Shown: piece by piece, positions 1 through 64,000 of the stretch
How the letters are laid out: every line of letters begins with the position of its first letter
Numbering within the stretch: position 1 is the stretch's first letter
Assembly: GCA_003202005.1 (NCBI GenBank)
Contig: QJJF01000001.1
Location: 93,099 to 157,098 of the forward strand
DNA length: 64,000 nucleotides
Source of the DNA: Williamsia faeni
Lineage (GTDB): Bacteria; Actinomycetota; Actinomycetes; Mycobacteriales; Mycobacteriaceae
Direction of reading: 5' to 3'
Made by a program: the position numbers and the translations under genes
The notes under the pieces: model-generated
Seen by the model: the letters and a program-made list of their open reading frames with translations, nothing else
Database searches by the model: none
Told to the model about the DNA's origin: nothing

Positions 1-167
1 CCGCCGACACACCAGCACCCATCGACCACACCGAACTCAACGCCCGCCTCCACGATGCACTCGACGACTGGCACCGCCGCCACGGCTGGCACATCGACAT
101 GCCACAGAACATCAAAGAACAACTCGCCCAACAGATCCGCGACGACCTCGCCTGGGAACAACGATGA
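1..167 (+). CDS. Small hypothetical protein, 3' end only (module copy A1)
   Basis: Frame 3 is open from the window edge to a TGA at 165-167 and encodes about 54 C-terminal residues. It is almost identical to the end of the complete gene at 863-1135, differing at a few positions such as Ala for Ile near the end (DLAWEQR versus DLIWEQR). The stop overlaps the ATG of the following lipoprotein in an ATGA arrangement, so the two are probably translationally coupled. The sequence is hydrophilic, rich in His, Asp and Trp, with no recognisable domain. Function unknown; the 5' end lies outside the window. Confidence 0.6.
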   Translation, partial: ADTPAPIDHTELNARLHDALDDWHRRHGWHIDMPQNIKEQLAQQIRDDLAWEQR

Positions 168-1135
168 TTCACACCCTCAGGTGCGCAGCAGTGTCGATCG
201 CTCTCACATTGACCATCACCGGCTGCGGACTCGCCGATTCGCCCGAAGTAGCCAGCACAACCAGCTCGCCGCAACGGACCGTCGATGACTACGCAGTGGT
301 CTGGTTCGACACCGACGCCCTCGACCTCACCACCCCCGACGGCACCTTCGTCCGGGCCATCTTTGAGTCTTACATTTTGCGTTCAGAACTGGGTGCTTCC
401 GCATACTTCCCCGGCTGGGCCGACGCCACCGGGGACAGCCGATACAACTGGGGCGACAGACCCGGAAACGGCCCCCGAAACAATCCCCCCTTCACCATCT
501 TCGCCTGGGTTGCACCCTTCATCGACCCCGACCCCGCCGGGCTCTCCGACTGGACGCCACCCTCCGACACGGTCGGTGCAGTCATCGTCTGCACCCGAGA
601 CGGCCTGCAGACCTACGTCAAGGACGCGATGATCTACACCTACAAACGCACGGGCGCCGCCCCCCCCCGGCAGATCAGCACGGCAATCAGCCAACCCCAA
701 CCCGCAACGTCTACGGCGACTGGACGATCCTCGACAGCATCACCCAAACCGGCAACAGCATCGACCGCACCGACCGATGCGACACCCCACATGCCCCGAT
801 CTCCCAAGCCATCCACACCGCCAGCCCCGGCTGGCCTGCCAGCAGCGAGTAGCCAACAACCCATGACCACCAGAGAACCCAGCTTCCCACCACACATCAT
901 GGCCGCCCTGCGCTCACCCGAAGGCACCACCGCCGAAGACATCTACCGACAATTCCCCCACGCACGCCCCGTCGACACACCAGCACCCATCGACCACACC
1001 GAACTCAACGCCCGCCTCCACGATGCACTCGACGACTGGCACCGCCGCCACGGCTGGCACATCGACATGCCACAGAACATCAAAGAACAACTCGCCCAAC
1101 AGATCCGCGACGACCTCATCTGGGAACAACGATGA
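164..1135 (+). CDS. Lipoprotein gene frameshifted at a C9 tract and fused in frame to the next gene
   Basis: As it stands this reads through as 323 residues, but I think it is two genes. Residues 1-165 look real: a signal peptide with lipobox LTITGC (Cys21) and a Trp-rich extracellular domain (VVWFDTDAL, WVAPFID). At 660-668 there is a run of nine C. After it this frame becomes low-complexity Ser/Thr/Pro, whereas the frame reached by adding one C (from about 673) has strong C/G third positions, encodes NVYGDWTILDSITQTG and ends at TAG 850-852. The intact lipoprotein would therefore be about 229 residues, 164-852. The tail from 863 is the separate small gene. The indel may be a real mutation, slippage or a sequencing error. 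No family recognised. Confidence 0.55.
   Translation: MIHTLRCAAVSIALTLTITGCGLADSPEVASTTSSPQRTVDDYAVVWFDTDALDLTTPDGTFVRAIFESYILRSELGASAYFPGWADATGDSRYNWGDRPGNGPRNNPPFTIFAWVAPFIDPDPAGLSDWTPPSDTVGAVIVCTRDGLQTYVKDAMIYTYKRTGAAPPRQISTAISQPQPATSTATGRSSTASPKPATASTAPTDATPHMPRSPKPSTPPAPAGLPAASSQQPMTTREPSFPPHIMAALRSPEGTTAEDIYRQFPHARPVDTPAPIDHTELNARLHDALDDWHRRHGWHIDMPQNIKEQLAQQIRDDLIWEQR
660..668 (+). repeat. C9 homopolymer at the frameshift point
   Basis: Nine consecutive C bases lie exactly where the coding pattern of the lipoprotein moves from one frame to another. One additional C would join the two frames. Homopolymers of this length slip during replication and are also a common error site in assembly. 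Confidence 0.7.
863..1135 (+). CDS. Small hypothetical protein (module copy A2)
   Basis: This is a 90-residue ORF starting MTTREPSFPP, ten bases after the restored lipoprotein stop at 850-852. Its C-terminal 54 residues match the partial gene at 1-167, which shows that this is a discrete gene duplicated with its neighbour at a period of 968 bp. It has acidic and Trp/His-rich helices (LHDALDDWHRRHGW) and no signal peptide. Its TGA overlaps the ATG of the remnant at 1132 in the same ATGA pattern as the first copy. Function unknown. It is also open in frame with the lipoprotein ORF, so an automatic caller will probably merge the two. Confidence 0.5.
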   Translation: MTTREPSFPPHIMAALRSPEGTTAEDIYRQFPHARPVDTPAPIDHTELNARLHDALDDWHRRHGWHIDMPQNIKEQLAQQIRDDLIWEQR

Positions 1136-1257
1136 TACGCACCCTCAGGTACACAGGAGTATCGATCGCCCTCGACTGCGACCCGGAGATCTCGCGACTC
1201 GACAATCACCGCGAAAACCCCGGAATTGTCCTTGCGAACATGCGTTCGAGTCTGTAG
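1132..1257 (+). pseudogene. Truncated third lipoprotein copy (signal-peptide remnant)
   Basis: Reads 41 codons from ATG 1132 to TAG 1255. The first 14 residues (MIRTLRYTGVSIAL) match the start of the lipoprotein at 164 (MIHTLRCAAVSIAL). Similarity to the first copy stops near 1175, before the lipobox, and the rest (CDPEISRLDNHRENPG) is unrelated. This marks the right-hand breakpoint of the tandem duplication. There is no lipobox Cys and no mature domain, so it cannot make a functional lipoprotein. Confidence 0.6.
1234..1249 (+). promoter_or_regulatory. LexA/SOS box upstream of the HNH gene
   Basis: The sequence GCGAAC-ATGC-GTTCGA matches the actinobacterial SOS consensus TCGAAC-N4-GTTCGA at 11 of 12 fixed positions. 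It lies 109 bp before the GTG start of a 13E12-type gene. Several M. tuberculosis 13E12-family genes are known LexA targets, so damage-inducible expression is a reasonable inference. Confidence 0.65.
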
Positions 1258-1357
1258 TATGAAGTCAGTTGACCGCAAAGATATGACGAGTCGAGCCAAA
1301 CACCTTCCCATGTGAATCTGGTCAACTTCCTGTTGCTTTCTGCCTGGAAGGTGTTCT

Positions 1358-2575
1358 GTGATGCGGCTTCTCGACATGATCGACTCCCTGATTGATCTGG
1401 TCATCCCTGATGATCCCGGCGACCTGCTCGCCATGACAAAAGACTTGATCACGCTGCGCAATGCCGGCGAGCATCAGCTCGCGGTGTGTGCAGCGGCGAT
1501 CGATCAATCAGGTATGGCACGCAAGGCCGGATCGACAACGGCAAAGCTGTTGCAGGCCAATGGCGCTGCGCCAGGGGCGGCGTATCGGTGGATCCGTGTC
1601 GGGTCCGGTTTGGCAGGATTGGATCGCACTGCCGGGTACTCGCGGGACGGGTTCCTGTCCTCCGAACATGTCGATGCGGTGATCAAAGGCATCGCACATA
1701 TCGTCGACCGGTCCGACGAGGCGGTCACCAGCGAGCAGCGGGTGGAGTTCGAGCGAAAACTGTTGAGCCACGCCATCTCCGGTGCGCCACCATCCGAGAT
1801 CGGAGCAGTGGCGCGAGGCCTGGGCAATCAAATTGCCAACGACACCGGCGGTCCGCCGCCGGCCGAAGACCGATCGTTGAACAGTCTGGACTATGTCGTC
1901 AACCCTGAAGGACGATGTGTCGGCAAGTTCGATGTGGATGCGGTGATCGGGGAAAAGTTGTTCTCCGCGTTGGATTTCTGGTCCAAAGCCCGTCCCGAAC
2001 CCGACGGCAGCGACGATCCACGCACACCTACGCAGCGCCGCGCTGATGCGCTGCACCAATTGCTGGACTGCGGTGGTGGTGGGCAGGACTTGGTGTCGGC
2101 GCCGCGGACCGAGGTGATGGTCACCGTCCCGGCCGATCGTCCCGAGGCGGCATCTCTGCGGTGGATGGGCCCGATCACCGAAGCGACCGCCTTGGCGTTG
2201 GCGTGTGATTCGTCGATCACCAAGGTCACCCTCGACGGCCAAGAGGTCCCGATTGATCTGAGTCCCCCCAAACGCCTGTTCACCGGTCTGGTCCGCAAAG
2301 CGATCATCATCCGCGATACCTGCTGTGTGAAGTGCGGCGGATCGGTGACCTGGTCCGATTGTCACCACATCACACACTTTGCCGATGGTGGCGCCACGAC
2401 CCTGGAGAACGGGTGCTTACTGTGCCGCACCTGCCATCGGGCGGTCCACCACACCGACTGGGAGGTGATCATGGGCTCCGATGGGCATCCGTGGCTGATC
2501 CCGCCGGCTGACATCGACCCGCAGCGAAGACCGCTACCGGCCTACAACCGACGAACACTCACCCTCGCCGCCTGA
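1358..2575 (+). CDS. DUF222 / HNH endonuclease protein (13E12 repeat family)
   Basis: A 405-residue protein with an N-terminal helical DUF222 domain (about residues 1-260) and a C-terminal HNH nuclease domain (about 320-365). The HNH part shows CVKCGG, the paired His of DCHHITHFADGG, the Asn of LENG and CRTCH, so both zinc-binding CxxC pairs and the catalytic His are intact. Start is GTG 1358 or ATG 1361, about 8 bp after GGAAG. This family is repeated many times in mycobacterial and gordonial genomes. Its biological role is not settled; the HNH domain implies DNA cleavage, possibly linked to mobile DNA. The upstream LexA box suggests SOS control. It lies immediately beyond the breakpoint of the duplicated module. 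Confidence 0.9.
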   Translation: MMRLLDMIDSLIDLVIPDDPGDLLAMTKDLITLRNAGEHQLAVCAAAIDQSGMARKAGSTTAKLLQANGAAPGAAYRWIRVGSGLAGLDRTAGYSRDGFLSSEHVDAVIKGIAHIVDRSDEAVTSEQRVEFERKLLSHAISGAPPSEIGAVARGLGNQIANDTGGPPPAEDRSLNSLDYVVNPEGRCVGKFDVDAVIGEKLFSALDFWSKARPEPDGSDDPRTPTQRRADALHQLLDCGGGGQDLVSAPRTEVMVTVPADRPEAASLRWMGPITEATALALACDSSITKVTLDGQEVPIDLSPPKRLFTGLVRKAIIIRDTCCVKCGGSVTWSDCHHITHFADGGATTLENGCLLCRTCHRAVHHTDWEVIMGSDGHPWLIPPADIDPQRRPLPAYNRRTLTLAA

Positions 2576-2694
2576 CTCACCTCGCTACCTGACCCCGCTG
2601 CCGTCGAGTCACCCCGAATCCAACTCTCTACCGGCCGCACCCGATGTGACGTCGGGACCGCGATCGAACCTTGACAACTCCATAGTGTGAGGAC

Positions 2695-2762
2695 GGTGTG
2701 GTGCTGCCGTCGGACGAAGTCCGCTCCATTCGGAGATCGGGCTGCGGCGGCGGCACCACACC
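2695..2762 (+). ncRNA. Predicted multi-branched structured RNA or leader
   Basis: Positions 2695-2709 (GGTGTGGTGCTGCCG) pair with 2748-2762 over 15 bp with a single G-U. The loop holds two further hairpins, CGGAC-GAA-GTCCG (2711-2723) and CTCC-ATTC-GGAG (2724-2735). A CATAGT -10-like box at 2681-2686 would start RNA close to 2695. The element ends 69 bp before the amidohydrolase start. It resembles no RNA family I can name. It could be a small RNA, a 5' leader or the terminator of the upstream HNH gene, although no U-tract follows. Confidence 0.35.
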
Positions 2763-2831
2763 GGTGCGTTCAACGGCACCGCCGTCTGCCCTCGATCCGG
2801 CACTTGCGGGCCACCGGTAACGTGAACGATT

Positions 2832-3740
2832 GTGTGCGGATCAGAAGCTCGGTCGGTAGATGAGGCGAAAGCGGTTCGTTCGGTCTGGCAGGGGCTGGAC
2901 CTGCCAGGCCTCATCGACGTCCACACCCATTTCATGCCGAAGCCGGTGATGGACAAGGTGTGGGCGTACTTCGATTCGGCGGGACCGCTGATCGGCCGCG
3001 AGTGGCCGATCACCTACCGGGCCGATGAAGACCAGCGGATCGGGACCCTGCGGGACTTCGGGGTCCGGGCATTCACGTCGATGATCTATCCCCACAAGCC
3101 GGACATGGGCGCCTGGCTCAACAGTTGGTCCGCCGATTTCTCCGCGCGCACCCCCGATTGCCTGCACACGGCCACGTTCTATCCGGAGGAGTCGGCGCCG
3201 AAGTATGTTGCCGAGGCCATCGAATCCGGTGCGGCAGTGTTCAAGTCGCATATCCAGGTGGGCGATTACAGTCCCATCGACCCACTACTCGACGATGTCT
3301 GGGGCACCATCTCGGACGCCGGCGTACCGGTGGTAATCCACTGCGGGTCCGGACCGGCACCGGGAACTCACACCGGCCCTGAGCCTATCGCCGCACTGCT
3401 GCAACGCTTTCCGCAGCTGCCTCTGATCATCGCCCACATGGGTATGCCCGAGTACGACGACTTCCTCGAGCTCGCCGAGACATACGGCAACGTCCACCTC
3501 GACACGACCATGGCGTTCACCGCATTTGCCGAGGAGAGCTCGCCCTTCCCGGTCGATTCGAGGCATAAGCTGATCGAGCTCGGCGATCGCATCCTGTGGG
3601 GCAGCGACTTTCCGAACATCCCGTACACCTACACGAGTGCACTGGAGGCCGTCGCGGCCCTCGGACTGGGCGACGACTGGGTTCGAGGCGTATTGCACCA
3701 CAACGCCGCACGGCTGTTCGGAATCGAACTCGCCGGCTGA
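2832..3740 (+). CDS. Amidohydrolase 2 family metal-dependent hydrolase
   Basis: 302 residues with TIM-barrel amidohydrolase signatures: LIDVHTHFMPKP at about 27-38 (first metal-binding HxH), IHCGSG near 168, IIAHMGMPE near 199 and WGSDFPNIPY near 256 with the terminal metal-binding Asp. The length fits the ACMSD-like/amidohydrolase 2 family, whose members decarboxylate or hydrolyse small aromatic or carboxylic substrates. The substrate here cannot be read from sequence. Start GTG 2832 is the first in-frame start after the structured element. It is monocistronic and converges on the DUF2277 gene with no gap between the stop codons. Confidence 0.85.
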   Translation: MCGSEARSVDEAKAVRSVWQGLDLPGLIDVHTHFMPKPVMDKVWAYFDSAGPLIGREWPITYRADEDQRIGTLRDFGVRAFTSMIYPHKPDMGAWLNSWSADFSARTPDCLHTATFYPEESAPKYVAEAIESGAAVFKSHIQVGDYSPIDPLLDDVWGTISDAGVPVVIHCGSGPAPGTHTGPEPIAALLQRFPQLPLIIAHMGMPEYDDFLELAETYGNVHLDTTMAFTAFAEESSPFPVDSRHKLIELGDRILWGSDFPNIPYTYTSALEAVAALGLGDDWVRGVLHHNAARLFGIELAG

Positions 3741-4022
3741 CTAACTCTGGCGCGCCGCCTGCGCCGCAATCCGCGCTTGCACCTCAGGCCTACGCAGCGG
3801 CGGGACCGTCTTGGGTGGCTGACGCCGGGGTGGCAGAGCTTGCAGCAACTCCGTGGTCGCGGCGGTGACCCGTTCGACGGCGAGTTCGAATGCTTCGACA
3901 CTCGCCGCCGACGGCTTCTGAACGCCGCTCACCTTGCGCACGTACTGTCGCGACGCCGCTTCGATCTCGACCGCCGTTGCGGGCGGCTCCAGCCCCCGGA
4001 GCTCGGTTATGTTGCGGCACAT
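3741..4022 (-). CDS. DUF2277 family protein
   Basis: 93 residues beginning MCRNITELRGLEPPAT, the hallmark opening of the DUF2277 family, followed by a conserved EIEAASRQYVRKVSGV segment. It is helical and soluble, with no catalytic motif. In many actinobacteria this small protein is kept as a free-standing gene of unknown role. The ATG at 4022 lies 29 bp downstream of the stop of the oxidoreductase at 4051, on the same strand, so they may be co-transcribed. The C-terminus is Pro/Arg/Gln rich. Confidence 0.85.
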   Translation of the reverse strand: MCRNITELRGLEPPATAVEIEAASRQYVRKVSGVQKPSAASVEAFELAVERVTAATTELLQALPPRRQPPKTVPPLRRPEVQARIAAQAARQS

Positions 4023-4050
4023 GGGCTCAACTCCTCATCGTTCTTTCTGA

Positions 4051-5019
4051 TCATTCGGCGATCTTGACTACCGCCTTGCCCAGGATCTTGCCGTTCGCCA
4101 AATCGTCGAGGGCCTGCGGCAGATCGGCCAATGCGTAGGTACGGTTCACCGGTGGGCGCATTCCGGCAGCGACCATCTCGGTGAGATCTTGGTGAAGCTT
4201 GGCCGGCAGGCCGGGATGAGCGCGCACGTATTCGCCCCACGCTGCACCGACCACGGAGATGTTGCGGAACAGCACCCGGTTCAGCTTGACGGTCGGAATC
4301 CCGCCGGCAGCAAATCCGATCACGACAAACCGGCCGTCGGGGGCCACCTGCCGCAGCGCCTCGTCGAATACCTCGCCGCCGACCGGGTCGATCAGGACAT
4401 CCACGCCGGTTCCGGTGAGTTCCTTGATCCTTGTGCCCCAGCCTTCTTCGAGCTGGACGACCTCGTCGGCCCCCACACTCTTCAGCAATTCCTCGGCACC
4501 CGTGCGGTGCACGATCGCGATGACCTTCGCACCCATCGCCTTCGCCACCTGGATGGTGGCAACACCGACGCCACCGGCACTGCCGAGCACACCGACAGTC
4601 TCACCCGGCTGCAGATTCGCCCGGATCTTCAGCGCAAAGATCGCGGTCTGCAGATTGATGCCCATCGCCGCGCCTTCGTCGAAGCTCAATTCCGGCGGAA
4701 TCGGAAGCAACTGTTCATCGGTGGCCAGCACTTGCTCGGCAAACCCGCCCACAACCGACATGACCTGCACGCGATCACCGACGGAGTATGCGGAACCGCT
4801 CGGTGCCTGTGCCACCACGCCGGCAACCTCGGTGCCCGGGGTGAACGGAGTCGGGACCCGCAATTGATATTTGCCCTGACTCATCAGCAGATCGGGAAAG
4901 CAAATTCCGCACGATTTCACGTCGATGAGAAGCTGATTATCCGTGGGTACCAGGTCAGGGACCTCGGTCAGGGCCAACCCGCTCGGACCGGTCTCGTCGT
5001 TCAGTATCTGAGCTTTCAT
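4051..5019 (-). CDS. Zinc-independent MDR: quinone-oxidoreductase-like NADPH dehydrogenase
   Basis: 322 residues from ATG 5019 (MKAQILNDETG); a TTG three codons upstream is possible but less likely. The N-terminal GroES-like fold contains SCGICFPDLLMSQGKY and PGTEVAGVV. The Rossmann domain shows GVLGSAGGVGVATIQVAK at about 143-160, the NADPH-binding motif of the quinone oxidoreductase branch. The structural-zinc Cys cluster of true alcohol dehydrogenases is absent. Such enzymes reduce quinones, enones or enoyl thioesters with NADPH. It is divergent from the methyltransferase at 5061 across a 41-bp gap, so the promoters must overlap. Confidence 0.85.
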   Translation of the reverse strand: MKAQILNDETGPSGLALTEVPDLVPTDNQLLIDVKSCGICFPDLLMSQGKYQLRVPTPFTPGTEVAGVVAQAPSGSAYSVGDRVQVMSVVGGFAEQVLATDEQLLPIPPELSFDEGAAMGINLQTAIFALKIRANLQPGETVGVLGSAGGVGVATIQVAKAMGAKVIAIVHRTGAEELLKSVGADEVVQLEEGWGTRIKELTGTGVDVLIDPVGGEVFDEALRQVAPDGRFVVIGFAAGGIPTVKLNRVLFRNISVVGAAWGEYVRAHPGLPAKLHQDLTEMVAAGMRPPVNRTYALADLPQALDDLANGKILGKAVVKIAE

Positions 5020-5047
5020 AACGCCCAACCCTACGCGGGGACGCCGA

Positions 5048-5053
5048 TAGGAT
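5048..5053 (+). promoter_or_regulatory. -10 box suggesting a leaderless mRNA
   Basis: TAGGAT sits seven bases before the ATG at 5061, so transcription should start at or next to the start codon. No Shine-Dalgarno sequence is present. Leaderless transcripts are common in mycobacteria and relatives. Confidence 0.4.
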
Positions 5054-5060
5054 CACCGAT

Positions 5061-5750
5061 ATGACATCTGTACCCAAGACGCACGACGACCAGCCCACTG
5101 AGCTCCAACTCCAGGTCGCCAAAGATGCCCCCGGTTTCATGCCGATCGACGAGGCAATTGCCCTGTATCGGGTTGCAGCGCAGTATCTGTCAGCCCCGGA
5201 CGCGGTGGGTATCGGCGTCGAGATCGGCACCTACTGCGGCAAATCCACCGTCTTTCTCGGCGCCGCCGCACAACCCCTGGGCGCGACGATCACCACCATC
5301 GACCATCATCGCGGCTCCGAAGAACACCAGCCCGGCTGGGAGTACCACGACACCTCCCTGGTCGACCCGCACACCGGCACGCTCGACACCTCCGCCCGAT
5401 TCCGGCGGACGATGTGGGACGCCGGTCTGGAGGACACCGTGATCGGCCTGCTTGCGACATCGACGGCAGCGGCCCGCATCTGGGGCCGGCCGGCGGACTT
5501 CGTGTTCATCGACGGTGGGCACAGCAGCGAAGCCGCACAGAACGACCTGGCCGGATGGGCACCTTGGGTCCGTCTCGGCGGCGCGCTGCTGATCCACGAC
5601 GTGTTCCCCGATCCGGCGGACGGTGGACGTCCTCCGTTCGAGATCTACGAAAAGGCGCTGAAGACAGGACAATTCACGGAGGTTGGCGTTCAGGGCACAC
5701 TGCGGGTGCTGCGGCGCGACTCCGGAAATCCAGGTCAGCCGTTGTTCTAG
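5061..5750 (+). CDS. Class I SAM-dependent methyltransferase (Methyltransferase_24 type)
   Basis: 229 residues. Motif I is VEIGTYCGKSTVFLG at about 53-67, and the acidic DFVFIDGGHSSEAA at about 146-158 is the post-II region typical of the Methyltransferase_24 family, which includes cephalosporin-hydroxylase-like and CmcI-like enzymes. A further conserved HDVF follows at about 179. A soluble small-molecule O-methyltransferase is likely; the substrate is unknown. It has its own promoter, divergent from the MDR gene, and converges with the phosphoesterase whose stop lies 13 bp beyond its own. Confidence 0.8.
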   Translation: MTSVPKTHDDQPTELQLQVAKDAPGFMPIDEAIALYRVAAQYLSAPDAVGIGVEIGTYCGKSTVFLGAAAQPLGATITTIDHHRGSEEHQPGWEYHDTSLVDPHTGTLDTSARFRRTMWDAGLEDTVIGLLATSTAAARIWGRPADFVFIDGGHSSEAAQNDLAGWAPWVRLGGALLIHDVFPDPADGGRPPFEIYEKALKTGQFTEVGVQGTLRVLRRDSGNPGQPLF

Positions 5751-5762
5751 GCTGGTCCGGTT

Positions 5763-6293
5763 CTAGGCGGGTCCGGGCAATCGGTGCAGCTGGACATGCA
5801 ACACGGAATCGTCGCCGATGGTGGCGGTCATATACGTGCAGTGCGGTTGCCGCCGGCGGTCGGTCGGCGATCCCGGATTCAGCAATCGCAGCCCGGTCTC
5901 GGATGTGGTGTCCCAGGGGATGTGGCTGTGCCCGAACACCAGGACATCGGTGTCCGGGTAGGCCGCAGACATGCGCTTCTCCCGACCCGTCGCGGCCCCG
6001 GTCTCGTGGGTGACGCTGAAACGCAGGCCACCGAGCACAACATCTGCGCGCTCGGGCAGCCGAGCGCGCAGATCGTCACCGTCGTTGTTGCCCCAGCACG
6101 CGATCAACCGGGCCGAACGCGCCTCGAGCGCTTCATATGAAGCCAGGTCGACCCAGTCGCCGGCGTGGATGACAACGTCGGAGCGCTCGACCGCCGCCCA
6201 TAACGTTGCCGGCAGGTCCCGGGCCCGCTTGGGGATGTGGGTGTCAGAGATGAGCAGAAGGTCCACATCCAACTGTAACCCGCTTCCGGACAT
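5763..6293 (-). CDS. Metallophosphoesterase (YfcE/MJ0936-like)
   Basis: 176 residues with the full calcineurin-like metal set: ISDTH (15-19), GDWVD (45-49), GNNDG (68-72), the HE pair near 96 and GHSH (121-124). The compact length fits YfcE-type phosphodiesterases, which need Mn2+ or similar ions and cleave phosphodiesters. The start ATG overlaps the stop of the acyl-CoA ligase by one base (TGATG), so the genes are translationally coupled. A phosphodiesterase tied to a fatty acyl-activating enzyme is a little unusual; the link may be only positional. Confidence 0.88.
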   Translation of the reverse strand: MSGSGLQLDVDLLLISDTHIPKRARDLPATLWAAVERSDVVIHAGDWVDLASYEALEARSARLIACWGNNDGDDLRARLPERADVVLGGLRFSVTHETGAATGREKRMSAAYPDTDVLVFGHSHIPWDTTSETGLRLLNPGSPTDRRRQPHCTYMTATIGDDSVLHVQLHRLPGPA

Positions 6294-7993
6294 CAGCCCG
6301 AATACTGCTCGCGCACTTTTCGTTTGAGAATCTTCCCGGTGGCGCTACGAGGAAAGGGTGCGAGGTCGAACACGACAGCTGCCGGCACCTTGTACTCGGC
6401 CAGGGCACCCCGCACGATGTCTTGAACCTGCGTTTCGGTGAGGCTCTCGCCTTCCCGTGGCGCAACAGCCGCGACCACCACCTCACCACGTCGGTTGTCC
6501 GGGACGCCGAATACCGCGACCTCGACGAACTTGTCGGAGGCCATCAGCGCGTGTTCGACTTCGGCGCAATAGATGTTCTCCCCGGCCGAGATCACCATGT
6601 CTTTCTTCCGGTCGACCACGAATACCAGGCCGTTGTTGTCGAGGTAGCCCAGATCGCCGCTGCGATACCAGGATCCGTCGAAGGCCGCAGCTGTCTCGGC
6701 GGGACGGTCGAGATACCCTGCCATGACAAGTGGTCCACGGACTTCCAGCTCCCCGACCTCGCCTGCCGGGAGCACGGTGCCGGCGGTGTCGACCACCCGC
6801 ACCGACATCACCGGGCTGAGCGGTCCAGACGAGTCCGGGTATGCGGCAAGAAGATCACCGCCCGCGGTGCACACGCTGCCGGCCGCCTCGGTCATCCCCC
6901 AGCCCACACTTCGTCCGGCCGCCGGGAGTACCTGATTGATCCGGTTCACCAGGTCAGGCGGTGTTGCCTGCCCGGCGGGCGCGACGTTGACCAGACTTGC
7001 GACGGCCTCTGGCCGCGGGTTGGTCTCCAGGAGGTCGGTGATCACCATCGGCGGACCCGCCAGCATCGCGAGCTTGTGTCTCTCGATCAACTCGATCGCA
7101 GCCTCTGCGTTCCACCGGTCCTGGATCACGACAAAGCCACCTGAGGTCAACGACGTCAGCAGTGAGACCAATCCTGAGGTGTGGAACAGCGGAAAGATCA
7201 GCAGCGCTGAGAGACTCGGCATCAGGTCGCGCAGCGCGTCGGGCTCCATCCCGTACTTGCGGGCATTTGTGTGGATGTTGATCTCTTTGATCATTCGCAG
7301 GTTCATGACCATCGTGCAGACGTTGCGCTGCGTCAGCAGAACGCCTTTGCTCCGGCCCGAGGTGCCCGACGTGAACAGGATCAAGCACAGCGACTCCGGG
7401 TCGACCGGTACGGGCGCCGGGCGGTCGAACGAACCTGACACCAGCTCGCTGTAGAGCCGGGTATCCCCACTGGGCGGTTCCTCACCGACAACCACCAGCG
7501 GCACATCGGATTCCGCCGACCGCGCCAGCCGAGCTCGTTTGTCATCGGCAATCACCACCGAACAGCCTGCGTCGGCCAGCGCATGACCGATCTCTGCAAC
7601 CGACTCCCGGCTGTTGAACAACACCGCCGCCGCACCGCATCGAGCAATGGCCATGATCGAAACCACATACGCCAGCTGGTTTTTCATCAGGACGCCAACA
7701 CGACTGCCAGATCCCACGCCATACTCGGATATCAGCGCACCGGCAAGATGTGCTGCCTGGTCAGCAACCTGACGATACGTGTATTCAACGCCGCCCTCGA
7801 TCAAGAGCGTGTTGTCGGCATACGTCTCGACCAATTCGCCGAACACTGCGTCGAGCCCCGCCGGAGCGTTGCGGTACACAAGCATGGACTCGCCGCGAAC
7901 CTCGGCGGTTGCCAGGGCAAACGGGCCGTCCGGCCCGGTCAGCTCAGATTCCAGTTCGCGATAGAGCGATATCGATTCGAGGGCCGCCGTCAC
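6293..7993 (-). CDS. Acyl-CoA synthetase / class I adenylate-forming enzyme (FadD-like)
   Basis: About 566 residues. The AMP-binding P-loop FTSGTSGRSKGV lies near 207-218, GWGMTEAAG carries the adenine-binding motif, and YRSGDLGYLDNNGLVFVVDRKKDM holds the hinge and A8 region, followed by the catalytic Lys in SATGKILKR near the C-terminus. It activates a carboxylic acid as an acyl-AMP, then acyl-CoA. I prefer GTG 7993 because AGGAGG lies 9 bp before it; TTG 7999 is only 3 bp away. A KstR-like palindrome lies 41-54 bp upstream, so control by the steroid-catabolism repressor is possible, with a steroid side chain or ring fragment as candidate substrate. It is followed by the coupled phosphoesterase. 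Confidence 0.9.
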   Translation of the reverse strand: MTAALESISLYRELESELTGPDGPFALATAEVRGESMLVYRNAPAGLDAVFGELVETYADNTLLIEGGVEYTYRQVADQAAHLAGALISEYGVGSGSRVGVLMKNQLAYVVSIMAIARCGAAAVLFNSRESVAEIGHALADAGCSVVIADDKRARLARSAESDVPLVVVGEEPPSGDTRLYSELVSGSFDRPAPVPVDPESLCLILFTSGTSGRSKGVLLTQRNVCTMVMNLRMIKEINIHTNARKYGMEPDALRDLMPSLSALLIFPLFHTSGLVSLLTSLTSGGFVVIQDRWNAEAAIELIERHKLAMLAGPPMVITDLLETNPRPEAVASLVNVAPAGQATPPDLVNRINQVLPAAGRSVGWGMTEAAGSVCTAGGDLLAAYPDSSGPLSPVMSVRVVDTAGTVLPAGEVGELEVRGPLVMAGYLDRPAETAAAFDGSWYRSGDLGYLDNNGLVFVVDRKKDMVISAGENIYCAEVEHALMASDKFVEVAVFGVPDNRRGEVVVAAVAPREGESLTETQVQDIVRGALAEYKVPAAVVFDLAPFPRSATGKILKRKVREQYSG

Positions 7994-8033
7994 GTTCAAT
8001 TTCCTCCTTGGCTGTACACGTCACCGAGCATAT

Positions 8034-8047
8034 GAGAACACGTTCTA
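8034..8047. promoter_or_regulatory. KstR-like operator before the acyl-CoA ligase
   Basis: GAGAACACGTTCTA matches the mycobacterial KstR consensus TnnAACnnGTTnnA at all fixed bases except the first, and is nearly identical to the ideal palindrome TAGAACACGTTCTA. It lies 41-54 bp upstream of the ligase start, a normal repressor position. KstR controls cholesterol and steroid catabolism in mycobacteria and rhodococci. Confidence 0.6.
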
Positions 8048-8049
8048 GT

Positions 8050-8967
8050 TCATGAAGAAATGCCGGAACTTGCCGCGCCGACCTGCTCGATGATCGCGTC
8101 GGCGACAACCTGCGGGAACTCTTCGGGTATCCAGTGGGTACCGTCGGCCACTTCGATGTACCGATACGGCCCGGACACATGCTGCGCGCATCGCGCCGGT
8201 CCGGCGCCGGTGATCGCGATGTCATCTGTGCTCCAGATGAAGGTGGTCGGAACCGCGACATCGGCGATGTCATGGGTGTCGAGCGGCATTGCCCGGTACC
8301 AATTCAGCGCCGCGGTCAGTGCACCCGGCGCCGACAGCACGTCCAGGTGCTGCTCGACCGCCTCGGGCGGAACCGCGTCGCCAAATCCCAACCGCAGGGC
8401 CAGCGCGTTGTCGGCGAGAAACGCCTTCTCGGGTTCCGCAGGTGTGGCGAAGTAGGTCAAGTAGCCCGACCGTTCCCGCTGGTCCGGATCGTTCTCGCGA
8501 GCCCAGGCAAAGGCCGCCGGATGCGGCACCGACACCGCGGTCAACGAATGCAGCCGTTCCGGATGTGCGGCCGCGACCGCCCAGGCGACGATCGCGCCCC
8601 AGTCGTGTCCAACCAGATGCACCTTCGGCAGGTCGAGCGCGTCGCACAGTCCGACGACGTCGGCCACCAGTTCGGGAAGCCGATAGTCACTGATCGACCC
8701 GGGCCGCGCTCCCGCCGAGTAGCCACGCTGATCGGGAGCCACCGACGAGATCCCGGCGTCCGCGAGTAGCGCCGCCACCGCGCTCCACGAGGCGGAAGTC
8801 TCCGGGAACCCGTGCAGCAGCACCGCCACGTCGCCAGAACCCGACCGGGCAGTCCGTGAGACGACCGTGAACTCGAGGTCGCGGACGGGCACAGTCGAAA
8901 CGATTGCGTCATCGTGGGGCATACCCGAAGTCTCATCGATCCGGGCCGACTCCACAAGGGTTTGCAC
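8050..8967 (-). CDS. Alpha/beta hydrolase (epoxide hydrolase / haloalkane dehalogenase-like)
   Basis: 305 residues. The oxyanion motif HGFPETSASW is at about 52-61, the nucleophile elbow GHDWGAIVAW places Asp rather than Ser as nucleophile, and the catalytic His is in ADGTHWIPEE near the C-terminus. A GHDWG elbow is the signature of soluble epoxide hydrolases and haloalkane dehalogenases. Start GTG 8967 has no clear ribosome site; ATG 8922 (MPHDDA) is an alternative that keeps the whole fold. The gene lies upstream of, and on the same strand as, the acyl-CoA ligase, with the KstR-like box in between, so the ligase can be transcribed separately. Confidence 0.85.
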   Translation of the reverse strand: MQTLVESARIDETSGMPHDDAIVSTVPVRDLEFTVVSRTARSGSGDVAVLLHGFPETSASWSAVAALLADAGISSVAPDQRGYSAGARPGSISDYRLPELVADVVGLCDALDLPKVHLVGHDWGAIVAWAVAAAHPERLHSLTAVSVPHPAAFAWARENDPDQRERSGYLTYFATPAEPEKAFLADNALALRLGFGDAVPPEAVEQHLDVLSAPGALTAALNWYRAMPLDTHDIADVAVPTTFIWSTDDIAITGAGPARCAQHVSGPYRYIEVADGTHWIPEEFPQVVADAIIEQVGAASSGISS

Positions 8968-9060
8968 TATGCGAACAGATGCCGAAAGTTATTGGGCGCC
9001 AACGTCTGACATCGATTCAATTCATTGACAGCGCTCGCCGTTCGTGAACTAATCGACCGC

Positions 9061-10044
9061 ATGCGCGCAGCCGTCATCGAAGGTGGAAAGTTTGTTGTCC
9101 GAGACGTCGCCGAGCCGAAACCCGCGCACGACGAACTCCTCATCCGGGTTCACGGGTGCGGGGTATGCGGCTCCGATCTCAAGACCTACCCGCTGTTGCC
9201 CGACGGAACCATCATGGGGCACGAGTTCGCCGGTGAGGTCGTCGCGGCCGGTGAGGCCGTTGCCGAGCAGTGGCCCGATGGCACCGCCGTCGCGTCCATG
9301 CCGGTGATCGGTTGCGGTACATGCCGGCACTGCCTCGCCGGCGACCCGGCCCGATGCCCGGCCCCACAGGCGTTGGGCCTCGGGATTCGCGCCGGCGGAT
9401 TTGCCGAATACGTCACGGTGGCTGCGTCCGGCACCGTTGCACTCGACCCGTCCCTCGACCTGCGGTCCGGCGCACTGGTCGAACCGCTGGCTGTCGGCCT
9501 GCACGCCATGAACCGAGGTGATGCAAGAGTCGGCGACCGCTTGCTGGTTGTCGGGGCGGGTCCGGTGGGACTGTCCGTGGTGATCTGGGCACGCGCACAG
9601 GGCATCACCGACATCACAATCTGCGACCCGGTTCACCTACGGCGGCAGGCTGCACTGGATCTCGGTGCGACCCACGCCTACGACCCCACCACGGAGAACA
9701 TCGGAACGGGCTTCGACCTGGTGGTCGAATGTGTTGGTAAAACCGGAATGATCGCCGCCTGCCTGGACGCGGTCGGTCCGCGCGGTCGGATCGTCATCGC
9801 CGGGGTCTGCATGGAACCGGACACGTTCATGCCGTTGGGCGGCATCATCAAAGACGTCACGATGAGCTTTGTCAGCTACTACACCGTCGACGAATTCCGT
9901 GCCGCGGCTGCAGCATTGACTGACGGCAGCCTGGAGCTCGGCGGATTTGTCAGCGGATACGCCACACTGGACGACCTCCAGGAGGTTGTCGACGGACTGT
10001 CCCATCCGAGCGATCAGCAAAAGGTCATCATCACGCCCCGCTAG
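9061..10044 (+). CDS. Zinc-dependent alcohol/polyol dehydrogenase (MDR)
   Basis: 327 residues from ATG 9061 (MRAAVIEGGKF); a TTG 36 bp upstream is in frame but adds non-conserved residues. Catalytic zinc ligands are in HGCGVCGSD (31-39) and GHEFAG (53-58). The structural zinc motif CGTCRHCLAGDPARC has Cys85, 88, 91 and 99. The cofactor site is VVGAGPVGLSVVIWA. The family oxidises secondary alcohols or polyols (sorbitol, threonine and butanediol dehydrogenase relatives). It is followed after 28 bp by an SDR on the same strand, so the pair may carry out consecutive oxidations. Confidence 0.88.
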   Translation: MRAAVIEGGKFVVRDVAEPKPAHDELLIRVHGCGVCGSDLKTYPLLPDGTIMGHEFAGEVVAAGEAVAEQWPDGTAVASMPVIGCGTCRHCLAGDPARCPAPQALGLGIRAGGFAEYVTVAASGTVALDPSLDLRSGALVEPLAVGLHAMNRGDARVGDRLLVVGAGPVGLSVVIWARAQGITDITICDPVHLRRQAALDLGATHAYDPTTENIGTGFDLVVECVGKTGMIAACLDAVGPRGRIVIAGVCMEPDTFMPLGGIIKDVTMSFVSYYTVDEFRAAAAALTDGSLELGGFVSGYATLDDLQEVVDGLSHPSDQQKVIITPR

Positions 10045-10072
10045 CGTCCCGCCACATCAGCCAGGAGTTCAC

Positions 10073-10846
10073 ATGGTCTCACCCGCACTCGCCATCATCA
10101 CCGGTGGCGCCTCCGGAATCGGATGGGCCAGCGCACAGGCGCTGAGCGCCAAAGGTATTCGAGTGGTGATCGCCGACATCAACGCCGACGCCGCACGCGA
10201 GCGCGCCGCCGAACTCGGCGGTGATGCGGTGGCCGCCACACTTGATGTCGCGGACGAAGACTCGGTGAGCGCGTTGTTCGAGTCCGTGACCGAGGACTAC
10301 GGACCACTGACATCGGTGGTCAACTGCGCCGGCCTGACCATTCCGGGCACGCTGGCCGACCTTAGTCTGGCCGACTGGAACACGACCATCTCGGTCTGCC
10401 AGACCGGAACATTTCTCACGTTCAAATACGCTGCGCGACATATCGTCGACGGCGGTTCGATCGTCACGATCGCCTCACTCAACGGCCGGCAACCCGGAGT
10501 GGGTCTCGGTGCGTACTGCGCCGCGAAAGCCGCCGCCCTGATGTTGACCCAGGTTGCCGCCCTCGAACTCGGCGAGCGCGGCATCCGGGTCAACGCCATC
10601 TCACCAGGCCTCGTCGACACACCGCTGGTGGCCGGACTCTCCATGGTCCCCGGCATGACCGAGGACTACATCGAGAACACCCCGCTCGGGCGAAGCGGCA
10701 AACCCGAGGAAATCGCGTCGATGGTGGCATACCTGTTGTCCGACGAAGCATCCTGGATCACCGGGTCGGCCTTCGACATCAACGGCGGCGCCCACACTCA
10801 GCGCTATCCGAATCTACTCAAACATGTTGCAGCGCTAGCATTGTGA
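10073..10846 (+). CDS. Short-chain dehydrogenase/reductase (SDR)
   Basis: 257 residues from ATG 10073, ten bases after CAGGAG. The cofactor motif TGGASGIG is at 10-17, NCAG near 84 and the catalytic triad is Ser135, Tyr148, Lys152 (YCAAK). The C-terminal NGGAHTQRYPN ending is typical of classical NAD(P) SDRs of the FabG/dihydrodiol type. It forms an operon with the upstream zinc dehydrogenase and stops 4 bp before the convergent IclR gene. A longer reading of this frame from 9947 overlaps the dehydrogenase and is not supported. Confidence 0.9.
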   Translation: MVSPALAIITGGASGIGWASAQALSAKGIRVVIADINADAARERAAELGGDAVAATLDVADEDSVSALFESVTEDYGPLTSVVNCAGLTIPGTLADLSLADWNTTISVCQTGTFLTFKYAARHIVDGGSIVTIASLNGRQPGVGLGAYCAAKAAALMLTQVAALELGERGIRVNAISPGLVDTPLVAGLSMVPGMTEDYIENTPLGRSGKPEEIASMVAYLLSDEASWITGSAFDINGGAHTQRYPNLLKHVAALAL

Positions 10847-10849
10847 AGG

Positions 10850-11752
10850 TCAATTCCAGGGAGAACTACCGCCCAGGTGATCGGTCACCCGACCGGCCAC
10901 CGAGCTGACGAGTTCACCGCGCCTGTTCAGTTCGGTACCGGACATCGGCGCCGAACATCCGAGCACGCAGAGCGCCCCGACGGCTTCCCCGTCGACGTCG
11001 AAGATCGGCGCGTTCACCGACAACGGGTGATACCAGGCGCGTTCATCGATGGCACCTACGAGAACGTCGGCATCGAGGGTCTGTTGCTGTCCTTCGACAA
11101 ACGCGGTGGAACGTCGCGAACCACGCACCCCCGCACCCGTCGCCGCCGAAGCCAGATCGTGAAAACCGCCCACGTTCGCCGGGTACTGCTCCACCGCGAA
11201 ATGCCGGGACCGCACCGCGGCAAGACGTTCCGGAAGGCGATGATCATCCGCAGCGGCCACCGGATTCCGGTCGAGCCACGTGGCGATGGCCACGTCATCG
11301 GACCACGCAACCAGCACCGAGCCCAGCGGTGGCCGGAACGTGATCCGATCACCCGTTCGCAGATGCAGGCCGCCCGACCGCGACTGCCCGGTATCGCGAA
11401 CACCCGCGATCAGCAGGTCATCTCCGGAAGGGACCACCACACAACACAATTGACCGGTTGCGTCGGCGAGTTCGGAGATCGCGCGTGACGTCGGGCCGAG
11501 TTCGGCGATACTGCGGCCGGCCGCCTCACCGATGCGGACCAGCGCCGGACCCAGCCGATACGTCTTGGTATTCGGATGTTTGACCACCCACCCGACCCGC
11601 GTCAACTCGGTCAACATCGGATACACCGTCGCCTTGTCGAGCCCGAGCGCCGCCGCGATGTCGGTGAGACTACAGCGGCGGCCCGGCGGTTCAGAGAGCA
11701 TCTCGACGATGTCCACGAGCCGTTCGGTCTGCGGCGACCGGCGTACCGTCAT
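10850..11752 (-). CDS. IclR family transcriptional regulator
   Basis: 300 residues from ATG 11752. N-terminal winged helix-turn-helix (SLTDIAAALGLDKATVYPMLTELTRVGWV, about residues 28-57) and a C-terminal IclR effector domain with VGALCVLG. The start overlaps the stop of the upstream hydrolase as ATGA. It is therefore the last gene of the FMO-hydrolase-IclR operon and is probably made whenever those enzymes are made, which suggests feedback control. It lies 4 bp from the convergent SDR stop. Extended starts up to 11824 lie within the hydrolase gene. Confidence 0.88.
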   Translation of the reverse strand: MTVRRSPQTERLVDIVEMLSEPPGRRCSLTDIAAALGLDKATVYPMLTELTRVGWVVKHPNTKTYRLGPALVRIGEAAGRSIAELGPTSRAISELADATGQLCCVVVPSGDDLLIAGVRDTGQSRSGGLHLRTGDRITFRPPLGSVLVAWSDDVAIATWLDRNPVAAADDHRLPERLAAVRSRHFAVEQYPANVGGFHDLASAATGAGVRGSRRSTAFVEGQQQTLDADVLVGAIDERAWYHPLSVNAPIFDVDGEAVGALCVLGCSAPMSGTELNRRGELVSSVAGRVTDHLGGSSPWN

Positions 11753-12714
11753 GCGCTCGGCGACGGCCCGCCGAGATGGCGGGTCAGAAACTTGATCTGG
11801 TGGCGCGCCGCGGCGTCGAACCATGGCTGACCGGAGTAGACGCCGAAGTGATCACACGGATAGTGCCGAACTTCCGCCCGCGCCTTCACTGCGGCCTTCG
11901 CCGCCGGATATGTCGGTGCACTCCGATCGAAATCGGCGATCTGCATCAGGACCGGACACCGGATGTCGCCGGCATCGTGGTCGGGCCGGTAGCCACCGAT
12001 CTCCGGGCCGATCGCGGCGTCGATGGTGTTCTGCCACGTCGGCCCGGCGATCGCGAGGTAGTCGTGGCGATAGCCCGAGAGCGTCATGGCACCGATCTCA
12101 CCCGGTTCGGCGACGATCGGCATCATCTTCGGTGTCCGACCGGTGCTCCGACGGACCCGGCTTCGCAATCCCAGCGCGGTGGATCGTGCGATCGCGGTGG
12201 CCGGCAGGTTCGCAAATGCCAGCCGTCCGGCCGCCGGACCGCTGACCAGCGGTGTCATCGAAATGATCGCGACCACGTCGTCCCGCCTCGCACCGACCGA
12301 CAGGACATGCCCGCCGGACAACGAGACGCCCCACAAGACGATCCGGTTCGGGTCCACACCCTCGAGCGTTTTCACTGCCGAGATCGCGGCGCGGTAGTCC
12401 TCGAGCTGATCGGAGATCGACACCGTTTGCCTGACTTCCCCACCCGATGACCCGAAGCCTCGGTAGTCGAAGGCGAACACGTCGAGACCACCCGCGGCCA
12501 ACGCCGCCGCGAACGGTTCGAGACCGGAATCCTTTGTCCCACCGAGTCCGTGGGCCATGACCACTATCGGCCGGCCCGCCGCCCCCTTGAGGTCGTCGGT
12601 CTCGGCCCGGAAGTGCCAGGCGTCGCAGTCGATCCCGCCGCTGTAGAACGTCCGGGTCAGATACTGCCCGGAATCCGAGCTCTCGCTGCCGGGTGTGACA
12701 GTCTGCGCGGTCAT
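11749..12714 (-). CDS. Alpha/beta hydrolase
   Basis: 321 residues from ATG 12714 (MTAQTVTPGSES). Motifs: AHGLGGTKDSG (oxyanion region), DYRGFGSSGG, nucleophile elbow GVSLSGG with catalytic Ser, and catalytic His in YPCDHFGVYSGQ. The elbow and dienelactone-hydrolase-like layout suggest an esterase or C-C hydrolase. Both ends overlap neighbours by ATGA: its start with the monooxygenase stop, its own stop with the IclR start. A hydrolase tightly coupled to a Baeyer-Villiger-type monooxygenase would fit ketone to ester to alcohol plus acid, although that pairing is inferred. Confidence 0.85.
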   Translation of the reverse strand: MTAQTVTPGSESSDSGQYLTRTFYSGGIDCDAWHFRAETDDLKGAAGRPIVVMAHGLGGTKDSGLEPFAAALAAGGLDVFAFDYRGFGSSGGEVRQTVSISDQLEDYRAAISAVKTLEGVDPNRIVLWGVSLSGGHVLSVGARRDDVVAIISMTPLVSGPAAGRLAFANLPATAIARSTALGLRSRVRRSTGRTPKMMPIVAEPGEIGAMTLSGYRHDYLAIAGPTWQNTIDAAIGPEIGGYRPDHDAGDIRCPVLMQIADFDRSAPTYPAAKAAVKARAEVRHYPCDHFGVYSGQPWFDAAARHQIKFLTRHLGGPSPSA

Positions 12715-14057
12715 GCTGCCACCGCCCAACGGGGTGCGCCGAGGTGGGCTGCCCGAATCGAGCCCTCCGGCAGTTCCTTGGTCCGCATGTCGTGCTCGTA
12801 GATGAAGTAGTCCACCTGCTGGGTGTGCCGCGGACGATCGAGCATGTGCCCGGTGTATTTCTGCTGGTCGCTCGCGATCACCTCCTCCATCACCTCGGGG
12901 CTCGGCAATCGGTATCGCCCGGCAGCGTAGGCGCCGAGTAGGCGGGACTGGCATTCGACAAACGGGAAGAGGGTCGGGGTCGACTGCGCAAATCCGATGA
13001 ACACCAGATCGTCGATACCCGGTTTGAACATCCGCTTGTACAGCGGGATGTGGTTGTCCGGGGCGCTGATGAAATCTTCGTCGAAGAACGGGAAGGTGAT
13101 GTTGTAGCCGGTGGCATACACGATCACGTCGAACTCTCCGCTCGTCCCATCCTCGAAATACACTGTGGTGCCGTCGAGTTCACGAACATTGGGCTTCGGA
13201 ATCACATCGCCCGAACCCAGCCGTAGCGGAAGCTCCACCGACTGGGTCGGATGCGCCTCGAACAGTTTGTGATTGGGGGTGGGCAACCCGTAGTTCTCGG
13301 GCCGGCCGGACATCAGCGGATGCGCTATCTGAATCATCTTGCGCTGCCAGGACAAAGGCAGGTACGGCGTGGTCTTGTAGTACTGGTCCCCGGGCTTGCC
13401 GGCAATGTACTTCGGGACGATCCAGGCACCCGAGCGTGTGGACAGTGTCACCTCGTTGCGCAGTGTCTTCGATGACAGCTCCACCGAGATGTCGGCCGCG
13501 CTGTTCCCCAGTCCGACAACGAGTATCCGCTTGCCGGTCAGGGGCAGCGGATCCTGCGGGTCGATGTAGTGGTGGGCGTGGATCGACTCTCCGCTGAACG
13601 TTCCCGGAAAGTTCGCGCGGCGCGCATCCCAGTGATGTCCGTTGCCGACGACGAGCAGATCGAACCTGCGGGTCTCCCCGGCCTGGGTCTGGAGTTCCCA
13701 GCCGCCGCCGTCGAGCCTGCGGGCATGGGTCACCCCGTTCTGGAATTCGATGTTCTCCTTGAGGTCGAATGCGTCGGCATAGGCATCGAGATACGACTTG
13801 ATCTGGGCATGATGCGGAAAGTCCGGGAAGTCCGCCGGCATCGGGAAGTCTTTGAACGCGAGTCGATGCTTGGAGGTGTCGATGTGCAGCGAGCGGTAGG
13901 CGCTGCTGTACCCGTTCGGGTTCTTGAAGGCCCAGTTGCCGCCGACTCGATCCGAGACCTCGAAGCAGGTGTAGGGAATGCCGTAGTCGTTCAACATCTT
14001 TCCGGCCGTCAAACCACTGATACCGGCGCCGATGACAGCCGTTGTCGGACCCTGCAT
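12711..14057 (-). CDS. Flavin-containing monooxygenase (FMO-like / possible Baeyer-Villiger)
   Basis: 448 residues. FAD Rossmann motif GAGISG at 10-15, a FMO-type fingerprint FSGESIHAHHY at 154-164 (FxGxxxHxxxY), a second NADPH motif GLGNSA at 182-187 and YATGYN near 337. It belongs to class B flavoprotein monooxygenases, which oxygenate N or S centres or convert ketones to esters. It begins the operon FMO-hydrolase-IclR, with ATGA coupling. Divergent transcription from the TetR gene across 100 bp suggests that regulator controls it. The start codon is preceded by AAGAGGAG. Confidence 0.88.
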   Translation of the reverse strand: MQGPTTAVIGAGISGLTAGKMLNDYGIPYTCFEVSDRVGGNWAFKNPNGYSSAYRSLHIDTSKHRLAFKDFPMPADFPDFPHHAQIKSYLDAYADAFDLKENIEFQNGVTHARRLDGGGWELQTQAGETRRFDLLVVGNGHHWDARRANFPGTFSGESIHAHHYIDPQDPLPLTGKRILVVGLGNSAADISVELSSKTLRNEVTLSTRSGAWIVPKYIAGKPGDQYYKTTPYLPLSWQRKMIQIAHPLMSGRPENYGLPTPNHKLFEAHPTQSVELPLRLGSGDVIPKPNVRELDGTTVYFEDGTSGEFDVIVYATGYNITFPFFDEDFISAPDNHIPLYKRMFKPGIDDLVFIGFAQSTPTLFPFVECQSRLLGAYAAGRYRLPSPEVMEEVIASDQQKYTGHMLDRPRHTQQVDYFIYEHDMRTKELPEGSIRAAHLGAPRWAVAA

Positions 14058-14080
14058 GCGAGCTCCTCTTGAGATCGAGT

Positions 14081-14102
14081 TGACACATTCGCGAATCTGT
14101 TC
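14081..14102. promoter_or_regulatory. Imperfect palindrome in the FMO-TetR divergent promoter
   Basis: The core ATTCGCGAAT is a perfect 10-bp palindrome, and flanking ACA/TGT extend the symmetry so that 8 of 11 arm positions match. It lies midway between the two divergent starts (14057 and 14158). This is the usual place and form of a TetR-family operator. A TTGACA hexamer overlaps its left edge. Confidence 0.4.
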
Positions 14103-14157
14103 ACCCGACAGTACACAGATCCGGGAAACTGTCTATCGGTTTTGCTATGTTTGCCCC

Positions 14158-14763
14158 GTGACAGATTCCGTGGACACCAGAAGCGTCAAGGAACGGCTAC
14201 TCGATGCCGCCGAGGTATGCCTCGCGGCCAAGGGCATTCGGGCAACGACGGTGCTGGAGATCGCCGAGACAGCAGGAGTGTCCCGGGCGTGGCTGTATCG
14301 CCACTATCCGGACAAGTCGACCCTGCTCGGAGCCACCATCGTCCGCATGGGCGACGCGTTCTGGGCCGACGCGCACCGAACACTGTCGACCATCGCCGAG
14401 TTCGACGCCCAATTGGCTGCCGGTGTAGCCCATGGCCACAACGCGTACGACGCCCCCGGAGCACTCATGATGACCCTGCGGATGAACGAACCCGAGGAGT
14501 TCGCCGCGTGCGCCGGCGTCGGCGTCATCGGGCTACTCCCCGACCTCACCGCATTCTGGCGCACCTACGTGGTCACGGCCCGCGACCGCGGCCAGATTCA
14601 TCCTGACACCGACATCGACGAAGCATCTGAGTGGATCGCGCGAGTGCTGATCAATCTGACCACCGTCCACAGCCAGAACCTTGACCCCGACGACCAGGCA
14701 GCGGTCGCACGGTATTGCCGGCGCTATGTGATTCCAGCGCTGCAAGTCGCTCCCGCACAATAG
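14158..14763 (+). CDS. TetR/AcrR family transcriptional regulator
   Basis: 201 residues from GTG 14158 (MTDSVDTRSVKERLL). The N-terminal HTH is textbook: LLDAAEVCLAAKGIRATTVLEIAETAGVSRAWLYRHYPDKSTLL. The C-terminal ligand domain is all helical. No Shine-Dalgarno is present, so the mRNA may be leaderless. It is divergent from the flavin monooxygenase operon and probably represses it through the palindrome at 14081-14102. It is convergent with the phosphotransferase-like gene 15 bp downstream. ORF extensions to 14032 run into the opposite gene and are not supported. Confidence 0.9.
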   Translation: MTDSVDTRSVKERLLDAAEVCLAAKGIRATTVLEIAETAGVSRAWLYRHYPDKSTLLGATIVRMGDAFWADAHRTLSTIAEFDAQLAAGVAHGHNAYDAPGALMMTLRMNEPEEFAACAGVGVIGLLPDLTAFWRTYVVTARDRGQIHPDTDIDEASEWIARVLINLTTVHSQNLDPDDQAAVARYCRRYVIPALQVAPAQ

Positions 14764-14778
14764 TTTTCGGGTTCAGAC

Positions 14779-15840
14779 TTACCCGGCAACCAGCGACAGC
14801 GTGTCCAGATCCCGGATAGCAGTACATGACCGGGCGACCATCGCGGCGAACATCTCATCGCCGCGATCGGTACGAGTGCCATAGGCGCACCCGAAGACCG
14901 AGATCAGCGGGCCCTGGATCATCGAATACCGGTAGTCGTCCCAGCAGTCGTCGACGCCGTAGTTGTCGACGCCGTGGCCCGTCAGCGCGCGGTGGTAGTC
15001 GCCGACCAGACCGGCTTCATGATCACTTCGTACATCAGGCGACAGACTGGTTCCGATGAAATATGCGAGGTCTCGCGCAGGCAGCGCCAGACTCAGGGTT
15101 TGCCAATCGATCGCGGTGACACCCTGCGCACCGCCCGGCGGGAACAGCAGGTTGTCGAGCCGATAGTCGCCATGGACCAGCGCATATCGCTCCGATCTGC
15201 CCATCGCCCAATGCTCCGCCGCTTCAACACAATCGCGTAGCGTCGCCCGATCCTCAGAGCGGATCAACGGCCCGAGTGCGTCGATGAAGATCTCGGTCGC
15301 GGGCCCGTACATCTGCGCCAGCAACTCCGCGTCGTCGGGCCCGTTGACCGACAGTCCGTCGATGTCGAGCAGTGTGGGGTCACACCACCGCGGCCCGTGG
15401 AGGCCGGCGAGGTTGATCACGGAATCACGCGCCTGATCCACCGTGCACCCGGCAAGCTGATCACCCTGCTCGGATGGGCTCATGTCCTCGAGCAGCAGGG
15501 TGAAATCCGCGCCATTGTCGGAGATCGCCGCGTAATAGCACCGTGGGCTCTTGATCGCGACAGTCGCCGCGATTGTGTTGTAGTAGCGCGCCTCGGACCG
15601 GTACACCCCCGCCAACATCTCCCGGGTCGCCGGATCGGCCGCCGGCAATTTGGCCAGAATCCGCTCGGGCACAGCAGATCCGGTCAGCTCGAGCCGATAG
15701 CAGGTCCCGATCTGACCGGTACCGACCGGCGTGGCCGTCGCCGTGTCGACTGTCGTCCCGAGAGCGGTCGAGAGCCAGGATGCGGTGAGCTCGTCCGACG
15801 AGGTGACGATGGACCCGGCCGGAACATTCATTGGCAACAT
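14779..15840 (-). CDS. Aminoglycoside phosphotransferase-like kinase (APH / ecdysteroid-kinase fold)
   Basis: 353 residues from ATG 15840 (ATG 15831 is equally possible). Kinase features: the catalytic loop VHGDYRLDNLLF near 220-231 with Asp and Asn, then AIDWQ near 242-246 as the metal-binding DFG equivalent, and an N-terminal GTGQIGTCYRLEL as nucleotide loop. This subgroup, common in mycolata next to acyl-CoA dehydrogenases and LLM enzymes, probably phosphorylates small alcohols; antibiotic resistance should not be assumed. The open frame continues upstream through the minisatellite as AVERAQI heptads to 16110, but that overlaps the oxidoreductase gene and lacks conservation. Confidence 0.8.
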   Translation of the reverse strand: MLPMNVPAGSIVTSSDELTASWLSTALGTTVDTATATPVGTGQIGTCYRLELTGSAVPERILAKLPAADPATREMLAGVYRSEARYYNTIAATVAIKSPRCYYAAISDNGADFTLLLEDMSPSEQGDQLAGCTVDQARDSVINLAGLHGPRWCDPTLLDIDGLSVNGPDDAELLAQMYGPATEIFIDALGPLIRSEDRATLRDCVEAAEHWAMGRSERYALVHGDYRLDNLLFPPGGAQGVTAIDWQTLSLALPARDLAYFIGTSLSPDVRSDHEAGLVGDYHRALTGHGVDNYGVDDCWDDYRYSMIQGPLISVFGCAYGTRTDRGDEMFAAMVARSCTAIRDLDTLSLVAG

Positions 15841-15879
15841 CCTTCGGTCGGCTGGAACACCCCGGGGTACCCCAACTTT

Positions 15880-15981
15880 GGCACGCTCGACGGCGATTTG
15901 GGCACGCTCGACGGCGATTTGGGCACGCTCGACGGCGATTTGGGCACGCTCGACGGCGATTTGGGCACGCTCGACGGCTTG
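15880..15981. repeat. 21-bp minisatellite array 1 (about 4.9 copies)
   Basis: Four identical 21-bp units and a shorter fifth, each opening with GGCACGCTCGACGGC on the plus strand. The array starts nine bases after the stop of the LLM gene (minus strand) and runs towards the start of the phosphotransferase gene. Read on the minus strand it encodes AVERAQI heptads, on the plus strand GTLDGDL. The same unit occurs in diverged form at 48300-48446 and 49367-49577. Confidence 0.9.
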
Positions 15982-15989
15982 GGCTTGGG

Positions 15990-16850
15990 CTAGACGGTGA
16001 CCGGGGTCAGGCCCAGCTTGCCCGCCAGCTTCGTCAGATAGGCGCCGGCCTTCTCGGCGTTGTCGTCGGGCACTCCGTACAGGACGGTGGTGACGCCGAG
16101 TTCGCGCCACTGGTCAAGCTTCTCCTGAACCGGTTTGAAGTCGAGTACCACGATCTGCGGCGCACCCTCGCGTCCGGCGTCAGCCCAGATCTGCTGCAGC
16201 AACCGGACCGAACCCTCGATGTCCTGCTCCCCCGGCGTGGTGATCCAGCCGTCGGCACTGCGGGCGATCCATTTGAAGTTCTTCTCGTTGCCCGACGCCC
16301 CGACCAGCACCGGTGGACCGGGCTGCTGAACAGTCTTGGGCCAGGCCCAGGACGGGCCGAAGTTCACGAACTCGCCGATGTACTCGGCTTCCTCCTGCGA
16401 CCACAGTGCCCGCATCGCCTCGATGTATTCGCGCAGCATCGTTCGACGCCTCTTCGGCGGAACATGGTGATCGCCGAGTTCGTCCAGGTTCCAACCGAAT
16501 CCGACGCCCAGGGTCACCCGGCCACCGGAGAGATGGTCCAGGGTGGCGATGCTCTTGGCGAGCGTCAACGGATCGGACTGCACCGGCAACGCCACCGCGG
16601 TACCGAGCCGGACCCGCGACGTCACCGCGGCCGCACCACTGAGCGACACCCAGGGGTCGAGTGTGCGCATATAGCGGTCGTCGGGCAGCGACGAGTCGCC
16701 CGTCTGCGGATGAGCGGCGTCGCGCCGGGTCGGGATGTGACTGTGCTCGGGGACGAAGTACGCGTCGAACCCGGCCTCCTCGATGAGCGGCGCGAGGACC
16801 GACGGAGCCAGCCCCCGATCGCTGGTGAACTGGACGATCCCGAAGTCCAT
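15990..16850 (-). CDS. LLM class F420-dependent oxidoreductase
   Basis: 286 residues from ATG 16850 (MDFGIVQFTSD), 6 bp after AAAGG. Luciferase-like TIM barrel with FVPEHSHIP, the long conserved VRLGTAVALPVQSDPLTLAKSIA-type block and GVGFGWNLDE, the LLM_F420 subclass signatures. Such enzymes transfer hydride to or from F420 (or use FMN) on hydrophobic substrates. A KstR-like operator lies 83 bp upstream, and M. tuberculosis has an F420-dependent LLM gene (Rv3520c) in its KstR regulon. Steroid metabolism is therefore a plausible context. The stop is followed directly by the 21-bp array. Confidence 0.9.
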   Translation of the reverse strand: MDFGIVQFTSDRGLAPSVLAPLIEEAGFDAYFVPEHSHIPTRRDAAHPQTGDSSLPDDRYMRTLDPWVSLSGAAAVTSRVRLGTAVALPVQSDPLTLAKSIATLDHLSGGRVTLGVGFGWNLDELGDHHVPPKRRRTMLREYIEAMRALWSQEEAEYIGEFVNFGPSWAWPKTVQQPGPPVLVGASGNEKNFKWIARSADGWITTPGEQDIEGSVRLLQQIWADAGREGAPQIVVLDFKPVQEKLDQWRELGVTTVLYGVPDDNAEKAGAYLTKLAGKLGLTPVTV

Positions 16851-16932
16851 GGTTGTAGCCTTTCGCGAAGAATCTGACCGACCGAAACAATGTGGACGAG
16901 TGCCTGGACACCAGTCCGACAAGTCTAAGAAA

Positions 16933-16946
16933 TATAACACGTTCTA
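16933..16946. promoter_or_regulatory. KstR-like operator before the F420 oxidoreductase
   Basis: TATAACACGTTCTA matches the KstR consensus TnnAACnnGTTnnA at every fixed base. It lies 83-96 bp upstream of the LLM gene start and includes an AT-rich stretch (AAATATAACA) able to serve as a -10 region. Confidence 0.65.
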
Positions 16947-17100
16947 CCCCGGCCGCGGCAGATCCCCGAACCCACGGCATTCATTTCGCGCCGTTCGCGC
17001 CATTCCGTGTTCCCCGCCACACCCCCATCTGATAGCGTGCCGGTTCACATAAGTTACCGGCGGGTAATGCTGTCGGGGGAGAACGCCATGGGGGCGAAAA

Positions 17101-18390
17101 ATGCGGATATCAGCGTGGATATCAACTATTGCAATTGTGGGATTGGTGCAGGTCGCGGGGGCGACTGCACTGGCAGACGCCGAACCCGACACCTTCGGCG
17201 GCTTCTACACGCCGCCCACCGACGTGAGCGCTGATGCCGGGACCGTGCTGAAGACCCAGTCGATGCCGCTGTACGCGTCGATACCGGGGCTGAACGGCTC
17301 GTGGCCGGGCGAAGGCCAACGAGTCATGTACACGTCCGCGCTGCAGGACGGCACACCGACCGCCGTCACCGGCAGCCTCGTCGAGCCCGGAGTGCCGTGG
17401 ACCGGTGGTGGTCCCCGGCCCACGATCGTCATCGGCCCGGGAACGGTGGGCCAGGGCGATCAATGCGCGCCGTCCCGCAACTTCCCCACCGCGCTGCGGG
17501 TGACGAACGATCCGCTGTCCGCGTCGATCAACTACGAAGTGATCGCCACCGATCGCTGGCTCGCCGAAGGCGCGCGGGTCTTCATGACCGACTACATCGG
17601 TCTCGGCACCCCGGGCCTCCACACGTATGTGAACCGGGCCGAAGAGGCTCACGCAATGCTCGACGGTGCCCGGGCGGCGCTCGCGCTCGGCGACGATCCG
17701 GATGCCCCCATCGCCTTCTGGGGCTACTCCCAGGGCGGCGGCGCGGCAGCTGCAGCAGCAGAACTCCAGCCCACCTATGCGCCAGAACTGAATGTCAAAG
17801 GGACGTTCGCCGGCGCACCACCGGCCGACCTTCTCGACGTCCTGCCGGCGATCGACGGCAATCTGATCGGCGGAGCGATCGGCTACGCATTGAACGGGTT
17901 CGTCGAACGCTATCCGGAGCTCGCAGCGATCACCGACAGCCGGGTCACCCCGCAGGGCCGCAGCGTCCTGAAGCAGATCACCACCGAGTGCATCGGTGAC
18001 AGCATCCTCTCGCACCCGTTCCTGTCGACAGCGTCTTTGACGAAGGACGGGCGGTCCATCCTCGACAACCTCAAAGAGATCCCCGTGGCGCTCGCCATCC
18101 TCGAGGATCAGCGGATCGGCAAGCTCAAGCCGACCTCACCCGTGCTGGTGACCAATGCGGTCAACGATGACGTCATCCCGTACCCCCAGGCTCGCCGGCT
18201 CGCGCAGAGCTGGTGTGACCAGGGCGCGACGGTCGAATTCCGTAGCAACGGGATTCCGCCCATCCTGTCGGGCACCGCGGTCAATCACGCACTGCCGTTG
18301 ATCACCGACGGCGTCCTGCCCGGCGGCGGCGTCGACTACCTGCTCGACCGCTTCGCCGGAAAGCCCCTATCCGGTTGCCAATTCAACTAG
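17101..18390 (+). CDS. Secreted lipase/esterase, LIP (secretory lipase) family
   Basis: 429 residues. Signal peptide MRISAWISTIAIVGLVQVAG with cleavage after ALA or ADA. The mature protein has GPGTVGQGDQC, the nucleophile elbow GYSQGG (Ser about 209), a catalytic Asp in NAVNDDVIPY near 350 and His in AVNHALP near 396. This matches the secretory lipase family (LIP, PF03583), of which mycolata carry many. It hydrolyses extracellular esters or triacylglycerols. It is monocistronic and ends at a near-perfect bidirectional terminator. The start is ATG 17101; an ATG at 17088 is out of frame. Confidence 0.9.
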   Translation: MRISAWISTIAIVGLVQVAGATALADAEPDTFGGFYTPPTDVSADAGTVLKTQSMPLYASIPGLNGSWPGEGQRVMYTSALQDGTPTAVTGSLVEPGVPWTGGGPRPTIVIGPGTVGQGDQCAPSRNFPTALRVTNDPLSASINYEVIATDRWLAEGARVFMTDYIGLGTPGLHTYVNRAEEAHAMLDGARAALALGDDPDAPIAFWGYSQGGGAAAAAAELQPTYAPELNVKGTFAGAPPADLLDVLPAIDGNLIGGAIGYALNGFVERYPELAAITDSRVTPQGRSVLKQITTECIGDSILSHPFLSTASLTKDGRSILDNLKEIPVALAILEDQRIGKLKPTSPVLVTNAVNDDVIPYPQARRLAQSWCDQGATVEFRSNGIPPILSGTAVNHALPLITDGVLPGGGVDYLLDRFAGKPLSGCQFN

Positions 18391-18404
18391 CGAGCCCATA
18401 AACA

Positions 18405-18448
18405 AACTCCGGCTCTGCACCTTCCGATGAAGGTGCAGAGCCGGAGTT
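18405..18448. terminator. Bidirectional intrinsic terminator
   Basis: A perfect 20-bp stem (18405-18424 with 18429-18448) closed by a CGAT loop, with AAACAA on one side and TTGTTTG on the other. It separates the convergent lipase and prenyltransferase-fold genes and can stop RNA polymerase from both directions. Confidence 0.85.
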
Positions 18449-18460
18449 GTTTGCGTCATC

Positions 18461-19591
18461 TCACGCCGTGGCGCAGCCGCATCCGGTCTGACCGGCCGCC
18501 TCGATAAGAGCCTCGACCTGGTGTGCATCCCGGAAGATCCCGTTGCCGGCCGTCGTGCGGCTCAGCGCGTCGGCGGCAAGCACCACCGCCGCCGAGGTCC
18601 AGCAACTCTTCTCCACCGGCCAGCGTTTGCCGTCGGCGAACACCAGACCGGTCCAGTACGAACCGTCGGGGTCACGCAGATGCTGCATGTCGCCCAGCAG
18701 CAAGGTGGCATCGGCGGTGTCGCCCAACGCATCCAGGGCCAGCACCAGCTCGCAGGTCTCGGCGCCGGTCACCCACGGCCGGTGATCGACACACCGGATA
18801 CCCAGATCGGTGACCACGAAATCGTGCCATCGCGCCGCGATCAGCTCCTGACCCGCGCGGCCACGGACCGCACCACCGAGCACCGGGTAGTACCAGTCCA
18901 TCGAGTACTCCGGCTTGGGTTCGAACAGCTCGGGATGGCTGCGCAGCGCGTGGCCCAGGGCCAGCAACGCCGACTCCCAGTCGTCGACCGGGCGACCCAA
19001 CTCGTTGCCGATCAGGATCGCGCACCCCAGTGCCTGATGAATGCTGGCGTTCCCGGTGATCAGCGCCGTGTGATACATCCCCTCGTGGGCACCCGTCTGT
19101 GCCGGCAAGGGATATGTTGCGCCCCAATAGAACTCTCCGCCCGGCGCCTGGAACTGGGCAACCAGATCGATCGCCGACGACACCATCGGCCACATCTTCT
19201 CCAGGAAGCGGACGTCGCCGGTGATCAGATAGTGATGCCAGACGCCGACCGCGATGTAGGCACAGAAGTTGCTGTCGGTGTTGGCGTCGGTGACCTCGCC
19301 GACCACCAGCCGGATCGGCCACGACCCGTCCTCGCGCTGCATCCGCCGCGACCAGTCGTAGGCCGCCTCCGCCTCGGCGATCAGTCCGGTGGCAGACAAC
19401 GCCATCGCCGACTCGATGTGATCCCACGGATCGGTCTGCCCACCCGGGAACCACGGCAGCGCACCGGTCGGTTCCTGCATCGCGGCGATCGCCCGCCCGG
19501 TGTCCAGCCACTCCTGCCTCGTCAGGATCCCGGGAAGGTTCGGCAGGTCAACAGTGTTCGGCAGGTCCGTCAGGTTCGGCAGGTCGGCCAT
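18461..19591 (-). CDS. Prenyltransferase/terpenoid-cyclase-fold protein (alpha6-alpha6 toroid)
   Basis: 376 residues with repeated helical-toroid motifs: GALPWFPGGQTDPWDHIESAM, RREDGSW-like MQREDGSWP, DSNFCAYIAVGVWHHYL and DGSYWTGL. These resemble squalene-cyclase/prenyltransferase or glycosidase toroids, although the DXDD acid motif of cyclases is not seen. The N-terminus has three DLPN repeats (residues 3-20) coded by an 18-bp tandem repeat. It is the last gene of a GT4 - methyltransferase - toroid operon, 3 bp after the methyltransferase stop. In mycolata this trio travels together, probably acting on a cell-envelope glycoconjugate; the reaction is unknown. Confidence 0.75.
   Translation of the reverse strand: MADLPNLTDLPNTVDLPNLPGILTRQEWLDTGRAIAAMQEPTGALPWFPGGQTDPWDHIESAMALSATGLIAEAEAAYDWSRRMQREDGSWPIRLVVGEVTDANTDSNFCAYIAVGVWHHYLITGDVRFLEKMWPMVSSAIDLVAQFQAPGGEFYWGATYPLPAQTGAHEGMYHTALITGNASIHQALGCAILIGNELGRPVDDWESALLALGHALRSHPELFEPKPEYSMDWYYPVLGGAVRGRAGQELIAARWHDFVVTDLGIRCVDHRPWVTGAETCELVLALDALGDTADATLLLGDMQHLRDPDGSYWTGLVFADGKRWPVEKSCWTSAAVVLAADALSRTTAGNGIFRDAHQVEALIEAAGQTGCGCATA
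19536..19591. repeat. 18-bp tandem repeat at the 5' end of the toroid gene
   Basis: Three copies of an 18-bp unit (plus-strand core GTTCGGCAGGTC followed by six variable bases) encode DLPNLT, DLPNTV and DLPNLP at the extreme N-terminus. The unit length preserves the reading frame. The repeat lies directly at the gene junction with the methyltransferase. Confidence 0.8.
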
Positions 19592-19594
19592 GGA

Positions 19595-20308
19595 TCAAGC
19601 CGGCTTCTGTAAGTACAGGATCACGCTCTTGCCGATCACCGGGTTGAGCACCTGTTCACCCACCCGCGTCAGTTTCGGCGCACTCATCATGTCCCACACC
19701 AGCAGCTTGTGGTACGCCTTCACCAGCGGGTTGTCGTTCTTCTCCACGCCCACAGCACATTTGAGCCACCAGTACGGCGCGTGCAGTGCGTGCGCATGCC
19801 CGGTTCCGGTCACCTCGAGGCCGGCGTCACGCAATTTGCCGGCGAGTTCAGACGCCTTGTAGATCCGGATGTGTCCACCCTCGTTGGCGTGATACTCATC
19901 GGAGAAGGCCCAGCAGACCTTTTCGGGCCAGTACCGGGGCACGGTCACCGCGGCCAGACCACCGGGCTTCAAGATCCGCACCATTTCGGCGATGGCGTCG
20001 GTGTCGTCCGGAATGTGTTCGAGGATCTCCGACATGAGGACCACATCGAAGGCACCGTCCGAATACGGAAGGCGCAGCGCGTCACCGACTTCGGCTCGTG
20101 CCTTGGCCGAGGCCGGCACCTCGCCTTCGGCGATCATCGCGTCGAACATCTCGGCCACGGCGGCCATGTCACTCTCGGACTGATCGAATGCGATCACATC
20201 GGCGCCCCGCCGGAACATCTCGTACGAGTGCCGGCCCGCACCCGCTCCGATGTCGATGGCCTTGCAGCCCACACCAACGTCGAGTCGATCAAAATCAACG
20301 GTTAACAC
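19595..20308 (-). CDS. Class I SAM-dependent methyltransferase (UbiE/Methyltransf_11 type)
   Basis: 237 residues. The SAM site is KAIDIGAGAGRHSYEMF at about 16-32, then VIAFDQSESDM, RLPYSDGAFDVVLMSEILEHI (motifs II/III) and LKPGGLAAVTVPRYWPE. The start is GTG 20308, which directly follows the TGA of the glycosyltransferase (TGAGTG), so coupling is likely. It lies between a GT4 glycosyltransferase and a toroid-fold protein in one operon. It probably methylates a glycosylated or isoprenoid intermediate; the substrate cannot be read from sequence. Confidence 0.85.
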   Translation of the reverse strand: MLTVDFDRLDVGVGCKAIDIGAGAGRHSYEMFRRGADVIAFDQSESDMAAVAEMFDAMIAEGEVPASAKARAEVGDALRLPYSDGAFDVVLMSEILEHIPDDTDAIAEMVRILKPGGLAAVTVPRYWPEKVCWAFSDEYHANEGGHIRIYKASELAGKLRDAGLEVTGTGHAHALHAPYWWLKCAVGVEKNDNPLVKAYHKLLVWDMMSAPKLTRVGEQVLNPVIGKSVILYLQKPA

Positions 20309-21616
20309 TCAATTCCCCCCTTGGCCTAACGTGGCTGACTGCCCGAACGAGTCTGACTGCCCGAACGAGTCTGACTTGGCGAAATCGTCAATCGCCTGCT
20401 GGTAGTTCTGTGCCGTCTTCGCGGCGACGGCCGTCCAGCTGTACCGTTCCTCGACGCGCGCGCGACCACCGGCGCCGAGCCGGTCTCGGAGCTCGGAGTC
20501 CTCGAGCAGAGAACCCAAAGCCGTTGCCAGCGCACCCGAATCCATCGGCGGCACCAGAATCGCAGCCTCCTGCGCCTCCCCGACGACCTCGGGTATGGCA
20601 CCGGCCCGGGTGGCCACCAACGGCGTCCCACAACTCATCGCCTCGACCGCAGGCAACGAGAATCCCTCATAGAGCGAAGGGACACAGGCAACCTCGGCCG
20701 ACGCCAGCAGAGCAGCCAGTTCGTCGTCGTCCAGACCCGAGACGACCTCGACGGAATCGCGGATCGAGAGCTCGTCGATCCGGGTGTCAGAAGGTCCGCC
20801 GGGCACCAGCTTCGACACCAGCTTCAGCTCCACGGGCCGTTCGGCACGCAGCTTGGCCACAGCTTCGAGCAGGTACGACACACCCTTGAGAGGCGCATCG
20901 GCACTGGCGATGCAGACGATGCGCCCGGGCACCCGCTCGGTCGACGGACGGAACTGCTCGGTGTCGACGCCGAGCGGGATGGTCGTGAGCCGGCCCTCGG
21001 GGATACCGAAGGCCTTGCGGATGTCGACCTCGCTGCTCCGCGACACCGTGAGGAGCCGGGGTATCCGGCGCGCGACCCGGCCCTGCATGGCAAGGAAGCC
21101 GTGCCAGCGGCGGGCGGTGATCTTGCGCCACCCCTTCGCCGCCTTCACCGCAAGCTCCCGATCGCGGGTGATCGGGTGGTGGATGGTCGCGAGCACCGGC
21201 AATCCATCGCGTTCGATCTGCAGCAATCCGTAACCCAGGCACTGGTTGTCGTGGACCACGTCGAAGTCATCGGTCCGGTGCTTGAGCAATCGGGCGGCGC
21301 GCAGGCTGAACGTCAACGGCTCCGGGAAACCCGCGGTCCACATCGTCAGTACTTCGAGGACATCGATCCAGCTCTTGATCTCCCACGGCCACGGCGTCCG
21401 GAACGGATTCTCGTCGTTGTAGAGATCGAGGCTGGGCACCTTCGTGAGCGTCACGCCGGCGGCCACTGCCTTGTCGTCCAGGTCGGGATACGGCTGGCCG
21501 GAGAACACCTCAACCTGATGTCCGAGCAGGGCCAGCTCACGGGACAGATGACGCACGTACACGCCCTGTCCACCACAATGAGGCTTACTTCGGTAAGACA
21601 GCAGTGCTACGCGCAT
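20309..21616 (-). CDS. Family 4 glycosyltransferase (GT-B fold)
   Basis: 435 residues from ATG 21616 (MRVALLSYRSKPHCGGQGVYV). The GT4 glycine-rich N-terminus GGQGVYVRHLSREL is the acceptor loop, ATIHHP follows, and the donor site is PSLYEGFSLPAVEAMSCGTPLVAT with the E-x7-E motif. It transfers a sugar from a nucleotide donor, cytosolic or membrane-peripheral. The C-terminus ends SDSFGQSDSFGQSATLGQ, coded by an 18-bp tandem repeat, outside the catalytic fold. It is the first gene of the GT-methyltransferase-toroid operon. Confidence 0.88.
   Translation of the reverse strand: MRVALLSYRSKPHCGGQGVYVRHLSRELALLGHQVEVFSGQPYPDLDDKAVAAGVTLTKVPSLDLYNDENPFRTPWPWEIKSWIDVLEVLTMWTAGFPEPLTFSLRAARLLKHRTDDFDVVHDNQCLGYGLLQIERDGLPVLATIHHPITRDRELAVKAAKGWRKITARRWHGFLAMQGRVARRIPRLLTVSRSSEVDIRKAFGIPEGRLTTIPLGVDTEQFRPSTERVPGRIVCIASADAPLKGVSYLLEAVAKLRAERPVELKLVSKLVPGGPSDTRIDELSIRDSVEVVSGLDDDELAALLASAEVACVPSLYEGFSLPAVEAMSCGTPLVATRAGAIPEVVGEAQEAAILVPPMDSGALATALGSLLEDSELRDRLGAGGRARVEERYSWTAVAAKTAQNYQQAIDDFAKSDSFGQSDSFGQSATLGQGGN
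20335..20375. repeat. 18-bp tandem repeat at the 3' end of the glycosyltransferase gene
   Basis: Two exact copies of TGACTGCCCGAACGAGTC and a partial third encode SFGQSD repeats at the C-terminus. It is close to, but not the same as, the repeat at 19536-19591, which lies at the other end of the adjacent methyltransferase gene. Confidence 0.8.
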
Positions 21617-21733
21617 TGTGACCTTTCGTGCCGTGGCCTGGTGGCCATAACCGTATCCGTCGAGAACGTGCCGTGCTGATCGGCAGAACCAATGCCGGGG
21701 CCGACCGGATCACCGGTCGGCCCATGCGATCGC

Positions 21734-23452
21734 CTAGGCGTTCGCGGCAGCCTCCATGGCTTCGATGCTGACGATCTTGATCCGCCGACGCCCGGCCGGT
21801 TTGCCTGCTGTCCGTTCGGCGAGATCGATCTTCTTCCAGCCGGCACCGTCGATCCGGCCGGCACCGCGTTCGGCGATGAGCGCGGGGATCTCCTCGCGCG
21901 ACTTCACCGGATCGGAAAGCCTCTCCTCGGTGAAGTCGGCGATGACGGCGAGTGCGGTCTCCTGGCCACACAGCCGGTTCATGCCGATGCCGCCGGTGGC
22001 GCCACGCTTGATCCATCCGGTGACGTACACACCTTCGAGCGGCGCACCGCCGGGCTCTTCGAGCACGCGGCCACCGGCGTTGGGCACCACACCCCGGCCA
22101 CCGTCGAACGGCACACCCTCCAGCGGCAGACCGGTGTAACCGATGGCCCGCATCACGATTCCCGCAGGCAGGTCGAATTCTTCACCGGACGGCCTGATCG
22201 CAGCCCGGCTCGAGGCCGGCCGCGGGGTGTCGCCGGGGTTGTCGGCCGACTCATCCGGGTCGTTCACGAACTCGTTGCGAGCACAACGGACGGTCTCGAC
22301 ACCCTGATCCGAGCCCTTCAGCGCCAGCGGCGAGACCAGAAAACGGAACACGACCCGCTTGTTGCCCTCGGTCGGCTCGCGCTGGGCGAACTCTTCGGCG
22401 ATCCGCACCTTGGTGGCGATCGTCGAGTCGAGTGTCCCGGCGTCACGAGCGGCCTGGCTGGCCGCATCGAGCACGAGCTCGTCGGGATCGATGATCACGT
22501 CGACACCGGGCAAGTCACCCATCGCCAGGAACTCGGCATTGGTGTACGCACCCTGAGCTACGCCGCGGCGTCCGAGCAGAACCACCTCGGAAATATTGCT
22601 GCCCCGCAGCTTCTCCAGCGCGTGATCGGCGATGTCGGTCTTGGCGAGCTTCTCCGGACTGTCCAGCAGGATGCGGGCCACATCCAGGGCGACGTTGCCG
22701 TTGCCGACCACGACGGCGCGCTCGGCCGACAGGTCGAAGTCGCGATCGGCGTAGTCGGGGTGCCCGTTGTACCAGGCCACGAAATCCGTCGCGGCAATGC
22801 TTCCGGGCAGATCCTCGCCATCGATGCCCAGATGCTTGTCGGTCGAGGCACCATGCGCGTAGATGACGGCGCCGTAGTGGTCGGTCAGATCGCTGTGGTC
22901 GAGATGCTTGCCGACCTCGACGTTGAGGAAGTACTCGAACGTCCGCTTGGCAGCGGTCGAGGCGAACGTCTTCTCGACACCCTTGGTCGACGGATGGTCC
23001 GGAGCGACACCGGCGCGGACGAGCCCGTACGGGGTCGGCAGACGGTCGAACATGTCGACGCGGATCGCGCTGTGCCGGACGAGCTCCTCGGCCGCATAGA
23101 ACGCAGCCGGTCCGGCCCCGACGATCGCGACGTGCAGCTCTTTGCCGGCGGGCAGCGGCGGCTTCTTGCGCGGGGCGACCAGACCACCCGACACGTCGTG
23201 GTCGGTGTAGTAGTCCGCGTTGATCTGGAGGTAACGCTCTTGGCCTTCGTCGAGCGCGTCGTCCGGGAAGATCGCTTCCACCGGGCACTCATCGATGCAG
23301 GCACCGCAGTCGATGCATGTATCCGGATCGATGAACAACATCTCGGCGCTGGTGAAATCCGGCTCATCCGGTGTCGGGTGAATGCAGTTCACCGGACAGA
23401 CACTGATGCAACTGGCATCGTTGCAACAAGGCTGCGTGATCACGTGTGCCAT
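21734..23452 (-). CDS. fprB: Ferredoxin-fused NADPH-ferredoxin reductase (FprB-like)
   Basis: 572 residues from ATG 23452 (MAHVITQPCCNDASC). The N-terminal ferredoxin domain (about 1-105) has CCNDASCISVCPVNC and CIDCGACIDECPVEA, the ligands of 3Fe-4S/4Fe-4S clusters. An adrenodoxin-reductase-like domain follows with VAIVGAGPAAFYAAEEL (FAD), VVGNGNVALDVARIL (NADPH) and a TGWIKRGATGGIG block near the end. The arrangement matches mycobacterial FprB. It passes electrons from NADPH to ferredoxins for P450s or oxygenases. A starting point further upstream (23533) adds no conserved sequence. A KstR-like palindrome lies 38 bp upstream. Confidence 0.9.
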   Translation of the reverse strand: MAHVITQPCCNDASCISVCPVNCIHPTPDEPDFTSAEMLFIDPDTCIDCGACIDECPVEAIFPDDALDEGQERYLQINADYYTDHDVSGGLVAPRKKPPLPAGKELHVAIVGAGPAAFYAAEELVRHSAIRVDMFDRLPTPYGLVRAGVAPDHPSTKGVEKTFASTAAKRTFEYFLNVEVGKHLDHSDLTDHYGAVIYAHGASTDKHLGIDGEDLPGSIAATDFVAWYNGHPDYADRDFDLSAERAVVVGNGNVALDVARILLDSPEKLAKTDIADHALEKLRGSNISEVVLLGRRGVAQGAYTNAEFLAMGDLPGVDVIIDPDELVLDAASQAARDAGTLDSTIATKVRIAEEFAQREPTEGNKRVVFRFLVSPLALKGSDQGVETVRCARNEFVNDPDESADNPGDTPRPASSRAAIRPSGEEFDLPAGIVMRAIGYTGLPLEGVPFDGGRGVVPNAGGRVLEEPGGAPLEGVYVTGWIKRGATGGIGMNRLCGQETALAVIADFTEERLSDPVKSREEIPALIAERGAGRIDGAGWKKIDLAERTAGKPAGRRRIKIVSIEAMEAAANA

Positions 23453-23489
23453 ACGGCCCTTACCTCGACTACTCTCGTGTTCCAAAAAA

Positions 23490-23503
23490 AGGAACCTGTT
23501 CCA
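23490..23503. promoter_or_regulatory. KstR-like palindrome before fprB
   Basis: AGGAACCTGTTCCA fits TnnAACnnGTTnnA except for the first base. A second GTTCC lies seven A residues to the left (23479-23483), so GGAAC and GTTCC occur three times in 25 bp. The operator identity is less certain than at 8034 and 16933, because the inner bases differ from the usual AGAACACGTTCT core. Confidence 0.35.
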
Positions 23504-23732
23504 ATTTTTACCCTGAATTTGCCCAGGGGCCAACTACAAGGCCGCGACAAGGCACTTAGCGAAATGACGCGGCCGAGCAGACGTGTCAGAGGTCATGTTC
23601 AACGACTTCTGTTACGCCGGTCCCACAAAGGTAATGCCACCCGCCCTATAACGAGAAGTCCATAGGCTGCATCCTGGTGTCCACCTGTGCTGACAAACCC
23701 AATTTACCGCCGGGACGAATGAGAGGACTGAT

Positions 23733-24542
23733 ATGCCGGACTCGCCGATCGACGCCGCACTCAACCCCATCGAGCTGCCCGACATCAAGGCAGGCGCCAG
23801 CTGCTTCGAATCGAACTATCGGGTGCGCACCGGCGACGTCGACCAGCAGATGCGACTGCGGTTCGACGGACTGACCCGATACCTCCAGGACATCGCCAAC
23901 GACAACCTCGAGGCAACCGAGTTTCGCGTGACCGACCCGTTCTGGATCGTCCGACGCACGGTGATCGACGTGATCCGCCCTATCTCCTGGCCGGCGGACG
24001 TCACGCTCCACCGCTGGTGCGGCGCCTTGTCGACCCGCTGGACCAACATGCGTGTCCGGGTCACCTCGACTCACGAGACCAACCGATTCAATCCGGAACC
24101 GCGCGAAGACGGTCTCATCGAGACCGAGGCGTTCTGGATCAATGTCAACGACCAGGGCATGCCGTCCCGGCTGACCGACGATGCGTTCGAGCTGCTGAGC
24201 CGGTCGACTGATGAGCACCGGCTGCGCTGGAAGTCGATGAACACCGCCACCCCGCCGGAGCGTTCCGATGACGACCGCATCCATGCACTCCGGGCCACCG
24301 ACTTCGACCCCTTCAAGCATCTGAACAATGCTGCCTACTTTGCAGCAGTCGAAGACGAACTCGTCGACCATGAGGACCTCGTAAAAGGCCCACATCGAGT
24401 CGTCATCGAATATCTGCGCGCGATCGAACCCGGCGCGACGGTGACGATCCAGCGCCGCAGAGAGAGCGATCAGCTACAGATGTGGTTGCGCGAGGGTGAT
24501 CAGGTGTCAGCAACCGTCACCGTCACCAAACGTCCGCTCTGA
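23733..24542 (+). CDS. Acyl-ACP thioesterase-like double hot-dog protein
   Basis: 269 residues with two hot-dog domains. The first carries RVRTGDVDQQMRLRFDGLTRYLQDIANDN, the second DFDPFKHLNNAAYFAAVEDEL with the HxN pair of acyl-ACP thioesterases. The same layout is seen in mycobacterial Rv2001-type proteins. It hydrolyses acyl thioesters in the cytosol, perhaps to release fatty acids from carriers. It is a single gene, with about 280 bp of non-coding sequence between it and the divergent fprB and DUF3558 genes convergent downstream. Confidence 0.82.
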   Translation: MPDSPIDAALNPIELPDIKAGASCFESNYRVRTGDVDQQMRLRFDGLTRYLQDIANDNLEATEFRVTDPFWIVRRTVIDVIRPISWPADVTLHRWCGALSTRWTNMRVRVTSTHETNRFNPEPREDGLIETEAFWINVNDQGMPSRLTDDAFELLSRSTDEHRLRWKSMNTATPPERSDDDRIHALRATDFDPFKHLNNAAYFAAVEDELVDHEDLVKGPHRVVIEYLRAIEPGATVTIQRRRESDQLQMWLREGDQVSATVTVTKRPL

Positions 24543-24554
24543 TCACCTGCACGC

Positions 24555-25121
24555 TCATTGGCCCCCGCCGAGCAGGAGCTCCATCAGCTTGGTGGGAGCC
24601 GCGCAGGGATCACCGATCGCTGTCGTGCTGCGCGGTTCGACAAACCAGGTGTAGATCCCGCCACCGGGCGCCCGGGCGGTGATACCGCACGCCGCCGGAC
24701 GGGCCGGGTTCACCGCCGTAAATGCCGTGACACTGGCGACCTTGACGTTCTCGGTGGTGTAGCCGAGTTTCTTGGCCGTCGACTTCTCGACCTCGATGTC
24801 CCCGAACTCGAACCAGTTGAAGGTGATCTCGGTGACGACCGGACCGTTGACGGTCCAGCGGCAGATCGCTCCGTAGAACCCCGGCTCCGCGAGCGTGCCG
24901 CCCGCCGCCTTGGCGATGGATTCCGGGGGGACCATCTCGCACTCGTACATCAGGCGCTTGTAGTCGTCGGTGTTGACGTTCCCGTCGGCGCTGCCACTGC
25001 CACCGCCGATCGCGGTGGCATCACCGTCGACCGCGCGGGTACAGCCCGCGAGCAGGGCAACGGTGGCCAGCAGTGCCAGGAGTGGTCCGGCGACGTTTCG
25101 AGTCATGTTGCGGCCGCTCAT
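24555..25121 (-). CDS. DUF3558 lipoprotein (LprC-like)
   Basis: 188 residues from ATG 25121. The signal peptide VAGPLLALLATVALLAGC ends in lipobox LLAGC (Cys27). The mature DUF3558 domain keeps YECEMVPPESIAKAAGGTL, AICRWTV and DPCAAPTKLMELLL. Its start overlaps the stop of the preceding paralogue as ATGA, which supports this start over ATG 25106. Tandem DUF3558 lipoproteins match the LprB/LprC pair of mycobacteria. Cell-envelope location; molecular role unknown. Confidence 0.85.
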   Translation of the reverse strand: MSGRNMTRNVAGPLLALLATVALLAGCTRAVDGDATAIGGGSGSADGNVNTDDYKRLMYECEMVPPESIAKAAGGTLAEPGFYGAICRWTVNGPVVTEITFNWFEFGDIEVEKSTAKKLGYTTENVKVASVTAFTAVNPARPAACGITARAPGGGIYTWFVEPRSTTAIGDPCAAPTKLMELLLGGGQ

Positions 25122-25684
25122 GTGGCGCTCTCGATCGATTGCGTGGCAAGTGTCTTGGCGACCTCGCAGATCTCCACCCGGCTCGGATACGCCTGATCCG
25201 GCGACTGCAGGCCATAGGTGACCGACCATTCGAAGAAGTCGGCGCCGAACGCGATGCCGATCTCGCAGATGCCCTCGCTCGATCCGATGAAACCGCTGTG
25301 GCCGTCGATGGTGATGTCCTCGACCACGTCGCGGGACAGCTGAATGGTGGCGCGTTCGCGGCCGATGGGGCTGCCACGGTACCAGTTGAACGACAACTGC
25401 GGCCCGAGTTGATCCTGCGACGTGACCCATTCGCAGACCGACGGGTTGTTGATCGTGTTGGTCAGTCCACCGATCTTGGACACGGCGGAGACCTCTTCGG
25501 TGGTGACACCACCACATTCACCGAAGAACGGACCCTCGCCGGCCTGGCCGGCCGGTTCGTTCGCCTTGGTGGTCTGGCCGGTGTCGGCGGAGCTGTCGTC
25601 GGAGCAACCCCCCACCACGAGAATCGCCGCGATAGCCGCCGCCATCACCGCCCCGATCCGATTTCTGCGCCCCGAGATCATCAC
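25118..25684 (-). CDS. DUF3558 lipoprotein (LprB-like)
   Basis: 188 residues. Signal peptide GAVMAAAIAAILVVGGC with lipobox LVVGGC (Cys27), then an acidic linker and a DUF3558 domain with FGECGGVTTEEVSAVSKIG, VCEWVTS and SRVEICEVAKTLA. It is the promoter-proximal member of a coupled pair with the gene at 24555-25121. Both members carry conserved Cys residues that probably form disulfides outside the membrane. Confidence 0.85.
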   Translation of the reverse strand: MMISGRRNRIGAVMAAAIAAILVVGGCSDDSSADTGQTTKANEPAGQAGEGPFFGECGGVTTEEVSAVSKIGGLTNTINNPSVCEWVTSQDQLGPQLSFNWYRGSPIGRERATIQLSRDVVEDITIDGHSGFIGSSEGICEIGIAFGADFFEWSVTYGLQSPDQAYPSRVEICEVAKTLATQSIESAT

Positions 25685-25723
25685 AGGTTGCAGTGTAGAG
25701 AAAGGCTGCGCGCGGCCGTCTGA

Positions 25724-26110
25724 TCAGCCGACATCCGGCCGGCCGAGCAGTCGGTCCGTCTCGCGCCGTTCACGTTTCGTGGGACGCCCGCTACCGCGAT
25801 CACGCTGCGGGAGCGCGGCCAGCAGTTCTTTGGGAGGAGGAGGTGGGCTGCGATCGATGAAGCATTCTGCGGCGGCGGGTGGACCGACCCTCTTGGAGAC
25901 AACCCGGGTGACCTCCACGATCCGGTCTCGACCGGCGGCCCGGAGTCGCACCTCGTCGCCGATCGCCACATGCTGGGCCGGTTTGGCCGGGGTGCCGTTG
26001 ACCTTGACGTGGCCACCGCGGCAGGCGGTGGCCGCAGCCGACCGGGTCTTGGTCAGCCGGACCGACCAGATCCAGCTGTCGACCCTGGTGCTGGGTTGTG
26101 CGCCGGACAT
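25724..26110 (-). CDS. S4-domain RNA-binding protein (Hsp15-like)
   Basis: 128 residues from ATG 26110 (MSGAQPSTRVDSWIW). S4 domain at about 8-70: RVDSWIWSVRLTKTRSAAATACRGGHVKVNGTPAKPAQHVAIGDEV, which matches the alpha-L RNA-binding motif of Hsp15/YrfH, a protein that recycles free 50S subunits carrying nascent chains. The tail is Arg-rich (RERRETDRLLGRP). It lies 10 bp after the membrane peptide gene on the same strand, so the two may share a transcript. Confidence 0.85.
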   Translation of the reverse strand: MSGAQPSTRVDSWIWSVRLTKTRSAAATACRGGHVKVNGTPAKPAQHVAIGDEVRLRAAGRDRIVEVTRVVSKRVGPPAAAECFIDRSPPPPPKELLAALPQRDRGSGRPTKRERRETDRLLGRPDVG

Positions 26111-26120
26111 CAGTGGGGCA

Positions 26121-26318
26121 TCAGTTGCTGAGTAGCTTCCAGAGGGCGGCACCGCCCGCGACGACCCCCACGATCAGAGCAATCCAGAAGTTCGTGATGA
26201 TCCACAGGAGACCGAAGACGATCGCCGCCGGCGCCAGCACGAACAACACCATGCCGGGATGGGCGGCGAATGTCTCTTTGACCGCCTGTGTTCGGGCCCT
26301 GTTGATTTCCTTGGCCAT
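26121..26318 (-). CDS. Small two-helix membrane protein
   Basis: 65 residues from ATG 26318, preceded by a strong GAGGAGGAAG ribosome site. After a basic N-terminus (MAKEINRARTQAVKETFAAH) two hydrophobic segments follow (about 23-42 and 44-60), with a short basic end. The layout fits a small integral membrane protein of unknown role. It is open in a longer frame that overlaps the DUF4873 gene, but the strong ribosome site marks this start. It lies upstream of the S4 protein gene. Confidence 0.65.
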   Translation of the reverse strand: MAKEINRARTQAVKETFAAHPGMVLFVLAPAAIVFGLLWIITNFWIALIVGVVAGGAALWKLLSN

Positions 26319-26409
26319 GGTCTTCCTCCTCGACCCGCACGACCCGATGCGGTCGTACCTTGCCGAGTCTACGGAGAATCGGGCAAACGAGAACAGTCCG
26401 CACTGCCGG

Positions 26410-27165
26410 TCAGCGACGGACGAGTAGCTCCGCATCCTCGAGCGGATACGGGGGCGTTCCGGTGCCGGTGATCCGGACGGTTCCCCACGGAGTGATCTCG
26501 GTGAGGCGGGCCTGCGCCGGCTCACCGCCGTCGGCCAGAACCTCCACGCTGCTCGCCTTGGCGTCCTTGAGCGCACGAACCTGATCGCCGAACGCGATTC
26601 CGGCCCAGTGGAACCGACCGTCCAGGGGATCCAGGTACCCCTGAACCCGGATCCGCGCGGTGATCTCGTCCTCCTCGTGACGGATGACAACCGCACCGTC
26701 GTAGATGCCCTCGTCCCGGATGTCCGCGGAGGTGTAGTCGTAGTCGGAAGCGTCAAAGCGCTTGAGCTTGCGGATGAGTTTCAGTTCACCGCCGCCCGCG
26801 CGGACGTACCGCAGCCAGGATCGTTCGATGGGAACCCGCACCTGGACCCGAGTGGCACCCGAGCGCGCCATCTCGTCGATGACCGCGCCGACGTAGTCGA
26901 CGATCGACGAGTCCGTGGAGCCGACGTGAAAGAGGTTGGCCTGCCGACTGCAGGCGACCCCGAGGTAGCTGGCGTCCGGCGCTGGATCAGAGGTGATGAG
27001 CAGGTGGCTGCGCTCACGGTTGTCCCACTCATCGCAGGCGACGTCGAACTCCCCGACCGTCGCCACGTCCGCGATATCGATCTCGTCAGGCGATCGCCGC
27101 AGTCGCGCACGCATTGCCGCGATTGCCGGCCCCGATCCGACCAGACCCACCCGTAGCACGCTCAT
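26410..27165 (-). CDS. DUF4873 domain protein with Rossmann-like N-terminus
   Basis: 251 residues from ATG 27165 (MSVLRVGLVGSG). The first half resembles a nucleotide-binding fold (VGLVGSGPAIAAMRARL, about 5-21), and the C-terminal half (about 150-245) is a DUF4873 domain: YDGAVVIRHEEDEITARIRVQGYLDPLDGRFHWAG. The start overlaps the stop of the diiron oxygenase as ATGA, so they should be made in fixed ratio. DUF4873 domains often accompany or fuse to flavin monooxygenases in mycolata. A role as partner or redox helper of the oxygenase is an inference. Confidence 0.75.
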   Translation of the reverse strand: MSVLRVGLVGSGPAIAAMRARLRRSPDEIDIADVATVGEFDVACDEWDNRERSHLLITSDPAPDASYLGVACSRQANLFHVGSTDSSIVDYVGAVIDEMARSGATRVQVRVPIERSWLRYVRAGGGELKLIRKLKRFDASDYDYTSADIRDEGIYDGAVVIRHEEDEITARIRVQGYLDPLDGRFHWAGIAFGDQVRALKDAKASSVEVLADGGEPAQARLTEITPWGTVRITGTGTPPYPLEDAELLVRR

Positions 27166-28088
27166 TCGAGGAATCCGGCCTGCCGCCAGGCCCGCCGAGA
27201 GAAGCGGGTCATCAACCCGTTCTCCTCGAGGAACTGCGCCAGACTCGCAAATCCCAGCACCTGCATGCGATGGAAGTTGGGATTGGTGCGCGCGGCCTTC
27301 GTGGCCTCCTGCTTGTCCAAGCCGGCCCGGGCATACATCGCCGGGTTGGTGAAGAGGTACTTGAGCCGCAACGCGGCAACACCGTGCAGGTTCGCGGCCA
27401 GGAACGTCTCCCAGCGCCCGCGGGTGGTGCGGCGCCGGGCGATGCCGTCCCTGGCGAAACCGATGTGCCGCGACTCCTCGGTGACGTGGATCCGCATCAA
27501 CCGCGAAATCAGCGGCTGCAGCTGCGGATCGTCGAGCATCTCGCGCTGCAGGGCATCGAAGATCTCCTCGCCCACCAGCGCGGCAACCCACAATCTGGAG
27601 CCACGCAGGCCGAACGGGAGCAGCAGCATGATCAGTCGCTGCCATCCGGCATTGCCGTACGCCCGGGCACCACTGCGTTCGATGGCGCGGCCGAACATCA
27701 CCATGTGGCGACATTCATCGCCCATCTCGGTGAGCGCGTAGTGGGTGACCGACGACGCCGGGTCCTGATTCAGAAGTCGTTGCAGCAGTGCCCGGTTGAG
27801 CAGGTTCTCGAACCAGATACCGACCGAGAGAATGTTGGCGAGTTCCTGGCGGGACATCTCGATCCGCTGCTCTTCGGTGAGGTTGTTCCACAGGTCGGTG
27901 CCGTACAGGCTGCAGACCCGCGGCGGCAGGAAGTACTTGTCCGGATCGAGTGGTGCGTCCCAGTCGAGGTCGACAACCGGCGAATACGACCGCTTGACCG
28001 AACCGCTCAGCAGTCTCTCGGCGATCGCTTGACGACCGCCGGCATCAACGTTCTGTGCCGTGGAATGGGATCGGGATGGTGCCGTCAT
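27162..28088 (-). CDS. AurF-like non-haem diiron oxygenase
   Basis: 308 residues from ATG 28088, with AGGAGG 8 bp upstream. All diiron ligands are visible: Glu94 in WFENLL, EMGDECRH (121-128), EEIFDAL (about 174-180) and EESRHIGFARDG (204-215), the double ExxH pattern of the AurF/PF11583 family, which N-oxygenates aryl amines or oxidises fatty substrates. It is coupled to a DUF4873 protein and divergent from a MarR regulator. A promoter with TTGACA and TAGCGT spaced by 17 bp overlaps a candidate MarR operator. The substrate is unknown. Confidence 0.85.
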   Translation of the reverse strand: MTAPSRSHSTAQNVDAGGRQAIAERLLSGSVKRSYSPVVDLDWDAPLDPDKYFLPPRVCSLYGTDLWNNLTEEQRIEMSRQELANILSVGIWFENLLNRALLQRLLNQDPASSVTHYALTEMGDECRHMVMFGRAIERSGARAYGNAGWQRLIMLLLPFGLRGSRLWVAALVGEEIFDALQREMLDDPQLQPLISRLMRIHVTEESRHIGFARDGIARRRTTRGRWETFLAANLHGVAALRLKYLFTNPAMYARAGLDKQEATKAARTNPNFHRMQVLGFASLAQFLEENGLMTRFSRRAWRQAGFLE

Positions 28089-28122
28089 CTGGCCTCCTGG
28101 TGACTTTTGCCTGCTGATCCCG

Positions 28123-28165
28123 ACGCTATGCGCCACCTCACAATGTGTCAATGCTCACTGTCACA
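28123..28165 (-). promoter_or_regulatory. Diiron oxygenase promoter overlapped by a candidate MarR operator
   Basis: On the minus strand TTGACA (28151-28146) and TAGCGT (28128-28123) are separated by 17 bp. An inverted repeat with TGTG/CACA ends (28144-28165, 7 of 9 arm bases matched, 4-bp centre) covers the -35 box. Binding of the divergent MarR protein there would block transcription of the oxygenase. Confidence 0.5.
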
Positions 28166-28234
28166 TAAACCAGTGGCGACATCGAGGCCGAGACCTTCCC
28201 GGGCGTCGTGGGATCGCTGCTGTTGAATAGGGGG

Positions 28235-28738
28235 ATGCCCAGCGACTTCCCAGACGACGACCCCATCGCCGAGGCTCGCCGAAACTGGGAGGCGGCCGGC
28301 TGGGGTGACGTGGCCGTCGGTATGCAGGCCGTGACATCGGTGATGCGCGTTCACCAGATCCTGCTCGCTCGCGTCGAGTCCGTGCTCAAGCCGTGGGGGC
28401 TGAGCTTCTCCAGATTCGAGCTCCTGCGATTGCTGGCATTCAGCCGGCGAGGCGCACTGCCGATCACCAAGGCCAGCGACCGACTTCAGGTGCACGTGAC
28501 GTCGGTGACCCATGCGATCCGCCGCCTCGAGGAGGCCGGCATGGTGCGCCGCGTTCCGCATCCGACGGACCGTCGCACCACGCTCGTCGAGATCACCGAT
28601 TCCGGGCGTGCGACGGTGGAAGAAGCCACCCTCGCGCTCAACAGCGACGTCTTCGGCGACGTCGGTATGACCGAGTCCCAGGCGAACTCACTGGTCAAAT
28701 CGATCAACGCGGTACGCAAACACTCCGGTGACATCTAA
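28235..28738 (+). CDS. MarR family transcriptional regulator
   Basis: 167 residues from ATG 28235 (MPSDFPDDDPIAEAR); GTG 28208 is an alternative. The winged helix is clear: LRLLAFSRRGALPITKASDRLQVHVTSVTHAIRRLEEAGMVRRVPHPTDRRTTLVEIT, with the DRR wing. The likely effector is a small aromatic or lipophilic molecule, as usual for MarR. It is divergent from the AurF-like oxygenase operon and probably its repressor. It converges on the aldehyde dehydrogenase 44 bp downstream. Confidence 0.88.
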   Translation: MPSDFPDDDPIAEARRNWEAAGWGDVAVGMQAVTSVMRVHQILLARVESVLKPWGLSFSRFELLRLLAFSRRGALPITKASDRLQVHVTSVTHAIRRLEEAGMVRRVPHPTDRRTTLVEITDSGRATVEEATLALNSDVFGDVGMTESQANSLVKSINAVRKHSGDI

Positions 28739-28781
28739 AGACCAGACGCCGCCGGAGCGTGTTTGCTGCTCGGTGTTGCGG

Positions 28782-30218
28782 TTAGTCCGTGTTGTCCCCG
28801 AAGATCGCTTTTGCCTCCAGGAACTCCGCGAGACCGAACTTGCCGAACTCACGCCCGTTGCCCGACTGCTTGTAGCCACCGAATGGTGCGTTCCGATCTA
28901 GCGGTGCCCCGTTGAGGTGAACGTTGCCCGTTCGCAGTCGCCGGGCGATTTTCCGAGCCCGCTCGGGATCGGACGCTGACACGTAACCCGACAATCCGTA
29001 GTTGGTGTCGTTGGCGATGCGGACCGCGTCGTCATCGTCCTGGTAGCCGATCAGGGTCATCACCGGGCCGAAGATCTCCTCGCGGGCGATCGTCATGTCG
29101 TTGGTGACATCGGCGAACACGGTGGGTCTGACAAAATATCCCGCGTCGATGCCGTCCGGACGTCCGACACCACCGGCGGCGACAGTTGCTCCCTCGTCGA
29201 TCCCGGATTGGATCAGTCGCTGGATCTTGGTGAACTGGGCCTCGGAAACAACCGGGCCCACAGCGGTTTTCGCATCATCCGGCGACCCGACCACGATGTC
29301 TGCCAACGCCTTCTCGGCGATCTCGGCAGCCTCATCCATCCGCCCTGCCGGAACCAGGATGCGCGACCCCGCATTGCAGGACTGCCCCGAGTTGACCACC
29401 ATCGCGGCGACATCCCGCGCGACCGCGTCCGCGAATGCGTCGTCGTCGACGATGATGTTGGCCGACTTGCCACCGAGTTCCTGGGTCACCCGCTTGACGG
29501 TCGGCGCGGCGTTCTTGGCGATCTCGACCCCGGCCCGGGTCGACCCGGTGAAGGAAACCATGTCGACCTCGGGATGCGACGACAGTGCCACGCCGACGGT
29601 CGGGCCATCACCGTTGACGAGGTTGAAGACACCGGCGGGCACCCCGGCTTCGTCCATGATCTCGGCGAAGACCAGCGCGTTGAGCGGAGCGACCTCCGAG
29701 GGCTTGAGAACGATCGTGCAACCGGCGGCCAGCGCCGGGGCGACCTTGGCCCCGATCTGGTTCAGCGGCCAGTTCCACGGCGTGATGAAGGCGCAGACGC
29801 CCACCGGCTCGTGGACCACTGTCGTCGAGCCGATCTTTTCCTCGAACTCGTAACTCTGCAGCACCTTGAGGGTGGACATGAAATGCCCGAGGCCCGATGG
29901 CGCCTGGGCCTTTGCGGCCAGACCTGCGGGCGCACCCATCTCTGAGCTGACGGCATCGGCGAGATCACCCAGTCGCGTCTTGTACACCTCGATAATTCGC
30001 TCCAGCAACGCAATTCGTTCTTCGCGGGTGGTGGACGCGAAGCCGTCGAAGGCATTTCGGGCGGCGGTGACGGCGCGTTCGACGTCCTTTTCATCTCCGA
30101 GAGCGATGGTGGCGATTGTCTGTTCGGTTGCCGGGTTGATGACGTCGACGGTTTTGGCCGACAAAGGCTCGACCCATTCACCATCGATGTAGAACTTGTG
30201 GGTATTTGCGGGTGTCAT
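28782..30218 (-). CDS. Aldehyde dehydrogenase (NAD(P)+)
   Basis: 478 residues from ATG 30218 ([15 protein letters not shown]), ten bases after GAGGAGAAA. Catalytic Asn149 in PWNWP, Glu247 in QELGGKS and Cys281 in GQSCNAG are present, with FTGST at 223-227 for NAD binding. It is close to the broad-specificity aldehyde dehydrogenases that oxidise aliphatic or aromatic aldehydes. The promoter region is shared with the divergent kinase gene. N-terminal extensions to 30332 have no conserved sequence. Confidence 0.9.
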
Positions 30219-30324
30219 CGGTTTCTCCTCGCACCTGGATGGGTTACCTACCTCTCTACCAGTGACAGGTCCCGGTGTTAAGTAAGTGCTGGCACCAAAG
30301 CTGCGAACCACAGAACGGACACGC

Positions 30325-31227
30325 ATGAACACTCCTGCCCGGGGCGGCCGCGTTCAGGTTGTCGGTGCGGTCAACGTCGACCTGGTGATCGTCACACCGC
30401 GTCTGCCCGGCCCCGGAGAGACCGTGGTCGGGCCGCGGATGGACCGCTACGGGGGCGGCAAAGGCGCCAACGCCGCGGTGGCCGCCGCCCGCGCCGGTGC
30501 CGCGGTGGAACTGATCGGCGCAGTCGGGTCCGACGACAACGGAGAATCGGCACTCGCCGAACTACGAGCCGACGGCGTGGACGTCCGATCGGTGTCGGTA
30601 TCGGGGGATTCACCCACCGGAGTCGCGTTGATCGTCGTCGATGAGGCCGGTGAGAACCAGATCGCGGTCGGGTCGGGGGCAAACGCGGAGGTCGATGCCG
30701 CCCTCGTCGAAGACGCCATCGCGAAACGCAGCCCGACGAGCGACTGTGTTCTGGTCAGCACCGAGATACCGGGCGGAGCGGTGGTCGCTGCTGTCCGCGC
30801 TGCGCAGGCGTCGGGAGTCCGGTGCATCGTGAACCCCGCTCCCCCGATACCCGAACTGGCGGACGTCATTCGATACCGTCCGATTTTCACGCCCAATGCC
30901 GGCGAATGTCATGCGTTGGCGACGATGTTGGGCAACGACGTGGAGACGGTCGGGCAGGCCGCCGACGTTCTCATGCAGGCGACCGGCGCCCCGGTGGTCG
31001 TCACCCTGGGCTCCGGCGGTGTCCTGGTCGGCATACCGGGCAGCGGCTTCGAACACCTCGACGCGCATCCGACCGTCGTCCGCGACACCACCGGCGCCGG
31101 TGACACGTTCAACGGCGTCTTCGCTGCCCAGCTGGCTGCCGGTGACACGGTGATGGCGGCGGCGCGAACCGCGAATGTGGCCGCCGCACGGTCTGTCTCG
31201 CAAGTCGGTGCGCGGGCCGGTATGTAG
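30325..31227 (+). CDS. Ribokinase-like PfkB family sugar kinase
   Basis: 300 residues from ATG 30325 (MNTPARGGRVQVVGAVNVDL). PfkB signatures: GGKGANAAVAAARAGA near 50 for sugar binding and DTTGAGDTFNGVFAAQL near 254-270 with the catalytic Asp in GAGD. The closest general family is ribokinase, which phosphorylates D-ribose at O5 using ATP; the sugar here is not proven. It is monocistronic, ending at a bidirectional terminator. Confidence 0.85.
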   Translation: MNTPARGGRVQVVGAVNVDLVIVTPRLPGPGETVVGPRMDRYGGGKGANAAVAAARAGAAVELIGAVGSDDNGESALAELRADGVDVRSVSVSGDSPTGVALIVVDEAGENQIAVGSGANAEVDAALVEDAIAKRSPTSDCVLVSTEIPGGAVVAAVRAAQASGVRCIVNPAPPIPELADVIRYRPIFTPNAGECHALATMLGNDVETVGQAADVLMQATGAPVVVTLGSGGVLVGIPGSGFEHLDAHPTVVRDTTGAGDTFNGVFAAQLAAGDTVMAAARTANVAAARSVSQVGARAGM

Positions 31228-31233
31228 ACGAAC

Positions 31234-31296
31234 CAACGTCGCTCACTGTTCTCACGCTCGCGGGCCTGCGAGAAGTGAGTTCAGTGAGCGACGTTG
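31234..31296. terminator. Bidirectional hairpin terminator
   Basis: A perfect 15-bp outer stem (31234-31248 with 31282-31296, CAACGTCGCTCACTG and its complement) encloses a further CTCAC/GTGAG pairing. It lies between the convergent kinase and mmsB genes. There is no long U-tract, which is normal for actinobacterial terminators. Confidence 0.7.
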
Positions 31297-31310
31297 TGCT
31301 GCTGGTTATA

Positions 31311-32180
31311 TCAGCGCAGCGTTTCGATGATGGCGCTGAAATCCTTGTCGCCGTGCTCCTGCGCGTAATCGGCGTAGAGCGTCGCGGCGTGTTCGCCCAG
31401 CGGGGCGATCGCACCGGTGGACTCGACCGCGGCCATGGCCAGCCCGAGGTCCTTGTTCATCAGCGCGGTGGCGAACCCCGGCTTGAAGTCGTTGTTCGCC
31501 GGTGACGTCGGAACCGGTCCGGGGACCGGGCAATTGGTGTGCACCGACCAGCAGTTGCCGGTCGCACCGGTGATCACGTCGAAGAGGGCCTGAGCTTCGA
31601 GGCCCAGCTTCTCGGCGAGCACAAATGCCTCACCGATCGCGATCTGCTGCACGGCGAGCACCATGTTGTTGCAGACCTTGGCGGCCTGTCCGGCACCGGA
31701 ACCACCGCAGTGGATCACCTTGCCGGCCATCGGATCCAGGACGCCCTGTGCGGCGACGAAGGCCTCGTCACTGCCACCGACCATGAAGGCCAGGGTGCCG
31801 GCGTCCGCACCTTTGACACCGCCGGAGACTGGGGCGTCGAGCTGTGCGAAGCCGTGGTCGGCCGCCTGCTGATGCACCTTTCGAGCGTCTTCGACCGAGA
31901 TCGTCGACGAATCGATGAGCAGCGCACCGGTCTTGGTACCGGGCAGGATCTGCGAGTAGCAGTCGACGACGGCCTTACCGTGCGGCAACATCGTGATCAC
32001 GACGTCGGCGTCGGCCACCGCTTCGATCCCGCCGGCGAAAACCTCGACGCCGTTGGCCGTTGCGGCCGCACTCGCCTCGGGCGACGGATCGAATCCGTGC
32101 ACGATGTGTCCGGCCTTGACCAGGTTCTTGGCCATGGGTCCACCCATGTGGCCGAGTCCGAGGAACGCGATGGTGCTCAT
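31311..32180 (-). CDS. mmsB: 3-hydroxyisobutyrate dehydrogenase
   Basis: 289 residues from ATG 32180. NAD site GLGHMGGPMAKNL at 8-20, the substrate motif DAPVSGGVKGADAGTLAFMVGG near 115-136 and the catalytic Lys in GQAAKVCNN near 170. It oxidises 3-hydroxyisobutyrate to methylmalonate semialdehyde in valine catabolism. The start overlaps the stop of the acyl-CoA dehydrogenase (ATGA). Together with mmsA upstream this completes a distal valine degradation operon. Confidence 0.92.
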   Translation of the reverse strand: MSTIAFLGLGHMGGPMAKNLVKAGHIVHGFDPSPEASAAATANGVEVFAGGIEAVADADVVITMLPHGKAVVDCYSQILPGTKTGALLIDSSTISVEDARKVHQQAADHGFAQLDAPVSGGVKGADAGTLAFMVGGSDEAFVAAQGVLDPMAGKVIHCGGSGAGQAAKVCNNMVLAVQQIAIGEAFVLAEKLGLEAQALFDVITGATGNCWSVHTNCPVPGPVPTSPANNDFKPGFATALMNKDLGLAMAAVESTGAIAPLGEHAATLYADYAQEHGDKDFSAIIETLR

Positions 32181-33358
32181 AGGTACTGCCCCTTTGTCGA
32201 CTTGTCGGCCTCTGCCCGGCCGATCACAACCCGCATGATCTCGTTGGTGCCCTCCAGTATTCGGTTCACCCGGAGATCGCGGACGATTTTCTCCAGACCG
32301 TATTCCTTCAGATACCCGTACCCACCGTGTAGCTGCAACGCCTGATCTGCGACGTCGAAACAGGTGTCGGTGACGTAGCGCTTGGCCATCGCACACAGCT
32401 CGACCTTGTCGGGATGGTTCGCGTCGAGTGCGGCAGCGGCCTTCCAGAGGATGAGCCGTGACGTCTCGAGGGAGGTGGCCATGTCGGCAAGCGTGAACCG
32501 GATGGTCGGCTCGTTGATCAGTTTGCCGCCGAAGGCTTCTCGATCCGAGAGGTACGTGATCGCCTTGTTGTACGCCGCCTGCGCCCCACCGAGCGAGCAG
32601 GCCGCGATGTTGATCCGGCCGCCGTTGAGGCCGTTCATCGCGATGCCGAATCCCTTGCCCTCTTCTCCACCGAGAAGATTGGCAGCCGGGACCCGGGCAC
32701 CTTCCATGATGACCTGCGCGGTGGGCTGAGCGTTCCAGCCCATCTTCTGCTCGTTGACGCCGAAAGACAGCCCGGGGGTGTCCGACGGCACGATGAACGT
32801 CGAGATCCCCCGCGGTCCTTCGGCACCGGTGCGCGCCATGACGACATACACATCGGAGACACCACCACCGGAGATGAACTGCTTCACCCCGTCGAGGATG
32901 TAGTGGTCACCGTCCCGAACAGCCTTGGTACGCAACGCCGCAGCGTCACTTCCCGCAGCCGGCTCGGTCAGGCAATAGCTGGCGATGGCCTCCATCGACG
33001 CCATCTTCGATGCCCATGTCTGGCGCTGATCCTCGGTGCCGTAGGAATCGACCATCCAGGTACACATGTTGTGGATCGACAGGAACGCGGCGGTGGTGGG
33101 GTCGGCCTTGGCCAGCTCCTCGAAGATCCGGACACCGTCGATCCGACGGAGTCCGCTTCCTCCCACATCCTCGCTCGTGTAGATCCCGGCCATTCCGAGC
33201 CCGGCGGCTTCGCGCAACTCCTCGGCCGGGAAATGCTTGCGCTCATCCCAGTCGAGGGCGTTGGGCTCCAAGCGCTTTCGCGCGAAGGCCGCCGCGGTAT
33301 CGACGATGACCTTGTCATCCGCGCTCAGATCGAACGGCGAAAAGGTCTCATCTGGCAT
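32177..33358 (-). CDS. Acyl-CoA dehydrogenase (probably isobutyryl-CoA dehydrogenase)
   Basis: 393 residues. FAD/substrate motifs CLTEPAAGSDAAALRT and QALQLHGGYGYLKEYGLEKIVRDLRVNRILEGTNEI; the catalytic base is the Glu of EGTNE near 368. Its position between mmsA (9 bp upstream) and mmsB (ATGA overlap) points to isobutyryl-CoA or 2-methyl-branched acyl-CoA as substrate, giving methacrylyl-CoA. This assignment rests on the operon more than on residues. Confidence 0.9.
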   Translation of the reverse strand: MPDETFSPFDLSADDKVIVDTAAAFARKRLEPNALDWDERKHFPAEELREAAGLGMAGIYTSEDVGGSGLRRIDGVRIFEELAKADPTTAAFLSIHNMCTWMVDSYGTEDQRQTWASKMASMEAIASYCLTEPAAGSDAAALRTKAVRDGDHYILDGVKQFISGGGVSDVYVVMARTGAEGPRGISTFIVPSDTPGLSFGVNEQKMGWNAQPTAQVIMEGARVPAANLLGGEEGKGFGIAMNGLNGGRINIAACSLGGAQAAYNKAITYLSDREAFGGKLINEPTIRFTLADMATSLETSRLILWKAAAALDANHPDKVELCAMAKRYVTDTCFDVADQALQLHGGYGYLKEYGLEKIVRDLRVNRILEGTNEIMRVVIGRAEADKSTKGQYL

Positions 33359-33367
33359 CGAAAACCC

Positions 33368-34888
33368 TCAGTCCATGGTCGGGATGACGAACTCGGCGCC
33401 ATCCTTGATGCCCGAAGGCCAGCGGGTGGTGATGGTCTTGACCTTGGTGTAGAACTGGATCGCCGCGGGACCGTGCTGATTGAGGTCGCCGAATCCGGAG
33501 CGCTTCCAGCCGCCGAAGGTGTGGTAGGCCACCGGCACCGGGATCGGCACATTGACGCCGACCATGCCGCACTGGACGCGGGCGGTGAAGTCGCGGGCGG
33601 CGTCGCCGTCCTGCGTGAAGATCGCGACACCGTTGCCGTACTCGTGCTCGGACGGAAGTGCCAGTGCCTCTTCATAATCGTGGGCGCGGACGATGCAGAC
33701 GACGGGTCCGAAGATCTCGTCGGTGTAGATCGTATGATCCTTCTTCACGTGATCGAAGAGGGTGGGTCCGATGAAGTAGCCCTCTTCGAGGCTCTGACCG
33801 TCGTAGGTCAGGTCATCGGTCGTGCGCTCACGGCCATCGATGACGAGCTCGGCGCCGGCGTCGACACCCTGCTGGATGTAGTCCTTGACGCGCTCGAGCG
33901 CTGCCTTGCTGACCAGTGGGCCGTAGTCGGCCTTGATGTCGAGGCTGTGGCCCACGCGCAGGGCGTTGACCTTGTCGACCAGCTTCTCGCGCAGGCGATT
34001 TGCGGTCACCTCGCCCACGGGGACAGCCACCGAGATCGCCATGCAACGCTCGCCGGCACTGCCGTATCCGGCACCGATCAGGGCGTCGGCAACCTGGTCG
34101 AGGTCGGCGTCCGGGAGAATGATCATGTGGTTCTTGGCGCCACCGAAGCACTGCGCGCGCTTACCGTTCGCGGCCGCGGAGGAGTAGATGTACTGCGCGA
34201 TGTCGGAGCTGCCGACGAAGCCGTAGGCCTGGACGTCATCGTTGTTCAGCAGTGCGTCAACGGCTTCTTTGTCTCCATGGACGACCTGGAACACGCCCGG
34301 GGGCAGTCCGGCCTCGAGGAACAGTTCTGCCAGGCGGACGGGCACTGACGGATCGCGCTCAGACGGCTTGAGGATGAAGGCGTTGCCGGTGGCCAGCGCG
34401 GGGCCGGCCTTCCACAGCGGGATCATCGCCGGGAAGTTGAACGGGGTGATGCCCGCGACCACGCCGAGCGGCTGGCGGACCGAATGCACGTCGATGCCGG
34501 TGCCGGCGCCTTCGGTGAACTCACCCTTGAGCAGATGCGGGATGCCGATCGCGAACTCGATGACCTCGACACCGCGCTGGATGTCGCCCTTGGCGTCGGG
34601 GACGGTCTTGCCGTGCTCCTTGGAGAGCAGCTCGGCGAGTTCGTCCATGTGCTCATTGACGAGTGCGACGAAACGCATCATCACGCGAGCGCGGCGCTGC
34701 GGGTTCCACGCGGCCCAGATCTTCTGGGCTTTGACGGAGCCGGCGACGACGGCGTCGACCTCGGCCGTACTGGCCAGCGGAACGGTCGCCTGCACCTTTC
34801 CGGTGCTGGGATCCATCACATCTGCGGTGCGGCCGCTGGTTCCGGCGACATGTGCGCCGTCCACGAAGTGGTCGATTTGCCTGGTCAT
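33368..34888 (-). CDS. mmsA: Methylmalonate-semialdehyde dehydrogenase (acylating)
   Basis: 506 residues. The CoA-acylating ALDH signature is present: PFNFPAMIPLW, KPSERDPSVP, CFGGAKNHMIILPDAD and the catalytic Cys282 in AGERCMA. The usual Glu of the general aldehyde dehydrogenases is replaced, as expected for MmsA. It converts methylmalonate semialdehyde, NAD+ and CoA to propionyl-CoA. It is the first gene of mmsA-acd-mmsB. A perfect palindrome overlaps its promoter, and a 17-bp inverted repeat flanks that. Confidence 0.93.
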   Translation of the reverse strand: MTRQIDHFVDGAHVAGTSGRTADVMDPSTGKVQATVPLASTAEVDAVVAGSVKAQKIWAAWNPQRRARVMMRFVALVNEHMDELAELLSKEHGKTVPDAKGDIQRGVEVIEFAIGIPHLLKGEFTEGAGTGIDVHSVRQPLGVVAGITPFNFPAMIPLWKAGPALATGNAFILKPSERDPSVPVRLAELFLEAGLPPGVFQVVHGDKEAVDALLNNDDVQAYGFVGSSDIAQYIYSSAAANGKRAQCFGGAKNHMIILPDADLDQVADALIGAGYGSAGERCMAISVAVPVGEVTANRLREKLVDKVNALRVGHSLDIKADYGPLVSKAALERVKDYIQQGVDAGAELVIDGRERTTDDLTYDGQSLEEGYFIGPTLFDHVKKDHTIYTDEIFGPVVCIVRAHDYEEALALPSEHEYGNGVAIFTQDGDAARDFTARVQCGMVGVNVPIPVPVAYHTFGGWKRSGFGDLNQHGPAAIQFYTKVKTITTRWPSGIKDGAEFVIPTMD

Positions 34889-34896
34889 GGGGTCCT

Positions 34897-34976
34897 CACA
34901 GTCATCTACGAACGTGTTGTCTCCATCACTATATACTAGGACCTCCTAGTAATGCGAGGGTTCGTAGATGACTGTG
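34897..34976. repeat. 17-bp perfect inverted repeat flanking the mmsA promoter
   Basis: CACAGTCATCTACGAAC (34897-34913) is the exact reverse complement of 34960-34976. The 46-bp spacer holds the mmsA promoter and operator. The left arm would lie in the mmsA 5' untranslated region 9 bp before the start codon, and the right arm upstream of the promoter. It is too long to be chance. Confidence 0.85.
34934..34951. promoter_or_regulatory. Palindromic operator of the valine catabolism operon
   Basis: TACTAGGA-CC-TCCTAGTA is a perfect 8+8 bp palindrome. On the minus strand TATAGT (34933-34928) directly follows it as the -10 box of mmsA, so the palindrome occupies the -10/-35 spacer, a classical repressor site. 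A plus-strand TATACT (34932-34937) overlaps its edge. No regulator gene lies next to it. Confidence 0.75.
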
Positions 34977-35002
34977 CGACGGACTATCCGGTCTTACAAG
35001 GG

Positions 35003-35164
35003 CTACCCGGTCTTGCGCCGGAACTGGTGCGGACCACCCTCCGCACCGTGCTGGCCACCGGCCTTCGACCCGGCATCCTTGTGATCCTCGGCCAGCTTTC
35101 CCTTGTTCTTCTTGCGCTCGAGGGCCTCGCGGAACTTACGTTTGGTTTCTGAATCGGCAGTCAT
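35003..35164 (-). CDS. DUF5302 small protein
   Basis: 53 residues from ATG 35164 (MTADSETKRKFREALERKKN), preceded by GGGAGA. The segment KRKFREALERKK followed by an alternating charged region and a closing FRRKTG is the DUF5302 pattern: a very basic, short actinobacterial protein of unknown role. It is too short for most gene callers. It lies upstream of mmsA on the same strand, with the inverted repeat and mmsA promoter between, and downstream of the MORN-repeat gene. Confidence 0.7.
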   Translation of the reverse strand: MTADSETKRKFREALERKKNKGKLAEDHKDAGSKAGGQHGAEGGPHQFRRKTG

Positions 35165-35243
35165 GCCGTCTCCCTTCACTTGGGTCTTTCGCGAGCGTAG
35201 CCATCGCAGGTTGCGATGTCAGGCGATTTTCTTGCCGCCGAAC

Positions 35244-35660
35244 TCAAGCCTCATGTGGCCGATGAACTGTGGTTTTCTCCACTGATCCGTCCGCGGCGAA
35301 GTACTGCCATTCCCCCGTCTTCTTGCCGTCGGTTCGATGTCCACGATCGATGAGGTTTCCCTCCGGGCTCCATCGTTCCCAGAGTCCGGTTTTCTCGCCG
35401 TCGACGAAGGTCCCCTTCTGCAGCAGACCTCCGGTTTCGCGATACCAGACGCTCTCGCCGTGAAGGATCCCGAAGCGGTAGTTCTCCTCCGAACGGACCG
35501 TCCCGTCACGAAAGTAGTGGCGCCACAATCCCTCTCGGCGACCGTTGTGGTAGCTGCCGACAAAATCTCCCCGCCGCGAGTCGGCTTCCCGCCACAGTCC
35601 CGTCTTGTGGCCCTTCGGATCAAGGGCATTTTCGGCCTGTTCGCCATCATCGCGGTTCAT
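35244..35660 (-). CDS. MORN-repeat-variant protein (YwqK-like)
   Basis: 138 residues built of about five imperfect repeats of the form G-x-W-x(6)-G-x(4)-G, for example GLWREADSRRGDFVGSYHNGRREGLW and GTFVDGEKTGLWERWSPEGNLIDRG. This is the MORN-variant pattern (PF07661) found in YwqK-type antitoxins and other surface-exposed beta proteins. No toxin gene is adjacent, so an antitoxin role is not supported here. Cytosolic, with no signal peptide. Confidence 0.8.
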   Translation of the reverse strand: MNRDDGEQAENALDPKGHKTGLWREADSRRGDFVGSYHNGRREGLWRHYFRDGTVRSEENYRFGILHGESVWYRETGGLLQKGTFVDGEKTGLWERWSPEGNLIDRGHRTDGKKTGEWQYFAADGSVEKTTVHRPHEA

Positions 35661-35807
35661 CCACCCAGGTTACCGAGCGCCGATCGCGAACTGGGCTTAC
35701 CGACCCGTATTCGCTAAAGTCACTCCTCTGGTAAGACTGCCCACGGTCGAGCCAACCGGCTATTAGGGTCCCTTGGTCGCCAGTTGTCCACGTAGAAAGA
35801 GATGTAA

Positions 35808-36257
35808 ATGTCTGTTGTGATCCTGTACGGCAGTGAGACCGGCACCGCGGAACTCGTGTCCGATGCGATCTCCGACGTCCTGGCCCAGCAACACGATGTG
35901 TCGATGTACGACATGGCCGACTTCGCGGTCGAGGATCTCCACGCCGACGACTTCGTCGTCGCGGTGTGCTCCACCTACGGCGAAGGCGAACTCCCGACCG
36001 GTGCCGAGCCGTTTGCCGAGGGACTGGACGATGAGAAGCCCGACCTCTCCGGCCTGCGTTTTGCCGTCTTCGGTCTCGGCGACAGCGTCTACGACGACAC
36101 CTTCAACCGCGGCGGCGAGATCATCGCCGAGAAGCTGACCGAACTCGGCGCGAGCCAGGTCGGCGAGCACGGACGCCACGACATGTCGTCGAAGGTTGCC
36201 GCAAAAGTGCAGGCCAAAGAGTGGGCCGAGGGCCTCACCAAGGTGATCGGCGCCTGA
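35808..36257 (+). CDS. Flavodoxin (MioC-like)
   Basis: 149 residues with the FMN phosphate loop GSETGTAE (8-15), the STYGEGELPTGAEPF isoalloxazine loop near 55-69 and FGLGDSVYDDTFNRGG near 88-103. Short-chain flavodoxin that carries electrons in the cytosol; the MioC subgroup is linked to biotin synthase and other radical-SAM reactions. It is followed 31 bp later by an FAD-linked oxidase on the same strand, so a shared transcript is possible. Confidence 0.85.
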   Translation: MSVVILYGSETGTAELVSDAISDVLAQQHDVSMYDMADFAVEDLHADDFVVAVCSTYGEGELPTGAEPFAEGLDDEKPDLSGLRFAVFGLGDSVYDDTFNRGGEIIAEKLTELGASQVGEHGRHDMSSKVAAKVQAKEWAEGLTKVIGA

Positions 36258-36288
36258 ATCAGCCTTGGGGCCGGGTTACGCTGCGACC

Positions 36289-37659
36289 ATGTCGACAGCA
36301 ACCGTAGTAGCCGATCTGGTGGCCGCACTCCCTGACGGCGTGGTGGTCACCGACCCCGACATCGTCGCAGGTTATCGGCAGGATCGGGCGGCCGATCCGG
36401 ATGCCGGAACCGCGATCGCCGTTGTCCGGGCGACAAGCACCGCGGACGTGCAGGCAACGGTCCGCTGGTGCGCGGAGCACCGGATCCCGGTGATCCCCCG
36501 CGGCGCCGGGACCGGGCTGTCCGGCGGCGCCACGGCACAGTCCGGCGGCATCGTCCTGACCACGGAGAAGATGCGCGACATCACCGTCGACCCGGTGACC
36601 CGCACGGCGACCTGCCAACCCGGCCTGCTGAACGCCGAGGTGAAAGCGGCGGTCAAGGAACACGGCCTCTGGTATCCGCCGGACCCGTCGTCCTTCGAGA
36701 TCTGCTCGATCGGCGGCAACGCCGCCACCAACGCCGGCGGCCTGTGCTGCGTGAAGTACGGCGTCACCAGCGACTACGTCCTCGGACTCGAAGTGGTCCT
36801 GGCCGACGGACGTGCGGTCCGCCTCGGCGGGCCCCGCCTCAAGGACACCGCCGGGCTGTCGCTGACCAAACTGTTCGTGGGCAGCGAAGGCACCCTGGGA
36901 ATCATCACCGAGGTCACCCTGCGATTGCTGCCTCCACAACCTCCGGCATCGACCGTGGTGGCGTCGTTCACGTCGGTTCATGCCGCGTCGAAAGCGGTCC
37001 TGGCCATCACCTCGACCATTCGCCCGGCGATGCTCGAGTTCATGGACTCCGTTGCGATCAACGCGGTCGAGGACCACCTGAAGATGGGACTCGACCGGTC
37101 GGCGGGGGCGCTGCTCGTCGCCCAGTCGGATGCACCCGGCGCTGCCGCCGCCACCGAGGTCGCCATCATGGAGCAGGCATTCACCGAGTGCGGGGCCACC
37201 GAGGTCTTCTCCACCACCGACCCCGACGAGGGCGAGGCCTTCACCGCGGCACGACGGTTCGCGATTCCAGCGATCGAGAAGATCGGGCATCTCCTTCTCG
37301 AAGACGTGGGCGTCCCACTGCACAAGCTGCCCGATCTGATCGACGGCATCGCGGCGATCGCCGCGACCCGCCGCGTGCTCATCTCGGTGATCGCACACGC
37401 CGGCGACGGCAACACCCACCCGCTGATCGTGCACGATCCGAGTGACCCCGACGAGACGGCCCGCGCCAACGCGGCATTCGGAGAGGTGATGGATCTGGCA
37501 ATTGCCCTGGGCGGCACCATCACCGGCGAACACGGCGTCGGCCGGCTCAAGAAGGGTTGGCTGCCGGCCCAACTCGGCGACGATGTCATCGAACTGACCC
37601 GGCGGATCAAGGACACCCTCGATCCGCTGGGCATCCTCAACCCCGGGACGATGTTGTAG
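36289..37659 (+). CDS. FAD-linked oxidase (GlcD / D-lactate dehydrogenase-like)
   Basis: 456 residues from ATG 36289. The PCMH FAD-binding domain has IPRGAGTGLSGGA (about 70-82) and the second diphosphate motif IGGNAATNAGGLCCVKYG. The C-terminal cap has HAGDGNTHP (about 367) and GGTITGEHGVGRLKK. The family oxidises 2-hydroxy acids such as glycolate or D-lactate and passes electrons to the quinone pool or other carriers. Position after a flavodoxin suggests, but does not prove, an electron link. The next gene is a LysR regulator on the opposite strand, convergent. Confidence 0.88.
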   Translation: MSTATVVADLVAALPDGVVVTDPDIVAGYRQDRAADPDAGTAIAVVRATSTADVQATVRWCAEHRIPVIPRGAGTGLSGGATAQSGGIVLTTEKMRDITVDPVTRTATCQPGLLNAEVKAAVKEHGLWYPPDPSSFEICSIGGNAATNAGGLCCVKYGVTSDYVLGLEVVLADGRAVRLGGPRLKDTAGLSLTKLFVGSEGTLGIITEVTLRLLPPQPPASTVVASFTSVHAASKAVLAITSTIRPAMLEFMDSVAINAVEDHLKMGLDRSAGALLVAQSDAPGAAAATEVAIMEQAFTECGATEVFSTTDPDEGEAFTAARRFAIPAIEKIGHLLLEDVGVPLHKLPDLIDGIAAIAATRRVLISVIAHAGDGNTHPLIVHDPSDPDETARANAAFGEVMDLAIALGGTITGEHGVGRLKKGWLPAQLGDDVIELTRRIKDTLDPLGILNPGTML

Positions 37660-37685
37660 ACGGCACCCAACCCAAAATTGCGAGG

Positions 37686-38606
37686 TCAAACTGCGATGCG
37701 AAGTGGTTGCGGCCAACTGTCAGAGACGATGGCGTGCAATTCATGCAGCACCCGCCTGATGTTGGGATCGCGTTGCCGCCCTTCACGAACCACCGCATGG
37801 ATCGCCCGGGAACCGAAATCGATGCCTTCCACGATGAAGCCTTCGAGCTCGGTGGGTATGGCCATCCGCGGAGCGATCGCCGAGGCCACCTCCGTGGCGG
37901 CAAGCATGCAGATGTTCTGAGCACCGATCACCCGATGCTTGACCTTCGGGATGAATCCGGCGGCGTCAGCGGCCCGTTGCAACACCATGCCCAACCCGGA
38001 GCCGGCTGGTCCGGTGACCCAGGGAACATCGGCAAGCGCCGCGAGCCCACCGTTTCGGATACGTGCATGCCGGCTCAACGGCGCGAGCAACACCAGCGGT
38101 TCGTCGAGCAACTTGTCCTCGGTCAGTGCACTCAACGACATCGGAGCCGCAAACTCGTAGCGGCAGGTGATGGCGATGTCGAGTTCGCCTCGGCGCAGCA
38201 TCCGAAGCGCGGAGGGGCCATCACCCTGCTGGACTTCGATATGCAGGTCCGGCAACTGTTTGCCCAACCGCGAGACCACCGGCGCCGCGAACATCGAGAT
38301 ACCCATGTTGAACGACGCAATCGTGAGTTGACCCGAGATACCGGCCCGGGTCGCCGCGACGGCGCTGGTGGCCTCGTCGACTGCCGCGAGCACCACGCGA
38401 ACGTGCTCCACGAGAACGTCTCCCGCGCGCGTGAGTCCGAGCGTTCGTCCGTCCCGCCGGAACAGAACCGCATCTGCTTCGTCCTCGAGCACTCGGAGTT
38501 GCTGGGATACAGCAGAACTCGTTATGTTGCGACGTGCGGCGACAGCCGACACCGAACCCAAGTCAGCGAGGTCGCACAGCAGCATCATCCGCCGGAGGTC
38601 AAGCAA
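37686..38606 (-). CDS. LysR family transcriptional regulator
   Basis: 306 residues. The N-terminal winged HTH MLLCDLADLGSVSAVAARRNITSSAVSQQLRVLEDE is typical, and the rest forms the two-lobed effector-binding domain (LTIASFNMGISMFAAPVVSRL to WPQPL). LysR proteins usually control a neighbouring gene and themselves. The candidates here are the FAD oxidase, convergent, or the aldo/keto reductase upstream. No divergent partner exists, so the target is unclear. Confidence 0.88.
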   Translation of the reverse strand: MLDLRRMMLLCDLADLGSVSAVAARRNITSSAVSQQLRVLEDEADAVLFRRDGRTLGLTRAGDVLVEHVRVVLAAVDEATSAVAATRAGISGQLTIASFNMGISMFAAPVVSRLGKQLPDLHIEVQQGDGPSALRMLRRGELDIAITCRYEFAAPMSLSALTEDKLLDEPLVLLAPLSRHARIRNGGLAALADVPWVTGPAGSGLGMVLQRAADAAGFIPKVKHRVIGAQNICMLAATEVASAIAPRMAIPTELEGFIVEGIDFGSRAIHAVVREGRQRDPNIRRVLHELHAIVSDSWPQPLRIAV

Positions 38607-38717
38607 ATGAACACCTTCCGTCGAGATATCGTCGTCGTGCCGGCGAGAATTGCCTGCACGACGTCGAAATTACCCGGGAAAGCTGCCTACACAACCGATT
38701 GAAACCAGGCGAAATGT

Positions 38718-38781
38718 AAAGGGGCGAAACAACCTCTCTCCATCGCTGGTCGAGCCATCGACGTCGAGAGGTTCGCCCTTT
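38718..38781 (-). terminator. Hairpin terminator of the aldo/keto reductase gene
   Basis: The segment AAAGGGGCGAA (38718-38728) pairs with TTCGCCCTTT (38772-38781) with one bulged G, and CCTCTC pairs with GAGAGG inside. The structure begins at the aldo/keto reductase stop codon and ends 111 bp before the LysR start. Confidence 0.55.
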
Positions 38782-39782
38782 CAGTCCCGGAGTGGCGGCG
38801 CCTCGGTGCCGATGTTCTGTGGTTGGAGCGAGCGGTGACCGGCGACCCGGTCGGCCAATTTGTCGAGCCGGGCCACCTGATCTGCCGACAACTCGACAGC
38901 AAGCGCTCCGGCATTCTCACGAACGAACTCGGGATGACGGGTTCCCGGGATGGGAACGACGTCGTCGCCACGATCCAGCACCCATGCCAGTGCCACCTGT
39001 GAGGACCGCACATCGAGTTCGGCAGCCACAGCGGCCACCTCATCGGCAAGCGCGAGGTTGGTGCCGAAGTTTTCCTCGGCGAACCTGGGATGCGCGGTGA
39101 GATACGTTTTCACGTCGTCGTGGGTGCGTACGGCGCCGGTGAGCCACGCGCGCCCCAGTGGCGAATACGGCACCAACGCGATGCCGAGTTCACGGGCCAC
39201 CGGCACCGTCGCATCCTCGATGTCGCGGCTGAACAGGGACCATTCGCTCTGGATCGCCGCGATCGGGTGCACGGCGTGCGCCCTGCGGATGGTCTGTGGG
39301 CCCGCTTCGGACAGGCCGATGTGCAGCACCTTGCCGGCGTCCACCAACTCCTTGAGTGCTCCGATTGTGTCCTCGATAGGTACCGTCGGATCGACCCGGT
39401 GCAGGTAGTAGAGGTCTACGTGGTCGACGCCGAGGCGACGCAGGGAATCATCGATGGCACCGCGCACGTACTCCGGGCGGCCGTCGATCCGGTGATCGGG
39501 GTTGGTCTCCCGGTCCAGGGGATTGCCGAACTTGGTTGCGATGGTCACCTGTTCGCGCCGGCCCTTGAGAGCGCGGCCGAGCAAGATCTCACTGTGCTCG
39601 GGGCCGTAGACGTCGGCGGTGTCGAAGAACGAGATACCGGAGTCGAGCGCGGCGTCGACGACGGCATTCGCGGCTCGCTCGTCGTCGGGGCCGGCTCCGG
39701 AACGAAAGCTCATGAACCCGACGCCGATCGGCGAGACCCAGGGGCCGTTCGCTCCCAGCTGTCGCTTCTTGATATCAGTCAT
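38781..39782 (-). CDS. Aldo/keto reductase
   Basis: 333 residues. The catalytic tetrad is Asp54, Tyr59 (DTADVYGPEHSE), Lys84 (ATKFG) and His128 (YYLHR). The C-terminal NADPH site is PIPGTRHPEFVREN. It resembles the YajO/Tas-type subgroup acting on small aldehydes or ketones. It lies 51 bp after the TauD-type gene on the same strand, so both could be read from one promoter, and it ends in its own hairpin. Confidence 0.9.
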   Translation of the reverse strand: MTDIKKRQLGANGPWVSPIGVGFMSFRSGAGPDDERAANAVVDAALDSGISFFDTADVYGPEHSEILLGRALKGRREQVTIATKFGNPLDRETNPDHRIDGRPEYVRGAIDDSLRRLGVDHVDLYYLHRVDPTVPIEDTIGALKELVDAGKVLHIGLSEAGPQTIRRAHAVHPIAAIQSEWSLFSRDIEDATVPVARELGIALVPYSPLGRAWLTGAVRTHDDVKTYLTAHPRFAEENFGTNLALADEVAAVAAELDVRSSQVALAWVLDRGDDVVPIPGTRHPEFVRENAGALAVELSADQVARLDKLADRVAGHRSLQPQNIGTEAPPLRD

Positions 39783-39833
39783 ACGAATCTCCTTGTGTCG
39801 GTTGATGAGAGGAAACCACCGGCCGCGCCTTGC

Positions 39834-40763
39834 TCACGAACCGAGAAAGGGGCTGCCCGTGACCAATTCGGATTCCCGGCCGTCGACGCCCTTCGGGACG
39901 TCGCCTTCCAGTGTGACGCGATAGAGGACCCGATCGTGGCCCAGGTGCCCGGCATCGGCGATGGCCAGGTGTGCGGTTGCGCGGTTGTCCCAGAAGGCGA
40001 CGCTGCCGGGCTTCCACTGAAATCGGACCGTGTACTCGGTCTTGGTGGCCTCGGCCCACAGCAGCTTCAGCAACCGCTCGCTCTGGTCCGGGCTGAACCC
40101 CCGGATCTCTTGCGCGCCCCGGGTGAAACCCGGAGAGACGAACAGCGCGCGTTCGCCGGTGAGCGGATGGACTCGGACGGCGGGATGGTACGAGACGAGA
40201 TTGGCCTCTTTGACCTTGCGGTCCCGCTGACTGCCCTCGGCCGCACGGGTCTGGAACTGATGCCGGATGTCCAGTGTGTCGACGAAATCGCGTAGTTCCT
40301 TCGGCAGGTTCTCGTAGGCCGCAACAAGATTGGTCCAGGCGGTGTCACCGCCGTAGGGCGGCAGAATGTCGGCACGCAGGATGGACGCGGCCGGCGGATT
40401 CACGAGTGCCGTGACATCGGTGTGCCAGCTGTGGTCGTAGGACGTGCGTTTACGTCCCAGGCTCTTGTCATAACGCCGGCTGTCGATGGGCAAGATCTCC
40501 GGGAACCCCTCGGGCGGGCTCTCCTCGTGCGGATGTGCCGGTGTCACAGAACCGAACCGGCGCGCGAAGGCCACCTGCTCCGCGTGACCGATCTCCTGGT
40601 CACGGAAGAACACCACCTTGTACCGGTTCAGCGTCTGCTGGATCTCGGCCACCACGGAGTCGTCGAGGTCGTCCCGGAGGTCGACACCGGTGATCTGTGC
40701 GCCGATGTAGCCGGCGAGGGGTACGACGTCCAACCCGAGGGCTGTGTCGGGAACTGCTGTCAT
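39834..40763 (-). CDS. TauD/TfdA Fe(II)/2-oxoglutarate dioxygenase (copy 1)
   Basis: 309 residues from ATG 40763, with AGGAG 12 bp upstream; ATG 40781 is less well placed. The iron triad is His114 and Asp116 (SWHTDVTA) with distal His265 (NRATAHLA), and the 2-oxoglutarate Arg follows in RVLYRV. The enzyme family hydroxylates the carbon next to a sulfonate or sulfate ester, releasing sulfite or sulfate (TauD, AtsK). It is a paralogue of the two dioxygenases at 55-57 kb but lies 15 kb away, with an aldo/keto reductase that could take up the aldehyde produced. Confidence 0.88.
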   Translation of the reverse strand: MTAVPDTALGLDVVPLAGYIGAQITGVDLRDDLDDSVVAEIQQTLNRYKVVFFRDQEIGHAEQVAFARRFGSVTPAHPHEESPPEGFPEILPIDSRRYDKSLGRKRTSYDHSWHTDVTALVNPPAASILRADILPPYGGDTAWTNLVAAYENLPKELRDFVDTLDIRHQFQTRAAEGSQRDRKVKEANLVSYHPAVRVHPLTGERALFVSPGFTRGAQEIRGFSPDQSERLLKLLWAEATKTEYTVRFQWKPGSVAFWDNRATAHLAIADAGHLGHDRVLYRVTLEGDVPKGVDGRESELVTGSPFLGS

Positions 40764-40959
40764 GGGTCCTGCTCCTGTCATGTCGCGGCGGGTGCTTCAC
40801 CTCAACCCTGCTGCCCATGCGGGGCTCAACCAATGACCACCGACTACCCGAATACTTCAGAAATTGTTGATTCGGCGGCCATTCGGGAGCTTCTACTTCA
40901 CGGTTCACGTAGTGCGACTGCATTGTTCGCGACCGGTTGGTGAACGGAGAATCTGTGAG

Positions 40960-41946
40960 ATGAGCTACGTGATCTATGGGACAGGTGCCGTCGGCGGCGT
41001 GATCGCGGCCCGGCTGCACACATCGGGAGCCGACGTCACCGCCGTCGCACGAGGAGCCCACCTGTCGGCAATCCGGAAGAGGGGCCTGACCGTCGTCTCA
41101 TCGGCGGGAAGCGAGGCAGTTCCGCTGGACACCGCCGCTGACGCAGGCGAAGTGAAGTGGACCGATGAATCGGTTGTATTTCTCACGGTGAAGAGCCACC
41201 AGACGCAGGCGGCCCTCGACGATCTCGCTGCGCATGCTCCGAACACGGTGTCCATCGTCGTCGCTCAGAACGGTGTGGCCAACGAATCGGCGGTGCTACG
41301 ACGGTTCCGCGACGTGTATGGAGTGGCAGTTGTCCTCGCGGCGGCGCACCTGGAGCCGGGAGTGGTTGTGCAACAGACGTACCCGACCGCAGGCGTTCTC
41401 GACCTCGGTCGCTTTCCCGCGGGCACGGACGAGAGGGCCGAGAACATTTCGGCCACGCTTCGAGACGCCGGGTTCCGTTCGACCGCACGCGCCGACATCA
41501 TGGCGTGGAAGTACCGCAAGCTCATCGGTAATCTCGCCAACGGAGTGAGCGCGTCGTTTCGGCCCGGACCTGAGTCCGATCTCTTGACCCGGCTCGCGCG
41601 GGAGGAAGCGGAGTCGGTCCTGGACTTCGCGGGCATCGCTGTGACCACCGCCGAGCAGGACGAGGAGAACCGCGGCGATCTGGGGCGCGACGGGTTCTTT
41701 CGCGAAGACCTCATCGGATCCACCTGGCAGAGCGTCACCCGCGGCCACACCTCGGTGGAAACGGACTGGTTCAACGGTGAGATCGTCTTACTGGCCCGAC
41801 TGCACGGAACCCTCGCACCGGTCAACGAACTGATCCAGCGCACCACCTTTGAGCACGCCAGGTTGGGTCGCGAGCCCAGGAGCCTCGACGCAGCCGACGC
41901 ACTGGCAGAGCTGGGCCGAACTGAACTGACCCACACGTCCCGATAG
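40960..41946 (+). CDS. Ketopantoate reductase-like (ApbA/PanE family)
   Basis: 328 residues from ATG 40960 (MSYVIYGTGAVGGVI). The NADPH site GTGAVGG is at 7-13, followed by KSHQTQAAL and QNGVANE. The conserved Lys-Asn pair is in WKYRKLIGNLANG near 188-198. PanE reduces 2-dehydropantoate to pantoate; many paralogues act on other 2-keto acids, and lack of other pantothenate genes nearby leaves the substrate open. It is divergent from the dioxygenase across about 200 bp. Confidence 0.85.
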   Translation: MSYVIYGTGAVGGVIAARLHTSGADVTAVARGAHLSAIRKRGLTVVSSAGSEAVPLDTAADAGEVKWTDESVVFLTVKSHQTQAALDDLAAHAPNTVSIVVAQNGVANESAVLRRFRDVYGVAVVLAAAHLEPGVVVQQTYPTAGVLDLGRFPAGTDERAENISATLRDAGFRSTARADIMAWKYRKLIGNLANGVSASFRPGPESDLLTRLAREEAESVLDFAGIAVTTAEQDEENRGDLGRDGFFREDLIGSTWQSVTRGHTSVETDWFNGEIVLLARLHGTLAPVNELIQRTTFEHARLGREPRSLDAADALAELGRTELTHTSR

Positions 41947-42065
41947 TCGCACGCGTTCGGTACCGACGAGATCCGGTGACATTCGAACGAATTCATTTGC
42001 TGGCCACGGCTGCATTCGGCGCGCTAATTTTTCGACGATCCCGCACGTCGTCGAAGGAGAATCCC

Positions 42066-42740
42066 GTGTCCGCCAATCCAACCTCACGCTTGGTCGTCGC
42101 CGCATTCGGAGTGGGCGTCATCGCCCTGAGTCTTCTCACCGGCTGTTCGGACGATTCCAAAGATGGCTCCCCCGTCGCGCAGTCGACAACCACCGAGGAG
42201 TCGTCGACCACCGAGGAAACATCAAGCGGCGGATCCGACTGCGGCGAAGAGCCGTCGACCGGCCAACTGGCGGTACCGACATCGTCGGTCGACTACACCA
42301 CCGGAACCGCCGCCTACTCGGTGACACTGTCCGACGGGTCCACACAGTGTGTGACCGTCGAAGAAGATTCGAGCGCAGGCGAATTCAGCTCGACCGACAA
42401 AGGGATCGAAATCCGGTTCGGCGACGTCTCAGCCGGTATCTTGATCACCATTGACGGCGAGACCGCAGGCAATGTGCCCAGCGAGGTCCCCCATCAGGTC
42501 GAAGACGCTTTCACGGCCTTGCAGGTGGACGGCGGCTACTTCGCCGACAGCTTTCACTCCGGTTGCGACGTCACCCTGACGAGTTTCGACGAGGAAACGA
42601 TCACCGGCACCTTCACCTGCACTGACGTGGCACTGCTCGAGGACGGCCCGTTCAGTTACGACACCAGCACCACCGTGACACCGCAGCCCTTGGACACGTC
42701 GATCGAGAAGGCCGAGGGCTGGTTCTCGGTTCGCGCGTAA
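42066..42740 (+). CDS. Secreted lipoprotein of unknown function
   Basis: 224 residues from GTG 42066, 6 bp after AAGGAGAA. Signal peptide VVAAFGVGVIALSLLTGC with lipobox LLTGC (Cys27), then a Ser/Thr/Glu linker (SPVAQSTTTEESSTTEETSS) and a beta-rich domain with three Cys residues (SDCGEEP, STQCVTV, SGCDVTL, TCTDVAL). No family recognised. It is anchored on the outer face of the membrane. It converges on the disulfide oxidoreductase gene, separated by a long inverted repeat. Confidence 0.75.
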   Translation: MSANPTSRLVVAAFGVGVIALSLLTGCSDDSKDGSPVAQSTTTEESSTTEETSSGGSDCGEEPSTGQLAVPTSSVDYTTGTAAYSVTLSDGSTQCVTVEEDSSAGEFSSTDKGIEIRFGDVSAGILITIDGETAGNVPSEVPHQVEDAFTALQVDGGYFADSFHSGCDVTLTSFDEETITGTFTCTDVALLEDGPFSYDTSTTVTPQPLDTSIEKAEGWFSVRA

Positions 42741-42752
42741 ATCGTCCCATTG

Positions 42753-42829
42753 ACCGAATTCGCGCCACCTGCCTGCGTCCGCGCCGGCGTGCGACAGGCG
42801 CGAACGCCGGGAAGCGGCGCGAATTCGGT
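42753..42829. terminator. Long inverted repeat between convergent genes
   Basis: ACCGAATTCGCGCC (42753-42766) and its exact complement (42816-42829) form a 14-bp stem. Outer TTGA/TCAA extend it with a bulge, and the 49-bp loop is GC-rich and can fold further. Its position between two convergent stops suggests a bidirectional terminator. Confidence 0.6.
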
Positions 42830-42834
42830 TGGGG

Positions 42835-44196
42835 TCAATCGAGGGACTCGAGCAATTTGAGCCAGACCTCACTCACCGACGGATACGACGGCACCGCATG
42901 CCACAGAGATGCGATCGGTACTCGCCCGACAATCGCAATGGTTGCGGCGTGGAGGAGTTCGTCGACCTCTGGTCCGACAAACGTGGCACCGACGATGACG
43001 TCGGCAGCCCGGTCGATCACCAGGCGCGCCCGGCCGGCGGCGTCGTCCCGCAGCAAGCCGAACCCGGCCACCGAGGTCATGTCAACTTCGGCGAGCTTCA
43101 CGTCGATCCCCTTGGCGATGGCCTCGCGTTCGGTCAGCCCCACGCTCGCCACCTGCGGATCGGTGAACACGACCTGCGGGACAGGGACATCGGCGGGCAC
43201 CGGTGGTGGGTTGCGGTCCTCGGCGCGGGCCGCGATCGTGTGACCGACATTTCGGGCCTGATACTTGCCCCAATGTGTCAGCGCCGGACCACCACTGGCG
43301 TCGCCGACCCAGTACAGCCACGATGCGTCTTCGTTGACGGACGCAAGTCCGATTCCCTCCCGGGTGGGGCGTCTGCCGGTGGCCACCAGGATCTCGTCGG
43401 CGGTGATCGACTCGCCGTCCACCGTCACCGTCACCGCGTCGCCGTGAATGCGACCGACGCCGGTGTCCGCCGCGACCGGACGGACCACCTCGGACACCTT
43501 CACATTCAGCCGGACGTCGATGCCGCTGTCGATCAGGCCTTGTGCAACCCGTTCGCCGGCAAACGGTTCGGACTTCGCCAGCAGTGTTCCGCGGGCCAAC
43601 AGCGTGACCTTGGTGCCGAGTGCGGCCATCCACGTTGCGGCCTCACAGGCCACCACACCGCCACCGACCACGATCAGTGATCCGGGGATCTCACGGACAC
43701 CGGTGGCGTCGCGGGATGTCCAGGGCTGCGCGGGCGCATAGATTTTCGGGATGACGGGCTCACTCCCGGTGGCGACGATGACCGCCTGCCGGGCTTTGAT
43801 GGTTTTGACGCGCCCACCGTTGTCGACGTCGACCGTCCGTTTCCCGGTCAGGATCCCGTGGCCGCGGACGACGTCGATGTTGATCCCGTGGGCCCATTTC
43901 ACCTGACCCTCGTCCTCGTAGTCGTTCACCCAGGCGTCACGACGACGCAGCAGTTCTTCCGGGAGCAACCTCTTGCCGACCTTGATGCCGTCGAGTTGGC
44001 GGGCGGCAGCGTGGACGGCGACCGGTCGCAGCATCGCCTTGCTGGGCATACAGGCCCAGTAGGAGCATTCGCCGCCGAGGAGCTCGTGCTCGATGATCAC
44101 TGCGGTCCGCGACGATCCGGCGATGGCATATTGCGCCGCAACCTCCCCCGCGGGACCACCACCGATCACCACGACGTCGTACTCGGTGTCTGCCAT
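42835..44196 (-). CDS. Pyridine nucleotide-disulfide oxidoreductase (Lpd/MerA-like)
   Basis: 453 residues from ATG 44196, directly after GGTGGGG. FAD motif VIGGGPAGEVAAQ at 10-22, redox-active pair Cys44/Cys49 in GGECSYWACMPSK, NAD motif VVGGGVVACEAATWMA and a C-terminal HAVPSYPSVSE block carrying the catalytic His-Glu. The variant active-site sequence (SYWA between the Cys residues) differs from LNxG of true dihydrolipoamide dehydrogenases, so the electron acceptor may be a quinone, mycothiol compound or metal rather than lipoamide. Confidence 0.85.
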   Translation of the reverse strand: MADTEYDVVVIGGGPAGEVAAQYAIAGSSRTAVIIEHELLGGECSYWACMPSKAMLRPVAVHAAARQLDGIKVGKRLLPEELLRRRDAWVNDYEDEGQVKWAHGINIDVVRGHGILTGKRTVDVDNGGRVKTIKARQAVIVATGSEPVIPKIYAPAQPWTSRDATGVREIPGSLIVVGGGVVACEAATWMAALGTKVTLLARGTLLAKSEPFAGERVAQGLIDSGIDVRLNVKVSEVVRPVAADTGVGRIHGDAVTVTVDGESITADEILVATGRRPTREGIGLASVNEDASWLYWVGDASGGPALTHWGKYQARNVGHTIAARAEDRNPPPVPADVPVPQVVFTDPQVASVGLTEREAIAKGIDVKLAEVDMTSVAGFGLLRDDAAGRARLVIDRAADVIVGATFVGPEVDELLHAATIAIVGRVPIASLWHAVPSYPSVSEVWLKLLESLD

Positions 44197-44247
44197 CCCC
44201 CCACCTTGCCACTGCACCGCAACAGGTTCCAGACCGACCGGCGAACG

Positions 44248-45135
44248 TCAGTGGTTCGTGGGTCCCATCGCGCTACCGCCGGGCGCGGGCGCGGGCTTCT
44301 TGATCAGCTCGACTTCGAACTCGGTTTCGCGTTCGGCAGCGTGACGCGCCAGCACGAATACCGCGCGCAACATCGTCACCAGAGCGACGCCCGCGACCAC
44401 GCCTTCGATCCAGTTCACGTCGATGCGCTCGCCCAGGAGCAGCACACCGAGTGCCATGGCGACGGCGGGCTCCCACACGGTCATCGCCGGGAACGACGTC
44501 TGAAGGTCGTGCGCCGCGAACGCGAGCTGCTGGGTGACCACCGACCCGGCTGCGACCAGGATGATCAGGTAGATCTCCGGATGGACCAGGACATTGACGA
44601 AACCATCTTCGAGCTGGGTCATCACGCCTTTGAGCAGGAACGCCTGCACACCGGTGAGCAGGCCGGAGGCCGACCCCAACAGGAGCGCCTTGTGATGCGC
44701 CGACACAAAATGCGCTGACACGACGAGCGCGGCCAGCACCGCGACCACCACGACGATCGTGGTGGCGAGCACCCCCGGCGAGACGTGGTTCAATCCTGGT
44801 TCCGGCTGCGCGATCACCACAAAAGCGGCGATACAGATCGTCAGGATGATGCCCCATTTCCACTCGTGGAAATTGAGATGCCGATGATCGAGGTAGGCCT
44901 CCATCGGCAATGCGAACAGCACCGACAACACGATGAGCGGCTGCACCAGGAGCAGCGAACCGAGTCCCAGCGCGGCAGCCTGCAGCGCGAAACCCCCTGC
45001 TGCGATCACAACCCCGACCCACCAAAGCTTGGTGATGCCACCCGACGGCGTCGACGCACGTTGACGCACGAGGGTTCCGCTGGCAACGAGCAAAGCTGAC
45101 AACGTCGCCAACAGCGCCGGGAGGAACAACTGCAC
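44248..45135 (-). CDS. DMT-superfamily (EamA-like) membrane transporter
   Basis: 295 residues if GTG 45135 is used; ATG 45222 would add 29 non-conserved residues. About nine to ten hydrophobic helices start straight after the GTG (QLFLPALLATLSALLVASG), with conserved LQAAALGLGSLLLVQPLIVLSVLFALP and VTQQLAFAAHDLQTSFPAMTVWEPAVAMALGVLLLGE, the pattern of two EamA repeats. Such proteins export metabolites or transport small solutes. The tail is cytosolic and Pro-rich. It is divergent from phosphoketolase. Confidence 0.8.
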   Translation of the reverse strand: MQLFLPALLATLSALLVASGTLVRQRASTPSGGITKLWWVGVVIAAGGFALQAAALGLGSLLLVQPLIVLSVLFALPMEAYLDHRHLNFHEWKWGIILTICIAAFVVIAQPEPGLNHVSPGVLATTIVVVVAVLAALVVSAHFVSAHHKALLLGSASGLLTGVQAFLLKGVMTQLEDGFVNVLVHPEIYLIILVAAGSVVTQQLAFAAHDLQTSFPAMTVWEPAVAMALGVLLLGERIDVNWIEGVVAGVALVTMLRAVFVLARHAAERETEFEVELIKKPAPAPGGSAMGPTNH

Positions 45136-45169
45136 GGTTCTGACACTACTTGCCTGTGGTGGCAGAAAG

Positions 45170-45191
45170 CGCGGAGCAACGGCGCTCCGCG
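45170..45191. repeat. Hairpin in the transporter-xfp divergent region
   Basis: CGCGGAGC (45170-45177) is the reverse complement of 45184-45191, with a 6-nt loop. It lies 120 bp before the phosphoketolase start and 35 bp before the transporter GTG. It could be an operator or a leader hairpin; nothing decides this. Confidence 0.35.
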
Positions 45192-45310
45192 AGCCAATCG
45201 GCAACGACCTCCGGATGAACACCTGACATCTGGGTACTCGTGTTCCTGCAGTCGTCGCCCCCGCGACTCATACTCGAGTAGCCCCGTTCAGATCCGAGAG
45301 GTGACCACCA

Positions 45311-47695
45311 ATGTCATTGGCCGATTACACCGACGCCGAGCTCGACCTAGACCTGCGCTGGTGGGACGCCGCCAATTACCTGACCGTCGCGCAAATTTAT
45401 TTGCAGGACAACGTGTTATTGCACGAACGGCTCAAGAACGAACACATCAAGCCGCGACTCCTGGGCCACTGGGGCACCAGTCCCGGACTGTCGATGATCT
45501 ATACCCTGATCAATCGCCGGATCCGCGAGACCGGGTCGAAGTGGCTCTACATCACCGGTCCCGGACACGGCGGCCCCGCGCTGGTGGCGTCAACCTATCT
45601 CGAGGGCACCTACAGCGAGATCTACCCACAGATCTCCTCCGACGCCGCCGGCGTGCGCGCGCTGTGCCGCCAGTTCTCCACCCCCGGCGGCATCCCCAGC
45701 CACGTCAGCGTGCAGACCCCCGGGTCGATCCATGAAGGCGGCGAACTCGGTTACGCGTTGATCCATGCCGCGGGCGCAGCGTTCGACAATCCCGAACTGG
45801 TAGTGGCCTGTGTGGTCGGCGACGGTGAGGCCGAGACCGGCCCGTTGTCCGGGTCGTGGAAGATTCCCGCCTTCCTGAATCCGGCACGCGACGGTGCGGT
45901 GCTTCCGATCCTCCATCTCAACGGCGCGAAGATCGCCAGCCCGACGGTGCTGGGCCGGACCAGCGATCGCGATATCGAGGCGTATCTGTCCGGACAGGGC
46001 TGGGCGCCGGTATTTGTCGAAGGGAGCGATCCCCGCGAGGTGTTCGCAGACCTCGCCCGGGCGATCGCCGATGCCCACGATGAGATCGCGAATATCCAGT
46101 CCGACGCTCGCACCGGCCGGCCCGGCGGCAACAAGTGGCCGGCCATCGTCCTGCGCACTCCCAAGGGATGGACCGGCCCGCACACGGTCGACGGCAAACT
46201 CATCGAGGGAACGCATTGGAGTCATCAGGTCCCCCTGTCGGGTGTGCGGGAAAACCCCGAACACCTTGCACTCCTTGAGGATTGGCTGCGTAAGTACCGT
46301 CCTGAGGACCTGTTCGACGCCGACGGAACCCTCGTGGGCGAACTCGCCGAGCTCGCACCCGCAGGTGATCTGAGGATGGGCGCGACACCGTACGCCAACG
46401 GTGGCCGCAACCTCGTGCCGCTACGGATCCCGCCGCTCGAATCGTATGCACTGCAGATCGATGCGCCCGGTGCCACGTCCTATGAGACGACCAAGGTGCT
46501 AGGCGAACTGATGCGGGACATCTACCGCGACAACTCCGACGCCGACCACGGCGGCAACTTCCGGCTGTTCTCTCCGGACGAGACGGCGTCGAACCGGCTG
46601 CAGGCCGTCTTCGAGGTGACCGACCGCTGCTGGCAGCTTCCGCGCACCGAGTTCGACGACGGGATCTCCCCCGAAGGACGGGTCATGGAGGTCCTCAGCG
46701 AACACCTGTGCCAGGGGTGGCTGGAGGGATATCTGCTGTCCGGACGTCACGGTCTGTTCGCCACCTATGAGGCGTTCGCGATGGTGAGCGTGTCGATGCT
46801 GGTGCAGCATGCCAAGTGGCTGCAGCACGCGGTCGATCTGCCGTGGCGGGAACCGGTTGCGTCGTTGAATGTGCTCTTGACCAGTACGTGCTGGCGCAAC
46901 GACCACAACGGGTTCAGCCACCAGGGCCCCGGCCTGATCGACGCCGTCATCCCGCTGTCACCCGAGGTGGTCCGGGTCTGGCTGCCACCGGATTCGAACA
47001 CGCTGCTCTCGGTCGCCGATCACTGCTTCCGCAGCCGCGACCACGTGAACGTCCTGGTCGTCGACAAACAGTCTCATCCGCAGTTCCTGACACTCGAGCA
47101 GGCCAACGAGCACTGCGCCGCCGGCGCATCGATCTGGGAATGGGCCGGCACAGAGCATCCCACCGCCGTCGGCGCCGAGGAAGAACCCGACATCGTGCTG
47201 GCCGCCGCCGGTGACGTACCCACAGAAGAGATCCTCGCCGCGGCCCACCTGCTGCGCGAATGGGTGCCGTGGCTGCGGGTCCGGATGGTGAATGTTGTTG
47301 ACCTGATGGTGCTTTTGCCACAGAACGACCATCCACACGGCCTGTCCGAACAGACCTTCATCGACCTGTTCACCGCCGATACCGATGTGGTCTTCGCGTT
47401 CCACGGCTACCCGCGGGCAATCCATCAACAGCTCCACGGTCGCACCAATCCCGACCGGTTCCATGTCCGCGGATTCAGCGAACAGGGCACCACCACAACA
47501 CCTTTTGACATGGTGGTGCTCAACAAAATGAGCCGCTACCACCTGGTACTCGAGGCGCTGCGCCGCACTCGGCGGGTACCCGAGAAGGCCGGAGACCTCG
47601 CGGAGTTCTGCGAGAACCAATTGCGACGGCACCACGACTACGTCCGCGAACACTTCGAAGATCTGCCCGAGATCCGCGAGTGGCACTGGTCGTGA
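45311..47695 (+). CDS. xfp: Xylulose-5-phosphate/fructose-6-phosphate phosphoketolase
   Basis: 794 residues, close to the usual length. The N-terminal domain has RLLGHWGTSPGLSMIY, ITGPGHGGPAL and the TPP-binding GDGEAETGPLSGSWK (about 169-183); the C-terminal domain has HAKWLQ, TCWRNDHNGFSHQGPG and a closing RHHDYVREHFEDLPEIREW. It splits xylulose 5-phosphate (and fructose 6-phosphate) with phosphate to acetyl phosphate, erythrose 4-phosphate or glyceraldehyde 3-phosphate, a route to acetyl units without CO2 loss. Its TGA overlaps the GTG of the next gene (GTGA). GAGAGGTGACC precedes the start. Confidence 0.95.
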   Translation: MSLADYTDAELDLDLRWWDAANYLTVAQIYLQDNVLLHERLKNEHIKPRLLGHWGTSPGLSMIYTLINRRIRETGSKWLYITGPGHGGPALVASTYLEGTYSEIYPQISSDAAGVRALCRQFSTPGGIPSHVSVQTPGSIHEGGELGYALIHAAGAAFDNPELVVACVVGDGEAETGPLSGSWKIPAFLNPARDGAVLPILHLNGAKIASPTVLGRTSDRDIEAYLSGQGWAPVFVEGSDPREVFADLARAIADAHDEIANIQSDARTGRPGGNKWPAIVLRTPKGWTGPHTVDGKLIEGTHWSHQVPLSGVRENPEHLALLEDWLRKYRPEDLFDADGTLVGELAELAPAGDLRMGATPYANGGRNLVPLRIPPLESYALQIDAPGATSYETTKVLGELMRDIYRDNSDADHGGNFRLFSPDETASNRLQAVFEVTDRCWQLPRTEFDDGISPEGRVMEVLSEHLCQGWLEGYLLSGRHGLFATYEAFAMVSVSMLVQHAKWLQHAVDLPWREPVASLNVLLTSTCWRNDHNGFSHQGPGLIDAVIPLSPEVVRVWLPPDSNTLLSVADHCFRSRDHVNVLVVDKQSHPQFLTLEQANEHCAAGASIWEWAGTEHPTAVGAEEEPDIVLAAAGDVPTEEILAAAHLLREWVPWLRVRMVNVVDLMVLLPQNDHPHGLSEQTFIDLFTADTDVVFAFHGYPRAIHQQLHGRTNPDRFHVRGFSEQGTTTTPFDMVVLNKMSRYHLVLEALRRTRRVPEKAGDLAEFCENQLRRHHDYVREHFEDLPEIREWHWS

Positions 47696-48309
47696 CTTCG
47701 CTCGATGGAGCGGTCCGCATCGTCCTGGCGCTCATCGCTCGCCCGCGGCGTGGCCATCGGATCACGTGGGGTGCGACCGCCGACGAGATCGCGGCCTCGT
47801 TTCCTGGCGATGACCTTGTACCGCAACCGAGGTGGGGCTACACCCACGCAGTCGACGTCGCCGCACCTCCCGAGAAGGTATGGCCCTGGTTGGTGCAGAT
47901 CGGACAGGGCCGCGGCGGCTTCTACAGCTACCAGGGCCTGGAGAATCTCGTCGGCTGCCAGATCCAGAACACATCGGCGATCCTGCCGGAGTTTGGATCG
48001 CTGGCTGTGGGTGACGAGGTGAAGCTTCACGTCAAGGCTCCGGGTCTTCGCGTGGAAGTGGCCGAGCCGAACAAGTCGTTGGTCCTGTTCGGAGGTTCGG
48101 ATGATTCACCCGAAGCTTCGCTGTGGGCCTTTCACATCGTCGATGCCGGCGACGGCCACAGCCGGCTGATCGAACGCGGACGCTATTCATACGGCAGTAC
48201 TTTCGGCAACCGACTGGCGTTCTCACCGACATTCCTCGAACCGATTTCCTTCGTGATGAGCCGGAAGATGTTGCTGACCATCGCCGCTCTCGCCGAGCAG
48301 CCCCGTTGA
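47692..48309 (+). CDS. SRPBCC-type ligand-binding protein
   Basis: 205 residues from GTG 47692, overlapping the phosphoketolase stop as GTGA; GTG 47680 is an alternative. The START-like fold is recognised from HAVDVAAPPEKVWPWLVQIGQGRGGFYSYQGLENLVGC, then LAVGDEVKLH and a C-terminal amphipathic helix (MSRKMLLTIAALA). Such proteins bind hydrophobic ligands in a deep pocket. Its tight coupling with phosphoketolase is unexplained. The last codons and the TGA at 48307 lie inside the first unit of minisatellite array 2. Confidence 0.8.
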   Translation: MTSLDGAVRIVLALIARPRRGHRITWGATADEIAASFPGDDLVPQPRWGYTHAVDVAAPPEKVWPWLVQIGQGRGGFYSYQGLENLVGCQIQNTSAILPEFGSLAVGDEVKLHVKAPGLRVEVAEPNKSLVLFGGSDDSPEASLWAFHIVDAGDGHSRLIERGRYSYGSTFGNRLAFSPTFLEPISFVMSRKMLLTIAALAEQPR

Positions 48310-48446
48310 CCGGGCCCAACGCACCGCCGAGCGTGCCCCGTTGACCGTGCCGAACGGACCGCCGAGCGTGCCCATCGAACCGCCCAGCGTGCCCCGTTGA
48401 CCGTGCCGAACGGACCGCCGAGCGTGCCGCAATCGCCGTTGAGAGT
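48300..48446. repeat. 21-bp minisatellite array 2 (diverged, with 14-bp half units)
   Basis: Three 35-bp units (14+21 bp) at 48300-48334, 48335-48369 and 48391-48425, separated or followed by 21-bp units at 48370-48390 and 48426-48446. Each ends in AGCGT and starts with GCC. The codon pattern GCC-xxx-xxx-(G/A)CC-G(T/C)C-GAG-CGT is the complement of the array 1 and 3 unit. The array starts within the last codons of the SRPBCC gene. Confidence 0.85.
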
Positions 48447-48523
48447 GCCGACAATTCCGGCGACCGCGAACCCGTCGGCGCGGCGGTTGGTTGTTGTCCA
48501 CGATGTAGGGCATCCTTGATCAG

Positions 48524-48838
48524 GTGAGTGGCCTGACCGCATCGACGCGCGCGATGCTTCGTGATGACCTGGAACGGCTGATGACGCTGAGCCGTGAACA
48601 GATCGAATGGGCTTGCTCCGAAACCACCGCGCTGGCCGAGCTGATCGAGTTCGGTTTCGATGAGGTTGTCGAACTGCGCGAGAACGCCGAACTCGAATGG
48701 CTCCGCGGCGACTCCGAGTGTGCCCAACATCTCGAACAAGAGGCTTCAGCCTGGAACGCAACGGTGCGCCTACTTCGGACCGCGCTGGCCGACGCCGGTA
48801 GGTCATCGAGCACCGGCCGGCATCGCCGCACGGCCTGA
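48524..48838 (+). CDS. Hypothetical helical protein
   Basis: 104 residues from GTG 48524 (MSGLTASTRAMLRDDLERLM). Nearly all of it is predicted as amphipathic helix, rich in Glu, Leu and Arg (LEWLRGDSECAQHLEQEASAWNATVRLLRTALADAG), suggesting a helical bundle or coiled coil. No family recognised. It lies 42 bp before the SixA-type phosphatase on the same strand. C/G third-position bias supports coding. The ribosome site is weak (AGG only 2-4 bp away), so the start is uncertain. Confidence 0.55.
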   Translation: MSGLTASTRAMLRDDLERLMTLSREQIEWACSETTALAELIEFGFDEVVELRENAELEWLRGDSECAQHLEQEASAWNATVRLLRTALADAGRSSSTGRHRRTA

Positions 48839-48879
48839 CCTTCACCGATTTCGTCGACCGGCGGGTTACCGTCGAACCC

Positions 48880-49365
48880 GTGAGTCGAACACTGATCTTG
48901 ATGCGGCACGGCAAGTCCGGATACCCCGACGGTGTCGTCGACCATCAACGACCGCTGGCCGAACGCGGCCGCCGCGAAGCCGCTCTGGCGGGTCGATGGA
49001 TGAGTGATGCCGGATTCACCGTGGACGCAGTACTGTGCTCCACCGCTACCCGCACCCGACAAACGTTGCAACGCACGGGCATCGACGCGCCGACGACCTA
49101 CGTCGACGACATCTACGGCGGCGACCCCGACGACGTCCTCGAGGCCATCCGTCTCCACGCCCCCTCCGACGCGGCGACGATCCTGGTTGTCGGGCACGAA
49201 CCCGGTATGCCCGCGACCGCACTCACACTGGATCCTGATGCACAAATCCCGCGGTTCCCGACTTCGGCATATGCGGTCCTGCAGATCGGGTCATCGTGGG
49301 CCGAGATCGGACTGACGCCCGATCCCGGCAACCGGATGATCCAGATGTCGATACCGAGGGAATGA
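48880..49365 (+). CDS. SixA-type phosphohistidine phosphatase
   Basis: 161 residues from GTG 48880. The histidine phosphatase core is LILMRHGKSGYPD (nucleophile His10), the Arg of STATRTRQT near 58-66 and the second catalytic His in VVGHEPGMP near 106-114. The short length fits SixA, which removes phosphate from histidine in phosphotransfer domains. Its TGA is followed after a single base by minisatellite array 3. It converges on the AidB-like dehydrogenase. Confidence 0.88.
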   Translation: MSRTLILMRHGKSGYPDGVVDHQRPLAERGRREAALAGRWMSDAGFTVDAVLCSTATRTRQTLQRTGIDAPTTYVDDIYGGDPDDVLEAIRLHAPSDAATILVVGHEPGMPATALTLDPDAQIPRFPTSAYAVLQIGSSWAEIGLTPDPGNRMIQMSIPRE

Positions 49366-49366
49366 C

Positions 49367-49577
49367 GGCACGCTCAACGGTTCCATGGGCACGCTCGGCG
49401 GTTTTATGGGCACGCTCAACTGCTCGATGAGCACGCTCAACGGCTCGATGGGCACGGTCGGCGGTTTTATGGGCACGCTCGACGGCTCGATGAGCACGCT
49501 CGACGGTCCCATGGGCACGCTCGGCGGTTTTATGGGCACGCTCGGCGGCTCGATGGGCACGCTCGACGGCTCGGCGG
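49367..49577. repeat. 21-bp minisatellite array 3 (10 copies)
   Basis: Ten contiguous 21-bp units, each beginning (G/A)GCACGCTC and, in units 1-9, ending ATG, fill the entire space from one base after the SixA stop (49363-49365) to the AidB-like stop (49578-49580). Variants alternate between TTTTATG and CTCGATG endings, so larger multi-unit duplications are visible. On the plus strand it reads MGTLxG(S/F/P) heptads, on the minus strand AH(R/K/G)(A/T)(V/A)ER heptads, both without stops. Confidence 0.92.
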
Positions 49578-51200
49578 CTACTTGACCAGGGCTCGCTCCA
49601 GGATCGGCGCGAGGTCGAGTCCGGCGGGCAGGGTTCCGTAGGCTCCGGCCCAGTCTCCACCCAGACGCGTGGCGGCGAATGCTTCCGCGACGGCCGGGTG
49701 ACCGTGCCGCAACATCAATGATCCTTGCAGCGCAATACAAATCGATTCGGCGATTCGACGGGCACCGGCTTCTCCCACGGTGGACAGTTGATTCTTCAGC
49801 CCGGTCAGGTGTCGGTCGTAGCGGTCGTCGAGCCCGGTGGCACGGTCGAGTTCGTCGAACAGGGCGTCCACCGACTTCGGTGCGGTCGCCATGGCGCGCA
49901 GGGTGTCAAGCGCACTGACGTTGCCGCTACCCTCCCAAATCCCGTACAACGGTGCCTCCCGGTAGAGCCGCGGCATTCCCGAATCCTCGACATAACCGTT
50001 GCCGCCGAGGCATTCCATCGACTCCGCTACATGCGCGGTCGCGCGCTTACACAGCCAGTACTTGGTGGCGGGCAGGCCGATCCGCCGCAGCAATGTCTCG
50101 GTGTCGTCGCCGCGTTCGGCAGCGTCGGTGGCACCGGCCATCCGCATCGACACCATCGTCGCGGCCTCGGACTCGATCGCGAGATCGGCGAGCACACTGC
50201 GCATGAGTGGCTGGTCGATCAGATACTCGCCGAATACCTTTCGATACTGCGCGTGATGCATCGCCTGGGTCAGTCCGTGCCGCATGTTCCCGGCGCTGGC
50301 CAGTGCGCAGTCAAGCCGGGTCAGGTTGACCATCTCGATGATGGTGCGCACGCCGCGACCCTCGTCCCCGACGAGCCACGCGGTGGCGCCGTCGTACTCG
50401 ACCTCCGACGACGCGTTGGCGTGGTTGCCCAGTTTGGTCTTCAAGCGTTGCAGACGCATCCGGTTACGGGTGCCGTCGGGCAATACTCGCGGCAGGAAGA
50501 AACACGACAACCCACCGGGCGCCTGCGCGAGTACCAGGAACAGATCTGACATCGGCGCGGACGTGAACCACTTGTGCCCGGTCAGGGTGTAGCTGCCGTC
50601 CGCATTCAGCGCAGCTGTGGTCTGATTGGCCCGGACATCCGAGCCACCCTGCTTTTCCGTCATCGACATCCCGGCGATCAGACCGGCCTTGCCCGACGGC
50701 ACCGACGAAAACGTCGGGTCGTAGACACGCGAACTCAGCAACGGCTCATAGATCGCGGCCAGCTCAGGATTGTGACGCAGCGCGGGAACCACGGCGTAGG
50801 TCATCGAAATCGGGCAGACGTGACCGGCCTCGACGTTCCAGACCCCGAGTTTGGCGGCCCGCACGACGTGGGAACCGGCCCGGGCATCAGCCCACGGCGC
50901 ACCATGCAGTCCGTGCCCGACCGCCACCTCCATCAGCTGGTGGTAGGCGGGGTCGTATTCAACCTCATCGATGCGGTGTCCGTATCGATCATGGGTCCTC
51001 AGCACCGGTTCATTGCGATCCGCCAACTCACCCCAACGTTGCGCCTGCGCCGTTGCGGCGATCGCACCGAGCGCCGCGACCTCGTCCGCACCCCATCCTC
51101 CGCCCTCGCGAACAAGGGCCTCCGACAGCGCCGGACTGGTGGCCGGGTTGTATCCGACCAGCGGTGGAACCTGATTGATCACTTCATGTGTATCGACCAT
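49578..51200 (-). CDS. AidB-like acyl-CoA dehydrogenase
   Basis: 540 residues from ATG 51200 (MVDTHEVINQVPPLVGYN). It is longer than ordinary acyl-CoA dehydrogenases (about 390) and has the AidB opening PPLVGYNPA, then GMSMTEKQGGSDVRANQTTA and CLGGNGYVEDSGMPRLYREAPLYGIWEGSGNV. In E. coli AidB is part of the adaptive response to alkylation and binds DNA; here no ada or alkylation genes are near, and no LexA box was found. The TAG stop is immediately followed by array 3. Confidence 0.88.
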   Translation of the reverse strand: MVDTHEVINQVPPLVGYNPATSPALSEALVREGGGWGADEVAALGAIAATAQAQRWGELADRNEPVLRTHDRYGHRIDEVEYDPAYHQLMEVAVGHGLHGAPWADARAGSHVVRAAKLGVWNVEAGHVCPISMTYAVVPALRHNPELAAIYEPLLSSRVYDPTFSSVPSGKAGLIAGMSMTEKQGGSDVRANQTTAALNADGSYTLTGHKWFTSAPMSDLFLVLAQAPGGLSCFFLPRVLPDGTRNRMRLQRLKTKLGNHANASSEVEYDGATAWLVGDEGRGVRTIIEMVNLTRLDCALASAGNMRHGLTQAMHHAQYRKVFGEYLIDQPLMRSVLADLAIESEAATMVSMRMAGATDAAERGDDTETLLRRIGLPATKYWLCKRATAHVAESMECLGGNGYVEDSGMPRLYREAPLYGIWEGSGNVSALDTLRAMATAPKSVDALFDELDRATGLDDRYDRHLTGLKNQLSTVGEAGARRIAESICIALQGSLMLRHGHPAVAEAFAATRLGGDWAGAYGTLPAGLDLAPILERALVK

Positions 51201-51348
51201 CACACCATCGTCCCATCCGACGAAATGACACGGTTTCAACGGTCAGAGTGGGTTAAATCCACTTCGCGCCGGTTTACGACCGGCACACCATCGCAAGTTC
51301 CCCCCATAATGGACACCGACACAACAAACGACCAGGAGAACAGCCACG

Positions 51349-52092
51349 GTGAAGCCTCCAGCATCGAGCGCCACTGACCAATCAGGCGCTGCCCGGGCTC
51401 GAGCGTTGTTCCTCGTCCACGACGACGACACCGATCGCGGGATCGCGGACACCGGCACCCTCCGAGATCACGTTGCCCACCGGGGATACGAGATCGAGAT
51501 CGTCCATCCGTCGGATGAGTTCCCTGCGGTGGCCACATTCGACTTCGTGATCGTCATGGGTTCTTCGGAATCGGCGTACGACGACTCCGTTCCCTGGCTC
51601 GCCGACGAAATCGCCTACCTTCGTTCAGCTCTGGCCGCAAATGTGCCGATTTTCGGGGTCTGTTTCGGCGGACAGTTGTTGAGCCGGATTCTCGGCGGGA
51701 ACGTCAAACGCGCTGAGGTGCCCGAACACGGATACGTCACCATCGACACCGTCGCCCCGGGTCTCGTCTCCCGCGGACCGTGGATGCAGATGCATTTCGA
51801 CCGATTCACCCTGCCACCCGGCGCGCGGGAGATCGCCCGCAACGGGGCTGCGCTGCAGGCATTTACGTTCGGCAGAAATCTCGCCGTCCAGTTCCACCCA
51901 GAGATCTCGCCGGCGGTCTGGGCAACCTGGCAGGCCAGTTGGGCCGCCACCCGCGAAGGACAATTGGTCGTCGAACGTGGCATCGACCTTCGACGGATCA
52001 CCGCCGAGATCTCCGCCCGCGCCGAAGAGTCGCGCACGAACTGCGGCATCCTCCTGGACTCGTTCCTCACACTTGCTGCCGCGCCGGTATAG
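51349..52092 (+). CDS. Class I glutamine amidotransferase domain protein
   Basis: 247 residues from GTG 51349. Nucleophile Cys105 in FGVCFGGQ and the His183/Glu185 pair in QFHPE complete the GATase triad. Stand-alone class I GATases of this size are often gamma-glutamyl-gamma-aminobutyrate hydrolase- or GMP-synthase-like subunits; no synthetase partner is adjacent, so the acceptor is unknown. It is monocistronic and converges on the secreted lipase. Confidence 0.82.
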   Translation: MKPPASSATDQSGAARARALFLVHDDDTDRGIADTGTLRDHVAHRGYEIEIVHPSDEFPAVATFDFVIVMGSSESAYDDSVPWLADEIAYLRSALAANVPIFGVCFGGQLLSRILGGNVKRAEVPEHGYVTIDTVAPGLVSRGPWMQMHFDRFTLPPGAREIARNGAALQAFTFGRNLAVQFHPEISPAVWATWQASWAATREGQLVVERGIDLRRITAEISARAEESRTNCGILLDSFLTLAAAPV

Positions 52093-52171
52093 CGATCCCG
52101 CTCGAGCTCTGTCCGCGTAACTCGGAGATGGGAATGGAGGCAGGCGCTGGAGTCATGTTCATAGTGTTGAA

Positions 52172-53125
52172 TCACGCCCCCGTATAGGGCGGCACGGCCA
52201 GGCACGGCACAGCGCGCGGATGTTCCGGATCGAGCGCATTCAGGACCATCGCGGCCGAACGCTGGTTGGCAACGATCGACAAATGATCGGATCGATCGAC
52301 CGGACAGGTCTCCTGGACAACGATGTTCGTGACCTCGATGCCGGCCGGACCGGCCAGGATCCCCCTGGTGTACGGAGTCACCACCTGGTCGTCCCGGGTG
52401 ACGATGTTGGTGTAGGTGATGCCCTCGACATACGGTCCGCCACCGGCATTGATCGCCGCTTCGAAATCAGCGTCAGCGGGCGCATCGGCACAGCCGGTGC
52501 ACGTGGCATCCGGGACCGCGGCCGGCGGCAGGCCCAGGCCCTCGACAAACGCGGCCGAGACATCCGAATAGTTCGAGTCGTCGTCGGAACCCTGCCAGTA
52601 CGGTGCCAGCGACACGTACTTGTCGATCTCGGGAGCCCCGCCGTAATACTTGGCCCAGTACGTCGGGATCTGGGTGCCCTGCGAATGACCCACGACGTCA
52701 ACCTTTTCCGCGCCGGTGGTCGCCAGCACGTTGTCGACGAACAGCTTGAGCTGCCAGGCACTGACCTCTTTCGGGCCGAGGCCACCGATACGGGAAGCCG
52801 GCCACACCGATGAGAGCTCACCATAGGTCAGCGCATAAACGCAGTAACCTTCGTTTTTCAGCGTCGGAACCATCGAGATCCAGTTGGTCTGTTGACTGCC
52901 CGCGGTTCCGTGGACCAGGACCACCGGATTCGGGTGCTCGGCGGAGGGTTTACAGGTGTAGTCGTTCGATCCGGGCAGCGATCCACCGGGATTGGCGAGC
53001 TCGGCCGGGATACCCGCGAGGAAGTTGTAGGTCACCGGCAGCGGCGCCGCGTGCGCCATGGGTGCCCCCGCCACCCCAAGCGCCAGCACAGCCGCCATCA
53101 ACACAGATCGACATGTCCACCGCAT
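52172..53125 (-). CDS. Secreted lipase/esterase (lipase class 2, EstA-like)
   Basis: 317 residues. Signal peptide to about Ala26 (MAAVLALGVAGAPMAHA). PVVLVHGTAGSQQTNW forms the oxyanion region, nucleophile Ser148 lies in VVGHSQGTQ, and the catalytic His in SDHLSIVANQRS near 290. Two Cys in CTGC and others imply disulfides outside the cell. The family hydrolyses short- to medium-chain acyl esters. It lies 23 bp upstream of no other gene on this strand; the DinB gene precedes it with a 23-bp gap, so shared transcription is possible. Confidence 0.85.
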   Translation of the reverse strand: MRWTCRSVLMAAVLALGVAGAPMAHAAPLPVTYNFLAGIPAELANPGGSLPGSNDYTCKPSAEHPNPVVLVHGTAGSQQTNWISMVPTLKNEGYCVYALTYGELSSVWPASRIGGLGPKEVSAWQLKLFVDNVLATTGAEKVDVVGHSQGTQIPTYWAKYYGGAPEIDKYVSLAPYWQGSDDDSNYSDVSAAFVEGLGLPPAAVPDATCTGCADAPADADFEAAINAGGGPYVEGITYTNIVTRDDQVVTPYTRGILAGPAGIEVTNIVVQETCPVDRSDHLSIVANQRSAAMVLNALDPEHPRAVPCLAVPPYTGA

Positions 53126-53148
53126 GATTCCATCCTTCCACCGAGCGG

Positions 53149-54225
53149 TCAGTTGTCATCCGGCATCACCAGGTCGAAACGTACCCCGAGCAGCCGGATC
53201 GGACGATCGAACTCGAACTTGTGCAGCACCTCGAGCATCGCGGCTTCCAGCGCGGCGAGGTCGGTGGTCGGTGCCGGCAGTTTGTGCGACTTGGTCCGGG
53301 TGTAGAAAGTCTTGGTCCGCACGGTCACCGCCACCCGAAAAGGTATGCGCTGCTCGGAGATCACCTGTTCCAGGAGTTCGCGCGTGAGCCGGCTGACGGC
53401 GTCGTCGATCTCGGCGAGCTCGGTGAGGTCGGTGGGAAACGTCTCGACCTTGCTGTGCGAGCGGGCGATGAACGGCTCGGTGCTGACATTGATGTCGCCA
53501 CCACCGCGCGAGAGGAGGTTCAGCCAGTTGCCCAGATGCGGCCCGAACTCCGAGACCAGGTGCTCGCGGTCCTCGGTGGCGAGCTGCGCCACCGTCATGA
53601 TGCCCAGCTTCTCGAGCTTGGCCGTTGTCTTCGGTCCGACGCTCCACAGGTCGCCGACACCGCGCTCCCCCATGATCAGCATCCAGTTCTGGTTGTCCAG
53701 CGAAAAGACATGGTCTGATTCACGTTTGGCGAATCCGGTGGCCATCTTGGCGCGCTGCTTGTTGTCGCTGATGCCTACGGCCGACGACAGCCTGTTGTCG
53801 TCGAGGATGCGTCCACGGATCGACCCGGCCAGTTCGCGGATGTCCAAGTCGGCATCGCCGGCCGGTACTCCGAGGAAGGCCTCGTCCCAGCCGATCACCT
53901 CGACCGGATACCCGAAGCTTCGCAACGTCGACATCACCTCATCGGAAGCCACGTCGTAGGACTGATGGTCGAGCGGCAAATAGATCGCGTCGGGCATCTT
54001 TCGGAACGCAGACCGCAACGGCATCCCCGCCCGAACGCCCTGATCTCTGGCTTCATACGACGCACAGGTGACAACCTTGCGCGGTTCCATCGGGTCTCCG
54101 GTGCCCCCGACGATCACCGGAACGCCGATCAGGTCCGGATTCCGGCGGCGCTCCACCGAGACCTGGAACTGATCCAGGTCGATGTGCATGATCGCCCGAA
54201 AGCGCCGGATCGGAGTCGACGTCAT
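53149..54225 (-). CDS. dinB: Y-family DNA polymerase (DinB / Pol IV-like)
   Basis: 358 residues. Catalytic metal ligands Asp16 (MHIDLDQF) and Asp114/Glu115 (GWDEAFLG) are present. SSAVGISDNKQRAKMATGFAKRES is the conserved fingers/palm block, DLWSVGPKTTAKLEKLGI the HhH motif, and RLLGVRFDLV the little-finger end. The usual SxDE is GWDE here. The C-terminus stops just after the little finger and no QLxLF-type clamp-binding motif is visible, unlike canonical Pol IV. No LexA box was found upstream. Confidence 0.88.
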   Translation of the reverse strand: MTSTPIRRFRAIMHIDLDQFQVSVERRRNPDLIGVPVIVGGTGDPMEPRKVVTCASYEARDQGVRAGMPLRSAFRKMPDAIYLPLDHQSYDVASDEVMSTLRSFGYPVEVIGWDEAFLGVPAGDADLDIRELAGSIRGRILDDNRLSSAVGISDNKQRAKMATGFAKRESDHVFSLDNQNWMLIMGERGVGDLWSVGPKTTAKLEKLGIMTVAQLATEDREHLVSEFGPHLGNWLNLLSRGGGDINVSTEPFIARSHSKVETFPTDLTELAEIDDAVSRLTRELLEQVISEQRIPFRVAVTVRTKTFYTRTKSHKLPAPTTDLAALEAAMLEVLHKFEFDRPIRLLGVRFDLVMPDDN

Positions 54226-54308
54226 CCCTGCCGACAGTAGTGCCCTGCACGAACGAGGTCAGGCGCCTGGAGAATTCCAGACGCCTGACCAACCCGCGAA
54301 ATGTGGAT

Positions 54309-55364
54309 CTACACACCGTCCTCGTTCGAGTCCGGCGGATACGTTCCGTTCGCGTACGGATTGAACTCGTTGGTGTAGAGGTCCTCAACCTTGATCCCGG
54401 CCGGCAGTTCGCCGAGCCGAACCGCCTCATCCACCCACACGGTGAACTCTTCGGGTTTGATCACGCCGCCCGGCACCGGGATACCCGGGCTCTTCCACTT
54501 CTTCACGAAATTGGTGTTCTCGTTGCGACCGCGGGCGTCGATGATCTCGACGAACTTGTTGACCACTTCCTCGCGGGGATGCACCTGCGCCCATCGGATG
54601 GCACGCGAGACACCCTGCACATAGTCCTTGACCACCTCCGGATTCTCTTTGATGTAGTCGTCCCGGAAGACCTGAGTGGCGATCGACAGGTTGCCGATCA
54701 GATCGGTGTCCCGGAAGATCTCATGCAGGCCACCCTTCTCCAGGGCAACGTCTTTGAAGATCGTTCCGAGATTGCCTACCTGGAGCTGACCTTGACGCAG
54801 CGCCACTTCGGTGTTGATCGGCGGTACTACGGTGAGCACTACCTTCTTGATGTCATCGTCCGAGAGCCCCTGATCATGGAGCCACTGTTTGATGGCGTAC
54901 TCGTGGTAAGCACCCAGGGTGTTGATGCCGACTGTTTTGCCCACCAGGTCCTGTGCGGTTTCGATACCGCTCCCTTCCAGGGAGTAATAGCCCTGGAAAG
55001 TCTGATCGTCGGACCCGTTGACCGAGATGACCCCGGTCACCTTCGATCCCGCCTGCTGGAGTTTGGCCACCGACCCGTTGAACGCGCCACCGGTGTCGAC
55101 CGCACCGGTCGCGACTGCCTGGATGTCCTGCGGGCCACTGGTGGTGTCACCGACCCACTCGAGTTTGACCTTCTTGAAATACCCGAGCGATTCGGCGAGT
55201 TCCTGCCACTGGACCTGCGACGCCGACCCCTGATACCGCACCGAGACCTTGCCGTCCTGACCAACCTCCGCATCGGCGCCCGACGAACAGGACGCCAACA
55301 ACATCGTGAGAGCGGCTAAGACGGCAACAACGGCGCTGGTGGCGACGTGCGGTCGATTGGTCAT
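54309..55364 (-). CDS. ABC transporter substrate-binding lipoprotein, sulfonate/nitrate type (SBP1)
   Basis: 351 residues from ATG 55364, with AGAAGGAA 7 bp upstream. Signal peptide AVVAVLAALTMLLASC with lipobox Cys26. The mature domain is the SsuA/TauA type (TTSGPQDIQAVATGAVDTGGAFNG, VGINTLGAYHEYAIKQWL, VVPPINTEVALRQGQ). It is a clear paralogue of SBP2 at 58485-59561. It lies downstream of two dioxygenases on the same strand but lacks its own ATPase and permease, so it probably uses the ABC pair at 59558-61268. Confidence 0.88.
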   Translation of the reverse strand: MTNRPHVATSAVVAVLAALTMLLASCSSGADAEVGQDGKVSVRYQGSASQVQWQELAESLGYFKKVKLEWVGDTTSGPQDIQAVATGAVDTGGAFNGSVAKLQQAGSKVTGVISVNGSDDQTFQGYYSLEGSGIETAQDLVGKTVGINTLGAYHEYAIKQWLHDQGLSDDDIKKVVLTVVPPINTEVALRQGQLQVGNLGTIFKDVALEKGGLHEIFRDTDLIGNLSIATQVFRDDYIKENPEVVKDYVQGVSRAIRWAQVHPREEVVNKFVEIIDARGRNENTNFVKKWKSPGIPVPGGVIKPEEFTVWVDEAVRLGELPAGIKVEDLYTNEFNPYANGTYPPDSNEDGV

Positions 55365-55398
55365 CTGATAATTCCTTCTGCTTTGTAAATGCGGTGGT

Positions 55399-56331
55399 CT
55401 ACGAACCGATGAACTGTTCGCCGGAGATCGACACCGATGGCCGGCCATCGACTCCGACGGGGATGTCGCCCTCGATGGTCGTGCGATACAGCGTCCGTGC
55501 CACGTCGAGGTGATTGATGTCGCCCGGCGCGAGATGGGCGGTGGCGCGGTTGTCCCACACCGCGATGCTGCCCGGCAGCCAGCGGAAGCGAACCGTGTAC
55601 GAGGCCTTGGACACTTCGTCGAAGAGCAGGTCGAGGATCGCGTCACTCTGGCGCCGGCTGTATCCGACGATCCGGTTCGTGAAACCGGGCTGGACGAACA
55701 GAATCCGTTCACCGGTCACCGGGTGGACCCGCACCACAGGGTGTTCACTGATCAGCGGAGCCTTGTTCACTTTCGCCCCATAGGTGCTGTCGGACTTGAA
55801 GATCGGGTGACGTCCACCAAAACTGTGCTCGGCCCGCAACCCGTCGACGAGTTCCTTCAACGACTCCGGCAGCCCCTCGTAGGCAGCAGCCAGGTTGGTC
55901 CAGCTGGTGTCACCGCCGCGCACCGGCGCGACGTCGGCACGAAGAATCGTCACGGCCGGCGGATTCACCAAAGCGGTTACATCCGTGTGCCATTCGTTGG
56001 TGTAGCTGGCTGTCTTGATACCGAACTTGCGCTCGTAGTCGCGGTTGTCGACCTTCAGGATCTCGGGGAACTCGGTCGGGGCCTCGTCGTCGTACGGGTG
56101 GGATGCCGTGACCCGGCCGAAGTTGCGGGAAAAAGCGATCTGCTGTGCGTGATCGATCTGCTGGTCGCGGAAGAACAGGACCTTGTAGTGGTGCAGCCCC
56201 TTGATCAGAGCCTTGGACTGATCTTCTGTCAGCGGGTCTCGCAGGTCGATTCCGTCGACCTCGGCTCCGATATATCCGGCGACGGGGAAGAATTGAAGGT
56301 CGGTGCGGGTGGTGTTCTCGATGGTCGTCAA
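55399..56331 (-). CDS. TauD/TfdA Fe(II)/2-oxoglutarate dioxygenase (copy 2)
   Basis: 310 residues from TTG 56331, chosen because AAGGAAA lies 5 bp before it and the preceding in-frame residues are not conserved. Iron ligands His115 and Asp117 (EWHTDVTA) and His266 (NRATAHLA); the 2-oxoglutarate Arg is in TLYRTTIEGD. Releases sulfite or sulfate from an alkylsulfonate or alkylsulfate by alpha-hydroxylation. It follows copy 3 after 25 bp and precedes SBP1 by 34 bp in one operon. Confidence 0.88.
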   Translation of the reverse strand: MTTIENTTRTDLQFFPVAGYIGAEVDGIDLRDPLTEDQSKALIKGLHHYKVLFFRDQQIDHAQQIAFSRNFGRVTASHPYDDEAPTEFPEILKVDNRDYERKFGIKTASYTNEWHTDVTALVNPPAVTILRADVAPVRGGDTSWTNLAAAYEGLPESLKELVDGLRAEHSFGGRHPIFKSDSTYGAKVNKAPLISEHPVVRVHPVTGERILFVQPGFTNRIVGYSRRQSDAILDLLFDEVSKASYTVRFRWLPGSIAVWDNRATAHLAPGDINHLDVARTLYRTTIEGDIPVGVDGRPSVSISGEQFIGS

Positions 56332-56356
56332 AGCTGTTTCCTTGTCTGGTTGTTGG

Positions 56357-57313
56357 TCAGGCGCTCTTGCGCGCGAAGAAGGGTTCACCCGAGATGGACC
56401 TGGACTGCAGTCCGTTGACCCCTTGTGGCACATCGCCTTCCACGGTGGTGCGATGCAAGACTCGGACCACGTCGAGATGGTCGAGGTCGGTGGGCGCCTG
56501 GTGGATGGTCGCCCGGTTGTCCCAGACTCCGATGCTGTCGGGGGTCCAGCGGACGCGAACGGTGATGGCCGGGTTGGTGATCTCCGCGAACAGCAGGTCC
56601 AGGATCCGGTCGCTCTGTGAGGGGCTGACGCCGAGGATCCGACTGGTGAAACCCGGATTGACGTAAATCAATCGCTGGCCGGTCACCGGATGCACCCGGA
56701 TCACCGGATGCTCGCTGATGATCGGGGTCTCCGACGTCACCGCCTCCGACTCCGATCCACTCTCCCAACGCTTTTCGCGACCGCCGAAGCGATTCTCGGC
56801 ATACAGCCCTTCGAGGAAACGCTGCAGGGACGACGGCAGATTGTCGTACGCCGCACCGAGATCGGCCCAGGTGGTGTCACCGCCGACCTCCGGAACCAGC
56901 TCTCCTCGCAGCACCGTCACCGCCGGCGGATTGACCAGCGCGGTCACGTCCTGATGCCAGAAGTTGGCGTAGCTGTACTTGCGCGAGCCGCTCCGGCTGG
57001 CATAGGTACGCGAATCTACTTCCAGCACTTCGGGATAATCGGCCGGCGACTTGTCGGTGTAGCCGAGTGGATGCGCGTCGGTGACCGGACCGAAGTAGCT
57101 GGTGAACCGAATCTGCTGGGCGTGGTCGATCTTCTGATCCCGGAAGAACAAGACCTTGTACTCGTACAACGCATCTCGGAGGGCCTGCTGGGTCCGCTCG
57201 TCGAATGCGTCAGCCAGGTTCACTCCCGAGACCTCTGCACCGATATAGCCGGCAATAGGCTCCACAGACAATGTGGTGGAAACCGATTCCCTGGTGTTTA
57301 TAACTGCCGTCAT
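56357..57313 (-). CDS. TauD/TfdA Fe(II)/2-oxoglutarate dioxygenase (copy 3)
   Basis: 318 residues from ATG 57313. Iron ligands His120 and Asp122 in FWHQDVTA and distal His271 in NRATIHQAP; Arg in RVLHRTTVEGD. Compared with copies 1 and 2 the iron motif is HQD rather than HTD and the substrate loop near 180-195 is longer and charged (REKRWESGSESE), so substrate range probably differs. It is the first gene of the minus-strand arm, divergent from the IclR regulator, with a candidate IclR site about 100 bp upstream. Confidence 0.88.
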   Translation of the reverse strand: MTAVINTRESVSTTLSVEPIAGYIGAEVSGVNLADAFDERTQQALRDALYEYKVLFFRDQKIDHAQQIRFTSYFGPVTDAHPLGYTDKSPADYPEVLEVDSRTYASRSGSRKYSYANFWHQDVTALVNPPAVTVLRGELVPEVGGDTTWADLGAAYDNLPSSLQRFLEGLYAENRFGGREKRWESGSESEAVTSETPIISEHPVIRVHPVTGQRLIYVNPGFTSRILGVSPSQSDRILDLLFAEITNPAITVRVRWTPDSIGVWDNRATIHQAPTDLDHLDVVRVLHRTTVEGDVPQGVNGLQSRSISGEPFFARKSA

Positions 57314-57408
57314 TGCTGTTCCATTTCTTTATCCGAATAGGCGGGCTGTCCGCTTTCTACGATGGAATTACATTGATCCCCGAAGGCTCGGTTGCTGGCA
57401 AGGACGGC

Positions 57409-57425
57409 TTCCACATTGTGAGATA
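57409..57425. promoter_or_regulatory. Candidate IclR operator, minus-strand arm
   Basis: TTCCACATTGTGAGATA matches 15 of 17 bases of the site at 58357-58373, with a central CCACA/TTGTG dyad. It lies 96 bp upstream of the first dioxygenase start and 170 bp upstream of the IclR gene. Confidence 0.6.
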
Positions 57426-57524
57426 AGGGGCTAGATAGGTTCACGGCGCGCACAAATGTATGCGGCGACCTGCCCAGGCACCACCATGACAACCAAGGAC
57501 TGCACGCAACTCCAAGGGGACTCT

Positions 57525-57594
57525 ATGACCGAGACGAAGCGCAGCGGAGCTCGACCCAGATGACCGAGACGAAGCGCAGCGGAGCTCGACGCTG
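57525..57594 (+). repeat. Two 35-bp direct repeats immediately before the IclR start
   Basis: Copies at 57525-57559 and 57560-57594 both begin ATGACCGAGACGAAGC and share 31 identical bases, ending in CCAG or GCTG. The true start, ATGACCGGGACGGAGC at 57595, is a third partial copy. The 5' end of the gene thus appears duplicated. The core GACGAAGCGCAGCGGAGCTC recurs at 60341. Confidence 0.8.
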
Positions 57595-58344
57595 ATGACC
57601 GGGACGGAGCAAACCGGGCGAACCGGCTCGCAATCAGTCGAGCGGGCGATCGCGGTGCTGTACGCAATGGAAGGCGAAGACCACTCGCTCTCGATCAGCG
57701 AACTCGCGGGGCGGGCCGCGTTGCCGGTGAGCACGACACATCGCATCGCCCAGGCGCTCGTCCGCGGCCGGCTGCTGGCGCGAGAAGGTGCGAGTTCATA
57801 CCGGATCGGAGACGGGATCACCGCGTTGGCGCAAACGGCCGCGCGTCAGATCAATATCGAAGCCGCTGCCCCTCACCTGCACGGATTGTCGTCCGGCATC
57901 CGGATCACCGCGAGTCTCGGGGTGATCGAACACAGCGAGGCAGTCACGCTCTACTCCGCGCGCCCGCCGTCGATGTTCTGTGGCCACCAACTGCCGACCC
58001 GCCGGGCCAAGCTCGAGGACAGCGCGATGGGTCAGGCGATCGTCGCCTTCGGCCAGCGCCGGGACCGGCGTATCTCGGCGCTTCCCGACGTCCAGGCAGC
58101 ACGTCGACGCGGCTACTCCGTTTCCACCGCCGACGGCGTCACGGCAATCGCGGTCCCGGTGTTCGACAGTGACGGTCAGGTCCGGGCATCGATCGGCGTC
58201 CAGGCCCGCAGTGTCCGGCTCAACCCACAACTGATCAACCAGATCCACCCGGCGATGCGGCAGACCGCAGAGTTGCTGCGCGGTGTGGTGGCAGAAGGCC
58301 AGGTGCGCACCAACATCGATCAACTTATACGCGCCACGATTTAA
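57595..58344 (+). CDS. IclR family regulator of the organosulfur locus
   Basis: 249 residues from ATG 57595. Winged HTH SQSVERAIAVLYAMEGEDHSLSISELAGRAALPVSTTHRIAQAL at about 12-56 and a C-terminal effector domain with AMGQAIVAF and GVTAIAVPVFDSDGQVRASIGV. It sits between two divergent operons for sulfur-compound uptake and oxidation. Near-identical motifs before both arms (57409 and 58357) make it their probable regulator. Whether it represses or activates, and its effector, cannot be seen. Confidence 0.88.
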   Translation: MTGTEQTGRTGSQSVERAIAVLYAMEGEDHSLSISELAGRAALPVSTTHRIAQALVRGRLLAREGASSYRIGDGITALAQTAARQINIEAAAPHLHGLSSGIRITASLGVIEHSEAVTLYSARPPSMFCGHQLPTRRAKLEDSAMGQAIVAFGQRRDRRISALPDVQAARRRGYSVSTADGVTAIAVPVFDSDGQVRASIGVQARSVRLNPQLINQIHPAMRQTAELLRGVVAEGQVRTNIDQLIRATI

Positions 58345-58357
58345 TGGTGGCTTTCCT

Positions 58358-58382
58358 TCCACAATGTGAAATACGTTGTGGA
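58358..58382. promoter_or_regulatory. Candidate IclR operator, plus-strand arm
   Basis: TCCACAA (58358-58364) and its exact complement TTGTGGA (58376-58382) are separated by 11 bp. The left half and spacer repeat the motif at 57409-57425. It lies between the IclR stop and the SBP2 start, about 100 bp from the latter. Confidence 0.65.
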
Positions 58383-58484
58383 GGCCAGTGGGGCCAGGGA
58401 AAGAATCGGTCCACACAATCTATCCGTGTCCGTGGTCAGCTTGTTTTTGAGCGCCTCAAATCGGGACCAATCGAAAGGAAAGCA

Positions 58485-59561
58485 GTGAGTCACATTCACA
58501 AGTGGCGCGTTCTCATCGCAGCCGCACTTGCATTGACAGTCGGAGTGAGCGTTGCTGCCTGTGGTTCGTCGTCCGACGAGGCCACTGTCACTGCCGAAGG
58601 CAAGACCGAACTGAGCTACCTCGGGGTGCCTGCCACCGTGCAGTTCCCGGAGCTGGCCGCCGATCTCGGCTACTTCAAGACGGTCACGCTCAAGTCAGTC
58701 GGCGAATCGACCAGTGGCCCGCAGTCGATTCAGGCAACCGCCACCGGCGATACCGACTTCGGTGGGGCCTTCAACGGCGCCATCGTCAAGCTGAAGTCGG
58801 CCGGATCCCCCATCACCGCGGTTGTCGACTACTACGGCGCCGATGAGAAGACGTACAACGGATTCTATGTACTCGACTCCTCCCCGATCCACAGTGCACG
58901 TGACCTCATCGGCAAGAAGGTGGGCGTCAACACCCTGGGGGCGCATGCCGAGTTCATCATCCGGGAATGGCTTGCACGTGAAGGCCTTTCGGACGATGAG
59001 ATCGCCTCGGTGCAGCTGCTCGTCGTACCACCCATCAACACCGAGACCGCGCTACGCGAAGGACAGATCGACGTCGGCGCCTTCAGCAACATCTTCCGCG
59101 ACAAGGCACTTAAAACAGGTGGTCTGCGTGAACTGTTCACCGATGCGGTATTCGGTGACTTCAGCTACGGAAGCCTCGTCCTGCGCGACGACTTCATCAA
59201 GAAGAACCCCGAGGCCGTCAAAGACTTCGTCCAGGGCACGGCCCGTGCGATTCGCTGGACCCAGGTGACGCCACGCGAAGAGGTCGTCGCGCGGTTCAAG
59301 GACATCCTGACCAAGCGAGGACGTGGTGAGGATCCGGCACTGGCCGAGTACTGGCAGAGCTCGTCGATCCCCACCGCCGGCGGGGTCATCCAGGAAAAAG
59401 AATTCCAGATCTGGATCGATTGGCTCGTCCGCAACAAAGAACTGGACGCAGGCAAACTGACACCCGCTGACCTGTACACCAATGCCGACAACCCCTATTC
59501 CAACGGCACCTACCAGCCGGAGTCGGGGCCCAATGGCGAACCGGTGGTGGCAGCACAATGA
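58485..59561 (+). CDS. ABC transporter substrate-binding lipoprotein, sulfonate type (SBP2)
   Basis: 358 residues from GTG 58485, 6 bp after AAAGGAAA. Signal peptide VLIAAALALTVGVSVAAC with lipobox Cys26. The domain is SsuA/TauA-like and aligns throughout with SBP1 (SVGESTSGPQSIQATATGDTDFGGAFNG, VGVNTLGAHAEFIIREWL, VVPPINTETALREGQ). It is coupled to the ATPase by an ATGA overlap. Probable role: capture of an organosulfonate or sulfate ester outside the membrane. Confidence 0.9.
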   Translation: MSHIHKWRVLIAAALALTVGVSVAACGSSSDEATVTAEGKTELSYLGVPATVQFPELAADLGYFKTVTLKSVGESTSGPQSIQATATGDTDFGGAFNGAIVKLKSAGSPITAVVDYYGADEKTYNGFYVLDSSPIHSARDLIGKKVGVNTLGAHAEFIIREWLAREGLSDDEIASVQLLVVPPINTETALREGQIDVGAFSNIFRDKALKTGGLRELFTDAVFGDFSYGSLVLRDDFIKKNPEAVKDFVQGTARAIRWTQVTPREEVVARFKDILTKRGRGEDPALAEYWQSSSIPTAGGVIQEKEFQIWIDWLVRNKELDAGKLTPADLYTNADNPYSNGTYQPESGPNGEPVVAAQ

Positions 59562-60397
59562 CCACTCCGAAACTGGAACTGCGGGGCGTTCGTAAGTCGT
59601 TCTCCTCCCCCGGAAAACCCGAGTTCGTTGCCATCGACGACATCAGTATCGCCGCAGCCGAAGGTGAGTTCCTGGTGCTCGTCGGCCCCAGCGGCAGCGG
59701 TAAGTCCACGCTGCTCGACCTGGTGGGCGGGCTGACCACGCCGACCGCCGGCGAGATCCTCCTCGACGGCAAACCGATCACCGGTCCCGGCCTGGACCGC
59801 GGCGTGGTGTTTCAGCAGTACGCGCTGCTGCCGTGGCGGACCGCACGTGCCAACATCGAGTTCGGACTGGAAGCCAAGGGGATCTCCCGGCGTCAGCGTC
59901 ATGCCATTGCCGACGAATACCTCGGGTTGGTGGGGCTCGGCGGGTTCGGCGATCACTACCCGCACGAACTCTCCGGCGGCATGAAGCAGCGCGTGGCCAT
60001 CGCCAGGAGTCTCGCCTACGACCCCGAAGTGCTGCTGATGGACGAACCCTTCGCCGCGCTCGACGCCCAGACGCGAGAGTCGTTGCAGGACGAGCTTCTT
60101 CGCATCTGGCGGGCGACCGGCAAGACGATCCTGTTCATCACCCACGGCATCGACGAGGCGATTTACCTCGGCCAGCGGGTCGCCGTGCTCACGGAACGTC
60201 CGGGCCGCATCAAAGAAGTGCTGCCAATCAGCATCGACCGGGATTCCGTGGAAGACATCCGGTCATCCGAACCATTCCGCGACTACCGGCACCGGATCTG
60301 GTTGTCGTTGCGTTCGGAACTACAGAGTTCTACGAACGAAGACGAAGCGCAGCGGAGCTCGACCCTCCCACTGATCGGAGCGGGAAACCATGTCTAG
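59558..60397 (+). CDS. ABC transporter ATPase, sulfonate/taurine type (SsuB/TauB-like)
   Basis: 279 residues. Walker A GPSGSGKST (43-51), Q-loop in VVFQQYALLPW, signature LSGGMKQR (138-145), Walker B VLLMDEP (158-164) and H-loop His196. FQQYALLPWRT is typical of the nitrate/sulfonate/taurine ATPases. The C-terminal residues DEAQRSSTLP are coded by a copy of the short repeat seen at 57.5 kb, so the tail seems to be a recent addition. The gene overlaps the permease by 8 bp. Confidence 0.93.
   Translation: MTTPKLELRGVRKSFSSPGKPEFVAIDDISIAAAEGEFLVLVGPSGSGKSTLLDLVGGLTTPTAGEILLDGKPITGPGLDRGVVFQQYALLPWRTARANIEFGLEAKGISRRQRHAIADEYLGLVGLGGFGDHYPHELSGGMKQRVAIARSLAYDPEVLLMDEPFAALDAQTRESLQDELLRIWRATGKTILFITHGIDEAIYLGQRVAVLTERPGRIKEVLPISIDRDSVEDIRSSEPFRDYRHRIWLSLRSELQSSTNEDEAQRSSTLPLIGAGNHV
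60341..60363 (+). repeat. Third copy of the short dispersed repeat, inside the ATPase 3' end
   Basis: A 23-bp segment, core GACGAAGCGCAGCGGAGCTC plus GAC, is identical to 57533-57555 and 57568-57590. Here it is in the last codons of the ATPase gene, just before the permease start. Confidence 0.8.
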
Positions 60398-61268
60398 TAT
60401 CACGCTGAACAAGGCGACAACAACCACGGCCCCGGCCGAGCCAGCGGCCTCGCCGCAGGCGGCACCGACGCCATCGTCGAGTCGTCGAATCTTGCGCAAG
60501 GCCGCACATTCGGGCCACGCGGTGTTCCGATCCACGATCGTACTCGCGATTCTGATCGCCTTCTGGGAGATCGCGCCCCGCATCGGCCTCGTCGACCGGA
60601 CGTTCCTGCCCGAGTTCTCTGTGGTGGTGCAAGCTCTGGTTGATCTCGCCCAGAGCGGCCAGCTGTGGGAGCACATCTCCGCCAGCCTGAGTCGGGCGCT
60701 CAAGGGGTTTGTGATCGCCGTGATCGTCGCGGTGCCGCTGGGTATTGTGATCGGCTGGTATCGGCCGGTGGCTCAATACCTCAGTCCGGCACTCGAATTG
60801 TTCCGGAACACTGCGGCTCTCGCGCTGCTGCCGGTTTTTGTCCTTGTGCTCGGCATCGGCGAGACGTCGAAGGTGGCGCTGGTCATCTACGCCTGCATCT
60901 TCCCGATCCTGCTCAATACGATCTCCGGGGTCCGCACCGTCGACCCGCTGTTGATCAAGTCAGCTCGTTCCCTAGGGCTTCCGTCCTACCGGCTGTTTCA
61001 GAAGGTGATCCTGCCCGCCGCGTTGCCCACGATCTTCACCGGCATCCGGCTCTCCGCTGCCGCCTCGATTCTGGTACTCATCGCCGCCGAGATGGTCGGT
61101 GCCCGCTCGGGACTGGGCTACCTGATCATGGCCAGCCAGTTGAACTTCCAGATCCCGGAGATGTACGCCGGCATCCTCACCATCGCACTGGTCGGTTTGG
61201 CCTTCAACTTCGTCCTGGTGCTGATCGAGCGCCGGTTCTCCCGCTGGCGCACACCCGCCAACAACTGA
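60390..61268 (+). CDS. ABC transporter permease, sulfonate/taurine type (SsuC/TauC-like)
   Basis: 292 residues with an N-terminal Thr/Ala/Pro-rich cytosolic segment (about 1-35) and six membrane helices. The BPD_transp_1 EAA loop is AARSLG-like (IKSARSLGLPSYRLFQKVILPAALPTIFTGIRLS), which contacts the ATPase. It overlaps the ATPase gene by 8 bp. With SBP1, SBP2 and the ATPase it forms an organosulfur importer. Confidence 0.92.
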   Translation: MSSITLNKATTTTAPAEPAASPQAAPTPSSSRRILRKAAHSGHAVFRSTIVLAILIAFWEIAPRIGLVDRTFLPEFSVVVQALVDLAQSGQLWEHISASLSRALKGFVIAVIVAVPLGIVIGWYRPVAQYLSPALELFRNTAALALLPVFVLVLGIGETSKVALVIYACIFPILLNTISGVRTVDPLLIKSARSLGLPSYRLFQKVILPAALPTIFTGIRLSAAASILVLIAAEMVGARSGLGYLIMASQLNFQIPEMYAGILTIALVGLAFNFVLVLIERRFSRWRTPANN

Positions 61269-61298
61269 ATCACCCTCACTAACAAAGGAACTGACCAA

Positions 61299-62636
61299 AT
61301 GTCTCGTCACCTGCATCTGAACGCCTTCCTGATGGGCGTCGGGCACCACGAGGCCGCGTGGCGCCATCCGCGCACCGCGGAACATGACGTACTCGATGTC
61401 GCCCACTTCGTCCGGCTCGGCCAGATCGCCGAGCGCGGTCGCCTCGACTCGGTGTTCTTCGCAGATGGGCTCGCCGTGGGCCCCAACATCCGGCGCAACA
61501 CCCAGGCGATCTTCGAACCGATCACCCTGTTGTCAGCAATCGCCGGCGGTACCAGCAAAGTCGGTCTGATTGCCACTGCATCAACGGGTTACAACCATCC
61601 CTACACGCTGGCCCGGGCATTCGCGTCGCTCGAGCACATCAGCGGTGGCCGGGCCGGCTGGAACATCGTCACGTCGGGACAAGAGCAGGAGGCGCTGAAC
61701 TTCGGTTTCGACTCGATCCCCGATCACGCGGGTCGATACCGTCGAGCGCAGGAATTCGTCGACGTGGTCAATCGGCTGTGGGACAGCTGGGATGAGGGCG
61801 CCGTGGTGCTCGACGTTGAGCGGGCCGAGTTCGCGAATCCAGATCTGGTCCACACCATCGACCATGTGGGCGAGCACTTTTCGGTGCGCGGTCCGCTGAC
61901 CACGCCGCGTTCGCCGCAGGGCCGGCCGGTACTGGTCCAGGCCGGATCGTCGGAAGACGGCAAGGAACTCGCGGCGCGGTACGCCGAGGTGGTCTTCACC
62001 GCACAGCGCACCATCGCCGAGGGCCAGGACTTCTACCGCGACCTCAAGGGTCGGTTGGCACGCTACGGCCGGGGTCAGGAAGATCTGCAGATCCTTCCGG
62101 GCATCGTGCCGTTCATCGCAAGCACGGAGAAGGAAGCCCTCGCTCTCGAGCGGGAGTTCACCGATCTCATCTCCCCCGACTACGCACTCCGCCAGATCTC
62201 GAACATCTTCAATGTCGACCTCACCGGCCTCTCGCTCGACGCACAGCTCCCCGAGCTGCCGCCGGAGTCGGAGATCGAGGGTATGAAGAGCCGGTCGACC
62301 CTGGTGCGTCAGCTCGCCGCCGACGGCAACCTGACCATTCGTGAACTCATCGGACAGCTCGGCGGTGGTCGCGGTCACCGCAGCATCGCCGGCACACCCG
62401 AGCAGATCGCCGACGACCTCATCGCCTGGGTCGACGCCGGCGCAGCCGACGGCTTCAACGTGATGCCGCCGTACCTGCCCGGTGGTCTCGAGGACTTCGT
62501 CGATCACGTGGTGCCGATCCTGCAGGCCCGCGGCCGGTTCCGTGAGGACTACACCTCGTCGACGCTGCGTGGGCACTACGGGATCGAACTGCCGACAGAC
62601 AGCGGTGCTGTTCATAAGGAGACGGCCTCCGTATGA
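61299..62636 (+). CDS. FMN-dependent monooxygenase, NtaA/SnaA/DszA family
   Basis: 445 residues from ATG 61299, after AAAGGAACTGACC. The LLM TIM barrel has the NtaA/DszA opening LHLNAFLMGVGHHEAAWRHP and HISGGRAGWNIVTSGQEQEALNFG, plus RPVLVQAGSSEDGKELAARYAE. Members use FMNH2 from a partner reductase to oxygenate nitrilotriacetate, sulfones or sulfonates. In this operon (ABC importer, dioxygenases) a desulfonating or C-S-cleaving role fits; no flavin reductase gene is visible before the window ends. The stop overlaps the MFS start (ATGA). Confidence 0.88.
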   Translation: MSRHLHLNAFLMGVGHHEAAWRHPRTAEHDVLDVAHFVRLGQIAERGRLDSVFFADGLAVGPNIRRNTQAIFEPITLLSAIAGGTSKVGLIATASTGYNHPYTLARAFASLEHISGGRAGWNIVTSGQEQEALNFGFDSIPDHAGRYRRAQEFVDVVNRLWDSWDEGAVVLDVERAEFANPDLVHTIDHVGEHFSVRGPLTTPRSPQGRPVLVQAGSSEDGKELAARYAEVVFTAQRTIAEGQDFYRDLKGRLARYGRGQEDLQILPGIVPFIASTEKEALALEREFTDLISPDYALRQISNIFNVDLTGLSLDAQLPELPPESEIEGMKSRSTLVRQLAADGNLTIRELIGQLGGGRGHRSIAGTPEQIADDLIAWVDAGAADGFNVMPPYLPGGLEDFVDHVVPILQARGRFREDYTSSTLRGHYGIELPTDSGAVHKETASV

Positions 62637-63850
62637 CGTCGCTCGACGACCCGAAACCGGGCTCCGTCGAACGACCACTGCGGTCGCTGGCCGGCACCGT
62701 CTATTTGCCGGCAGCCGCATACGGGATCGGGCAGGGGGCGGCAGCACCGGTCATCGTGCTGGCCGCCCTCGAACTCGGCGCGTCGGCTGCGGTCGCCGGG
62801 TTGATGGTGGCGATCGTCGGGCTCGGTCAGGTCATCGGTGACACGTGCTCCGGGCAGATCGTCGCCCGGCTCGGCGAGCGCCGGTCGATCATCGGGGCCA
62901 GTACGGTTGCCGCGACCGGCGCCCTGGCCTGCCTGTTCGCCGTCGGGGTCTGGATGCTGTGCCTCGGAATCCTGGCGGTGGGCCTGGCCAACGCGGTGTG
63001 GGGTCTGGCCCGTCAGAACTATCTGTCCCTGGCGGTCCCGTTTGAGTGGCGTGCCCGGGCGATGTCGCTGTTCGGCGGCGCCATGCGGCTCGGATTCTTC
63101 ATCGGGCCTCTGATCGGGGCTGCCGCGATCTGGCTGATGGGTATCCGTGGCGGGTTTGTGGTGCAGCTCGTCGCGATCATCGCTGCCGGACTGATGATGG
63201 CCCGCCTCCCGGACCCTCCCGGCGCCGGTGCGGTGCCACAGCCGATGAGCCTCCCAGCGGTGTTCGCGCGCCATCGGCGGTTGCTGTCCACGCTCGGAAC
63301 CGGATCGCTACTTCTCGGAGTCGCGCGAAGTGCGCGAGACGCGATCCTGCCGCTCTGGGCCATCCACATCGGGCTCTCCCCCGCGATCGCCAGTCTCCTC
63401 TTCGGCATCGGTGCAGCTGCCGACGTGTTGTTCGCGTACCCGGCCGGACATCTCATGGACCGGTTCGGCCGGACCGTCGTCGCGGTCCCGTCCATCTCCG
63501 TGCTGGGACTGTCGTATCTGCTGATCCCTTTCACCACAACGGCTTTCACGTTCACCGCCGTTGCCGTGCTGATGGGGATCGGCAACGGCTTCGGCAACGG
63601 GGTGATCATGACGATCGGGGCCGACGTCGCCCCGGAAACCGGACGAGCCGAATTCTTGGCGTCCTGGCGATTGACCCATGACGCCGGCTTCCTCGCCGGC
63701 CCACTGTCAATTGCCGTCTGCGCCGCGTTCTTTCCGCTGTCGGTGGCGGTGTTCGCGGCTGCCGGATTGTCCGCCGTCGGGGCGGTTGTTTTGAAGAAGT
63801 ACGTACCGGAATACACCGGGAAGCGTTCTGCAACTACGAAGGATGGATAA
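62633..63850 (+). CDS. MFS transporter
   Basis: 405 residues with twelve predicted helices. The MFS loop 2-3 motif appears as GQIVARLGERRSIIGAS, and the loop 8-9 counterpart as GHLMDRFGRTVVAVPS, both matching the G-x3-D/E-R-x-G-R pattern. It is coupled to the flavin monooxygenase by ATGA overlap, and the next SDR starts directly at its stop (TAAATG). It probably exports a product such as sulfite or the desulfonated carbon skeleton, or imports substrate; direction is unknown. Confidence 0.88.
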   Translation: MTSLDDPKPGSVERPLRSLAGTVYLPAAAYGIGQGAAAPVIVLAALELGASAAVAGLMVAIVGLGQVIGDTCSGQIVARLGERRSIIGASTVAATGALACLFAVGVWMLCLGILAVGLANAVWGLARQNYLSLAVPFEWRARAMSLFGGAMRLGFFIGPLIGAAAIWLMGIRGGFVVQLVAIIAAGLMMARLPDPPGAGAVPQPMSLPAVFARHRRLLSTLGTGSLLLGVARSARDAILPLWAIHIGLSPAIASLLFGIGAAADVLFAYPAGHLMDRFGRTVVAVPSISVLGLSYLLIPFTTTAFTFTAVAVLMGIGNGFGNGVIMTIGADVAPETGRAEFLASWRLTHDAGFLAGPLSIAVCAAFFPLSVAVFAAAGLSAVGAVVLKKYVPEYTGKRSATTKDG

Positions 63851-64000
63851 ATGGATCTCGGATTGACCGACAAGCGCGCACTCGTGACCGGTGGCAGCAA
63901 AGGCATCGGCCTTGCCATCGCCCACCAACTGGCGGCCGAAGGTGCCGATGTTGTCATCGCCGCACGTGATCTCGAGGCGCTGAAGCTGGCGGCCGACGAC
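63851..64000 (+). CDS. Short-chain dehydrogenase/reductase, 5' end only
   Basis: Fifty codons from ATG 63851 ([20 protein letters not shown]) to the window edge. The NAD(P) motif TGGSKGIG is complete; the catalytic Tyr/Lys lie beyond the edge. It directly follows the MFS stop and so extends the organosulfur operon. It may reduce or oxidise the aldehyde or ketone made by the oxygenases. Confidence 0.85.

Follow-up and report, generated by a model that had tools for sequence, protein, structure and literature searches.

The nearest worked-out analogue of the repeat described here is the gyrase-binding BIME-2 of E. coli (PMC3733652; PMC2817692). BIME and REP sequences are present, like this family, in hundreds of short copies outside genes, most of them between convergent or co-directional neighbours, and form inverted pairs and clusters; roles on DNA, involving gyrase, IHF and Pol I, as well as roles on RNA have been discussed for them (PMC3733652; PMC2817692). 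REPs tagged with CGTC, a motif also contained in many of the cores analyzed below, occur without a dedicated transposase too, and consist of stem-loops of 8–9 bp with loops mostly of 4–5 nt and a CCA-like tail (PMC3733652). Gordonia, Mycobacterium, Rhodococcus and actinobacteria are not mentioned in the main text of that paper. The DNA uptake sequences of Neisseria and Pasteurellaceae are likewise short dispersed motifs, of ~9–11 nt and generally with 1000 or more copies per genome, whose close inverted pairs are enriched in the tail-to-tail arrangement (PMC1852404).

The present family was detected in a window, a stretch of 64,000 nucleotides that belongs to contig C1 (1,283,588 bases) of the Williamsia faeni draft genome (5.52 Mb, 44 contigs). 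Its unit, derived from 339 units of W. faeni, combines a 14-bp core, which reads CCGYCGASCGKGCC in sense, with a 7-bp spacer that is mostly A/T-rich, and the fuller form of the family can be written as (CCGYCGASCGKGCC-N7)n, a short centre and then the same inverted. Unlike the BIMEs, in which units alternate, each arm keeps one orientation, and the 21-bp direct repeats are built on a non-palindromic core instead of an imperfect palindrome of 20–40 bp, strong pairing arising only between facing arms. Position 4 of the core is T in 54% of the units, and in part of them CGTC is found inside the core, without an adjoining stem, and not as a tag outside one. Neither the GTAG tag nor the RAYT-type gene of the GTAG-REPs was found; the RAYT (Y1) family PF01797 was detected in 0 of nine genomes of the genus, and the control was found in 5 of 14. 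The extragenic position of the C1 arrays between convergent or co-directional genes agrees with REP and BIME sequences. Membership in this group is not claimed, because the palindromic unit, the tag and the RAYT were all looked for and not found. The stem-loop form of the CGTC-REPs differs from the single arms of this family, which fold like shuffled sequences, and the close pairs of the DNA uptake sequences differ from its tandem arrays of 21-bp units, in which separations are often long. MIRU and other mycobacterial VNTRs are, as here, intergenic tandem repeats of variable number in a related group, but the MIRU units are longer than the 21-bp unit, and we know of no inverted two-arm arrays of MIRU. 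A search of open-access titles and abstract openings yielded no description of this repeat.

Array 1 of the window (15880..15977, minus strand) comprises five 14-bp cores starting at 15880, 15901, 15922, 15943 and 15964, with exact 21-bp spacing. Tandem Repeats Finder assigned 4.7 copies of the 21-bp unit with 100% matches to the interval 15880–15978, in agreement with the near-identical units described in an earlier note, in which the interval ended at 15981. Read on the minus strand, the unit is CCGTCGAGCGTGCC-CAAATCG. The array lies past the end of a gene for a luciferase-like (LLM) monooxygenase (15990..16940, minus strand; PF00296, E 1.7e-47) with the stop codon TAG at 15990–15992. A C-rich leader (15978..15989, minus strand), with the letters CCCAAGCCCAAG on that strand, extends from the stop codon to the first unit, and the first full unit is located 12 bases beyond the stop codon and not nine as originally given. 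Downstream of the array is a phosphotransferase-like gene (14779..15831, minus strand; PF02958 and PF01636). Open reading frames cross array 1 on both strands, and the suspicion that it generates bogus gene models was justified: a 443-aa phosphotransferase reading frame extends through the array to 16110, and since the codon-bias gene caller has this gene begin outside the array, at 15831, the longer reading is probably spurious. A coding role of the open seven-codon frame was also considered and rejected, as the spacer positions did not look codon-like by eye and a stop codon lies inside a unit of array 2.

The two further arrays expected at 48.3 and 49.4 kb were both recovered. Array 2 (48303..48449, plus strand) contains eight units with spacings of 21 and 14 bp, in the sense of the upstream plus-strand gene (47680..48309, codon-bias gene calling), whose TGA (48307–48309) falls inside the first unit; no Pfam match was obtained for this gene at E 0.001. 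Array 3 (49367..49569, minus strand), with ten units at 21 bp, is located between convergent genes, beside the end of a plus-strand gene of the histidine phosphatase family (48901..49365; PF00300), and runs in sense with the minus-strand gene to its right. All three arrays are single-arm. The 15-mer GGGCACGCTCGRCGG, allowing up to 3 mismatches, gave 34 matches within the window against 18.1 expected, a number reached in 0 of 100 shuffles. An Rfam 15 scan of the window returned 0 matches at the gathering score. The window also includes, at 57525–57610, a tandem repeat of 35 bp with 2.5 copies, whose consensus is unrelated to the 21-bp family.

The idea of a dispersed 21-bp family was supported by a genome-wide search, in which many further copies were found, mostly at gene ends. 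The core GGCACGCTCRRCGG, with at most one mismatch, matched 592 times in the genome and its reversed control pattern 23 times; the 15-mer matched 106 times (control, 1), compared with 0 to 8 times in the other eight genomes of the genus, and the pair pattern GGCMCGSTCRRCGG-N7-GGCMCGSTCRRCGG 251 times (control, 0). When contig C1 was read whole, 27 clusters of at least two units were obtained, and likewise 27 by a second clustering rule; extrapolated to 5.52 Mb, this count corresponds to about 115 arrays. Lone core matches in C1 numbered just 20, and 19 of them were inside called genes. Seven contigs of the draft genome (C1, C3, C4, C5, C7, C13 and C21) begin or end within ~450 bases of a unit, and the repeat may break the assembly there.

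The location of the arrays just past stop codons was also supported, as 25 of the 27 C1 arrays lie in regions adjoining a called gene end. According to the codon-bias gene caller, 13 were between convergent genes, 12 between co-directional genes, one between divergent genes and one at the contig edge, in a count from which ORFs consisting of more than 20% array were dropped first; otherwise, four arrays overlapped short ORF calls. Divergent regions made up 151 of the 421 C1 intergenic regions of at least 100 bp, compared with one of the 26 classified arrays (Fisher p 4e-4), and 190 of 918 when all C1 intergenic regions were considered (p 0.043). A similar distribution was observed in 144 Williamsia arrays, 63 from W. 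faeni and 81 from other Williamsia, with identical arrays counted once: 77 were convergent, 50 co-directional, five divergent and 12 at an edge, although many of these loci were chosen because of repeat matches and some of the 81 are orthologous between close species. The median distance from the stop codon to the first unit was 17 bp (n=55), a short distance that is unsurprising where convergent regions are short. In Gordonia araii, 4 of 29 arrays were inside called genes. By eye, the last codons of the orthologous gene near C1:337170 enter the array, with the stop codon inside it, in two arrays of W. muralis and of the same-genus genome G008 (L128 and L144), and W. faeni lacks an array at this place. 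In two places, C1:499100–499400 and C11:776965–777090 of W. soli, an unrelated inverted repeat was seen by eye past the same gene that is followed by an array in a relative.

The earlier note had also proposed that the arrays run in the sense direction of the gene whose stop codon they follow. Between convergent genes (77 of the 144 arrays) this rule is trivial, since either orientation is the sense of one neighbour. Between co-directional genes it held for the single arms of Williamsia, with 26 in sense and two in antisense; for W. faeni alone the ratio was 6 to 1 (p 0.125), and in G. araii, with four sense and three antisense single arms, no orientation bias was observed.

Reading of the Williamsia loci modified the picture of a simple tandem minisatellite: the repeat is real, and each array of the window represents a single arm in a dispersed family of gene-end repeat elements, whose fuller form has two inverted arms and a related centre. 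Two arms are not required for an array, because single-arm arrays exist, including the three in the window. Two-arm arrays accounted for 16 of the 27 C1 arrays by one rule and for 15 by the rule used for folding, and the arm order was -+ in 68 of the 74 two-arm arrays read in Williamsia. In W. faeni, 22 of 34 arm junctions measured exactly 40 bp from start to start. The 22 resulting centres of 26 bp, taken in both orientations, agreed with their consensus at a mean of 18.3 of 26 positions, compared with 10.5 (maximum 11.1) for shuffled centres, a null that is somewhat generous because the A-rich and T-rich ends are lost on shuffling and because the observed value is the best of 22 starts and the shuffled values the best of six. 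The centres at C1:567k and C2:205k were identical at 25 of 26 positions, as were those at C1:76k and C4:119k. Alignments of up to 345 bp at 75% and 122 bp at 91% were obtained by blastn between element loci; arrays of one consensus align anyway, and therefore the near-identical centres are better evidence of copying than these alignments. No arm-to-arm likeness was detected inside a locus, where spacers were 0.39 identical, against 0.46 between loci (permutation p 0.998).

The distances between arms appeared to follow the helical repeat of DNA. In other Williamsia including W. sterculiae, 35 junctions (19, 30, 38, 40, 50, 51, 60, 61, 70–72, 81, 82, 92, 93, 103, 107, 112, 113 and 134 bp) gave a Rayleigh R of 0.88 at 10.5 bp, and of 0.09 at 9.5, 0.30 at 11.5 and 0.27 at 21, in a scan of periods without correction; this statistic overstates independence, given that the 35 junctions include orthologous loci. 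The 50 junctions of W. faeni, with one clear outlier (64), gave an R of 0.92 at 10.5 bp, but they hardly separate periods, 31 of them being at 40 bp (R 0.84 at 9.5 and 0.86 at 11.5). After clustering by centre likeness with a looser cut, phasing was retained in the other Williamsia (n=20, p 1e-6) and in W. faeni (n=12, p 1e-4). Long separations hold decayed units, so their 21-bp steps are not independent, and most junctions reduce to two base classes of ~30 and ~40 bp; the chance of two random classes lying half a period apart is estimated at about 0.14. Two weaker measures agreed with the phasing, namely the distances from one element to the next (n=8, p 0.035, one clear outlier) and the outer junctions (n=14, p 0.02). 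The same-strand spacings of W. faeni other than 21 were unphased (n=16, R 0.22). The A/T periodicity at 10.5 bp within units was weak, shuffles being as high in 55 to 1106 of 5000 depending on the species, and a bend periodicity was rejected on this ground.

The gene-end position, the conserved site in each unit and the helical register are the reasons for reading these arrays as sites of a DNA-binding protein. Each core would be a putative site for a protein on duplex DNA, and all sites would face the same side of the helix, 21 bp being two turns and the arm distances advancing in steps of 10.5 bp. By analogy, the loaded array would act at transcription ends, its effect most likely concerning DNA topology or the insulation of transcription. 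For M. tuberculosis, enrichment of gyrase has been described both between convergent genes and downstream of termination sites (PMC5433769).

Another possibility is that the element acts in the transcript, where facing arms would form a hairpin ending transcription or protecting the mRNA end and the C-rich, G-poor sense RNA of single arms would recruit Rho. The 15 two-arm C1 arrays folded far better than shuffles (mean z -8.0, taking the lower z of both strands), as expected for such a hairpin, while the 12 single-arm arrays folded like shuffles (mean z +0.25). Compensatory changes, by which an intrinsic terminator hairpin would be kept, were not found in 21 distinct elements: 81.0% of the cells were paired against 82.2% in shuffles, the covariation score was 0.134 against 0.151, with a covariation term of -0.05, and the pair 8-47 was unpaired in 12 of the 21, in a test where an invariant pair is no evidence either way. 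The RNA after the stop codon was C-rich and G-poor, as in Rho-dependent (rut) sites, with 52.5% C and 18.6% G in the stop-to-array gaps of 5–60 nt (n=24) and 39.4% C and 29.1% G in the units (n=200). The first 20 nt after array-free stop codons of C1 contained 35.7% C and 26.8% G (n=439), perhaps a Rho-related trend. The composition of the gaps compared with these stop codons and the 26:2 sense bias of Williamsia argue for an RNA element; on the other hand, a hairpin loop does not need steps of 10.5 bp, and some arrays lie, by eye, past a terminator-like hairpin. Taken together, an RNA-level 3' element is considered unlikely.

Few array loci were shared with more distant species. Eleven of the 27 C1 arrays could be mapped to the part of the W. 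soli contig read, two of them falling in one place, and one had an array there; ten mapped to the part of the G008 contig and two had an array. The empty sites in G008 measured 7 and 17 bp, and at the array-free site of W. soli at 567k two short pieces resembling the core face each other instead, perhaps as an initial or a decayed form. By contrast with these more distant species, array presence was shared at 12 of 12 loci between W. muralis (15 arrays, 12 mappable) and G008, with flanks 90–98% identical, although this sharing is biased, as most of the G008 sequence was selected for arrays and only 3 of the 12 lie in the unselected contig part. Their array lengths were ~one to three units apart at 7 of the 12 loci and within 1 bp at the other five, and the differences in unit number come in steps of ~21 bp. 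Each species shows its own unit consensus. Past the same gene as array 1, two other Williamsia genomes have arrays of nine and six units of different sequence; at this locus the unit ends in CGTGCC in W. faeni and, with one exception, in CGGGCC in G008 and W. muralis, matching the majority of each genome (T in 85%, G in 69% and G in 59%, respectively). Hence the assumption of a young array may hold for the units of array 1 and fails for the locus, where two other Williamsia also have arrays.

The rarely shared loci of the more distant species, the varying unit number in close ones, the species-specific consensus and the patchy distribution of the family are what would be expected of a selfish or neutral minisatellite, copied into the least harmful places and surviving there without a cellular function. 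Such a history by itself leaves unexplained the 26:2 sense bias and the phased distances, and also a conserved 14-bp core beside a variable spacer, and it is regarded as somewhat unlikely. A role in RNA would be compatible with a purely selfish history.

A non-autonomous, MITE-like transposable element, with ends in helical register for a trans-acting transposase and arrays as by-products, would account for the inverted two-arm structure, the related centre in both orientations, the near-identical centres at distant loci, the empty sites and the phased distances. However, no target-site duplication was noticed in the pairs compared by eye, the Y1 RAYT family, the sole transposase family searched, was found in none of the nine genomes, and no transposase was recognized by eye among the ORFs at three sites with a gene between opposite arms, which makes this origin distinctly improbable. 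The arms as ends of a gene-carrying transposon were rejected, as these three cases show ordinary-looking ORFs by eye.

Across the genus, the pair pattern was present in eight of the nine genomes, with 1 to 74 matches in the seven other than W. faeni, and across the family in 12 of 401 genomes and 4 of 31 genera. Beyond the genus, one genome, probably that of G. araii to judge from the many stretches of this species among named records, had 101 matches and three had 1 to 3. A scan of named records with the same pattern gave at least 91 stretches, from Williamsia (together with a mislabelled Kitasatospora record), G. araii and others; among the matches listed, 18 stretches belong to other taxa, and 17 of these, with 2 to 4 units, look like chance or coding repeats. 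A covariance model of the centre (E 0.001) matched in 16 of 61 family genomes and 11 of 31 genera, many genomes having just one or two weak matches. Clearer matches beyond the genus set were obtained in G025 (10) and G074 (9), both of one genus, and in G023, W. sterculiae (5), and the sequences of all three display the two-arm design. The unit of G025, from another genus, is 22 bp long, and that of G074, from the same genus as G025, 21 bp.

The record named Kitasatospora arboriphila NRRL B-24581 had suggested a transfer to the Streptomycetes, which was rejected because the record is a Williamsia. The best-scoring piece of its 16S region was 97.9% identical to a partial W. muralis sequence, against 83% for Kitasatospora sp. 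A2-31; the W. faeni draft itself gave no 16S match. The Kitasatospora record and G008 have contigs with lengths of 800383 and 728022 bases in common, and the array stretch L157 of this record is 100% identical in G008. The assembly so labelled (5.7 Mb; NZ_JNYV records) is thus a Williamsia by 16S region and contig identity. Mobile carriers of the repeat were likewise rejected: among viral contigs the pair pattern matched one contig, with a different-looking repeat, and no match of window positions 49300–49640 to plasmids and phages was found by blastn.

The explanation favored here, at somewhat less than even confidence, is that these are BIME-like arrays of putative binding sites on DNA at transcription ends, serving topology or insulation. 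The gene-end position, the related centres, the phasing, the near-identical centres at distant loci and the empty sites count for it; the non-independence of the phases, the unphased same-strand spacings, the 22-bp unit of G025, the weak A/T periodicity, the single-arm arrays and the absent orientation bias in G. araii count against it. The family would have spread by copying of the two-arm element, and local gain, loss and turnover of units after copying would have led to the species-specific consensus. A stronger version, which we consider doubtful, is that of a new class of gene-end DNA elements, in which mirror-image arrays of 14-bp sites, in register over ~2 to 13 turns, would load a putative protein where transcription units have their 3' boundaries, for the most part between convergent genes, and would spread and homogenise via a non-RAYT route.

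In practice, several contig ends carry arrays, and the arrays give rise to false ORFs on either strand. For the Actinobacteria, the family would represent a gene-end repeat system with a simple code, consisting of a 14-bp site, a 21-bp step and a 10.5-bp register. Should there be a binding protein, phased arrays between convergent genes would allow transcription ends to be linked with supercoiling and with the evolution of repeats.
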